DNA of 36,876 nt, from NCBI GenBank assembly GCA_013336275.1, contig JAAXUA010000008.1, positions 1 to 36,876 of the forward strand, read 5' to 3'. The position numbers were made by a program, and so were the translations under genes. Under the pieces are notes generated by a model. That model worked only from the letters and a program-made list of their open reading frames with translations. It was not told the origin of the DNA and did no database searches. Of this stretch, positions 1 through 36,876 are shown one piece after another. Position 1 is the stretch's first letter. Every line of letters begins with the position of its first letter. Source of the stretch: Candidatus Falkowbacteria bacterium (GTDB taxonomy: Bacteria; Patescibacteriota; Patescibacteriia; Patescibacteriales; GWE2-39-37).

Positions 1-22
1 GCCCCGCGGAAGCGGGGCTTTT
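1..22 (+). terminator. Intrinsic terminator of a gene left of the window
   Basis: Perfect 7-bp GC stem (1-7 with 12-18), GGAA loop, then four T on the plus strand. It probably ends a plus-strand gene outside the window. Confidence 0.65.
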
Positions 23-30
23 ACTTATGA

Positions 31-60
31 AAAAAAACGCCTCTTCCGTGAAGAAGAGGC
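31..60 (-). terminator. Terminator of the large ncRNA
   Basis: Read on the minus strand, an 8-bp stem (60-53 with 46-39) is followed by seven U (37-31). It lies directly after the closing helix of the RNA and defines its 3' end. Confidence 0.85.
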
Positions 61-586
61 TGCGAGTGAAGATAAGAACGTACCTCTGGCCCTAGAATCA
101 GGGACAGTCCAAGCTTCGGTGGGCTTGTGCGCATGTAAGCCGCTTAAACCTTAGCTGTGGATCTCGATACGGGCGAGGCCGTTGTTCCGGCCTCACGGAT
201 TTTGAAAATGAACTGCTACCGCCCATCTAGTCAGGTACCGGAATTTCCGATTCGTCGTATTGACCGAGCGGATTGGTCCGGCAGCGTACGCCGCGCAATA
301 GGATAATAGGCGTTGGAGCTGCGCTCCGCGGTTGTTGTGCTGCCTCCCCCAGGAATATTCTCATCCAGGTGAGAGTTTCGGCCTTTTGCCAGGGACGTGT
401 CCGCTGGCGGCCTTGGTCCACAAAGGACGTCGTAGGCGACCCTTCGGGTCGGTTTCAGGCCCGATGTACGTGCCTTGCCGGCGATGTGTACAAGCCCGGT
501 TCGCTCGCCGCTACTTGGGGCCCGGCGATGATGCGCACTAGATTATCCAATCCTGACTTTCCGTTCTCATCAAGCATTCCACTCGC
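31..586 (-). ncRNA. Large structured non-coding RNA of unknown class (~550 nt)
   Basis: There is no credible reading frame, but the transcript is well delimited by a near-consensus promoter at 593-620 and an intrinsic terminator at 31-60. A closing helix joins the 5' GCGAGTG to the 3' CACTCGC next to the terminator. Internal helices can be read by eye: AGTCAGG with CCTGACT, ACGGA with TCCGT, a 7-bp hairpin GAGGCCG/CGGCCTC with loop GAACAA, CGACCC-GAA-GGGTCG, and GCCAG/CTGGC. The GC content is high. I tested RNase P RNA: a GGAAAGUC segment near the 5' end and CGGCUUACA near the 3' end recall its P4 strands, but they do not form the conserved P4 helix. tmRNA ends and a tag frame are absent. A segment identical to part of 23S rRNA is present (see findings). 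The class remains unidentified; a very divergent RNase P RNA is the main alternative. Confidence 0.7.
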
Positions 587-592
587 AAACAC

Positions 593-620
593 ATATTAAC
601 AATTATCGGCCGGTTGTCAA
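593..620 (-). promoter_or_regulatory. Sigma-70 promoter of the large ncRNA
   Basis: Minus strand: perfect -35 TTGACA (620-615), 16-nt spacer, -10 TAATAT (598-593). Predicted start is near 586, just upstream of the closing helix. It is among the best promoter matches in the window. Confidence 0.8.
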
Positions 621-622
621 AT

Positions 623-652
623 AAAAAAAGGCTGCCTTCACATGAGGCAGCC
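623..652 (-). terminator. Terminator of the 671-1057 gene
   Basis: Minus-strand 8-bp stem (652-645 with 637-630) followed by seven U (629-623). It insulates the small gene upstream from the ncRNA promoter. Confidence 0.85.
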
Positions 653-670
653 GCATTCGATCAGGATTGA

Positions 671-1057
671 TCAAAACAGGACCAAATAACCTACAGTGAT
701 GCCCTTGGACGTGGTGCAGACACATTCGAAAATATCTTTCGGCGGCCCTTCCCATGGCTTTTCACTGGTAGCAATCTTGAAAAATAGGACTGGAGCATCT
801 TCGAAGATGCAAGGCGTGGTCACCAGCTGGACATAGTGCTCTTTTCTGGTGCCGGCCCGGCGGTTGTTGATCGTGCAACTGACCACCTCTAAGCCATCAA
901 CCATAAACTCACTGAGACCCCCGTTAAAATAGACGAATGCCGCCGTTTTTCCTTTCACCTCCCTTGGCAAGCCGGCATTCTCCAACAGACTTCGGCTGCG
1001 TTCCATTGTTTCCCTAATCCGCTTACCTAGGTCTCCAGATGAACCATCATTTTCCAT
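671..1057 (-). CDS. Small hypothetical protein, 128 aa
   Basis: I do not recognise this protein. It is soluble-looking, with no signal peptide or membrane segment. The N-terminal third (about 1-35) is helical and charged. The remainder alternates beta-like hydrophobic stretches (around FVYFNGG, VVSCTINN, PVLFFKI, VGYLVLF), suggesting a small beta-rich domain. The start is supported by an AAAGGGGG ribosome-binding site a few bases upstream and by a promoter with TTGCCG, a 17-nt spacer and TATAAT (1125-1097). It has its own terminator, so it is a single-gene unit. The neighbouring gene 1162-1494 has the same organisation and a loosely similar layout (a G-rich turn followed by an aromatic FWFF/LFFK strand). 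A distant paralogy is possible but not demonstrated. Confidence 0.65.
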   Translation of the reverse strand: MENDGSSGDLGKRIRETMERSRSLLENAGLPREVKGKTAAFVYFNGGLSEFMVDGLEVVSCTINNRRAGTRKEHYVQLVTTPCIFEDAPVLFFKIATSEKPWEGPPKDIFECVCTTSKGITVGYLVLF

Positions 1058-1096
1058 ACTTACCCCCTTTGCAAAGGACGAGATCGAGTTGTTTTC

Positions 1097-1125
1097 ATTA
1101 TATTACCCAAAAAAAATTTCGGCAA
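1097..1125 (-). promoter_or_regulatory. Promoter of the 671-1057 gene
   Basis: Minus strand: -35 TTGCCG (1125-1120), 17-nt spacer, perfect -10 TATAAT (1102-1097). Confidence 0.7.
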
Positions 1126-1128
1126 ATG

Positions 1129-1155
1129 AAAAAAAGCCGAGCGTTGCCGCTCGGC
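1129..1155 (-). terminator. Terminator of the 1162-1494 gene
   Basis: Perfect 8-bp stem (1155-1148 with 1143-1136), four-base loop and a seven-U tract on the minus strand, starting seven bases after the stop codon. Confidence 0.85.
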
Positions 1156-1161
1156 GTCGTC

Positions 1162-1494
1162 CTAGCAATTGCCTGCCTGGCGCAGCTCTGCAGTACTACA
1201 CAGCTTGCCGTGGACATAGCTAAAAAACCAGAACCTCCCTTCGAAATGATCAGTGATGACAATGGTGCCGGCAGCCAGACCCTTGGGGTCGAAAAATACG
1301 TTGCAATTGGCCATGACACCCTCTTTCTTGAATTCGATTACGAATGGCAAATCCACGTAGCCAAGCGGCGGTCCGGATTCAGGGAAATCCAGAGTAATCG
1401 GTTCGAGAAAGCAATTTATTGCCGATAAGGCTGAAACTATCATCTTTTCAGAAAACAGCTTCAATGCTGCATATTGCTGATCCACAGTCATCAC
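1162..1494 (-). CDS. Small hypothetical protein, 110 aa
   Basis: Function unknown. The frame is supported by a complete expression unit: promoter TTGACT, 17-nt spacer, TTTAAT (1563-1535), a GGGGG Shine-Dalgarno immediately upstream of two adjacent ATG codons, and a terminator directly after the stop. The second ATG (1491) has the more normal spacing to the Shine-Dalgarno and may be the true start. The protein begins with a helical segment (about 1-30), then a beta-like region with conserved-looking glycine turns and an aromatic FWFFSYV segment near residue 85-92. There is no signal peptide. It is followed by the similarly organised 671-1057 gene. Confidence 0.6.
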   Translation of the reverse strand: MMTVDQQYAALKLFSEKMIVSALSAINCFLEPITLDFPESGPPLGYVDLPFVIEFKKEGVMANCNVFFDPKGLAAGTIVITDHFEGRFWFFSYVHGKLCSTAELRQAGNC

Positions 1495-1534
1495 CCCCTT
1501 CTTTTGGAATAAAGATCGCGACTAGCTTGCATAC

Positions 1535-1563
1535 ATTAAAGCCGTAAAGCGGATTTAAGTCAA
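1535..1563 (-). promoter_or_regulatory. Promoter of the 1162-1494 gene
   Basis: Minus strand: TTGACT (1563-1558), 17-nt spacer, TTTAAT (1540-1535). Confidence 0.65.
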
Positions 1564-1615
1564 CTGTAACATTTTCCGGCTTTCTCTGTATTATTATGTA
1601 AGTAACCAAACATAT

Positions 1616-1726
1616 ATGCGACTTTATCTGAAAAAATTCAGCTTCATCCCGGTATCGCTGCTAATAGTCCTGATGCTAGCCTTTTTATTGCGTCTTAGCG
1701 TAGCTGCCATATCGGCACACCCTTAA
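1616..1726 (+). CDS. Possible 36-residue membrane or signal peptide ORF
   Basis: This short frame lies in the 508-bp gap before the sigma factor gene. It encodes two basic residues and then a long hydrophobic run (about residues 9-26, rich in L, V, I, A) ending in a small-residue stretch like a signal peptidase site. No good ribosome-binding site is visible. It could be a small membrane peptide, the remnant of a secreted protein, or chance. The rest of the gap holds the structured RNA at 1765-1922 and the sigma promoter. Confidence 0.25.
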   Translation: MRLYLKKFSFIPVSLLIVLMLAFLLRLSVAAISAHP

Positions 1727-1764
1727 TCATTGTTTAATGGTTATATTTTATAGTACCCGCATCA

Positions 1765-1922
1765 TCTGAAAATCATTGCTCAGGAGCATGTCCAGCAATG
1801 GCAGCTGATGATGCTGGCTTTTCCCGGCTCGGCCGCCCCATTATCTTCCAGGAAAAATCGCAGCATCGCCAACTGCCATTAAGGATAGGCCTACCGATTG
1901 ATATAGGTCGGGAGGCCTTTTT
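1765..1922 (+). ncRNA. Candidate hairpin sRNA or leader with terminator
   Basis: This non-coding stretch folds into a long hairpin: AATGGCAG (1797-1804) pairs with CTGCCATT (1873-1880). After a symmetrical 5x5 internal loop, GATGCTG (1810-1816) pairs with CAGCATC (1861-1867). Upstream, CATTGCT (1774-1780) can pair with AGCAATG (1794-1800), which overlaps the first arm, so two folds may compete. An intrinsic terminator follows. No clear promoter was found; the 5' end is a guess from the first hairpin. A 6S-like RNA is conceivable from the long bulged hairpin, but no diagnostic sequence was recognised. Confidence 0.45.
1888..1922 (+). terminator. Terminator of the hairpin RNA
   Basis: Stem GGCCT-a-CCGA (1888-1897) with TCGG-g-AGGCC (1908-1917) and a U tract 1918-1922. 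It ends transcription before the sigma factor promoter. Confidence 0.7.
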
Positions 1923-1962
1923 ATTTGCCAAATACTTCAAAAAATATTATAGTATTCTGACT

Positions 1963-1991
1963 TTGTAACAAAATTAGTGTGTTACTGTAAT
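1963..1991 (+). promoter_or_regulatory. Promoter of the ECF sigma operon
   Basis: TTGTAA (1963-1968), 17-nt spacer, TGTAAT (1986-1991). Expected start is near 1998, leaving about five bases before the ATG at 2003, so the mRNA would be almost leaderless. No Shine-Dalgarno is visible, which agrees. Confidence 0.5.
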
Positions 1992-2002
1992 ATAAAGCAG
2001 AT

Positions 2003-2491
2003 ATGCCAAAGAAAGCCCAAGCTGACTTCCTTGCATACTACAATCAGTATAAAGATAAGATCTATACTTATTTCTGGTATCGAGTGGGTTTCAACCAAGC
2101 CTTGGCCGAAGATCTGACCTCCGAAGTATTCATCAAAGCTTTGAAAAACTTTGACAGCTACGACCAGGGTCGGCCTTTTCAGGCTTGGATTTACAAAATC
2201 GCCCAAAATCACCTGATCAACCATTACAAGACCTCGAACCGGGAAACCGAATTGATCGAGGCCATCGAGGCGCCGCAGCGCGAAAGCTACTCGATCGAAA
2301 CCAAGCTAGAACTTGAAAGGGTGATGGAGCATATGCATGAACTGAACCAATATCACCGCGAGGTGCTCTTGCTCCGGTTCGTCGACGGCCTGGACAACCA
2401 GGAAATAGCGAAAGTGCTGGACAAGGAGGAGGGCGCAGTCCGCACCCAGATCAGCCGCGCGCTGGAGGAATTAAGAAAAAGAATTAACTAA
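2003..2491 (+). CDS. ECF-type RNA polymerase sigma factor
   Basis: This is a 162-residue sigma-70 family factor with only region 2 and region 4, the usual ECF size. Region 2 covers about residues 5-75 and includes the DLTSEVFIKAL core-binding helix and the aromatic -10-binding segment around FQAWIYKIAQNHLINHYK. Region 4 covers about 105-160, with a helix-turn-helix around LDNQEIAKVL and EGAVRTQISRALEELR. It should direct polymerase to a small stress or envelope regulon. The next gene starts four bases after its stop and encodes a single-pass membrane protein. This is the arrangement of sigma/anti-sigma pairs, so the neighbour may control it. The promoter upstream gives a nearly leaderless message. 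Confidence 0.93.
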   Translation: MPKKAQADFLAYYNQYKDKIYTYFWYRVGFNQALAEDLTSEVFIKALKNFDSYDQGRPFQAWIYKIAQNHLINHYKTSNRETELIEAIEAPQRESYSIETKLELERVMEHMHELNQYHREVLLLRFVDGLDNQEIAKVLDKEEGAVRTQISRALEELRKRIN

Positions 2492-2495
2492 GACC

Positions 2496-3686
2496 ATGAA
2501 CCAACCGCTCGAAAAGCTGCTTGGCAGCCTGCCCAAGAAAAAATTATCACGCAAAGCCGATCTGAAGATCAGGTTCAATTTATGGCGTATCCAGATATCG
2601 CAGGCCTGGCAGGAATTCGATCTTTCCATGGCCAAAGGCTGGCAGGCTGGACTGGCCTCAGGCTTGATCATGCTGATCGGCCTCAGCAGCACCGGCGTTT
2701 ACGCTTACTCCAGTGACAAGGTCAACCGCCAAAGCCGTCTCTATCCGATAAAACGAACTCTGGAAAACATAGAAAAGTCAGTGACGAAGAAAGCAGCATC
2801 TCAGCCCGCCCTCCAAGCCAAGTTCGCTTCCAGGCGCTTCGCTGAGGCGCGCACCCTGATTAGCGGCTCGAACGATCCGAAACTGATCAGCGACGATTTG
2901 GACCTGACCCTGGGCGAAGCTAATGAAAACATCAAATCAGCCAACGAAGATATCGATTCCATGGAAAACGAGAACGAGCAGGAGAAGATAATCGAGCAGC
3001 TGGGATCTGAAAACCAGCGCCACTCCCAAGACCTTGAACGCATCGCCGTCAACCTCTCCCTGGACGATGATGAGAAAATCGTTGATGCCGTTGCCAATAC
3101 CCTTGAAAATCTTGAGCAACAGAAGGCCTTCCTGAAGAGCCTCTCCAAGAAACAGCGTTCCTCCACCGTCCGTGGAAAACCGGCTTCGACTTCGGCTGCC
3201 GTTATCAGCACCACCTCTAAACCAGCTGACGTCCCCGTTGCCACCGCTTCCTCGACTACAGCCAAAGAAAAATCTGAAAAATCCAAAGATCTGGAATCGC
3301 TCAAGCAGATGAAGAAGCGCGTGGAGTCTTTCAAGAAAGAACAGGAAAAGAAGCAGAAGCAGAAACCCAATCCGAAAGCTGAAAAATTCATCAAGAACCT
3401 TGAGAAAAAAGTCGACCAAGCCGAATCATCAATCAAGCAAGGTGACAAAGAAAGCTTCCAGAAAATATACGATACCACGACTGCCCTGACTAATACCGGA
3501 AACCACTTCATCGCCTCGTCGAGTGAAAAGTCGCCAGACAGGCAGGAAGAAATAAACAAACCGGCTGAAACCCGATCGGAAGAGAGGCCAGAGGACGAAC
3601 GGATAACCGAACAGAGGCGAGAGCAGGATTCCAAAAGATACGAAGAAAGAAGGAGCAGCGACAGCAACGAAGAACATCGAGACTAA
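2496..3686 (+). CDS. Single-pass membrane protein with DUF5667-like domain, sigma partner
   Basis: The protein has 396 residues. About 45 N-terminal residues precede one membrane segment (about 51-71). Then comes a motif around RLYPIKRTLENIE (about 81-93) typical of DUF5667 proteins, followed by a long charged coiled-coil region (about 95-210). A Ser/Thr/Ala linker (about 220-255), a Lys/Glu-rich helical segment and a very hydrophilic Arg/Glu/Asp tail complete it. The N terminus is probably cytoplasmic and the large part outside the cell. Co-translation with the sigma factor (four-base gap) suggests it senses the envelope and holds or tunes the sigma factor, but no classical anti-sigma zinc motif is visible. 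Terminator at 3695-3721. Confidence 0.75.
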   Translation: MNQPLEKLLGSLPKKKLSRKADLKIRFNLWRIQISQAWQEFDLSMAKGWQAGLASGLIMLIGLSSTGVYAYSSDKVNRQSRLYPIKRTLENIEKSVTKKAASQPALQAKFASRRFAEARTLISGSNDPKLISDDLDLTLGEANENIKSANEDIDSMENENEQEKIIEQLGSENQRHSQDLERIAVNLSLDDDEKIVDAVANTLENLEQQKAFLKSLSKKQRSSTVRGKPASTSAAVISTTSKPADVPVATASSTTAKEKSEKSKDLESLKQMKKRVESFKKEQEKKQKQKPNPKAEKFIKNLEKKVDQAESSIKQGDKESFQKIYDTTTALTNTGNHFIASSSEKSPDRQEEINKPAETRSEERPEDERITEQRREQDSKRYEERRSSDSNEEHRD

Positions 3687-3721
3687 TAAAAAAACACCGC
3701 CGATTACGGCGGTGTTTTTTT
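3687..3721. terminator. Bidirectional terminator
   Basis: Perfect 8-bp stem (3695-3702 with 3707-3714) with an A tract before it and a T tract after it. It serves the sigma operon on the plus strand and the 3728-4831 gene on the minus strand. Confidence 0.85.
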
Positions 3722-3727
3722 AAGCGA

Positions 3728-4831
3728 TCATTTATTTATGAAATTCTGCCAAACGGCCAACGCCAGCAAGATGCTCCAAACAGTCTGGTAAAGGCGATAC
3801 CCGAAACGGAAACGCCGGGGCCGTCTGACCTCCGACAGCTCCGTGCCATGCTGTTTGACCAGCCACCAGTCGGCCTTGAACTTCCTGACCAGAAGCAGGA
3901 AAAGAAGCACGAGTAAGATAAAGAATGTTAATTGGAAAAACCCGGTCTGCGAAAACCAGCCCAGACGATTGAACCAGCCCTGACCGACGAACCAGCAACC
4001 GAGGCCTAGCCCGAAACCGCGCAATGATTTTGAACGGGTCTGAAGGAAAATACTTTCCAGCCCTGAGGGGTCGGAAATCGTAAAACCGTTCAAATAAAGA
4101 TGCCGGCCGGCAAAAAAGAGCAGGGCCAAACCGAGCATGACCAGAAATTCGGAAACCAGATCAAGCCACGGCACCGAAACGCCGTCCAAAAGCCCTAGCT
4201 TCATCTTAAGTACGTTTATAAAAACCCCGAACAACGGCTGACTCTGAAAATTTTCCTTGTCCCCGACAGCCAGGCTGTAAACCCCGATCCGGCGCGACGG
4301 TTCAGTCACTACCAGATAATAAGTCGTCCCCGCCGACACCTCCAACTCAATCTTCTCGCCGTTATACAGGCGCTCCAAGCTGTAGGGTTCCAACATGATA
4401 TGGCGAGGCCGTAACAATTGATTGTTGAGCACGAAACCGGTTAGTCCGCTGGGGAGCATCAAGCTAGTAGGCAAAGGGCGGCCGATGCGGTCTCCGACTC
4501 CAGATCCGACTACCAGCAATTCCGGAAAAAAATTATCCATCCCCGGCCAGGCTGGGACCAAAAGCTCTAGCGATACGACGCCGGAAATCGTCGGCTGAAA
4601 CCTATAGGCATCGACCTCTCCCGGATGCTTCAATTTGCCATAGACCGCCAGAGACTGCTGGTTGGGGTCAGGGATCATCTCGGCACTCTCCAGGCGTAAT
4701 GCTGATAATTCTTGCTGGTTAGCGGCATTACCCTCCAAAAAAGGCACATGAGCCGAGGCGCCGAACGGAATAGCAACGGCAACAAGCATTAACAGGAAGA
4801 ATGTCTTTCGAAAATTTTTAAGCATGGTCAT
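3728..4831 (-). CDS. Exported beta-domain membrane protein, unknown function
   Basis: The protein has 367 residues; a second in-frame ATG at 4825 is equally plausible because neither has a clear ribosome-binding site. It starts with a signal peptide (about 3-27, ending ASA). A beta-rich ectodomain (about 45-200) follows, in which the pattern KLKHPGEVDAYRFQ and the later GTTYYLVV...IGVYSLAVG resemble pre-peptidase C-terminal-like domains. The C-terminal half has three or four membrane segments (about 220-240, 275-290, 295-315, 350-363). There are no catalytic residues I can name. It is a single gene pointing towards the sigma operon. Confidence 0.7.
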   Translation of the reverse strand: MTMLKNFRKTFFLLMLVAVAIPFGASAHVPFLEGNAANQQELSALRLESAEMIPDPNQQSLAVYGKLKHPGEVDAYRFQPTISGVVSLELLVPAWPGMDNFFPELLVVGSGVGDRIGRPLPTSLMLPSGLTGFVLNNQLLRPRHIMLEPYSLERLYNGEKIELEVSAGTTYYLVVTEPSRRIGVYSLAVGDKENFQSQPLFGVFINVLKMKLGLLDGVSVPWLDLVSEFLVMLGLALLFFAGRHLYLNGFTISDPSGLESIFLQTRSKSLRGFGLGLGCWFVGQGWFNRLGWFSQTGFFQLTFFILLVLLFLLLVRKFKADWWLVKQHGTELSEVRRPRRFRFGYRLYQTVWSILLALAVWQNFINK

Positions 4832-4884
4832 TATTAGTTACTGAATATATTTTAACACGATTTGCCCTAGGCCACCAACAAGGA

Positions 4885-4913
4885 TTGACAAATCAGCCAT
4901 TTTGTTATAACCT
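4885..4913 (+). promoter_or_regulatory. Promoter of the 4962 gene
   Basis: TTGACA (4885-4890), 17-nt spacer, TAACCT (4908-4913). An alternative -10 TATAAC overlaps at 4906. Confidence 0.55.
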
Positions 4914-4961
4914 GATCCATCAACTATTTTTCCGATAGTTCCCCATGGCTATCCAATTATT

Positions 4962-5663
4962 ATGGCCAAATTCATTTCTTGGCTGGCTGCGGCTGCCGCG
5001 CTTTTAGCCTTACCGCTGACTGCCGCGACTGCTGACTGCCCCAGCCAGCCCAACCAGACCGTGCAGCTTACTTGCACCAGCTTTTGCGACGCTTACGGCA
5101 AAGACTTTAACATCAAAAACCAGGGCCTCTACCAGAGACTCAAGGGACAGATTATCCTTAAGGTCCAGGGCAATGGAGAAGCTTATTACGTCTCTCCATT
5201 TTCGCAGAAAATCATCTACCTCGGACACGGACAGAAAGCCCTCGATGTCCTTTTGAGCCAGAGTTCTGGCATTACCGACGCCGCCTTGAGAGGGTTAATC
5301 CCTGGCACAGCCCGGTCATTCGGCCCAGACAGCGACATGGACGGGCTGACCGACAACTATGAGCAGGCAATCGGCACCAAGCCGTACAACTTCAACTCTG
5401 ACAACGACCGCTACAGCGACTTTCTCGAAGTCAAATCGGGTTTCAATCCGCTCGGTTACGGAGCTTGGCCGATCAATTCGGCGGCAACGGAAAAACTGAA
5501 GGGACGCGTCCTTCTGCAGGTCGAAGATCTCGGCCAATCATGGTACGTGAACCCCAAGGATGGCAAGCGCTATCTTTTCACTAGCCAATACGACACCGAC
5601 GAGATGATCAGGACAATCGGTACCGGCATTTCCAATTATACTTTCGACCTGATGGTAAAATAA
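4962..5663 (+). CDS. Secreted protein with two WYVNP-type repeats flanking a calcium-loop segment
   Basis: The protein has 233 residues with a clear signal peptide (1-24, cleavage after AATA). Two homologous repeats occur, about 60-105 and 179-224. Each begins LKG(Q/R)-hydrophobic, then a YYVSP or WYVNP motif and a hydrophobic end. Between them (about 122-168) is an Asp/Asn-rich stretch with DSDMDGLTD and NSDNDRYSD loops, as in thrombospondin type 3 repeats, expected to bind calcium. Three cysteines lie in the mature N terminus. It is most likely a surface or extracellular structural or adhesion protein. A related calcium-loop tail occurs in the gene at 13363-14676. Confidence 0.8.
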   Translation: MAKFISWLAAAAALLALPLTAATADCPSQPNQTVQLTCTSFCDAYGKDFNIKNQGLYQRLKGQIILKVQGNGEAYYVSPFSQKIIYLGHGQKALDVLLSQSSGITDAALRGLIPGTARSFGPDSDMDGLTDNYEQAIGTKPYNFNSDNDRYSDFLEVKSGFNPLGYGAWPINSAATEKLKGRVLLQVEDLGQSWYVNPKDGKRYLFTSQYDTDEMIRTIGTGISNYTFDLMVK

Positions 5664-5676
5664 CTGAGATTCAAAA

Positions 5677-5700
5677 ACTCCGCCCAAGGGCGGAGTTTTT
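5677..5700 (+). terminator. Terminator of the 4962 gene
   Basis: Stem ACTCCGCC/GGCGGAGT (5677-5684 with 5689-5696), CAAG loop, T tract. Confidence 0.85.
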
Positions 5701-5707
5701 CGTTTCA

Positions 5708-5737
5708 AAAAAAATAGGGCCAGACTTGCTGGCCCTA
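5708..5737 (-). terminator. Terminator of the 5752 gene
   Basis: On the minus strand an 8-bp stem AGGGCCAG/CTGGCCCT with a five-base loop is followed by a run of U (the A run near 5707-5715). Confidence 0.8.
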
Positions 5738-5751
5738 GAGGATTTCAGCGC

Positions 5752-6126
5752 TCAGCTGAAGATGTCGATCTCGTTATCCGCCAAATCATAAGTCCGGCGG
5801 TAAATCAGCTGTTGCTCGCTGTCCTCGGGATCAAGGGAGGAAGCGGCCAGATTCAGATTGAGATATATCTGATAATTGCGTTTGTCATTCGACAGAGTCC
5901 TTCTTTGGCAGACTTCCAGTGCTTGAGCCAAATGGCTATAAAAACTGCCTGCGGCCGAACGTCTCAGTTGCCAGGCTATATGGCTGCATGATTCTCCTTT
6001 GAGAAACTGCTCCAGACAGATTTCGAACTGCCGCTTAGCCTGCTTTTCCGATTCTTCGCCGTTAACCTCCGCAATCTGCTGCCTCATATCATCGCCACGC
6101 CTCATTTGCAAAACTTTCGCTCCCAC
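5752..6126 (-). CDS. Hypothetical helical protein, 124 aa, GTG start
   Basis: Not recognised. The protein is soluble, rich in Gln, Glu, Arg and Leu, predicted mostly helical, with no membrane segment. The GTG start at 6126 is preferred because a GGGAGGT Shine-Dalgarno sits five bases upstream. In-frame ATG codons further in lack one. Cysteines are scattered (ICLEQF, ESCSHIAW, EVCQRR) without a metal-site spacing. It lies downstream of the Smr gene and may share its transcript (75-bp gap, no terminator between). Confidence 0.6.
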   Translation of the reverse strand: MGAKVLQMRRGDDMRQQIAEVNGEESEKQAKRQFEICLEQFLKGESCSHIAWQLRRSAAGSFYSHLAQALEVCQRRTLSNDKRNYQIYLNLNLAASSLDPEDSEQQLIYRRTYDLADNEIDIFS

Positions 6127-6200
6127 TACCTACCTCCCGAATTTGGTTTCGTGCTCCGACTTGGTGCGGAATGCACCCGATCAATGATACCGGAGTCAGA

Positions 6201-6500
6201 CTACCATGTCAAGGTAACGACCAGCACGCCGCCGCCCCCTTCATTGAGTTTACCCTCCGTAAAACGATGGCCTGCCCGGGTCAGCATATTCTCAACCAGC
6301 TCTTTGATCACGCCGACGCCATCAGGCGAATGCAGCCCTTTGCCCGTCACGATACGCAAGCGACGATAACCGCAATCGCGCGCTTCATCAAGAAGCTCGA
6401 GCAGCAACGACCTGGCCTCAGCTTGGGTGTAGCCATGCAGGTCGAGCTCGGCGTCGATCCGCTGCTCGTATTTATTCTGTTTGAGTCGGCGCATTTTCAT
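6201..6500 (-). CDS. Smr domain protein
   Basis: The protein has 99 residues and is essentially one Smr (small MutS-related) domain. The family signatures are present: LDLHG near residue 20, the helix with EARSLLLELLDEA, then RIVTGKGLHS, and the C-terminal GGGGVLVV strand. Smr domains bind nucleic acids, and several act as endonucleases in ribosome rescue or repair; the stand-alone form is of unknown role here. I chose the ATG at 6500. A longer TTG-initiated version would begin inside the HU terminator stem (6543-6570), which is unlikely. Confidence 0.85.
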   Translation of the reverse strand: MKMRRLKQNKYEQRIDAELDLHGYTQAEARSLLLELLDEARDCGYRRLRIVTGKGLHSPDGVGVIKELVENMLTRAGHRFTEGKLNEGGGGVLVVTLTW

Positions 6501-6542
6501 ACGGAAATGATAGCGCTTACATCGCGGATGCGCAAGCAAAGC

Positions 6543-6570
6543 AAAATCCCGCCGGTTAAGGCGGGATTTT
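6543..6570. terminator. Bidirectional terminator after the HU gene
   Basis: An 11-bp stem AAAATCCCGCC/GGCGGGATTTT (6543-6553 with 6560-6570). It lies just beyond the HU stop on the minus strand. Confidence 0.75.
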
Positions 6571-6593
6571 GCGGAGTATGATTCTAAGATCGA

Positions 6594-6875
6594 CTAAAGT
6601 ACTGCGTCCTTAGCGGCCTTTGCCAAGCGGAACTTGACGACGGTCTTGGCAGCGATTTTGATCTTAGCGCCGGTTGCAGGGTTGACGCCCATGCGTGCCT
6701 TGCGCTTAGCCTTCACCATCTTGCCGAAGCCTGGAACGACGAATTCGCCAGCCTTCTTGACCTCTTTGTAAGCCATCTCAGATAAAGCGGCGAAAAAGCC
6801 GTCTACCTGCTTCTTGCTCAAACCGGTCTTGTCAGCCAATGAGGCGACGAGTGCCGATTTAGTCATCTTTGCCAT
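6594..6875 (-). CDS. hup: HU family DNA-binding protein
   Basis: The protein has 93 residues, the standard HU length. It shows the N-terminal helical dimerisation part (LVASLADKTGLSKKQVDGFFAAL region), the GFGKMV turn and the basic DNA-binding arm with the conserved R-x-G-x-NPATG segment (about residues 60-68), then the final KFRLAKAAKDAV helix. It should bend and compact the chromosome as a dimer. It is monocistronic, with a promoter with a perfect TATAAT and a terminator at 6543-6570. No strong Shine-Dalgarno is visible. Confidence 0.96.
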   Translation of the reverse strand: MAKMTKSALVASLADKTGLSKKQVDGFFAALSEMAYKEVKKAGEFVVPGFGKMVKAKRKARMGVNPATGAKIKIAAKTVVKFRLAKAAKDAVL

Positions 6876-6908
6876 AGGGTTTCAAAGATTAAGTTAATTA
6901 TCCCCTTT

Positions 6909-6938
6909 ATTATAGCGTATTTTGAAAATGCCTGGAAG
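6909..6938 (-). promoter_or_regulatory. Promoter of the HU gene
   Basis: Minus strand: perfect -10 TATAAT (6914-6909) with a weak -35 TTCCAG (6938-6933) at 18-nt spacing. Confidence 0.5.
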
Positions 6939-7084
6939 GGATTGCTAACGATTTAGCCTTATCCGCTTCCGATTTATTAAAATCTGCCGATAAACGCTAG
7001 GTTTTGCTGCTATATATTATAAGAAAAACCAGACCGCAGGTAATGAGTCGAGCCTTTGTTTGTGGCAGCTGCGCTGCTTACCTC

Positions 7085-7112
7085 TTGACAAAATATAAAA
7101 AATCAGTATAAT
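7085..7112 (+). promoter_or_regulatory. Consensus promoter of the 7154 gene
   Basis: Perfect TTGACA (7085-7090), 16-nt AT-rich spacer, perfect TATAAT (7107-7112). It is the only full double-hexamer match in the window, so strong expression is expected. Confidence 0.8.
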
Positions 7113-7153
7113 ATATAACCACTGCACCTTATACCACCTGGAAGGAGAAAAAG

Positions 7154-7543
7154 TTGAGAAAATTTCCGACAAAAGCCAGCAACAAAGAAGTGGCGATCAT
7201 CCTGGTCCTGGAGCATCTCCAGGCCGCCGCCATCCCGGTCCTGACGATGGACCAAGCCTTTGCCTTGGTCACCGAGGCCACCAAAAGCCAGCACAGGCGC
7301 ATGGTCAGAGATGACCGAATTTCCATTGATCAGCGCAAATACCGCCGCGATTTCTTCCCCAACAACTTTCTCGGCCACAAGCAGATTGCCATCAGCCTGA
7401 CTCACAATGGAGACTACATCTTCTATCTCAAAGAGACCGCCAGACATCCGGTAAACCGGAAAGTCATCAGCCTCTTCGAAAGAGGATCTAATGCAGGACT
7501 GCTTCCCGACCTCCTTCCCCGTCGCGCCGCCATCGGCCGATAA
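7154..7543 (+). CDS. Hypothetical protein, 129 aa, TTG start, strongly expressed
   Basis: The protein is not recognised. The TTG start is supported by an AAGGAG Shine-Dalgarno 6-8 bases upstream. The N-terminal part (about 1-50) is helical and ends in a basic run. The middle contains an Arg/Lys-rich stretch (SQHRRMVRDD, QRKYRRDFFPNN) and the C terminus is beta-like and then basic. The net positive charge would fit binding to nucleic acid, but no family motif was found. It forms a stand-alone unit with a consensus promoter and a good terminator. Confidence 0.6.
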   Translation: MRKFPTKASNKEVAIILVLEHLQAAAIPVLTMDQAFALVTEATKSQHRRMVRDDRISIDQRKYRRDFFPNNFLGHKQIAISLTHNGDYIFYLKETARHPVNRKVISLFERGSNAGLLPDLLPRRAAIGR

Positions 7544-7555
7544 ACCCCGCAACCA

Positions 7556-7590
7556 AGCGGAGCCACCCAAGTGAGCTCCGCTGTTTTTTT
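7556..7590 (+). terminator. Terminator of the 7154 gene
   Basis: Stem AGCGGAGC/GCTCCGCT (7556-7563 with 7575-7582) followed by seven T (7584-7590). The T tract overlaps the stop codon of the convergent peptidase gene. Confidence 0.85.
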
Positions 7591-8008
7591 AGGCAAACCT
7601 CTGCCAGTCGATATTCCCTTGAAGAAAATCCTCGATGGCATATCCGTCCGTGTACTGGAAGTGCGGACGGTCCTTGAACCATTTCCAGCTGCCGCCCCAC
7701 TCCAGCCCGACACTCTTTCCGATTGCGCCGATGCGGTCAAAAGATTTCAAATCATTCCAATCAGCCTTGCCAGCCTTGACCGGACAAAAATCAAAGGCCA
7801 CGCCATAGTTATGAAATGAGAAGCCGCCGCGCACCTGGGTCACCACCTTGCCTGGTGTCGTCCGGCCGCAAGCATAAAGCCGGTTCTGTTCTTCGACCGT
7901 GCGCAGCGTCTGCGTTATCACCACGGACAATCCTTGGCGCCGGCACTCGGCCATAAGGGCCAAGGCCAGGCGTCGGACTTTAGGCTTAAGAGAATCCAAT
8001 CTATTCAT
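7589..8008 (-). CDS. M15-family peptidoglycan peptidase (endolysin/VanY-like)
   Basis: The protein has 139 residues from the ATG at 8008. An earlier ATG at 8038 lies in the loop of the upstream gene's terminator and is unlikely. Zinc-site motifs of the M15 peptidases are clear: SFHNYGVAFD supplies His66 and Asp73, and RPHFQY supplies His116. The family cleaves D-Ala-containing bonds or L-Ala-D-Glu in peptidoglycan stem peptides; the short single-domain form resembles phage L-alanyl-D-glutamate endopeptidases. There is no signal peptide, so it is either released by lysis or exported by a holin-like route, or works on imported material. No other phage genes are nearby. Confidence 0.88.
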   Translation of the reverse strand: MNRLDSLKPKVRRLALALMAECRRQGLSVVITQTLRTVEEQNRLYACGRTTPGKVVTQVRGGFSFHNYGVAFDFCPVKAGKADWNDLKSFDRIGAIGKSVGLEWGGSWKWFKDRPHFQYTDGYAIEDFLQGNIDWQRFA

Positions 8009-8021
8009 AAGCTTGGGTAAT

Positions 8022-8052
8022 AAAAACAGCCGGCCCATTTCGGTCCGGCTGT
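8022..8052 (-). terminator. Terminator of the 8063 gene
   Basis: Minus-strand stem ACAGCCGG/CCGGCTGT (8052-8045 with 8033-8026) followed by U residues. Confidence 0.8.
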
Positions 8053-8062
8053 CTTATATTTA

Positions 8063-9439
8063 TTATTTTTTCACATCAACTGCGGCTGCCGGCTCTACCG
8101 CCCCTTTCATCAAAAGGGGAGTCGGAACGCCAGGGCCTGACTGGCTGTTGATTCTTTCGTCAAGCACTTCCTTGACCAAAGGCACGATAACCGCTCGGCG
8201 ATAAAAATTCGGATCATCTTTCGGTATTTCCTTGATCGGGAAAATCAGCGCCGGAACCAGAAGTTCCTCGTTAAAAGCCTTGATTGAGGCGATGTTCATG
8301 TAATTATAATACCTGATGAAGCCGCGGACCGGCTCGCCCAATTCTACGGTGACCGTCTTGGCCCCTTCGGAGCGATAGCTGTTCACGCCGCCGGTCTCAG
8401 CATAAGAAAGGATTTTTTTGACATCGGTCTCAACATCATAAGCGGAGCTCTCATAAGTCTGAGTGGTCAAACCATAAGCGGCAGCGACACGCTTAGTCTT
8501 GATGTGCACCGAAATAGTCAACCCTTGCTTCTGCGCGCCGTATTCTTCATAAACATTCTGGCCGCTAATTGCCAACGGATAGACAACCTCGACCGTTTCC
8601 GGCAGATAGTAATCAGCTTTGTTCGGAGCGGCGTCGTAGCTTGAGCGCCAATAGTTATTGACCTCGGGCGCACCGAAGGCTGAGGTGTTGATGCCATGCT
8701 CTTTGACGAAGGCGTCAGCGATAGCGACAGCATCGGCATCAGAAGGTATTTCCTCGTACTTGATTCTCTGCGCCTCATAACAGGCCTGATCGGAACCGCA
8801 CTTGCCTGCTGGCCAAGTCTCCCAATTCTGGCCGATAGACACCGACCCGTCATCGAAGGAAATATTGATATTATAGCCGAGATCATCCTTCTGGACGAAA
8901 CTGGCGCTTTGCATCAGCATTCCGCTGAATGAAGACAGGTCAGCCGGACCGAAGTTCAGACTGGACAACAAGCTGCCGGCATCAACACTGGTGCTTATCG
9001 TCTTTATCCGGCGCATGACTTCGACGCTTGATGACCCGACGGCCAACTCGCCCTTGTATTCGAATTTGTAATTCTTGAACTCAGCCGGTGGCATGATGCC
9101 GATAGCCATCTTAGCGTCAGCAGCGGCCGCGCCGCCGCCACCCATGCCTAAAGCCACGCCCCTTGCCGGAGCGATCGAGGAGAGAGCCGCGTTGGGACTG
9201 GTGACAGGCTGTGCGGCCGCGCCCTCTGTCGGTTGGCCGAGCTTGCCATAATGTTGTCCCGCCACTTTGCTGACACTCAAGGCGAAAGCTGGCGCCATGC
9301 GGTTGACGGCCGTTCTTTTAGTTTTGCCTGTGGGTTGCCATGAGCTCCAAGGGCTGGCATACCACAAGGAAGCTGGGAGAATGGCGGCGATCAGGATGAC
9401 GAAGAACATCACCGAGAGGCCAGATCCGATTTTTTTCAT
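8063..9439 (-). CDS. Membrane-anchored extracellular protein, unknown function
   Basis: The protein has 458 residues. A single N-terminal membrane segment (about 8-30) ends in SLWYASPWSSW, a motif shared with the small protein encoded at 9543-9734. A low-complexity Ala/Gly/Pro-rich linker (about 45-115) leads to a large ectodomain (about 120-430) with alternating beta and helical stretches and two cysteines (KCGSDQAC, about 243-249) that may form a disulfide. It should face the cell exterior. I recognise no enzyme motif. It lies alone between its own terminator and that of the upstream gene. Confidence 0.75.
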   Translation of the reverse strand: MKKIGSGLSVMFFVILIAAILPASLWYASPWSSWQPTGKTKRTAVNRMAPAFALSVSKVAGQHYGKLGQPTEGAAAQPVTSPNAALSSIAPARGVALGMGGGGAAAADAKMAIGIMPPAEFKNYKFEYKGELAVGSSSVEVMRRIKTISTSVDAGSLLSSLNFGPADLSSFSGMLMQSASFVQKDDLGYNINISFDDGSVSIGQNWETWPAGKCGSDQACYEAQRIKYEEIPSDADAVAIADAFVKEHGINTSAFGAPEVNNYWRSSYDAAPNKADYYLPETVEVVYPLAISGQNVYEEYGAQKQGLTISVHIKTKRVAAAYGLTTQTYESSAYDVETDVKKILSYAETGGVNSYRSEGAKTVTVELGEPVRGFIRYYNYMNIASIKAFNEELLVPALIFPIKEIPKDDPNFYRRAVIVPLVKEVLDERINSQSGPGVPTPLLMKGAVEPAAAVDVKK

Positions 9440-9487
9440 ATAGTTTGCTTAATTTAAATTCTATAAATATTATAGCAGAAAAAATTA

Positions 9488-9522
9488 AAAAATAATTAAG
9501 CCGCCCGTATGGGCGGCTTAAT
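9488..9522 (-). terminator. Terminator of the 9543 gene
   Basis: Stem TTAAGCCGCCC/GGGCGGCTTAA with a short loop near 9498-9522, followed on the minus strand by a broken U-rich tract. Confidence 0.7.
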
Positions 9523-9542
9523 CAACGATTGAAAATTTCTGA

Positions 9543-9734
9543 TTACTTGACCGGTGGCGGAGTTACCGGCACTTGCTGCCCGGCTGGCGGCTGCTGCATC
9601 CGGACCTTCTTTACCGGATTCTTCGAACCGCGCCACGACTTCCAAGGGGTAGCATACCACAAGGAAACAGAGAGGATGACAGCGACTGCTGCGACGATAA
9701 TCATCACATAGGCGCCCAGACTGACCTTTTTCAT
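9543..9734 (-). CDS. Small membrane-anchored protein sharing its anchor with the 8063 gene product
   Basis: The protein has 63 residues: a basic start MKK, one membrane segment (about 8-25), the motif SLWYATPWKSW, a basic stretch, and a Gln/Pro/Val-rich tail. The anchor and the tryptophan motif match the first ~35 residues of the neighbouring 458-residue protein (identical S-L-W-Y-A-x-P-W-x-S-W). This suggests duplication of the 5' end, or a family of anchors carrying different outer parts. It could be a truncated copy. Function unknown. Confidence 0.65.
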   Translation of the reverse strand: MKKVSLGAYVMIIVAAVAVILSVSLWYATPWKSWRGSKNPVKKVRMQQPPAGQQVPVTPPPVK

Positions 9735-9808
9735 AATAGTGAGCTTATTTTAGTCACTATTTATTATACCAGAAAAATAGCATGACACCAACAAGTAGCG
9801 CAACGCGG

Positions 9809-10129
9809 CTACATGCTCATGGGCATTGCCTCTCTCACCTCTGTCGATCCGCCCATGGCGATATGCGGCGCCGACTTGGCGATTTCGACCGCCTCTTCAG
9901 ACGAGTGGACGTTGATAATCAGATAACCGGAGACATCATGGCTGCCTTCGTGGAACTTTCGGACTCCGCCCTCAGTCACGGCCACGCCCTCATCCGTAAG
10001 CGGCAAGCCGGACTCGATAACTCCGCTTTTGAACAAATTGGTCATCCAGGCATTCCACTCTTTCATGTTTTCATCTTTTTTTTCCGGCGACGGTGTGCCC
10101 CCGCGAAAAAAAAGGATAAACTTTTTCAT
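9809..10129 (-). CDS. YCII/DGPF-domain protein
   Basis: The protein has 106 residues with a ferredoxin-like fold predicted from its family: start MKKFILFFRG, then the helix MKEWNAWMTNLFKSG, the segment ESGLPLTDEGVAV, GYLIINVHSSEEAVEIAKSAP and the C-terminal VREAMPM. These are characteristic of YCII-related (DGPF) proteins found next to ECF sigma factors or as stand-alone small enzymes of unclear reaction. A soluble cytoplasmic protein is expected. The neighbours do not indicate a pathway. The ATG directly precedes the conserved first strand. Confidence 0.85.
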   Translation of the reverse strand: MKKFILFFRGGTPSPEKKDENMKEWNAWMTNLFKSGVIESGLPLTDEGVAVTEGGVRKFHEGSHDVSGYLIINVHSSEEAVEIAKSAPHIAMGGSTEVREAMPMSM

Positions 10130-10227
10130 ACTGCTTCTTAATATTTAGCTCCTTTGATTTAACTAAGCCACTCTTTCATTAAGACCAGGTTAAGCGGACT
10201 GGTTGCCGTTCATTGTCCGTCAACCGA

Positions 10228-10249
10228 AAAAGCGCCTTTCGGCGCTTTT
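10228..10249. terminator. Terminator of the 10270 gene
   Basis: Perfect stem AAAAGCGCC/GGCGCTTTT (10228-10236 with 10241-10249), TTTC loop. It is symmetrical and can act in both directions. Confidence 0.8.
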
Positions 10250-10269
10250 GCTGCTTGCCAGATATTTTT

Positions 10270-10845
10270 CTAATCAAGCGATAAACGATATTTTATACCT
10301 TCGGCTGGACTGAAGACGACCTCATGCGTCCCGAAAAAAGTGTTCCACCCAAGAAGCGAACGAGCGTCCTTGCGCTTGATGAAGTCCACGGTTCCAACCA
10401 CCCCCTCTTTGGCGCTGCCCACAACGATCCCAATCTTTGAAGGAAAAGAATCGACCTGGAACATATCCGGTCCGGCAAAGGCCTTGGCTTTTTTGAGCTT
10501 ATCGATATCAATGCCCAAAGCTCCTGCCACTTCACTAGGAAAGCAGGAAACATCAGCCCCACTATCCGGGGTCGCCAGAACAGTGATTGAGGCTTTCTTG
10601 CTGACCAAAGTAACGGGAACATACATGAGCGCGGAGGTCGGCTCAACCAGAAAGAAAACCGGAGCGGCCATCATTTGGGCTAAAGGCAAAAGATCATCCA
10701 GACTCTTGGCATAGTGAGGCTTTTTGACCCTGCCCCCGGACTCAACCGCTTGATCAAACAGCATCCACTCAAGATAATGCTTCCTGATCAGCTTGGTGTC
10801 GGTAAAATAATAGAAATCTCGCAAAAAAGGCCTTTTGTTTGCCAT
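10270..10845 (-). CDS. Retropepsin-like (clan AA) aspartic protease candidate
   Basis: The protein has 191 residues. The C-terminal two thirds (about 75-185) fit a single retropepsin-type lobe. The strand ITVLATP is followed by D94-S-G-A-D98, corresponding to the catalytic D-(S/T)-G-A motif, then VSCFP and a helix. The later RSLLGWNTF resembles the hydrophobic-hydrophobic-Gly motif preceding the last helix, and the final strand EVVFSP follows. Such proteins act as homodimers, each subunit giving one aspartate. The N-terminal 70 residues are helical and unrecognised. There is no signal peptide, so it should be cytoplasmic. The substrate is unknown. The fold call rests on motifs only. Confidence 0.68.
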   Translation of the reverse strand: MANKRPFLRDFYYFTDTKLIRKHYLEWMLFDQAVESGGRVKKPHYAKSLDDLLPLAQMMAAPVFFLVEPTSALMYVPVTLVSKKASITVLATPDSGADVSCFPSEVAGALGIDIDKLKKAKAFAGPDMFQVDSFPSKIGIVVGSAKEGVVGTVDFIKRKDARSLLGWNTFFGTHEVVFSPAEGIKYRLSLD

Positions 10846-11229
10846 ATGGTATTTATTATTATGCCTTAATTATATTCGCAATTGCATATTGAGTAAAATT
10901 CTTATAAATGTAATATATTACCTACATAATTATATTAATTTTTATTATTTTATATTAGCAATAAAATTATATTAATTGATAATTTTATTTATTTATGTAA
11001 TAATTTATATACATATATCAACTCGCCTGTTGATCAGGTGCGGGACCCCCGGCTGCGCCCTTGCGCCGGCCACTAAACAAGTGTAGGTTTTTTGTACATT
11101 ATGTAACAAAAATTCTACACTTTTATGTTATAATATACCTTATTTTTATATTATAATTAGCCTTGTTTACATTTATCAATATTTTATATATAATTATTGT
11201 AGTAGATTTTCTACATTAAATCCGAGCTA
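10846..11229. other. AT-rich intergenic region with an embedded GC-rich patch
   Basis: A 384-bp gap. Positions 10850-11020 are extremely AT-rich with no frame. Positions 11025-11075 are abruptly GC-rich (a CCTG-ttgat-CAGG hairpin and CCGGC/GCCGG repeats). Positions 11079-11220 are AT-rich again and hold the palindrome described separately. No tRNA or ORF was found. The sharp composition change could mark a regulatory RNA or an old insertion. Confidence 0.4.
11079..11122. promoter_or_regulatory. Palindrome upstream of the TrmB gene (candidate operator)
   Basis: AAGTGTAG (11079-11086) is the exact inverse of CTACACTT (11115-11122). The 28 bases between are themselves roughly palindromic (TTTTTTGTA / TAACAAAAA). 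A TATAAT box lies just downstream at 11129-11134. TrmB-type regulators often bind such inverted repeats, so autoregulation is likely. Confidence 0.5.
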
Positions 11230-11940
11230 ATGCTCAATCCACGGCAGCTGGAACAATTTGGGTTGAACGAAAAGGAGGCCAGAGTATATTTGGCCGCCCT
11301 GCAACTCGGCGCTTCCAGCGTCCAAAACATCGCCCAAGCGGCCAACATCCATCGCGTCAGCACTTACGACATCCTGGAAAGTCTCAAAGACAAAGGCTAC
11401 GTCGAGGAGTCGACCGAGGGCGCGAGAAGGGTGATCATCCCGGCCGACCCGGAAAGCATGATGGAATCGATCCGCCGAAAAGAGCGGGTTTTTGCCGACT
11501 TGATGCCCGAACTCAAGGCCTTGCAAGGCAAGAAGGGCGGCAAGCCGCGCGTGCTTTACTTCGAAGGACGGGACCAGGTTTGGCAGACCTATCTTGATTT
11601 CATCGGTTCGGAGACCGGCACCATCCTGATTTACGGCTCCGCCGACAGTGGCCTCGCTTCATTCCCTGCCGACCTCGCCGCCAAAGCCGCCAAAAAACTC
11701 TCGACCATCTCCGCCAGGATAATCGCCGAGTCTGGCACGATTAGCAGCTTGTCCGGAAAATCCAAGACGGAGATCAAAATGGTTGCTGCCGGCAAAGTAT
11801 TCCGAAACAACGCCATTATCGCCGGCAATCGCGTCCTGTCCATCTCTTGGGATGATATGGTGGCCTTAGTAATCGAAGATGGCAACCATGCCGACAATCA
11901 AAGATTCATTTTCAATATGCTATGGGACAATTTGCCATAG
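11230..11940 (+). CDS. TrmB family transcriptional regulator
   Basis: The protein has 236 residues. The N-terminal winged helix (about 5-75) matches TrmB proteins: LEQFGLNEKEARVYLAAL, then SSVQNIAQAANIHRVSTYDILESLKDKGYVEE with the recognition helix around HRVSTYDIL. A short coiled linker (about 80-105) follows, then an alpha/beta effector domain (about 115-235) of the phospholipase-D-like kind found in short TrmB proteins, which lacks the sugar-binding extension. The ligand is unknown. The palindrome at 11079-11122 suggests it represses its own promoter. No adjacent transport operon is present to suggest a target. Confidence 0.88.
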   Translation: MLNPRQLEQFGLNEKEARVYLAALQLGASSVQNIAQAANIHRVSTYDILESLKDKGYVEESTEGARRVIIPADPESMMESIRRKERVFADLMPELKALQGKKGGKPRVLYFEGRDQVWQTYLDFIGSETGTILIYGSADSGLASFPADLAAKAAKKLSTISARIIAESGTISSLSGKSKTEIKMVAAGKVFRNNAIIAGNRVLSISWDDMVALVIEDGNHADNQRFIFNMLWDNLP

Positions 11941-11974
11941 TTTTTTTAGTTCTTCAGATAACTTGTGGCTGATT

Positions 11975-12116
11975 CTTCCGTTTCCGCAAATAGTTTTTAT
12001 CGCGCATACGGGATCGTAGCTATTTTTTCTGCGAAATAACCCTAATCAATGTTATTTCGCAGAAAAAATGCACAGATATCCGTCTAAGCAGGAAAAACTA
12101 TTTGCGGAAACAGAAG
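11975..12116. repeat. 142-bp long palindromic element (MITE-like)
   Basis: Outer inverted repeats of 24 bp (11975-11998 with 12093-12116; one mismatch) enclose imperfectly complementary arms. A perfect 19-bp inner inverted repeat (12022-12040 with 12051-12069) surrounds a 10-base loop. Nearly the whole element can fold into one hairpin. No U tract follows, so it is not a simple terminator. TGATT occurs directly left (11970-11974) and two bases right of it (12119-12123), a possible target duplication. No ORF is inside. Confidence 0.6.
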
Positions 12117-12174
12117 CTTGATTTGACCACAGAAATCTCCTGAGAACGAATTTTTATTATCAAAAGATAAGCCT

Positions 12175-13203
12175 ATGCAGAAGCTTAAAAAATTATTGAC
12201 CATCTGCACCGTAATCTCGTTGGTGGTCGCCAACGGACGTGTCATTGTGGTCAACGCCAGTCCGCTTACGTCGGTCAGCGACACTTTGACCGACTCCGCG
12301 GTCGGAGCCGCTGCTGACCACACTGTGACATTGACGACCAAGACTGCGCTGGCTGCTGGCGACTACTTCAGCGTCATCCTGCCGGTAGGGTTCGGCGGCA
12401 TTCTCCTGCCAAACGTCTCTTGTCCGGCAAACACCGATGCTGATTCGCCGGCTTCCTCGACGGCCCTCTGCGTCGCCAACGCTCCGATCGCGACTGGAAC
12501 ATTCTCGATCATCATTTCTGATGTAGCCAACCCCGGAACCGCAGGCAGCCAGATAATCGAAGTTTCTACCAGAGACTCTGGCGACGCTATCATAGAATCA
12601 AGCCAGGCCATGGTCGCGATCATCGACAGCATAGTCGCCCAAGCTGATGTTCCTGCTACCCTGACTTTCGAAATCAGGCCGCTCTCCACCAGTACCACGG
12701 TCAACGGCGCGACCACCACGCTGGCCACCGCCACAACATCGATCGCCTACGGCGATCTGTCGATCAATACTCCCGAAATCGCCGCCCAGGAACTCCGCGT
12801 CATAACCAACGCCACCGAAGGATTTTCCGTAACCATCCAGCAAGACCAGAATCTGATGTCTGGCGGAAGCGCCGACATCGATTCATTCATTAACGGAACC
12901 TCATCCGCCCCCCAAGCCTGGACTGCTCCATCCTCAATACTGGACGCCGAATGGACCTACGGCCACTTCGGCTTTACGACTGACGATGCTTCGCTGTTCG
13001 GCGGAGACCTCTTCGGCGACAGCCTCTGGAAAGGCTTGGCTTCGACGACTCCTGCCGAGGTGATGTACCACGACGGACCAGCCGATGGTTTGGCTGAGGG
13101 CAAGGGCGTAGCCAAGATCGGCTATCAGATCGAGGTGGGCGGCTTGCAACAGACTGGCGACTATTCCAACAATCTTACATACGTCGTGACTCCGATATAT
13201 TGA
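12175..13203 (+). CDS. Secreted surface protein, unknown family
   Basis: The protein has 342 residues with a signal peptide (about 1-29, ending VNA-S). The mature protein is rich in Thr, Ser, Ala, Gly and Asp, low in Lys, and predicted to be beta-sandwich-like. Segments such as ADHTVTLTTKTALAAGDYFSV and ELRVITNATEGFSVTIQQDQN resemble repetitive extracellular beta domains of Patescibacteria-type surface proteins. Two cysteines (VSCPAN, ALCVAN; about 82 and 97) could form a disulfide. There is no C-terminal membrane anchor or sortase motif. A terminator follows. The next gene (13363) also encodes an exported protein. Confidence 0.78.
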   Translation: MQKLKKLLTICTVISLVVANGRVIVVNASPLTSVSDTLTDSAVGAAADHTVTLTTKTALAAGDYFSVILPVGFGGILLPNVSCPANTDADSPASSTALCVANAPIATGTFSIIISDVANPGTAGSQIIEVSTRDSGDAIIESSQAMVAIIDSIVAQADVPATLTFEIRPLSTSTTVNGATTTLATATTSIAYGDLSINTPEIAAQELRVITNATEGFSVTIQQDQNLMSGGSADIDSFINGTSSAPQAWTAPSSILDAEWTYGHFGFTTDDASLFGGDLFGDSLWKGLASTTPAEVMYHDGPADGLAEGKGVAKIGYQIEVGGLQQTGDYSNNLTYVVTPIY

Positions 13204-13223
13204 CGCTTTATCCAAATAAAAAA

Positions 13224-13252
13224 ACTCGGATCTTGCCGGTCCGAGTTTTTTT
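13224..13252 (+). terminator. Terminator of the 12175 gene
   Basis: Stem ACTCGGA/TCCGAGT (13224-13230 with 13240-13246) followed by seven T. Confidence 0.85.
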
Positions 13253-13362
13253 ATGCTTTTTTCGCAGAAATTGCTGGCTGTTCGCGCCATAGGCGCGCAT
13301 GTGCTATATTTATGTTAATAAAAACGGCTTTTCGTTTTTTTATTTGAACAATTTACGCCGTC

Positions 13363-14676
13363 ATGATGCCAAAAATATCAATCATTTTCTTTATCGCCTT
13401 AATACTTTCCGGGGTAACCCTATATTCTTTAGACCGGAAAAGCATTATTAGCATACTGCCCAAATCTCCTGAACGGATCATCGGGCTAATGCTGTCTGCT
13501 ATGTCCGACGTCGATACTTACAGCAGCCGTGCTGATTTGTCCCTGTCCCTCTCGCTTGATCGGCAAGTTGCCCGCGATTCTATTCTCAAAAGCCTGTTCG
13601 ATGACCGACCGGGCCAAGTCTTGGGCGAGCGAATCTATGCCAGTTCGTCCCCGTCAAGCACTCCTGTTTCACCCCGCGTCGAAGCATCACCGGACCAAGG
13701 CTTGTCCGCCACCGACGAAAAAGCCATCATCGAACTGTCCGGCAAGCTCAACAGCAAAATCGACAACGCCGATACGGCTTCTTTGCGCAAAGAGTTGATG
13801 GCCGACATAGACGTTAAGACCAGCAATGATAAATCAGGGCTGCACGGCTCAAGCATCGCTATCGGCAAAGACATCTACTTCAAAATCGACGCCTGGCCAT
13901 CGCCGCTGGCAAAATTAGCCGATGGATCAATGTCCGGAAAATGGTATCTTTCCAATATGGGGCAGCTAGGTTCTTCCAGCGCTAGCTTGGACAAGCTGTC
14001 CCGGATAAGTCCTCAAGAGTGGGGCTTGTTCAAGGAACAGGTCGGCTTGATCATTACATCTCACAAGCTATTGGCTTTCACCAAGCTTGAAAATGAACGG
14101 TTGGACGGCCACGAGACCTACCGCATCAGAGTCGAGATAGACAAAAGTCGGTTGGGTCCAGCGCTGGAAGAAGCTGCCGGCTTGGCTGCCCAGACATTTG
14201 CCGGAGCGCCTGGCCAGTTAGCCGAGGAGCTCGGGCTTCCTAAAAACCAAGCCTATTTTTTACAGGCGGAAAAAGTGATTAAAAAGATAGATGTTAGCTT
14301 ATGGATAGACGCCCAGACATTCAGGCTAGACAAGCTCAGCTATTCGCTTAGCCTTGATTTCAGCGACATCGAAAAGCAGACGACTGCCAGAAGCTCGGAT
14401 ACTGCTGGTCCGAATCTTAAGCTAGCCGGGGAAATCGGATTCCATAATTTCAACCAGCCGCAGAACATTCTCGCACCCGAAGACTTCACGATTTTCAAGA
14501 CGCCTGCCATAGCTGGCGACTCAGACAATGATGGTCTAAGCGACTTGGAAGAAGCGCTCTACGCCGCTGACCCGTTTGATCCCGACTCGGATAAGGACGG
14601 CTTCAGTGACGGAGATGAAGTCAGCAAAGGATTTGATCCCAAAGGTCCTGGCAGATTAGCCTCCACTACCCCTTGA
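13363..14676 (+). CDS. Anchored exported protein with C-terminal calcium-binding loops
   Basis: The protein has 437 residues. ATG at 13363 or the adjacent 13366 both fit. An N-terminal signal anchor (about 4-23) leads to a large extracellular region. Positions about 125-370 contain alternating strands and helices with the pattern of lipoprotein-carrier-like (LppX/DUF6612-type) sheets, such as KWYLSNMG, ETYRIRVEID, DVSLWIDAQTFRLDKLSYSLSLDF; this is a weak resemblance. The C-terminal part (about 385-425) has two thrombospondin-3-like loops, DSDNDGLSD and DSDKDGFSD, plus a linking DPFDPDSDKDG, expected to bind calcium. It is probably a cell-surface protein. The tail resembles that of the 4962 gene. 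Confidence 0.75.
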   Translation: MMPKISIIFFIALILSGVTLYSLDRKSIISILPKSPERIIGLMLSAMSDVDTYSSRADLSLSLSLDRQVARDSILKSLFDDRPGQVLGERIYASSSPSSTPVSPRVEASPDQGLSATDEKAIIELSGKLNSKIDNADTASLRKELMADIDVKTSNDKSGLHGSSIAIGKDIYFKIDAWPSPLAKLADGSMSGKWYLSNMGQLGSSSASLDKLSRISPQEWGLFKEQVGLIITSHKLLAFTKLENERLDGHETYRIRVEIDKSRLGPALEEAAGLAAQTFAGAPGQLAEELGLPKNQAYFLQAEKVIKKIDVSLWIDAQTFRLDKLSYSLSLDFSDIEKQTTARSSDTAGPNLKLAGEIGFHNFNQPQNILAPEDFTIFKTPAIAGDSDNDGLSDLEEALYAADPFDPDSDKDGFSDGDEVSKGFDPKGPGRLASTTP

Positions 14677-14683
14677 TTAAAAA

Positions 14684-14708
14684 ACCTCGTCCCAAGGACG
14701 AGGTTTTT
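14684..14708. terminator. Bidirectional terminator between 13363 gene and rdgB
   Basis: Stem ACCTCGTCC/GGACGAGGT (14684-14692 with 14696-14704), T tract on the plus side and A tract (U on minus) on the other. Confidence 0.85.
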
Positions 14709-14709
14709 A

Positions 14710-15312
14710 TCAACTATTTTTCCGTAAATAAGCTTCAAGCCATTCGCGAAGCTCCCTGAATGCCCGGCCGCGATGAGACAAGCCATTCTTTTCTTCCATG
14801 CTCATCTCGGCAAAAGTCACATCATAGCCTTCGGGAATGAAAATCCGGTCATAAGGCAGCTTAGGATGGGCTTCACCGGCCAGGGCGTCGGCGATCCGTC
14901 CTTTGATTTCACCGGTAAACGTCCAATGCTCACCTGTCGGTGAGACCAGGACAGCCGAGCTGACAAAACAACCTGTCCGCCGTGCTTCAGGCACACCTTC
15001 AAGCGCCGACAACGTGAATTCAGCCAGATCGACACCCTCGCCAGCCCAACGGGCCGAATGGACGCCTGGTTTGCCGCCCAAAGCATCGATGCAGATGCCG
15101 CTGTCGTCGGCAGCCGACCATTCGCCGGTCAGCGTAGCGACATAACCCGCCTTGATCAAGGCATTGGCCTCGAATGTCTCCCCATCTTCGACCGGTTCTT
15201 CCTTGACTCCGGCCTCCTCAGCATCGATGATCTCTATCGGCAGCCCCGAAAGGATAGCCCTCATCTCGATGATCTTGCCCTTATTATGGGTCGCAAAAAT
15301 TATTTTTTCCAT
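14710..15312 (-). CDS. rdgB: XTP/dITP pyrophosphatase (RdgB/HAM1)
   Basis: The protein has 200 residues, the usual length. It hydrolyses non-canonical purine triphosphates (XTP, dITP, ITP) to the monophosphates, keeping deaminated purines out of nucleic acids. Family motifs are clear: FATHNKGKIIEMR at 6-18, E/D residues around FEANALIKA, the catalytic DDSGICIDALGGKPGVHSAR block (about 69-88), and the C-terminal LPYDRIF...FAEMSMEEKN-LSHRGRAF (about 152-186). LPYD replaces the common GYDP. It is a single gene ending at the shared terminator. It lies downstream of, but is separated by a terminator from, the IMPase operon. Confidence 0.95.
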   Translation of the reverse strand: MEKIIFATHNKGKIIEMRAILSGLPIEIIDAEEAGVKEEPVEDGETFEANALIKAGYVATLTGEWSAADDSGICIDALGGKPGVHSARWAGEGVDLAEFTLSALEGVPEARRTGCFVSSAVLVSPTGEHWTFTGEIKGRIADALAGEAHPKLPYDRIFIPEGYDVTFAEMSMEEKNGLSHRGRAFRELREWLEAYLRKNS

Positions 15313-15380
15313 ATGATTAACCTTAGCTTGAATCTTTAAAAAATGGAAGTCCCGGCAAAAATCATAAACCCGAACCCAAC

Positions 15381-15407
15381 AAAAAAGCAGGCCTCATGAC
15401 CTGCTTT
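15381..15407 (-). terminator. Terminator of the pilB-to-IMPase gene run
   Basis: Minus-strand stem AAAGCAGG/CCTGCTTT (15407-15400 with 15391-15384) followed by six U. Confidence 0.8.
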
Positions 15408-15416
15408 CGATATATC

Positions 15417-16202
15417 TTAAAGCGATTTTATAAGTTTCAGTATGTCGTTATGTTGCAAGGTGTTCGTTGCCAGAACGCTGCGATCGGACAATTGCCACGG
15501 CTTGCCAGCCAAATCCGTCACTTGGCCGCCGGCCTCTCGTACCAGCAAGATGCCGGCCGCAATGTCCCACGGCTTGGCACCAGGAATCATCAAGCTATCA
15601 ACCCGGCCGCTGGCGACGTAGGCCAATTCCAGGGCGGCGCTGCCGAGTTGGCGGCAATCGAATTGGCTCTGCTTCTGTTTCTGATAATATTTCAAAGCCA
15701 GCTTGATATCATTTTCCATATAGCCGTGACAGAAGGTGTGGATCGAGCGGTTGCCGCGCAGATCAGAAACCCGTATCTTCTTGCCGTTACGGGTCGCCCC
15801 TTGATGCTTGACTGCCACGAACATCTCGTTCATGACCGGCAGGTAGACGACGCCGACAATCGGCTGGCCTTGATAAGCCAAAGCGATAGAAATGGACCAC
15901 AGCGGATTATGAAAAGTGAAGTTGGTCGTGCCATCGATCGGATCGATTATCCAGAGGTAGTCCGACCTGGACTCGTCGGCGCCTTCTTCTTCTCCGAGGA
16001 TGCCGTGGTCAGGAAAAGCCTTGGTAATTTCCTGGCGTATGATCCGTTCGGAGGCCGTATCGAATTTGGTAACCACTTCATGCTGCGACTTGAAAGCGAT
16101 CTGTTGACGGTCGAAGCGCTCGAACTCTTTGACCAGCATTATCCCGGCCCTTTTGGCAGCGGCTACTGCAACCGTCTTGAATTTAGTATTTATCTTTTCC
16201 AT
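15417..16202 (-). CDS. Inositol monophosphatase family phosphatase
   Basis: The protein has 261 residues from the ATG at 16202. An alternative ATG at 16217 adds five residues and both overlap the end of the preceding gene. The magnesium-binding motifs of the IMPase superfamily are complete: EEEG at 71-74, D87-P-I-D90-G-T-T-N-F, and PWDIAAG near residue 213. It removes phosphate from inositol phosphates, sugar phosphates or nucleotide derivatives (the family also covers CysQ-type and FBPase-type activities), and the sequence alone does not decide the substrate. It is translationally coupled to the upstream phosphoesterase gene and is the last gene of the run. Confidence 0.92.
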   Translation of the reverse strand: MEKINTKFKTVAVAAAKRAGIMLVKEFERFDRQQIAFKSQHEVVTKFDTASERIIRQEITKAFPDHGILGEEEGADESRSDYLWIIDPIDGTTNFTFHNPLWSISIALAYQGQPIVGVVYLPVMNEMFVAVKHQGATRNGKKIRVSDLRGNRSIHTFCHGYMENDIKLALKYYQKQKQSQFDCRQLGSAALELAYVASGRVDSLMIPGAKPWDIAAGILLVREAGGQVTDLAGKPWQLSDRSVLATNTLQHNDILKLIKSL

Positions 16203-16698
16203 ATGGCAATTCTTCAAGTATCTTAAGTTCTAATTTGTCCTCAGCCGCATCCCAGACAGCGAAGCTGGCCATGTAGAACACCCCGCCCAAGGTCCCCGGG
16301 TTGATCAGGCGCACGCCATGCTCTTCCGACTCCCAGGGCTTGTGGGTGTGGCCATAAAAGACTAGGTCGAATTTGGCCTGATGGAACAGATGCTTGATGT
16401 GATACGGCTCATGGCAGAATCCGACCTTCTTGCCATTGATTACCATTTTGCCTCCCTTGCGGTCGTAGAATTTGATATTGGGATAGCTATTGATGATAGC
16501 TTCATCATAATTATCGGCATTGCCCATCAGGAGGTGGATCATGCCCTTGAAGCGTTTGGCCAAGAAGTCCACCGACTCGGCGTTGGCGACATCGCCGCAA
16601 CAGATGAGCGTAGCGATCTGCTCGCCGTTGCACCAATCGAGACAGCGTTCGAGATTGGCCAGATTGTCGTGAATATCGGAAATTATGGCGATTTTCAT
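16183..16698 (-). CDS. YfcE/MJ0936-type metallophosphoesterase
   Basis: The protein has 171 residues, a single calcineurin-like phosphoesterase domain. All metal-site motifs are present: D8-x-H10 in SDIHDN, G35-D36, G59-N60 in MGNAD, H96 in CHEP, and G116-H-T-H119. Small enzymes of this family are manganese-dependent phosphodiesterases. The ATG overlaps the stop of the MFS gene (ATGA), so translation is coupled, and its own 3' end overlaps the IMPase start. The natural substrate is not predictable. It sits between a transporter and a phosphatase. Confidence 0.92.
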   Translation of the reverse strand: MKIAIISDIHDNLANLERCLDWCNGEQIATLICCGDVANAESVDFLAKRFKGMIHLLMGNADNYDEAIINSYPNIKFYDRKGGKMVINGKKVGFCHEPYHIKHLFHQAKFDLVFYGHTHKPWESEEHGVRLINPGTLGGVFYMASFAVWDAAEDKLELKILEELPYGKDKY

Positions 16699-17882
16699 GA
16701 TTGTGTCTTTTGTTCGGCTTCGCTCAGATTATCCTTGAGTCTGATAGCCGGCACGACTGCCGACAGCACCACCAAGGCGTTGACCAGGAAAAGCTCGCGC
16801 AACCCGACCCAGTTAAGCAGGATGGCTGAAGCCGCGGCGGCCATGATATAGCCGATGGGCGCAGCCGTACGGAATAAATCTATCAGGTCGACATCATCGC
16901 CGTCAATCCGCTTGTAGAAATAAGAGTCGCGCAGGATGGCGACCGAAGCGGCGCCGACGCGCGTCGCCAGCATGCCCAAGGACCAGATCCAAACTGACGG
17001 AACCGTAATGAAATAAAGCAGGCCGGTAAAAATACCTTGCCAGATCAGAAAGAAGATGAGCATCTCTTTCTCGCCCCACTTCTTGTCAGCCAGCCAGCCG
17101 ATCGGATATTCGAAAAAAACGAACGGGATCAGCATGATCATCAGGATCGTGCCGATCTGCCCCCAGCTCAAGCCGAGGTCCTTAAGATAAAGCGAAGAGT
17201 AAATTATCATCAAGCCATAGAAGAACTCCAGGGCGCAAGAAATATAATAGATTTTCTTGATGCTGCCGCGATGCCAAGCCTTGGCCAAAAGCTCCTTGAC
17301 GGTCGAACGGATGTCCGGATGGCCATTCACGATATGCCCCAGCCCGGAAAAAACGAAGAGCAGGATAAGGCTCTTCAAGATCAAAACCATTATTATGATC
17401 ATGGCGAAGCCGTAGTTTTCCAGAATCCAGCTCGACAATTTCGGGCCGAAAATGAAACCGACGTTAAGGATGGTCAGATAGATGCCGCGGATCCTGCCGG
17501 ATGAATTGTCTCGTGAATAGGACTCCAAAACCACATCCATGCTGACATTCATCAGGCTGTCGAAAATCAGGAACATGATCAGCGCCACGATGCCGATCCA
17601 AGGCGAATAGCCGACCAGCATCAGGGAAAGCGACATGATTTCGCCGGTGATCGCCAAACGCAAGATATGCGACTTGCCCCACACCCGGACGAATTTGTGG
17701 AGATTGACCAACAAAACCAAAACGATGAGATAGGCGACGAAATAAAAGCCGCCCACGTCTTCTTGGCCCGATTGCTGCTTGAAGAAACTGGCGGCAACAT
17801 AAATCAGGAGCGACTGCGAGAAGCCGACCATGGCCGCTAAGCTGTAGATTATCCCTAGTTTCCCCTTGGTAATAGCTGTCAT
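16695..17882 (-). CDS. MFS-type transporter
   Basis: The protein has 395 residues with about 11-12 hydrophobic membrane segments, arranged in two halves around a basic central loop (about 195-215). The loop after the second or third segment and the pattern RGIYLTILNVGFIFGPKLSSWI in segment five are typical of the major facilitator superfamily. In the second half, SSLYLKDLGLSWGQIG and FEYPIGWLADKKWGEKEML match the usual segment 7-8 and loop 8-9 layout of MFS exporters and sugar-like carriers. The substrate is unknown. It begins eight bases after the translin-like gene and overlaps the phosphoesterase gene by four bases. Confidence 0.9.
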   Translation of the reverse strand: MTAITKGKLGIIYSLAAMVGFSQSLLIYVAASFFKQQSGQEDVGGFYFVAYLIVLVLLVNLHKFVRVWGKSHILRLAITGEIMSLSLMLVGYSPWIGIVALIMFLIFDSLMNVSMDVVLESYSRDNSSGRIRGIYLTILNVGFIFGPKLSSWILENYGFAMIIIMVLILKSLILLFVFSGLGHIVNGHPDIRSTVKELLAKAWHRGSIKKIYYISCALEFFYGLMIIYSSLYLKDLGLSWGQIGTILMIMLIPFVFFEYPIGWLADKKWGEKEMLIFFLIWQGIFTGLLYFITVPSVWIWSLGMLATRVGAASVAILRDSYFYKRIDGDDVDLIDLFRTAAPIGYIMAAAASAILLNWVGLRELFLVNALVVLSAVVPAIRLKDNLSEAEQKTQS

Positions 17883-17890
17883 GCTAGGTA

Positions 17891-18463
17891 TTAATGGCGG
17901 AGCTTGATTTCGTAGACCATCTGTTCGATCCGGCGCAGGTTGCCCTTGGCCTGATCATATTTGGTGCGTAAATAAGAAGTGAGATTGAATTCGACCAGTT
18001 CGGCCATGATTTCGGTGATTATGTCCTTGATCCTTTCGACCTCATCGATGCGTCCGTTGGTTGCCTCCTTGATCGCTAAGCGCACCAGCTCTCCGGTGGT
18101 GTCGCAAAGTCCGGCCAGATAGCTGTCAAAATCGACTTTCAGCTCCTTGATCGGGCTGATTTCGCCGGCGGACATGATTTTGTAGAAAAGCTTGGCCTCG
18201 ACATATTCCTCCAAAGCGGCCTTGTAGCTGCCTTCGTAGCGCAAAGCCGGCGTCTTCTTGAAGGTCGGCTCCAAAGCGGCTAGCGCGGCCTCGACTTCCT
18301 TAAGGATGGCGGCTGCTTCCTTCACCTGGCCGCGGTGCAGGGTAAAAATAGATACTTTCGACTTGTGCAAAGCGTCATTGGCGCGTCCGATTATTTCCCG
18401 GCGGCTCTGATTGAAAAAAGAGTAATCCTCTTTAAGCTTGACGAAAAACTGGTGTTGAGACAT
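17891..18463 (-). CDS. Translin/TRAX-like protein
   Basis: The protein has 190 residues, all-helical, without membrane segments. It matches the translin superfamily pattern: the N-terminal RREIIGRANDALHKSK and IFTLHRG-Q segment, then RYEGSYKAALEEYVEAKLFYKI (about 76-97) with the acidic cluster where TRAX carries catalytic glutamates. YLAGLCDTTGELVRLAI and the C-terminal YLRTKYDQAKGNLRRIEQMVYEIKL follow. Translin and TRAX form octameric rings that bind single-stranded RNA or DNA; TRAX subunits are magnesium-dependent RNases. Such genes are known from eukaryotes, archaea and some CPR bacteria. Whether this copy is catalytic depends on aligning the acidic residues. It lies in an operon-like run with pilB upstream and the MFS gene downstream. 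Confidence 0.8.
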   Translation of the reverse strand: MSQHQFFVKLKEDYSFFNQSRREIIGRANDALHKSKVSIFTLHRGQVKEAAAILKEVEAALAALEPTFKKTPALRYEGSYKAALEEYVEAKLFYKIMSAGEISPIKELKVDFDSYLAGLCDTTGELVRLAIKEATNGRIDEVERIKDIITEIMAELVEFNLTSYLRTKYDQAKGNLRRIEQMVYEIKLRH

Positions 18464-18481
18464 GTAGTAAGTCTAAATTAT

Positions 18482-18533
18482 AAAGGCTAATTTCTAAATG
18501 TTTTTATCATTTAGCCTTTAGAAATTAGCCTTT
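18482..18533. repeat. Perfect 17-bp inverted repeat between pilB and the translin-like gene
   Basis: The arm at 18482-18498 is the exact inverse of 18517-18533, with an 18-base loop that itself repeats TTTAGCC. It can form a hairpin in the minus-strand message 12 bases after the pilB stop. Without a U tract it may stabilise or attenuate rather than terminate. Confidence 0.6.
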
Positions 18534-18544
18534 AGCCTTGAAAC

Positions 18545-20260
18545 CTATTCCGCTACACGGAAGACTTCTTCCAGGCTGGTCTGGCCCATCAACGCTTTGA
18601 TGACGCCATCTTGAGCCATCATGACCATACCGAAGCGCATGGCCACATCACGCATATCATATTCGCTGACATTGCCCGACAGGATCATCTTCTCGATTTC
18701 TGGGTTCATGGTCATTATTTCATAAATACCGACTCGGCCCTTGAAACCGATGCCTTGGCAGCGGTCGCAGCCCTTGCCTTCATAGAACTTGAGGTTGTCC
18801 ATATCGATCGTTGATTTTTCCCCAGCGGGAAGCTTCTCGATCAGATCTTTGGCTCGCTGGAGATACTCGGCCGAAGGCACGACCTCCTGCTTGCACTCCT
18901 GGCAGATGCGCCGCACCAAGCGCTGGCCGATGACCGCGTTGATGGCTGGAGCCAAAAGGAAGGGTTTTACGCCCATGGACATGAAGCGCGGTACGGCGCC
19001 AGCCGCATCGTTGGTATGGATAGTAGAAAGCACTACGTGGCCGGTCAGTGCGGCCTGAATGGCCACCTCGGCCGTTTCCAAATCGCGGATTTCACCGACC
19101 ATGATCACGTCCGGGTCTTGCCGGACGATAGAACGCAGAGCCTGAGCAAAAGTATAATTCGGACCGGTCTGCGATTGGTTGACTCCCTTGAGCTGATATT
19201 CGATCGGGTCTTCCACTGTAATAATTTTGGTCTCGGAGTCATTAAGCTTTTTCAGGATAGCGTACAGCGTAGTCGTCTTACCTGATCCGGTCGGTCCAGT
19301 AGTGACGATCATACCGTTCGGCCGCTCAACCTCACGCTTGAGCTGCTCGAAAGCCGAAGCCCTTATACCTAGCTCCTCAAAACCCAGGCCGACCGAACTC
19401 GAGCGCAAGAAACGCATGACGACGCTTTCGCCGTAGGCGGTCGGCAAAAAGGAAACGCGGATATCGATCCTTTCTTTGCTGGTATTTATAGAAATGCGCC
19501 CGTCTTGAGGGCGGTTGATGATATTTATCTTTACCTTCGCCAAGCCCTTGAGGCGGGAAATTATTTTTTTCCACAGATCGGACTCCAGGCTGGCAACCTC
19601 ATGCAGCACGCCGTCAAGGCGGAAGCGGACCTTGATGGCGACTTCCTCAGCCTCGATGTGCATGTCCGAAGTACCGGATTTGACGGCTGCAGCCATGATC
19701 ACTTTGATGATTTCCGACACCTGCCCTGTATTGATTTGTTTTTGCAAATCCGTGAATGAGGTGAAAGTTTCGCTATACTTGTCCAGGTCGGACTCCTCGA
19801 TCGTCAGGCCGCGCGATTGCACGATCCGCTTTGGCAGCTTCTCATAAAAATCGAAAGCGTACTTCATACTGTTAGCCGAGACATAATATAATACGCCCCG
19901 GCAGTGGTGCTCATCCATAAGCTCCTTGAACTTTTCCATGACTTCAGGATTGGTCGGCTGGTTGGTCGCGGCATTAATCTTGGCGCCGTCATAATAGAAG
20001 CAGACCAAGCCCAGGCGCTTCGACTCCTCTTCAGTAATAAGCTGGATCGCTTCCGGGCTGATAGGAAACTTGAACACGTTGAAATATGACAAACCATAGG
20101 CGGCGGCGGCGAGTTCGGCCTCGCGCTCGACGTCTTTCTTGGTGATATCAGCCTGCTTGGCAGCGAACTTCGATGTGGCAGAATTGTCATCATCACTGAC
20201 CTTGCCCTTCGAGGCCCTGATCAGGTCCTCGATCGATTGTACTGATTTGTCCTTATTCAT
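18545..20260 (-). CDS. pilB: PilB/GspE-type pilus assembly ATPase
   Basis: The protein has 571 residues. It powers type IV pilus extension (or type II secretion) as a hexameric cytoplasmic ATPase. An N-terminal MshEN-like region (about 40-150) is followed by the N2 domain with SGTSDMHIE (about 195-203). Then come the Walker A motif GPTGSGKT (322-329), the Asp box ITVEDPIEY, Walker B around DPDVIMVGEIRD (382-393), and the His box LSTIHTND (411-418). A tetracysteine zinc motif completes it (CQEC, then CDRC). All catalytic elements are intact. No other pilus gene is in this window, so the rest of the machinery must be elsewhere. It heads the minus-strand run leading to IMPase. Confidence 0.94.
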   Translation of the reverse strand: MNKDKSVQSIEDLIRASKGKVSDDDNSATSKFAAKQADITKKDVEREAELAAAAYGLSYFNVFKFPISPEAIQLITEEESKRLGLVCFYYDGAKINAATNQPTNPEVMEKFKELMDEHHCRGVLYYVSANSMKYAFDFYEKLPKRIVQSRGLTIEESDLDKYSETFTSFTDLQKQINTGQVSEIIKVIMAAAVKSGTSDMHIEAEEVAIKVRFRLDGVLHEVASLESDLWKKIISRLKGLAKVKINIINRPQDGRISINTSKERIDIRVSFLPTAYGESVVMRFLRSSSVGLGFEELGIRASAFEQLKREVERPNGMIVTTGPTGSGKTTTLYAILKKLNDSETKIITVEDPIEYQLKGVNQSQTGPNYTFAQALRSIVRQDPDVIMVGEIRDLETAEVAIQAALTGHVVLSTIHTNDAAGAVPRFMSMGVKPFLLAPAINAVIGQRLVRRICQECKQEVVPSAEYLQRAKDLIEKLPAGEKSTIDMDNLKFYEGKGCDRCQGIGFKGRVGIYEIMTMNPEIEKMILSGNVSEYDMRDVAMRFGMVMMAQDGVIKALMGQTSLEEVFRVAE

Positions 20261-20308
20261 ATATGTATTCTTTAGCTATCATACCAAAAAAAGCCTTTCT
20301 AATAAAGC

Positions 20309-20339
20309 GCACCTGCCAAACCAAAGGGCTGGCAGGTGC
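20309..20339 (-). terminator. Hairpin after the 20361 gene
   Basis: Perfect 10-bp stem GCACCTGCCA/TGGCAGGTGC (20309-20318 with 20330-20339). On the minus strand it is followed by a poor U tract, so it is a weak terminator or processing hairpin between this gene and pilB. Confidence 0.55.
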
Positions 20340-20360
20340 TATGCCGATTTTATGAATATA

Positions 20361-21347
20361 CTATTTGGTCCAACCGTCGAACAACCGCACCAGCTTGCTG
20401 ACTCCGCCCTTACCGGTCAGCTCCAAAAAGAGGCCGGTCCAAGCGCTGATCTGGAAAACGGTGATCAGCGAGCCGAAAGCCGCTACGACAAAGATGCCGA
20501 TAATAAGGGCCAAGGCAAAAACCAAGGAAGAAGCAGCAGCAGAAATAGTGTAATAAACTAGCAGCGATAAGAACAGGAACGGTATAGCCAGGGCCAACAG
20601 GATAATCAGGATGGAAAAACCCGCGACAAAAGTAATGAAGAAGAGGATGAAGGCCATCTCTAGGCTGACCAGCCAATTATCGAGGAACAGGTTCCACCCC
20701 CGCCTCAGGGCGGTATAGAATTCATCACCTTTGATGATGCGGTAGGCCATGGCGTACTTAATGATGAAGGTTAGGACAACCGCAATCGGGATAAAGATGA
20801 GGAAACTGAAAAGGTAAATGAAATTCAGACCGACAAGACCGACGTGCTTGAAGCTTAACGCGACCGGAATGCTCATGAGTATCAGGCAGAAGTAAATGAC
20901 GAATTTGATAATGACGTTCAATCCGGCCAGGGTCCAGAAATTATTCATGCCGACCTCGAGTCCGGCTTTGAAATCGTGGTTCTTTTTCAAATAGATCTGG
21001 GTCGCGTTATGCACCAGCGAGCCCTGGGAAACTATAGTCAGCCAAAGGATGAAGATCGTCACGAACAGCAAAAGCAGAGTCATGGCAACGAACAGCACGA
21101 ACGAGGCCGGATCGTTCAACATGAAAGCCTTGAGAGTCGCTGCGGTCTGCCCGCTAAAAACGTTGGTCTGCGCGTAGCGATTCAAGGTATCGATAATGCC
21201 GAAATTCGGCATGCCCGACATGCTCTGGCTGACGATTTCGTACTCGCCGGTGCCGATCATGGCGGCGAATAGGCCGAAGAACCAGAGGTACTTATGACTC
21301 CAGCTCAACCCCCAGGCTTGCTTCAAAATGTTTCGATACAAGGACAT
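20361..21347 (-). CDS. Polytopic membrane protein, unknown function
   Basis: The protein has 328 residues with about six membrane segments (about 20-38, 83-110, 140-162, 175-205, 235-262 and 270-310). The short N-terminal amphipathic part (LKQAWGLSWSHKYLWFFGL) and the later ALRRGWNLFLDNWLVSLEM motif, with a conserved-looking RxGW helix before a membrane segment, resemble the large group of DUF975- or glycerophosphodiesterase-membrane-domain-like proteins. No catalytic residues are evident. The start is supported by an AAGGGGGA ribosome-binding site and a TATAAT-containing promoter (21385-21390, minus). Confidence 0.78.
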   Translation of the reverse strand: MSLYRNILKQAWGLSWSHKYLWFFGLFAAMIGTGEYEIVSQSMSGMPNFGIIDTLNRYAQTNVFSGQTAATLKAFMLNDPASFVLFVAMTLLLLFVTIFILWLTIVSQGSLVHNATQIYLKKNHDFKAGLEVGMNNFWTLAGLNVIIKFVIYFCLILMSIPVALSFKHVGLVGLNFIYLFSFLIFIPIAVVLTFIIKYAMAYRIIKGDEFYTALRRGWNLFLDNWLVSLEMAFILFFITFVAGFSILIILLALAIPFLFLSLLVYYTISAAASSLVFALALIIGIFVVAAFGSLITVFQISAWTGLFLELTGKGGVSKLVRLFDGWTK

Positions 21348-21384
21348 AAAATTCCCCCTTAAATTTTATAATTAATATATCATT

Positions 21385-21412
21385 ATTATAACACAAACAG
21401 AGAAAGGACAAA
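21385..21412 (-). promoter_or_regulatory. Promoter of the 20361 gene
   Basis: Minus strand: perfect -10 TATAAT (21390-21385) preceded at 16 nt by TTTGTC, a partial -35. Confidence 0.5.
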
Positions 21413-21441
21413 ATAGACACCCTAGAAGCGGATCATGGTTA

Positions 21442-21470
21442 TTGACAAATAGTAATATATATGGTATTAT
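21442..21470 (+). promoter_or_regulatory. Promoter of the 21521 gene
   Basis: TTGACA (21442-21447), 17-nt spacer, TATTAT (21465-21470). Confidence 0.75.
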
Positions 21471-21520
21471 TAATAATTATTTGCACATATTCAACACCCC
21501 ACCACACAAGGAGATTTTCC

Positions 21521-21832
21521 ATGAAAAAAACCGCAATCGCCGCCGTATTCGCTTCTGCCATGATGCTTGCCAGCATCGCCGCCGCCAGCCAGTCCGACAC
21601 AACTTTCGCTGATGTCTCCATCCGGCTCGCGTTCGAACGCGGCCAGCTCAGCAAGAGCGAATTCCGGCCGATTGCCGGACGCATGGAAGAGCTGCTCTCC
21701 GCCGATGGGTCAATCGACCCGAAATGGCTCAAAGAGCAGAAACTTATCCAGCTTGAGGCCGACCTCACCCCTTACAGCCGAACGGTCAAACTGACCGATG
21801 GCAAAAAGGTTCTGAAAGTCAGCCTCAACTGA
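21521..21832 (+). CDS. Small secreted protein, 103 aa
   Basis: The ATG at 21521 follows an AAGGAG Shine-Dalgarno. An upstream in-frame ATG at 21461 lies in the promoter and is rejected. Residues 1-23 form a classical signal peptide (MKK, hydrophobic core, SIAAA). The mature part is short, mixed helix and strand, with the segment FADVSIRLAFERGQLSKSEFRPIAGRM split by a Gly turn, and ends KVLKVSLN. No cysteines or known domain are visible. It has a strong promoter and terminator and stands alone, so it is probably an abundant exported protein of unknown role. Confidence 0.75.
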   Translation: MKKTAIAAVFASAMMLASIAAASQSDTTFADVSIRLAFERGQLSKSEFRPIAGRMEELLSADGSIDPKWLKEQKLIQLEADLTPYSRTVKLTDGKKVLKVSLN

Positions 21833-21854
21833 CCGCCCCTTCCGCCTGCAAAAA

Positions 21855-21883
21855 GCCCCCGATACTCTCGGGGGCGTTTTTTT
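21855..21883. terminator. Terminator shared by the 21521 gene and mgtA
   Basis: Stem GCCCCCGA/TCGGGGGC (21855-21862 with 21868-21875), strong T tract on plus, weaker U tract on minus. Confidence 0.85.
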
Positions 21884-21903
21884 ATCTGTAATTTTATCTT
21901 GCG

Positions 21904-24432
21904 CTATGCAGCCGCTTTGGCCAATCTCCGATTGTGAAGCTTGTAAAAAATCTTCTTGGCAACTTCCACTAAACCCAGGTAAACAAGGACGTAGCTAGCG
22001 ATGATGACCATGATATACATCGGCAGGCGGTCGAATTCCAGCAACGTGCCCAGAGGAGTGAACTGGATGCTCCAGGCGAATACGACGGCGGACAAAGTGG
22101 TTAGGAACAAGGCCTTGCTCGGACGGCTCTCAAAAAAAGGTGTCTTCTTGGTCCGGATGATATAGATGACGAAAACCTGAGTCGCTATCGATTCGATGAA
22201 CCAGCCGGTCTGGAATTGGTGCTCGGTCAGGCGATAGACGAAGAAAAGGAGATAGAATGTCAGGAAATCGAAAGCCGAACTGATCAGACCGAAAACGGTC
22301 ATGTATTTGCGGATGAAAGACAAGTCCCAGTGGGCCGGCTTGCGCAGGTCATCCTCATCGACTGAGTCGGTCGGCAAGGAAAACTGGGCGAAATCGTAAA
22401 TGAGGTTATTGAAGAGTATCTGCGCGGGCATCATCGGCAGGAATGGCAAAAAGGTCACCGCGCCCATCATCGAGAACATATTGCCGAAATTTGATGACAG
22501 GCCCATCAATACGTATTTCATAGTGTTGTGGAAAGTCTTACGTCCTTCGATAACGCCGTCCTTCAAGGACTCCAGGCTTTTCTCCATCAAGATGATATCG
22601 GCCGTGTCCTTGGCGATGTCGACGGCGTTGTTGACCGAAATGCCGACATCGGCGGCCTTGAGCGCCGGTGCATCATTGATGCCATCACCCATGAAGCCGA
22701 CGGTCTTGCCTTGTTTTTTCAGAAGCAGGATGATGCGTTCCTTCTGGTCCGGGGTGATGCGAGCGAAAAGCGCAGTCTCGGAGATCTTCCTGCTCAAAAC
22801 CATGTCATCCATCTTCCTGATCTGCTCTCCAGTCAGGACGCCCTTTATCTCCAGGCCGATGTCGCGACATATCTTTTGTGACAGGATGTCATTGTCTCCA
22901 GTCAAAATCTTAACTTGGATGCCGAGCTCTTCCAGCTCCACCAAGGTCTGCCTGACGCTTTCTTTGGGGGGATCGAGGAAGGCCAAAAAGCCCGAAAAAA
23001 TCATCTCTTCTTCTATTTTCTTGCTGTAGCGCGTCACCTTGTCGCTCGGCAGCTCGCGATAACATAATCCGAGAACGCGGAAGCCATCAGCGCTCAGGTC
23101 GGTGAACTGCTTCTTGATCACTTCCATTTCGGAGATACCGCTGCTGATGTGCCCATCCAGTTCGAACTTGGTGCAGATTTTCAAAATCTCTTCCGGTGCC
23201 CCCTTGGTAATCAGCAGTCTCTTGCCGCCCGTTTCCACCACCATCGAACTGCGCTTGCGCGAAAAATCGTAAGGGATCTCATCAATCTTCTTGTAGTCGG
23301 AAACATCGATATCCTTATAGTCATTAATTGCGTTATCGAGCGGATTGGTGATGCCGGTGTGAAAATGGCTGGTCAAGTGTCCCAACTTCAAAGCCTTAGC
23401 CGAATCGCGCCCTAGATAATCGATATATTTGACCAAAGTGATATGATCCTGGGTCAACGTGCCCGTCTTGTCAGTGCACAAGATGTCCATGCTGCCGAAA
23501 TTCTCGATCGAAGTAAGCTGCTTGACGATAACGTTCTTTTTAGCCATCTGCTGCGATCCCTTGCTCAGGCAGACGGTGATGATCATCGGCAACATATCGG
23601 GCGTCACGCCGATGGTAATCGCCAATGCGAAGCTGAAGGCCTGGAGGATGACTCCCGTGGTCAGGTTGGTCGAGTTCTTTATCAGATAGACCGCGATGAC
23701 GAAGCTGACCATATAGAAAATCACCTTCATTACGAACAGGCTGAATTTCATGATATTGATCTCGAAATCGGTTTTCGGCTCGGCCTTGTTCAGTTCCTGG
23801 ACAATCTTGCCGAACTGGGTCTTTTCGCCGGTCTGCGTCACTTCGCAGTAGGCGAAGCCGCTAACCACGCTCGTACCCATAAAGGCGAGGCAGTGATTTT
23901 CGACATTGTTGCAGGTCAGGGCTTCATCGCCGGAAGCGACCTTTTCCACCGGTATCGATTCGCCCGTGAGAGAAGATTGGTTCACGAAAAAATCGTCACT
24001 ATCGACGATCATACAGTCGGCAGGAACGACGTTGCCGGCAGATAGGAAGACGACATCGCCGACGACTATCTGCTTGGAATCGATTTCCGCCTTGGCGCCA
24101 TCCCTGATGGCTGTCACCTTAGAGGTGACTGTCGAAGCCAGCTTCTCGACCACTTTCTGCGATTTATAGGTATTGACGAAGTCCAGGACACCGGCCAGGA
24201 AGATCATCATCATCACAATGACGGCGCTGGCACGCTGCCCCATTGCGAACGAGACGGTGGAAATGACGATCATCAGCAAAAAAAGCGGATTGTTGAATTT
24301 GCTGATAAAGACCAGCAGTGGGCCGATCTGTTTCTTTTTGGCTATCGCATTTTCTCCCTGCTCTTTGAGCCTTTTTCTTGCTTCAGCCGAAGAAAGGCCG
24401 ATGTTTTTCAAATCGCTGTCATTGATTGCCAT
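21904..24432 (-). CDS. mgtA: P3B-type ATPase, MgtA-like magnesium transporter
   Basis: The protein has 842 residues. P-type ATPase motifs are intact: TGES (156-159), the phosphorylated Asp321 in DKTGTLT, the ATP-binding KGAPEEIL, and MGDGINDAPALKAADVG. Subfamily features point to magnesium importers: TPDMLPMI in the fourth membrane segment (277-284) and LIYDFAQFSLPTDSVD in the C-terminal membrane part. About ten membrane segments are present. It should import Mg2+ at the cost of ATP. A strong AAAGGAGG lies 14 bases before the ATG, further than ideal, and an out-of-frame ATG abuts it. A TATAAT box is at 24491-24486 (minus). It lies downstream of the dikinase-like cluster but is separated from it by a terminator. 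Confidence 0.93.
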   Translation of the reverse strand: MAINDSDLKNIGLSSAEARKRLKEQGENAIAKKKQIGPLLVFISKFNNPLFLLMIVISTVSFAMGQRASAVIVMMMIFLAGVLDFVNTYKSQKVVEKLASTVTSKVTAIRDGAKAEIDSKQIVVGDVVFLSAGNVVPADCMIVDSDDFFVNQSSLTGESIPVEKVASGDEALTCNNVENHCLAFMGTSVVSGFAYCEVTQTGEKTQFGKIVQELNKAEPKTDFEINIMKFSLFVMKVIFYMVSFVIAVYLIKNSTNLTTGVILQAFSFALAITIGVTPDMLPMIITVCLSKGSQQMAKKNVIVKQLTSIENFGSMDILCTDKTGTLTQDHITLVKYIDYLGRDSAKALKLGHLTSHFHTGITNPLDNAINDYKDIDVSDYKKIDEIPYDFSRKRSSMVVETGGKRLLITKGAPEEILKICTKFELDGHISSGISEMEVIKKQFTDLSADGFRVLGLCYRELPSDKVTRYSKKIEEEMIFSGFLAFLDPPKESVRQTLVELEELGIQVKILTGDNDILSQKICRDIGLEIKGVLTGEQIRKMDDMVLSRKISETALFARITPDQKERIILLLKKQGKTVGFMGDGINDAPALKAADVGISVNNAVDIAKDTADIILMEKSLESLKDGVIEGRKTFHNTMKYVLMGLSSNFGNMFSMMGAVTFLPFLPMMPAQILFNNLIYDFAQFSLPTDSVDEDDLRKPAHWDLSFIRKYMTVFGLISSAFDFLTFYLLFFVYRLTEHQFQTGWFIESIATQVFVIYIIRTKKTPFFESRPSKALFLTTLSAVVFAWSIQFTPLGTLLEFDRLPMYIMVIIASYVLVYLGLVEVAKKIFYKLHNRRLAKAAA

Positions 24433-24508
24433 AAAAAAGAATTCATCCTCCTTTGCTTACGGATGAGTGAAATGTTTATGGCTATATTATACAATGTTTC
24501 GGCCAAAC

Positions 24509-24534
24509 AAAAAAGCCGCCGGATAACCGGCGGC
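24509..24534 (-). terminator. Terminator of the swivel-domain gene cluster
   Basis: Stem GCCGCCGG/CCGGCGGC (24534-24527 with 24522-24515), ATAA loop, then a U run on the minus strand, 14 bases after the stop of the last cluster gene. Confidence 0.85.
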
Positions 24535-24547
24535 TTTTGCGGGTCAG

Positions 24548-27500
24548 TTATTTTAAAATTCTTACCGTTCCGCTATCAGCATCAACCTCCACCAAATCTC
24601 CACTTTTCAGTATGCTAGTCGCAATCTTGGTTCCGACGATGCAAGGCTTTTTCAATTCGCGCGCCACTATGGCCGCATGGCAAGTGATGCCGCCCTCGTC
24701 AGTGATAATGGCTACTGCGTCCTTGATAATGTTCATAATTTCTGGCCTGGTCATCGGGGTTACTAAAACATAATCCTTCTTGTGGCCGATTATTTCAGCA
24801 GCGTTCTTGTAATCCGCTTCCTTAATAACAACAACTGCCCCAGTTGCCGAACCTTTATGCGCTGTAGTACCGGAAAAAGACATTTGGCGCGCTGCCGCTT
24901 CTTTCAATTCTCCAACTACATCGCGATTCTTAATGAAAGCGATAACTCCTGCAGCTTCTTGGCCGACAAAAGAACGCAACCGGTTGTTTATGGCAACAAA
25001 GACGATGGGACGATTTTCGATTTTAGCAAAAGCCGAGATTTCTTCTTTGGGGTTTGCCGTGAGCCGCCCGATTTCTTCGACTGTGGCAAAAGTGAACGCT
25101 TTCCATGGGATTTCAGGATACAAGCCCGACAACGCTTCGATAACCTTGTCGCATCCTTCATACAGCCTGGACGCGCAATCAGATAATATCATCCGCACTT
25201 CTGGCAACTTCTCATTGAGCGCGTCATCATCGACTTCAAAACATTCGTCGATGAAAAATATATATAGATGATATAAATCCGTAATAATCGAATCTAGTTC
25301 CCTTAGGGTTGCGTTAACTTCTGCAGGCGATAGGCTGTGGAACTCTTGATTTACCAAACTCTCGATGTGAGGATTATTTTTATAGAGAAACTTGTCACAC
25401 TCACCGATTACCTCATTAGCAAGCTCACTGGACTTTATCAAAAAGCGCTTCGACCAGTCACCCCAAGCCTCGTATGTACCGTCGAGCAAGCTGACAAAAT
25501 TCTGGCCAGATGCTGCACCATACTTCGCAAGATAAGGATTATCAACATAACCCTTACTGCTGGATTCGAAGCATATTGCTGGTATGAACGGGTAGCTGAC
25601 ATGCTTAGACATCTCAAACAGTTCCAATTCCTTCTCGATATCCTGAGACGAAACTAACCGCTCCAGTATATCGACTCTGCCATTATCCGCATCCACCTCT
25701 ACCAGGTCCCCATCCTTCAATACGCTGGTCGCCAATTTAGTTCCTATGATGCAGGGTTTGCCCATCTCACGAGCAATGATGGCCGCGTGACAGGTTGCCC
25801 CACCTTCATCAGTGACGAAAGCGGCGGCTTTTTTCATGGCCGGCAGAAAATCCGGGGTTGTCATCGGTGTCACCAGAATATCGCCTTTCTCGACTTTGCC
25901 GACTTGCGATTTTTCAAAAACCAGGACCACTCGGCCAACAGCCTTTCCCTTATACGCCACCGTGCCCGTGAAAGATTCCTTGGTTCCTAGCACATCGGTC
26001 CGTTCAAGATTTATGTTGCGTTCATGACAGAAGCTTTCGATATCGAAGTCAGTTGCCAATGAGCCTTCAAAATAAACATACCGCCTCTTTCTTTGCTGCA
26101 GTATTGCGATCCCTGGCACTGCTCCTTCGATGAACTCCTCCGGCAGGACATACTGAGCTAAATCTGCGCCATGCGTGCCTAATGACTCAGATATTATTCT
26201 TAATAAAAACTCCTCAGCTTTGTAGACCACCGTATCATGCTTCACCCGAAGCTCATATGCCCGTTTGATCAATGGCCGATATTTGTCCTCACCCTCCATG
26301 GCGCCAACTACGTCGCTTATCGCCAACATCGGCCAGGTTCGGACAACCAAATCAAACACTTTTTTGAAATCAGCCTCCCGTCCTTGGCTGATCAGTCGCA
26401 AAATCTCCTGGCAATCGCTTTCATATTCGCTCGCCAGGCGCACAAACTTATCCATGTTCTCAAAAAAATAAGGCAACAAATGCTTAGGGTCCTGTTTAGG
26501 ATCGGTAAAATCATAATAGACGCTGACACCTCGGCCGTCTTCGTGGATGAACAGCGGTTCAAAAAACATCGTGCCCCCGGTATGTGCCTCCAGGCCATGC
26601 CGGTCGCTCAAATACCAAACGCGAATGGCGGTCAAGGAAAGAGAACGGCTTTCGATTTTCTTAAACAGATGCTTCTCTTCATTTTTGTTGGCCTCGCCTG
26701 CGCTGGATAATGTCGTAATCGGACGCGACTGGGTGATATATAGCTTGCCGGCCTCGAAGGCCCACTCGATATCGCAAGGAAAACCATAATGCCTTTCAAT
26801 ATTAAGGCAGATTTGCGCCAATTCCTTAATTTCGTCGTCGGCCAGTTTCTGTATTTCTTGTTTTTCGGCTGGCACGGTTCGCTCGCTGGTGCCCTCGGGG
26901 CTGCGAACGATCATCATCTGCTGGTTCGAGATATATTTATCTTCTATGCCCAAACTTTTTTTCTCGATAACATAAGAATCCGGGGTAATCATACCGCCGA
27001 CGATCGCCTCGCCCAAGCCATAGCCAGCCTCGATAATCATCCGGTCGTAATCCTCGGTCACCGGATGAACAGTGAAAGCGATACCCGACACCTCGGACTG
27101 CACCATCTTCTGAACGACTACGGCCACTGAAACCTTCTGCGTATCCAAGCCCTTTTCAAATCTGTAAAATATCGCCCTCGGCGTGAAAAGCGAAGACCAG
27201 CAAAGCTTGACCGACTCGATCAGGTTTTCCGAGGTGACGTTGAGATATGTTTCCAGCTCGCCTGCCCAAGAAGCGGAGGATGAGTCCTCGGCCGTTGCCG
27301 AGGAACGGACAGCAATCAGCTCGGCGCCGAGCGTCTTGAATTCCATTTCGATCTCTTCGCGAGTGTCATCAGGCATCGATGCATCGAGTATCAGCTGGCG
27401 GATCGACTCTGAGGCTTGATCAATCGTGGTCGACGTCTCGACGTCGACTCCGGCTAAAGCCTCCTCGATTTTCCGGTCCAAACCGGCGCCCTCAACGAAA

Positions 27501-27640
27501 CGGTCGAACGCCCCAGCCACCACCACAAAACCTGGCGGCACTGGCATTCCGGCTTGCGTCATCTCTCCCAAAGAAGCTCCTTTGCCGCCCGCCAGGGCGG
27601 TGTCCTCTTTTGATAGCTGGTCAAACTTTATTATATTCAC
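24548..27640 (-). CDS. Dikinase-like protein: ATP-grasp plus two phosphohistidine swivel domains
   Basis: The protein has 1030 residues with a GTG start four bases after the previous stop. Residues 1-310 are a PPDK_N-type ATP-grasp domain, as in PEP synthase: GGKGASLGEM (18-27), AVRSSATAEDS (110-120), SGIAFTVHPV (185-194), EAGYGLGEAIVGG, and IEWAFEAGKLYITQSRP. A helical middle region (about 325-550) is unrecognised. A swivel domain (about 555-660) has GGATCH with His618. A second helical region (about 665-915) leads to another swivel domain (920-1030) with GGITCH and His988. The PEP/pyruvate TIM barrel of PEP synthase is absent, so the acceptor is not obviously pyruvate. Rifampin phosphotransferase has the same ATP-grasp/substrate/His logic with one swivel domain. 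I infer ATP-dependent phosphorylation of a histidine with transfer to an unknown acceptor. Annotation as PEP synthase would be misleading. Confidence 0.88.
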   Translation of the reverse strand: MNIIKFDQLSKEDTALAGGKGASLGEMTQAGMPVPPGFVVVAGAFDRFVEGAGLDRKIEEALAGVDVETSTTIDQASESIRQLILDASMPDDTREEIEMEFKTLGAELIAVRSSATAEDSSSASWAGELETYLNVTSENLIESVKLCWSSLFTPRAIFYRFEKGLDTQKVSVAVVVQKMVQSEVSGIAFTVHPVTEDYDRMIIEAGYGLGEAIVGGMITPDSYVIEKKSLGIEDKYISNQQMMIVRSPEGTSERTVPAEKQEIQKLADDEIKELAQICLNIERHYGFPCDIEWAFEAGKLYITQSRPITTLSSAGEANKNEEKHLFKKIESRSLSLTAIRVWYLSDRHGLEAHTGGTMFFEPLFIHEDGRGVSVYYDFTDPKQDPKHLLPYFFENMDKFVRLASEYESDCQEILRLISQGREADFKKVFDLVVRTWPMLAISDVVGAMEGEDKYRPLIKRAYELRVKHDTVVYKAEEFLLRIISESLGTHGADLAQYVLPEEFIEGAVPGIAILQQRKRRYVYFEGSLATDFDIESFCHERNINLERTDVLGTKESFTGTVAYKGKAVGRVVLVFEKSQVGKVEKGDILVTPMTTPDFLPAMKKAAAFVTDEGGATCHAAIIAREMGKPCIIGTKLATSVLKDGDLVEVDADNGRVDILERLVSSQDIEKELELFEMSKHVSYPFIPAICFESSSKGYVDNPYLAKYGAASGQNFVSLLDGTYEAWGDWSKRFLIKSSELANEVIGECDKFLYKNNPHIESLVNQEFHSLSPAEVNATLRELDSIITDLYHLYIFFIDECFEVDDDALNEKLPEVRMILSDCASRLYEGCDKVIEALSGLYPEIPWKAFTFATVEEIGRLTANPKEEISAFAKIENRPIVFVAINNRLRSFVGQEAAGVIAFIKNRDVVGELKEAAARQMSFSGTTAHKGSATGAVVVIKEADYKNAAEIIGHKKDYVLVTPMTRPEIMNIIKDAVAIITDEGGITCHAAIVARELKKPCIVGTKIATSILKSGDLVEVDADSGTVRILK

Positions 27641-27644
27641 GCGC

Positions 27645-29057
27645 TTAATTTAATATCTTAATAACCCCGGCATTCGCGTCGACCTCCACCAGGTCTCCAT
27701 CCTTCAGCGCCCTTGTGGCGATTTTAGTGCCGATAACGCAGGGTATGCCCAACTCCCGGCTAACGATTGCCGCGTGGCAGGTGATACCGCCTTCATTAGT
27801 TATGATGGCTGCAGCCCGCTTCATCAACGGCACGAATTCCGGACGGGTCATGCCGGTTACCAATATTTCACCGTCTTCAAAAACAGCGGCTTGCGCATCA
27901 ATGACGATCCGTACCCTCCCCTTGGCTATCCCGCGCGAGGCCGGAGAGCCTTTGATTTCTATGACCTCATCTCCCTGATCGAAAACCAAAGCGTTCAATT
28001 CCTGCAAGGCGGGCGCGAACTCGACCGCGGCGCACGAGGCGGAATTGTCAGGTCTGACCAGATATGCGAACCCCTTGGCCCTCTTCAGAGCGGATTCCTT
28101 GATCGCCGAGACAGCAGTTTCGTCAAACATCGCCAACTCATGCGGTAAAAAGCCCGAGGCACTTATCTCACCCAAGCCGAGGCGATCCAACAGCTCTCGT
28201 GCGCATGAGTAGATTACAGTCTGGGCCTGAGCCAACGGATCCTTTCGCAAATCCCGTAGCTCCATTACTAAGCTGACGTACCCGACCAGCAACTTGGATG
28301 AGGCTGAAAAACCAACAGTCAATTCGGAGATTCTCCGCTGATTTTCCCTAGCCGACTCCAGCTGCGCTTCCGCTTCCTTAAGAGCCGAAGTCTTATTTTT
28401 GAACACCTCCCCAATCATTTCCATTGCCTGCCCATCATCTTGGACTGAAAAATAATCAGTAAAAATATATTTTGCCAGGTCGACCGATTTTTCCAAACCG
28501 TGAGTCTCAACTGTTTTTATGATATAAGCATTGTGTCGATGTTCGAAAGTCGCGAATGTCGGGCTGGTAACCTCCTCCCAGACGGACAATATCGCGCCAA
28601 CCGTTTCTTTGTCGGCTGCTTCAATCAGAATATCCTTATCGAAAACTTCTATGTAGACCGAGTCTTTGATTATTCGCGACATCAGGTCAGCTGTCTCTTT
28701 TATTGTCTTTTTCAATTCAGGCGTCGTAAAGCCTCGGAAGCTTGTCCGGCCTATCGTTTGATCATACAGCTCCTGGGCTTCTGCAGCATTTTTGTCGTAA
28801 GCCGACCTTAAACCAGCCAGAGAGCTTTCCTGGCTGATCACTTTTTTCACCGCCTTCAAAGCCTGTGCCTTATATTTGTCCATACTCACAGCCACATGGC
28901 AATTCCGCCCCTGGCACAAACCGAGGACATACATACCGTTCTGGTCCCCGGCATAAGTCCAGGGAACAGCCGCGAAAAGCGGGGCGTACGCACCGCTGAA
29001 AGAGAACAATTGATCCGCTTCGGTGCCGATGCCGAATTCTTCTATTAAGCTATTCAT
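27645..29057 (-). CDS. Protein with C-terminal phosphohistidine swivel domain, no ATP-grasp
   Basis: The protein has 470 residues. Residues about 360-470 form a PEP-utilizer swivel domain: KGSPASRGIAKGRVRIV, then ILVTGMTRPEFVPLMKRAAAIITNEGGITCH with His428, and a tail ending at VDANAGVIKIL. It is very similar to the swivel domains of both neighbours. The N-terminal 350 residues are mostly helical and unrecognised, resembling in layout the region before the second swivel domain of the 1030-residue protein. It has no ATP-binding domain, so its histidine would have to be phosphorylated by another protein, most simply the ATP-grasp domain encoded by the next gene. That is inference. It lies 56 bases after the HTH-swivel gene and four bases before the ATP-grasp gene. 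Confidence 0.82.
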   Translation of the reverse strand: MNSLIEEFGIGTEADQLFSFSGAYAPLFAAVPWTYAGDQNGMYVLGLCQGRNCHVAVSMDKYKAQALKAVKKVISQESSLAGLRSAYDKNAAEAQELYDQTIGRTSFRGFTTPELKKTIKETADLMSRIIKDSVYIEVFDKDILIEAADKETVGAILSVWEEVTSPTFATFEHRHNAYIIKTVETHGLEKSVDLAKYIFTDYFSVQDDGQAMEMIGEVFKNKTSALKEAEAQLESARENQRRISELTVGFSASSKLLVGYVSLVMELRDLRKDPLAQAQTVIYSCARELLDRLGLGEISASGFLPHELAMFDETAVSAIKESALKRAKGFAYLVRPDNSASCAAVEFAPALQELNALVFDQGDEVIEIKGSPASRGIAKGRVRIVIDAQAAVFEDGEILVTGMTRPEFVPLMKRAAAIITNEGGITCHAAIVSRELGIPCVIGTKIATRALKDGDLVEVDANAGVIKILN

Positions 29058-29113
29058 ATTCTTATGATACTAGATATTGCGGCTTATCCCTAGGAGACAA
29101 GCCAGCCGTTCCT

Positions 29114-30784
29114 TTAAACGCTCAGAATCCTGACCGTGCCATGATTGGCGCGGACCTCGACCAAATCGCCGTCCTTTATGATCTGGGTCGCGTTCCGCGT
29201 TCCGATGATGCAGGGTTTGCCCAGCTCCCTTGCCACGATGGCGGCATGGCAGGTAATACCTCCCTCGTTGGTCACAAAGGCGGCCGCCATCTTCATTATC
29301 GGCAAGTACTCCGGCCGAGTCATGCTCGTCACCAATATTTCTCCTTCTTTGAATTTGGAAAAATCATTTTGGCTCAAGATCACCCGGGCGCGTCCGCGTG
29401 CGTAGCCTTGGCTTGCGACTTGGCCGGTCAAGATCTTATCTTGGCCGTGGCCAGGCTCCTGATTAAGCTGGTTCCGCAGGGATTCCGCCTCCTTGCCGGT
29501 CACCATCTTGTAGCCGTCGGCGTTGAAGGTGGCGAACATGCCGTTCTCGTATCGGTTTTTCAATATCTCCTGGGTTATCGAGCCTCGGAGGACCGGCTCG
29601 ACCTCATCGAGATTGATGAACTTCAGATATTCCATTTTTATTCCGGTGCTCTTCTCCAGATATCCCAATACGCTGAAAAGCAGATGGATACCCATCAGAT
29701 TGGCTTTCTTGCGGTGTTCGCGCCAAAAGGTCAATTTTTGGAAGAAATACAACGGATTTTCTTTGAGCCGCTTTTTCTTGAGCAGCTCCCCTATCCTGTC
29801 CTGTCTCGATTTGGAATAATTCTTCAAATCCTTGAACTGCTTCTTGAATTCGGCTTCATCCGCCAGCCAATTTTCGATTTCCTGCGCCTGCTCTTCGGGG
29901 GTGATGCTTTTGACATAGCAATAATTCGATTTATAATAGCCGAACTTTTTCCTATACGAAATGGCTTCTGGAAAATTTGCAACGAAGCTGCTGACCGTCT
30001 TATGTTTTTTCTGCTTCTTGAACGTAGCAACCAGCTCGAACAATTCCAATAGCCTGTCATTATTGAATGTCATTTCAAAAGGAGTCGTCAGCAGTCCGAC
30101 CTCATCCAGCGTAAAATCATGCCGTTTGGCGATTTCGTTAATTTTTTTCTGGTCGAAACCGGAGTCGAAAGCATCAATGAATAGAGACAAGCCCCAGAAG
30201 TCATAGTAAGCCTTACGGATTTTGCTAAAGAACTCCAACATTTCCTTTTCGGAAACGCCGCTGAAGGCTGTCTCGTCATGAGCCAGATAATAGTCTTCGA
30301 AAACTTTGGCCGTTTTCAGATATTCCGCAAAAAAACCGTCCATGTCTTGCGGACGCTGGAATCGCTCGTAAACTTCAGCGGCAAGAGCGTTTACATTGCT
30401 GATAGACCAGAACGCCTCCATATATGGCCCGCGCCAATAACCGTAAGCCACGCCATAATCGTTCTTGAAATACTTCCGATTCAGGTCCGCCACCTGGATA
30501 CCGAAAGACCAAGCAGTAAAAGGTATGACCTCGCCCTCCTGCTTGTAGACATTGGTTGAATCATGAGCAATGGGGGACTCCTCCACCAACTCCAAAACAT
30601 CCTCCAGCTTAAGGTCGTACAGATCACAAAATTTGGTTAAGGTCTCGAACTTTATGCCATCAACCTTCCCATGATAAAGCGCCGTAACGGTATTACGGTT
30701 AAGGCCGGTCTCGTGGGCGATATCGGTTATCGACTTGCCCAATCTTAGGGCCACCTGATTGATTTTGATGATTATTTTAGACAT
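29114..30784 (-). CDS. XRE-type HTH fused to a phosphohistidine swivel domain
   Basis: The protein has 556 residues. Residues 5-65 are a Cro/CI-type helix-turn-helix: KINQVALRLGKSITDIAHETGLNRNTVTALYHGK, then LTKFCDLYDLKLEDVLEL. Residues about 80-440 are helical, rich in aromatic residues (FGYYKSNYCYV, YWRGPYMEAFWS) and unrecognised, presumably a ligand- or acceptor-binding region. Residues 445-556 are a swivel domain with GGITCH and His513. It has no ATP-grasp. It may be a regulator whose DNA binding responds to phosphorylation of His513 or to the small molecule handled by the cluster. It is the first gene of the minus-strand operon, next to a 24-bp palindrome that it could bind. Confidence 0.83.
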   Translation of the reverse strand: MSKIIIKINQVALRLGKSITDIAHETGLNRNTVTALYHGKVDGIKFETLTKFCDLYDLKLEDVLELVEESPIAHDSTNVYKQEGEVIPFTAWSFGIQVADLNRKYFKNDYGVAYGYWRGPYMEAFWSISNVNALAAEVYERFQRPQDMDGFFAEYLKTAKVFEDYYLAHDETAFSGVSEKEMLEFFSKIRKAYYDFWGLSLFIDAFDSGFDQKKINEIAKRHDFTLDEVGLLTTPFEMTFNNDRLLELFELVATFKKQKKHKTVSSFVANFPEAISYRKKFGYYKSNYCYVKSITPEEQAQEIENWLADEAEFKKQFKDLKNYSKSRQDRIGELLKKKRLKENPLYFFQKLTFWREHRKKANLMGIHLLFSVLGYLEKSTGIKMEYLKFINLDEVEPVLRGSITQEILKNRYENGMFATFNADGYKMVTGKEAESLRNQLNQEPGHGQDKILTGQVASQGYARGRARVILSQNDFSKFKEGEILVTSMTRPEYLPIMKMAAAFVTNEGGITCHAAIVARELGKPCIIGTRNATQIIKDGDLVEVRANHGTVRILSV

Positions 30785-30804
30785 AGATTCGCTTGATTAT
30801 TCAT

Positions 30805-30833
30805 ATCCTAGCAAATCCTATTCAATTTGTCAA
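30805..30833 (-). promoter_or_regulatory. Promoter of the swivel-domain operon
   Basis: Minus strand: TTGACA (30833-30828), 17-nt spacer, TAGGAT (30810-30805). It drives 30784 leftwards through three genes. Confidence 0.65.
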
Positions 30834-30836
30834 TAC

Positions 30837-30860
30837 TTTTGACTAGTTTACTAGTCAAAA
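30837..30860. promoter_or_regulatory. Perfect 24-bp palindrome, candidate operator
   Basis: Ten-base arms TTTTGACTAG / CTAGTCAAAA around TTTA. It lies between the divergent operon and the histidine phosphatase gene, directly upstream of the minus-strand -35. It also contains a plus-strand -35 TTGACT (30839-30844) whose TATAAT lies at 30861-30866. A dimeric XRE repressor bound here would affect both directions. Confidence 0.7.
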
Positions 30861-30903
30861 TATAATAAATACTCTTGACATTACTCAAAATGTATGCTAG
30901 ATT
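30839..30903 (+). promoter_or_regulatory. Tandem promoters of the histidine phosphatase gene
   Basis: First: TTGACT (30839-30844), 16-nt spacer, TATAAT (30861-30866), with the spacer inside the palindrome. Second: TTGACA (30875-30880), 17-nt spacer, TAGATT (30898-30903). The first would be blocked by a protein on the palindrome; the second less so. Confidence 0.6.
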
Positions 30904-30971
30904 TGCATATTACACTAAGCTCATTCACAAATCGAGGTAAGACCTCGTAAACCACCCCAAGGAGAAAGACC

Positions 30972-31550
30972 ATGGCACAAGTACTGTTAGTCAGGCACGC
31001 CCAAAAGGGCAATGGCAAAGAAACCGGCAAGAAATTCCACCTCTCCCCCACAGGCCAGACAGACTCCGCCAATCTCTGGCAGACCCTCCCCGAAGATTTT
31101 GTCCAGGGAATCAGATTCGTCGGCGGATCGGAAATGTCGCGGTCGCTCCACACCGCTCTGCTCATCGCCATGAGCGCCGGATGCGACCCGCTCGTGCTTG
31201 CCAGCGACTGGCGGCTCGGTTCAGAAAATCAGCTGTTCAATGAATACGGTCTCCAGGTCGAGAGCTATGTCGCAGCGGTCGAGAAGCATGGCGGGTCCGA
31301 GGTGGCAGGCCTGAAGGAAGTCTGCACCTTCGAGCAGTACTTTTCCCTCAACCAAAATATCTTCGAATCGATTGAAGAGGCGCTCGAACTTGACGGTAAC
31401 GTCATCCTGGGCACGCATTCTCCTTGGCTGCAGCTCGCCATCGAGGCGGTTACTGGCGAGAACTACCTCGCCAACGTCAAAGAGCTCGACTGGATCCTGA
31501 TCGGCTCCGATCAGGGCCGGCCGACCATCATCGCTTCGCATCTCAGCTGA
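30972..31550 (+). CDS. Histidine phosphatase superfamily protein (SixA/PGM-like)
   Basis: The protein has 192 residues in a single domain. Family motifs: R8-H9 in LVRHAQ, giving the phospho-accepting His9; R57 in SEMSRSLHTA; and H149 in GTHSPW. RHA instead of the RHG of many mutases is usual in SixA and related small phosphatases. The start has an AAGGAG site. Members dephosphorylate phosphohistidine, sugar phosphates or nucleotides. The divergent position next to three proteins with phosphohistidine domains makes phosphohistidine, or the product of that system, an attractive substrate, but that is inference. No signal peptide. Confidence 0.88.
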   Translation: MAQVLLVRHAQKGNGKETGKKFHLSPTGQTDSANLWQTLPEDFVQGIRFVGGSEMSRSLHTALLIAMSAGCDPLVLASDWRLGSENQLFNEYGLQVESYVAAVEKHGGSEVAGLKEVCTFEQYFSLNQNIFESIEEALELDGNVILGTHSPWLQLAIEAVTGENYLANVKELDWILIGSDQGRPTIIASHLS

Positions 31551-31576
31551 CGTCACCATCGCTCATTCGCATCACC

Positions 31577-31606
31577 GAACCGGTCAACACGACCGGTTCT
31601 TTTTTT
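31577..31606 (+). terminator. Terminator of the histidine phosphatase gene
   Basis: Stem GAACCGGTC/GACCGGTTC (31577-31585 with 31591-31599) and eight T. Confidence 0.88.
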
Positions 31607-31714
31607 GGTCTTCGCTAATGCCGATAAACACTGCCTGAAAATTCAGTTGCTTCATCTCGCAACGAGGACTAGAATGAAAGTATAACGATCGGTGACGAGT
31701 TAAGCTTTAATCAA

Positions 31715-33790
31715 ATGTTCGGGGCCATCAAAAAGATCTTCCGGCTCGCCTTGCTCTTGTCTTCGATGATCGCGCTGACAATTTTCATTTCCGGCGCGGC
31801 CGTGCTTTATTTCTTGTTCAACACTTTGCCTGACCCGACGCGTGAAGTGATGTTTTCGGCGCCGCAGTCGACCAAAATACTCGACCGGCACGGCACCCTG
31901 CTTTACGAAGCTAGCGGCGAAGTGAAGCGTACCCACATCGCTCTGGCAAACCTGCCCAAATACCTCCGCGACGCCACGGTCGCAATCGAGGACAAGAATT
32001 TCTACCAGCATCATGGCTTCGACCCGATCGCCATCGTCAGGGCGGCTATAGCCAATTATACGCACAAGCAGATCAAGCAAGGAGCGAGCACCCTGACCCA
32101 GCAGCTGGCTCGCACCATACTTCTGAACCGCGACCCATCTTATGTCCGCAAAATCAAAGAGCTGGTCCTGGCCATCAAGATCGAATATCGTTTCGACAAG
32201 GACGAAATCCTCGAACTTTATCTCAATAATATCCCCTACGGCTCGACCGCCTATGGCGTGGAGGCGGCTAGCCGGCTCTATTTCGGCAAAAGCGCCGCCA
32301 ACCTGACTATCAAGGAAGCTGCCTACATTGCCGCCCTCCCCAAAGCGCCGACGATCTACTCTCCTTACGGTCCCAATGTCGACCAACTGCACGAACGTGC
32401 CAATATGGTTGTCGAAAAGATGCGCGAACAAAACTATATCTCCGAAAAGGAGTCGCGTGAAGCGCTCTCCAGCCCCAATCCTTCATTCAATAATATTTCT
32501 GACCCCATCAAAGCGCCCCATTTCGCTTTTTACGTCCTGGACATACTAGCCCGAGAGTACGGCGAAGAAAAAGTCCGTTACGGAGGCCTGAAAGTCTATA
32601 CCACGCTCGACCTGGACAAGCAGCAGCTGGCTGAGCGGATCGTGGCCGACCGGGCCAAGATAAATGAAAAAAAACACCATGCGACCAATGCGGCCTTGGT
32701 CGCTCTCGACCCGGCCAATGGCGATGTCCTGGCAATGGTCGGTAGCCGCGATTATTTCAAAACGAAAGATGGCAACGTCAATGTCACTTTGCGTCCCCGA
32801 CAGCCAGGATCATCATTCAAGCCTTACGTCTATGCTGCGGCCCTGGAACGAAATTTTTCTCCTTCGACCGTCATTGTCGACGCCCCGACCAACTTCGCCG
32901 CTTATAACAACGGCGTCAGCTACGTTCCTCGCAATTACTCCGGCCGTAACTATGGGCGTGTTACCGTCAGGCAAGCGCTCTCCGGTTCCCTTAACGTGCC
33001 TGCCGTCAAAGTGCTGGTCGCCATCGGAATAAAAACCGCTATCGACACCGCCGAGAAGCTTGGGCTCTCTACCCTGAAGGACCGCAAACGTTTCGGACCT
33101 GCGCTGGTTCTTGGAGGCGCAGAGGTCAAGCTGCTCGAGCACACTGCCGGCCTAGGCTCTTTCGGCAACCAGGGGGTGTATCAAGCCCCTTCACCGATAC
33201 TGAAAATCGAGGAACCGTCTGGCCGGATAATATTTAAAAAGAAACCGCCGAAGGGCAAGCAGGCCGTCAACCCGCAAGCAGCCTATCTCATCAGCAACAT
33301 CCTCTCAGATAATGAAGCGCGCAAATTCATCTTCGGCGCGCGCAACAAGCTGGCCATACCCGGACGGCAGGTGGCGGTCAAAACCGGCACCACTCAGGAT
33401 TACCGTGATGCTTGGACCGTCGGCTTCACGCCGGACTTGGCTGTCGGGGTTTGGGTCGGCAACAACGACAACTCGCCGATGGGGCAGAAGGCCGATGGCT
33501 CGGTGGTGGCGGCCCCAATCTGGCGGGAATTCATCTCCCAGGTCTTGTCTGTCCGCCCCAAAAAGGACTTCAAGCGGCCGAAAGAGATTGCAGAATTCCG
33601 GGCAGACCGGAATACCGGACGACCTCTGCCCAAAGAAGCGCGCATCGGCAAACTCGAACTCTTCGCTTCATATAATATCCCTAAAAACAACACGCCCGAT
33701 CCTAAGGCTGCCTCAAAAAAACCAAAAAAGCAGCCCAAGCCCGCCGTCAAGCAGCTGAGTGCAGCCGCTTCGACCGAACCTAAGCCTTGA
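31715..33790 (+). CDS. Class A penicillin-binding protein (PBP1A type)
   Basis: The protein has 691 residues. A short cytoplasmic N terminus and one membrane segment (about 10-35) precede a glycosyltransferase-51 domain (about 50-225), with catalytic Glu92 in EDKNFYQHHGFD and QGASTLTQQLAR (122-133). The transpeptidase domain (about 325-610) has S366-x-x-K369 in GSSFKP, S425-L-N427 and K556-T-G-T. A Lys/Pro/Ala-rich basic tail (about 655-691) follows. It polymerises and cross-links peptidoglycan at the outer face of the membrane. All catalytic motifs are intact. No Shine-Dalgarno is evident. No cell-wall neighbours are adjacent. Confidence 0.95.
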   Translation: MFGAIKKIFRLALLLSSMIALTIFISGAAVLYFLFNTLPDPTREVMFSAPQSTKILDRHGTLLYEASGEVKRTHIALANLPKYLRDATVAIEDKNFYQHHGFDPIAIVRAAIANYTHKQIKQGASTLTQQLARTILLNRDPSYVRKIKELVLAIKIEYRFDKDEILELYLNNIPYGSTAYGVEAASRLYFGKSAANLTIKEAAYIAALPKAPTIYSPYGPNVDQLHERANMVVEKMREQNYISEKESREALSSPNPSFNNISDPIKAPHFAFYVLDILAREYGEEKVRYGGLKVYTTLDLDKQQLAERIVADRAKINEKKHHATNAALVALDPANGDVLAMVGSRDYFKTKDGNVNVTLRPRQPGSSFKPYVYAAALERNFSPSTVIVDAPTNFAAYNNGVSYVPRNYSGRNYGRVTVRQALSGSLNVPAVKVLVAIGIKTAIDTAEKLGLSTLKDRKRFGPALVLGGAEVKLLEHTAGLGSFGNQGVYQAPSPILKIEEPSGRIIFKKKPPKGKQAVNPQAAYLISNILSDNEARKFIFGARNKLAIPGRQVAVKTGTTQDYRDAWTVGFTPDLAVGVWVGNNDNSPMGQKADGSVVAAPIWREFISQVLSVRPKKDFKRPKEIAEFRADRNTGRPLPKEARIGKLELFASYNIPKNNTPDPKAASKKPKKQPKPAVKQLSAAASTEPKP

Positions 33791-33799
33791 TTATTGGAT

Positions 33800-33826
33800 A
33801 AAAAAATCCCCCGAAATTCGGGGGAT
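33800..33826 (-). terminator. Terminator of purH
   Basis: Stem ATCCCCCG/CGGGGGAT (33806-33813 with 33819-33826), followed on the minus strand by seven U. It may also serve the PBP gene weakly. Confidence 0.8.
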
Positions 33827-33853
33827 TGCCGTTTTAAGGCATGGAAGATTATT

Positions 33854-35467
33854 TCAGTGGCCGAAGAAGCCGCGGCCGATCTTGTCCGGAATCAGGTAAA
33901 TGGGCTTCGCTTTGCTTTCGCAGAAAGCGATGACCTCTTTGTCCCGTATCGAGCCGCTGGTCGAGACGATAGCCGCCACTCCGGCATCGATGAGCGTCTC
34001 GACTCCATCAACGAACGGAAAGAACGAGTCGCTGGCCGCTACTGCGCCGGCGATATCATGGCCGGCACTGTTGGCACGCATGATGGCCAGCTTGGCTCCA
34101 CCGACGCGTGATTGCTGGCCGACGCCGTTGCCGATCAGCTTCCCGTCCTTGACCAGGGTGATGGTATTGCTGTTGGAAGTCTGGTTGATGGCATGGGCCA
34201 ACAGCATATCGACTTCCTGCTCGAAGATAGCTTTGCCGTATTTAGTGCAATCATCTGAACGGATGTCGAGGACGAAGGAGTAATTCGGCTGGGTCAGGAA
34301 GCCGCCACGGACATAACGGAAACGCGGAGCCTGATCGAGCGAGTTCGCATCGATGAATTCCAGTTCCGGGTTGCGGATGAAGGAACACCTGTCGCCCTTG
34401 CGCCTCAGATGCTCTATGGCTCCCTCCGTAAAGGCCGGGGCGATCACTCCGTCAAGCACACGGCGGACGCTGCCCGCCATGTGCGCGTGTAACAGTTCTG
34501 CTTCTCTCTCGCCGATTTCGAAGTTGGTGATGACCAAGCCTCCGAACAGATCCTGCGGTTCGCCTTCGACCATCATCCTGATCACTTCTTCCGTAGTGCT
34601 GCCATAGGCCGCACCGCAAGGATTGCCGTGCTTGCCGCCGACGGCAATGTAGGGGACGTCATCGTGATTCTTGTGGAAAGTGGCGGCAATCCTCGTGATG
34701 GTGGCGAGTAGGCGGTCGACGTCGACCCAGTTGTTAAAACCCGGATCTCCCAGCACTACCTCGAACTTCTGGAGCGCTAACGGGTCATCGGTCCGACAGC
34801 CGTACATGACGGCCGGCGTCTGGTAGGCATTCTCGCCATACCGACAGGCGATCACTTTTTCGCCGACAATACCTTCGAACTGGCCGTTGCCGTGGTACTG
34901 CGCCGAAAGCAGGCGATAGCGGGCGACGGTGAAGTCGGCCCGAGCGGCCAAGGCGGCGATGAAATTCTCCCGTTCAGGCTGGCCGCCGTCGAGCCACTTG
35001 ATTACCGGTTCACGGTCTTCAGGGCGACAGACGACTATCCGCTGCCCTTTGGCGCCGGCACTGAGCATAGTCGGTCCACCGATATCGGTCTGAGCCCGGA
35101 CCGAGTCCGGAGTAGCGCCGAGCTTGGCGATCTCTTCCTCGAGCGGGTAGAGATCCACGCAAACCAGGCCGATGAACGGCAAGCCGAGGCTCTCCAATTC
35201 GTCCAGTTCGGACTCGAGCTCAGCGCTAGCCAGGAGGCCGGCGTGAAGCTCGCGCGACAGAGTCACGACTTTGTGTCCCAGGATCGGATCTCCGCCGACT
35301 AGCGAAGATACGTTTTCGACCGGCACTTTGGCGGCATCGAGATGCCTGAATGTCCCGGCAGATGCCAGGATACGCCAACCGAGGACAATAAGCTGCTGGG
35401 CGAATTCCGCAATCCCTTCCTTGTAGTAAACTGACAATAAGGCGACTTTTTCTTGCTTTCTCTTCAT
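33854..35467 (-). CDS. purH: Bifunctional AICAR transformylase/IMP cyclohydrolase
   Basis: The protein has 537 residues from the ATG at 35467, chosen because AGGAGG lies six bases upstream and because MKRKQEKVALLSVYYKEG begins the known domain; a longer frame upstream is untranslated leader. The N-terminal MGS-like IMP cyclohydrolase domain (about 1-195) includes the ASAGTFRHL segment and QTDIGGPTM. The AICAR transformylase domain follows, with KHGNPCG carrying the catalytic Lys-His, and SDSFFPFVDGVE near the end. It does the last two steps of IMP synthesis. The C terminus reads FFGH rather than the common RHFRH. No other purine gene is in the window. Confidence 0.95.
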   Translation of the reverse strand: MKRKQEKVALLSVYYKEGIAEFAQQLIVLGWRILASAGTFRHLDAAKVPVENVSSLVGGDPILGHKVVTLSRELHAGLLASAELESELDELESLGLPFIGLVCVDLYPLEEEIAKLGATPDSVRAQTDIGGPTMLSAGAKGQRIVVCRPEDREPVIKWLDGGQPERENFIAALAARADFTVARYRLLSAQYHGNGQFEGIVGEKVIACRYGENAYQTPAVMYGCRTDDPLALQKFEVVLGDPGFNNWVDVDRLLATITRIAATFHKNHDDVPYIAVGGKHGNPCGAAYGSTTEEVIRMMVEGEPQDLFGGLVITNFEIGEREAELLHAHMAGSVRRVLDGVIAPAFTEGAIEHLRRKGDRCSFIRNPELEFIDANSLDQAPRFRYVRGGFLTQPNYSFVLDIRSDDCTKYGKAIFEQEVDMLLAHAINQTSNSNTITLVKDGKLIGNGVGQQSRVGGAKLAIMRANSAGHDIAGAVAASDSFFPFVDGVETLIDAGVAAIVSTSGSIRDKEVIAFCESKAKPIYLIPDKIGRGFFGH

Positions 35468-35558
35468 CGTTTCCTCCTGTTCTCCGGTTAGAGTGGTACT
35501 GCGAATGGTTTCGAGGCTGCGAAAGGCTCCTTTTACTGCTTTATTTGAACGAACCAAA

Positions 35559-35583
35559 AGGCCTATTCCCAAGGAATAGGCCT
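35559..35583 (-). promoter_or_regulatory. Hairpin in the purH leader (possible attenuator)
   Basis: Perfect 11-bp inverted repeat AGGCCTATTCC/GGAATAGGCCT (35559-35569 with 35573-35583), followed on the minus strand by TTTT. It lies about 90 bases before the purH ATG. A candidate promoter lies upstream: TTGTCA at 35622-35617 and, after 17 nt, TAAGGT. A leader terminator is plausible. The 35468-35640 stretch has no other gene. Confidence 0.5.
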
Positions 35584-35642
35584 CAAAAATACGGTTATAC
35601 CTTACAATATAATGACGAATATGACAAGCTTCTTCCAAACAA

Positions 35643-35670
35643 AACAGCCTCCAAACGGAGGCTGTTTTTT
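35643..35670. terminator. Bidirectional terminator right of the purH leader
   Basis: Stem ACAGCCTCC/GGAGGCTGT with AAAC loop and T/A tracts on both sides (about 35644-35670). On the minus strand it follows the stop codon of the cupredoxin remnant, so it is probably that gene's old terminator. Confidence 0.7.
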
Positions 35671-35678
35671 AACGTATT

Positions 35679-35744
35679 TTAATCGACGATGATAGTTCCG
35701 GTCACGTTTTGGCGAGGGCTGCAATAATAGATGTTATGAGGCAT
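35679..35744 (-). pseudogene. 3' remnant of a cupredoxin gene
   Basis: A 21-codon frame on the minus strand reads as HNIYYCSPRQNVTGTIIVD plus a leading MP, then TAA and a terminator. This is the C-terminal strand of plastocyanin-like cupredoxins, where C-x-x-H-x-x-M carries copper ligands. Here His and Met are Arg and Val. A TGA stands just upstream in frame, and the rest of the gene is missing. Probably a truncated, decaying gene. The remaining bases to 35910 show only one 9-bp hairpin (AAAACTGAT/ATCAGTTTT, 35776-35808) and no gene. Confidence 0.5.
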
Positions 35745-35910
35745 ATATCAATGTTTTAATAGCTTGATTCAGATGAAAACTGATAAATTGCGCGGCATGA
35801 TCAGTTTTTACAAAATCATTCACGTTACAAATAATCACCTGCATGATTTCCCTTAATAAGTTCTTCACTCGACACGGTTACATTTAAATTATTAGAACTA
35901 ACCCAAATTT

Positions 35911-36273
35911 ATGGACTCTTTCAGTTCACCAAGCACCAAGCCGCTTTACCGTGGCACGCAAATCGTCTGGTATCTGCTCGGAATAATAGAAACCTTGCTG
36001 GCCCTACGCTTTATTTTAAAATTATTTGGAGCGAACCCAGGTGCCATTTTTACAGACTTTGTCTACAATGCGTCTTATGTATTTACGGCTCCGTTCGTGG
36101 CAGTGTTCCGCACTTCGCAGGTTTCGGGCAGCATTTTCGAGTGGACGACTATTCTGGGAATGTTGATATATTGGCTATTGGCTTATGGAATCATAAAATT
36201 GCTCCTAATCAGTAAAACCGTATCAACACCAGAAGCAGCAAGTAAATTGAAAGATCAAGAAAAAAATAATTAA
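35911..36273 (+). CDS. YggT-family membrane protein
   Basis: The protein has 120 residues. Two membrane segments (about 18-40 and 80-103) enclose the characteristic YggT stretch, with RFILKLFGANP and a following ...APFVAVFRT segment ahead of the second helix. The C terminus is charged and short. Family members are linked to membrane or cell-division stress in bacteria and chloroplasts (Ycf19), with no defined reaction. No strong ribosome-binding site is visible. It is followed after 15 bases by a GlsB/YeaQ-type gene, so the two probably form a stress-membrane operon. Confidence 0.82.
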   Translation: MDSFSSPSTKPLYRGTQIVWYLLGIIETLLALRFILKLFGANPGAIFTDFVYNASYVFTAPFVAVFRTSQVSGSIFEWTTILGMLIYWLLAYGIIKLLLISKTVSTPEAASKLKDQEKNN

Positions 36274-36288
36274 TCTAAATATAAACAT

Positions 36289-36537
36289 ATGGGAATTATC
36301 GCATGGGTTATCTTCGGTGGACTTGTTGGCTGGATCGCTTCATTAATAATGAAAACCGACGCGCAGCAAGGAATTTTGACTAACATTCTCGTTGGCATTA
36401 TCGGAGCAGTGTTGGGAGGTTGGGTTATGAGCATTATAGGAAAAGGCGGGGTGACTGGTTTTAATTTATATAGCATGCTAGTGGCTGTTCTTGGCGCCGT
36501 AATACTGATTGCCATTGTCAGGGCCATAAGAAAATAA
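36289..36537 (+). CDS. GlsB/YeaQ/YmgE family membrane protein
   Basis: The protein has 82 residues with three closely spaced Gly-rich membrane segments (about 3-21, 29-50, 58-78). [20 protein letters not shown] and [15 protein letters not shown] are diagnostic of the transglycosylase-associated (GlsB/YeaQ) family. Despite the old family name no enzyme activity is established; expression in other bacteria is stress-related. It lies between the YggT-like gene and the 36545 gene, with gaps of 15 and seven bases. Confidence 0.93.
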
Positions 36538-36544
36538 AAACTGC

Positions 36545-36859
36545 ATGGACATCAAGGCGATGAAAATTATCGTGTCTGAGCTGAACAACATGCACGCCAC
36601 AGAAAATCCTGAGGTTATATTTGAAATTAGTTTTGACTACATCGGAGACTTGATTGTTGACTGGCGAAACCGCAAGGCAAGAGCACTCGTAAGAAACCTA
36701 GCTGAAGAATTGGGCCTAAATTTCCGTGAGGATTTCAAAATCGGCCACACCAGAGTCCATGACTTGCCCGAGATAATCAACAGCCAGGAAAAATTAATAC
36801 CATATCTCAAAGGAACACTCGAGGAATATGTCGATATTGCCGAACTTTTTATTAAATAG
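36545..36859 (+). CDS. Hypothetical protein, 104 aa
   Basis: The protein is unrecognised, soluble and rich in Glu, Ile and Asn. The N-terminal half alternates helix and strand (KIIVSELNN, EVIFEISFDYIGDLIVDW). The middle RKARALVRNLAEELGLNFREDFKIG is helical, and the C-terminal helix is acidic. No motif or signal peptide is seen. It starts seven bases after the GlsB-like gene, so it is probably cotranscribed with it. The stop lies 17 bases before the window end. Confidence 0.6.
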   Translation: MDIKAMKIIVSELNNMHATENPEVIFEISFDYIGDLIVDWRNRKARALVRNLAEELGLNFREDFKIGHTRVHDLPEIINSQEKLIPYLKGTLEEYVDIAELFIK

Positions 36860-36876
36860 GGTCCACAAAACAAAAC

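Follow-up and report, generated by a model that had tools for sequence, protein, structure and literature searches.

Organization of the locus

The window, by which we mean the whole 36,876-nucleotide stretch of DNA that was analysed, corresponds to contig C8 in a draft genome of 1.2 Mb. At its left end, the minus strand carries, at 586-39, what its sequence supports well as an independently transcribed, structured non-coding RNA gene of about 548 nt, terminator hairpin included, whose ends are placed from the promoter and the terminator. The interval 31-620, to which an earlier note had assigned such an RNA, does contain it, but it takes in the promoter as well, the transcribed unit being approximately 586-39.

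The putative promoter (620-593, minus strand), identified by consensus match alone, consists of TTGACA at 620-615, a 16-nt spacer and TAATAT at 598-593; it matches the consensus at 10 of 12 positions and has a TG ahead of the -10 element. At the other end, the intrinsic terminator (39-60, minus strand) is a hairpin of 9 pairs, GCCUCUUCU/GGAAGAGGC, followed by a T tract. A promoter-like site and a strong terminator, both claimed in the earlier note, are thus present. Two consecutive perfect helices are predicted to join the first and last parts of the RNA. In P1 (9 bp), the 5′ strand GCGAGUGGA at 578-586 would pair with UUCACUCGC at 62-70, with a pair probability of at least 0.94, and in P2 (10 bp), GAUGAGAACG at 562-571 would pair with CGUUCUUAUC at 71-80, with a probability of at least 0.78. 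A third predicted helix, P3, would close a 5′ domain by pairing AGUCAGG (552-558) with CCUGACU (229-235), with a probability of at least 0.92; all of these strands are on the minus strand. The matched closing helix of the earlier note is therefore present, although it has 9 pairs and not 7, and the 10-bp P2 comes next.

The predicted fold of 595-35 has a free energy of -221 kcal/mol, against -192.8 ± 6.7 for dinucleotide shuffles (z = -4.2), and none of the 100 shuffles was as stable. The G+C content of the RNA region is 57%, versus 40-44% in three nearby intergenic gaps. We reject coding on either strand: codon scores are below zero in all six frames, whereas 19 genes of the window score from +0.11 to +0.31, and the sole long ORF in the region (273-599, plus strand) scores -0.135. 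Gene anatomy, fold stability and the absence of a coding signal are computed results; transcription we infer. Since the promoter-like site, the 9-bp and 10-bp closing helices, the terminator, the fold with z = -4.2 and an rRNA-type module share one interval, we favour the reading as an RNA gene. The same coincidence speaks against the alternative that there is no RNA gene here and that the sequence between two transcription units is G+C-rich by chance or is what is left of a decayed gene, which we find very improbable, even though the absence of a homologue of the whole RNA from all genomes searched would agree with it.

To the left, the terminator hairpin of the convergent uvrA occupies 1-18 (plus strand); the gene ends on contig C6, and the two contigs overlap here. 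The end of C6 repeats the 3′ part of the RNA, exactly over window positions 33-158, behind the same uvrA terminator. Given this exact match and the shared terminator, we take the C6 sequence for this very locus, or for its variant in another strain, and not for a second copy of the gene. In the spacer that separates the two terminators, window 19-35 differs from the C6 end (L015) by three substitutions, and the differences within the overlap suggest strain variation at the locus. To the right are two small minus-strand ORFs, 671-1057 and 1162-1494, with coding-like codon scores, each with a strong terminator before or after it; neither has a match in Pfam, PHROGs, NCBIfam or PADLOC.

Comparison with known RNA classes and search for relatives

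The RNA has no match in Rfam at gathering scores, and nothing related appeared up to E = 5, permissive filters included. The scan included the RNase P models, and the earlier proposal that the RNA is neither tmRNA, SRP RNA, 6S RNA nor RNase P RNA stands. Models for group I and group II introns, SRP RNA and 6S RNA had no match in the window, nor did the covariance models of ROOL, GOLLD and OLE; for tmRNA, ARAGORN made no call in the window and Rfam gave no match. The genome encodes its RNase P RNA at C1:141905-142306 (216.5 bits) and its tmRNA at C3:171039-171418 (128 bits). Therefore, the RNA of 586-39 is neither of these. Extreme divergence from a known class (RNase P RNA, tmRNA, 6S, SRP, group I or II intron, OLE, ROOL or GOLLD) is scarcely credible as an explanation: the size and closed fold of the RNA are reminiscent of such classes, but the Rfam result and the presence of RNase P RNA and tmRNA elsewhere both argue against it. 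Accordingly, the description as a structured RNA of unknown class, made earlier from the letters alone, agrees with the lack of an Rfam match, the stable fold, the lack of a coding signal and the two housekeeping RNAs found elsewhere.

In BLAST searches with the whole RNA, 111 order-level, 381 class-level and 380 phylum-level genomes yielded no homologue, and phage and plasmid records no relative; a covariance model of the 3′ domain (R1) was equally without a homologue among the genomes of the order. For comparison, the RNase P RNA of this genome has relatives in 96 of the 111 order genomes, the same-genus one at 77% identity. Because RNase P RNA was found in 96 of these genomes and the candidate in none, three explanations are left for the candidate: a recent origin, omission from these draft assemblies, or evolution much faster than that of RNase P RNA. 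In three genomes (G001, G003 and G023) in which the region downstream of uvrA was inspected, it is occupied by other genes and lacks a counterpart of the RNA. Its absence from the family's three remaining genomes is weak evidence, for their completeness is 74-83% and uvrA itself has no recognisable match in the same-genus one. The suggestion that this is a new large RNA of the lineage is not demonstrated, in that the RNA was found in this genome only and not in the available genomes of the same genus and family. Since no homologue of the whole RNA was found, the long-range helices are without covariation support, for or against.

Some short matches were set aside. Those at L019, L098, L100, L101 and L102 have no collinear continuation and look accidental, and for the viral pattern GGAAAGTCAGGATTGG the similarity ends after about 20 nt. 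An Embleya plasmid gave one match among the searches.

A hairpin module resembling 23S rRNA

Nearly all recurrent short matches converge on nt 81-106 of the query (window 520-495), CCCCAAGTAGCGGCGAGCGAACCGGG, and most of them lie in 23S rRNA. This segment belongs to a hairpin at 493-522 (minus strand) that escaped the earlier note and is the most informative part of the RNA. It is identical to E. coli 23S rRNA 236-261 at 24 of 26 positions; we take this hairpin to be helix 14, with coordinates that come from the alignment. The conserved core of the module, AGUAGYGRYGAGCGAA(C), is present at 515-499 as AGUAGCGGCGAGCGAAC. The complementary flanks GCCC (521-518) and GGGC (497-494) are one nt from the core, as in the helix 14 region of 23S, whose hairpin shares this register and likewise leaves one nt unpaired to either side of the core. 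The stem of the window RNA follows one C-C mismatch, and some 23S genes are also mismatched at that place (L123). Formation of the hairpin needs this mismatch and costs 3.4 kcal/mol above the predicted minimum. A covariance model built from aligned module copies (R2) gives the window hairpin 42 bits.

The module scores 22 against 23S, whereas the maximum of 150 dinucleotide shuffles is 16. With helix 14 masked, the best score is 13, and we therefore reject the notion of a mosaic of many rRNA pieces; the resemblances seen by eye to 16S (about 340, 780 and 1385) and to other 23S stretches are not above shuffles. Unlike the hairpin in 23S, then, the module is embedded in a separate 550-nt RNA gene, in which similarity to the adjoining rRNA elements does not exceed that of shuffles.

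Two other Patescibacteria loci, L097 (G152) and L103 (G356), have the core in intergenic, non-23S settings, where structured regions of about 375 and about 260 nt, respectively, carry it close to their 5′ ends. Their folds have z values of -3.8 and -4.5, the latter for a stretch of L103 that began 20 nt inside the RNA. The minus-strand interval L103:1281-1543 has the anatomy of an RNA gene of about 260 nt, with a 9-bp closing helix, a terminator and a promoter-like TTGACA-17-TACATT. Upstream of it is a 367-aa ORF that we take to be RecA. These findings indicate that Patescibacteria encode large structured RNAs outside the coverage of Rfam.

The 23S similarity extends over about 40-50 nt (81-85%) in L103 and about 36 nt in L097, and this would suit a third explanation, in which a duplicated 23S gene fragment would have given rise to the RNA or to its 5′ portion, with the hairpin left as a vestige that has no present role. 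For the window RNA we consider this quite unlikely, as the hairpin alone matches 23S there and the remainder does not rise above shuffles. In addition, the closest 23S matches of the module are in distant genomes, the genome's own 23S matching at only 21 of 24 positions; since its own 23S is less similar than distant ones, a recent copy of it is disfavoured. An origin from a 23S fragment is thus possible for L103 and less so for the window RNA.

The module in viral contigs

Searches of a viral collection with core patterns gave 96 distinct matches, counts that cover this collection and say nothing on the frequency of the module in bacteria. At least four flanking Watson-Crick pairs in the rRNA register, one nt off the core on each side, were present in 14 of the 96, against an expectation of 0.78 derived from swapped flanks. 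Among the 14, the flanks of L145 and L147 are 23S-like, and since L212 and L246 are in long open frames, these two may be chance matches. Most of the exact viral motif matches are stemless, several lying inside long reading frames, and these were taken as chance. The stems vary in sequence, for example, CUUAGACUU/GAGUCUAAG, CUUCGU/ACGAAG, GAUAU/AUAUC and CAGU/ACUG. In an alignment of 18 module copies, all six stem pairs have both-side changes and 91% of the cells are paired, a figure that is inflated because the phage rows were picked for their stems.

We ran R2 on the viral loci and checked 21 of the best viral matches, 3 of which are in 23S. Among the 18 top-scoring non-23S viral copies, 8 have tRNA genes within 1.5 kb and 3 further ones (L141, L158 and L226) occupy the D-arm position of tRNA-Leu-like RNAs; hence, 11 of the 18 are tRNA-adjacent or in a tRNA-like RNA, versus 0 of 16 stemless control matches. 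An RNA of 520 nt is common to two large-phage contigs (278 and 263 kb), with 69% identity between the copies (L196:4150-4650 and L209 from about 11100); it lies inside tRNA islands, has the module mid-RNA and has no Rfam match, with ROOL and GOLLD included in the search.

Several of these loci have further features. In the tRNA-Leu-like phage RNAs (L141:8060-8240, and L158 and L226 on the minus strand), a long insert replaces the anticodon arm. L143:11900-13663 (the same in L144) is a phage stretch in which a probable large RNA with the hairpin, a tRNA-Met, a match to the type-P5 twister ribozyme and a tmRNA lie within 1.5 kb. At a viral contig end, L159 has the hairpin near 5317-5346 (minus strand), a few hundred bases upstream of a reverse-transcriptase-like ORF. 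Around a weak-stem core match near 5644 of the viral contig L180 (minus strand), ARAGORN makes ten tRNA calls, those listed all being Ser or Leu.

The main rival to ribosome mimicry accepts a real structured non-coding RNA but regards the module as a self-stable building block of the AGUA/GAA loop-E type, reached by convergence and aiding folding or RNA-RNA packing without imitating any part of the ribosome. The conserved AGUA and GAA strands are those of the bulged-G (sarcin-ricin type) module, which we count in its favour, as we do the occurrence of the module in RNAs as different as tRNA-like RNAs, large phage RNAs and short hairpins. However, besides AGUA and GAA, the apical GYGRYGAGC is conserved too, although the conservation of the core is partly by construction, because the motif searches fixed most of it, and the link of the phage copies to tRNA islands points to translation. 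On balance, we regard convergence on such a building block as rather unlikely.

Possible role of the RNA

It is tempting to propose that the RNA is a new orphan large non-coding RNA of about 550 nt, outside any described family, that uses an rRNA-type docking module to bind a partner of helix 14; we would put this at somewhat less than an even chance. The identity of the module with 23S and its recurrence outside rRNA with varying stems are computed; the docking role, the binding partner and any physiological effect we infer. The sole tie of the window RNA to the ribosome is sequence identity. In this proposal, a scaffold closed by P1 and P2 would display the copy of the 23S hairpin near the 5′ end, and the module would dock the RNA onto whatever recognises the helix-14 hairpin, be it a protein, either ribosomal or involved in assembly, or else rRNA exposed close by.

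By analogy, since copies of rRNA sites often bind the protein of that site, the window RNA may bind a large-subunit component through its module. Mimicry of rRNA is a known route to ribosomal protein binding, as in the leaders of ribosomal protein mRNAs (PMC8058203). Those leaders are also non-ribosomal RNAs that copy an rRNA site, but the window RNA differs from them in being a separate gene with its own terminator and not the leader of a ribosomal protein operon. Docking might keep a component of the large subunit sequestered or else hold the RNA on ribosomes; for comparison, OLE RNA has been proposed to sequester the ribosomal protein RpsU (PMC12286853). OLE, like the window RNA, is a large bacterial non-coding RNA, and there is no sequence or covariance match between the two.

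More tentatively, we suggest that a helix-14 mimic is common to otherwise unrelated RNAs, namely large phage RNAs of tRNA islands, tRNA-like RNAs and independent structured RNAs of Patescibacteria, and engages the large subunit or a component of it; as part of this suggestion, such an rRNA-mimicking module would be previously undescribed. ROOL and GOLLD are often found near phage tRNA islands (PMC12286853), a setting that resembles that of most phage copies of the hairpin module. They are likewise large, elaborate and non-coding, whereas the window RNA is chromosomal, has no tRNA gene in the window and has no Rfam match to either. Large bacterial RNAs of the ROOL and GOLLD type are still without a known function. 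A shared module that amounts to a piece of rRNA and recurs in several unrelated non-coding RNAs and in phage tRNA islands would be a concrete, mutable handle, and finding its binder would make a group of orphan RNAs testable.

Other observations

The 16S and 23S rRNA genes lie at contig ends, on different contigs (C3 and C9 of G000; L057 and L058), and this assembly yielded no 3′ part of 23S. Within the window, three adjacent genes at 24548-30784 have a GGATCHAA-type phosphohistidine domain in common as their last domain; two of them are PEP-synthase-like, the other begins with a helix-turn-helix, and the trio looks like a local duplication.
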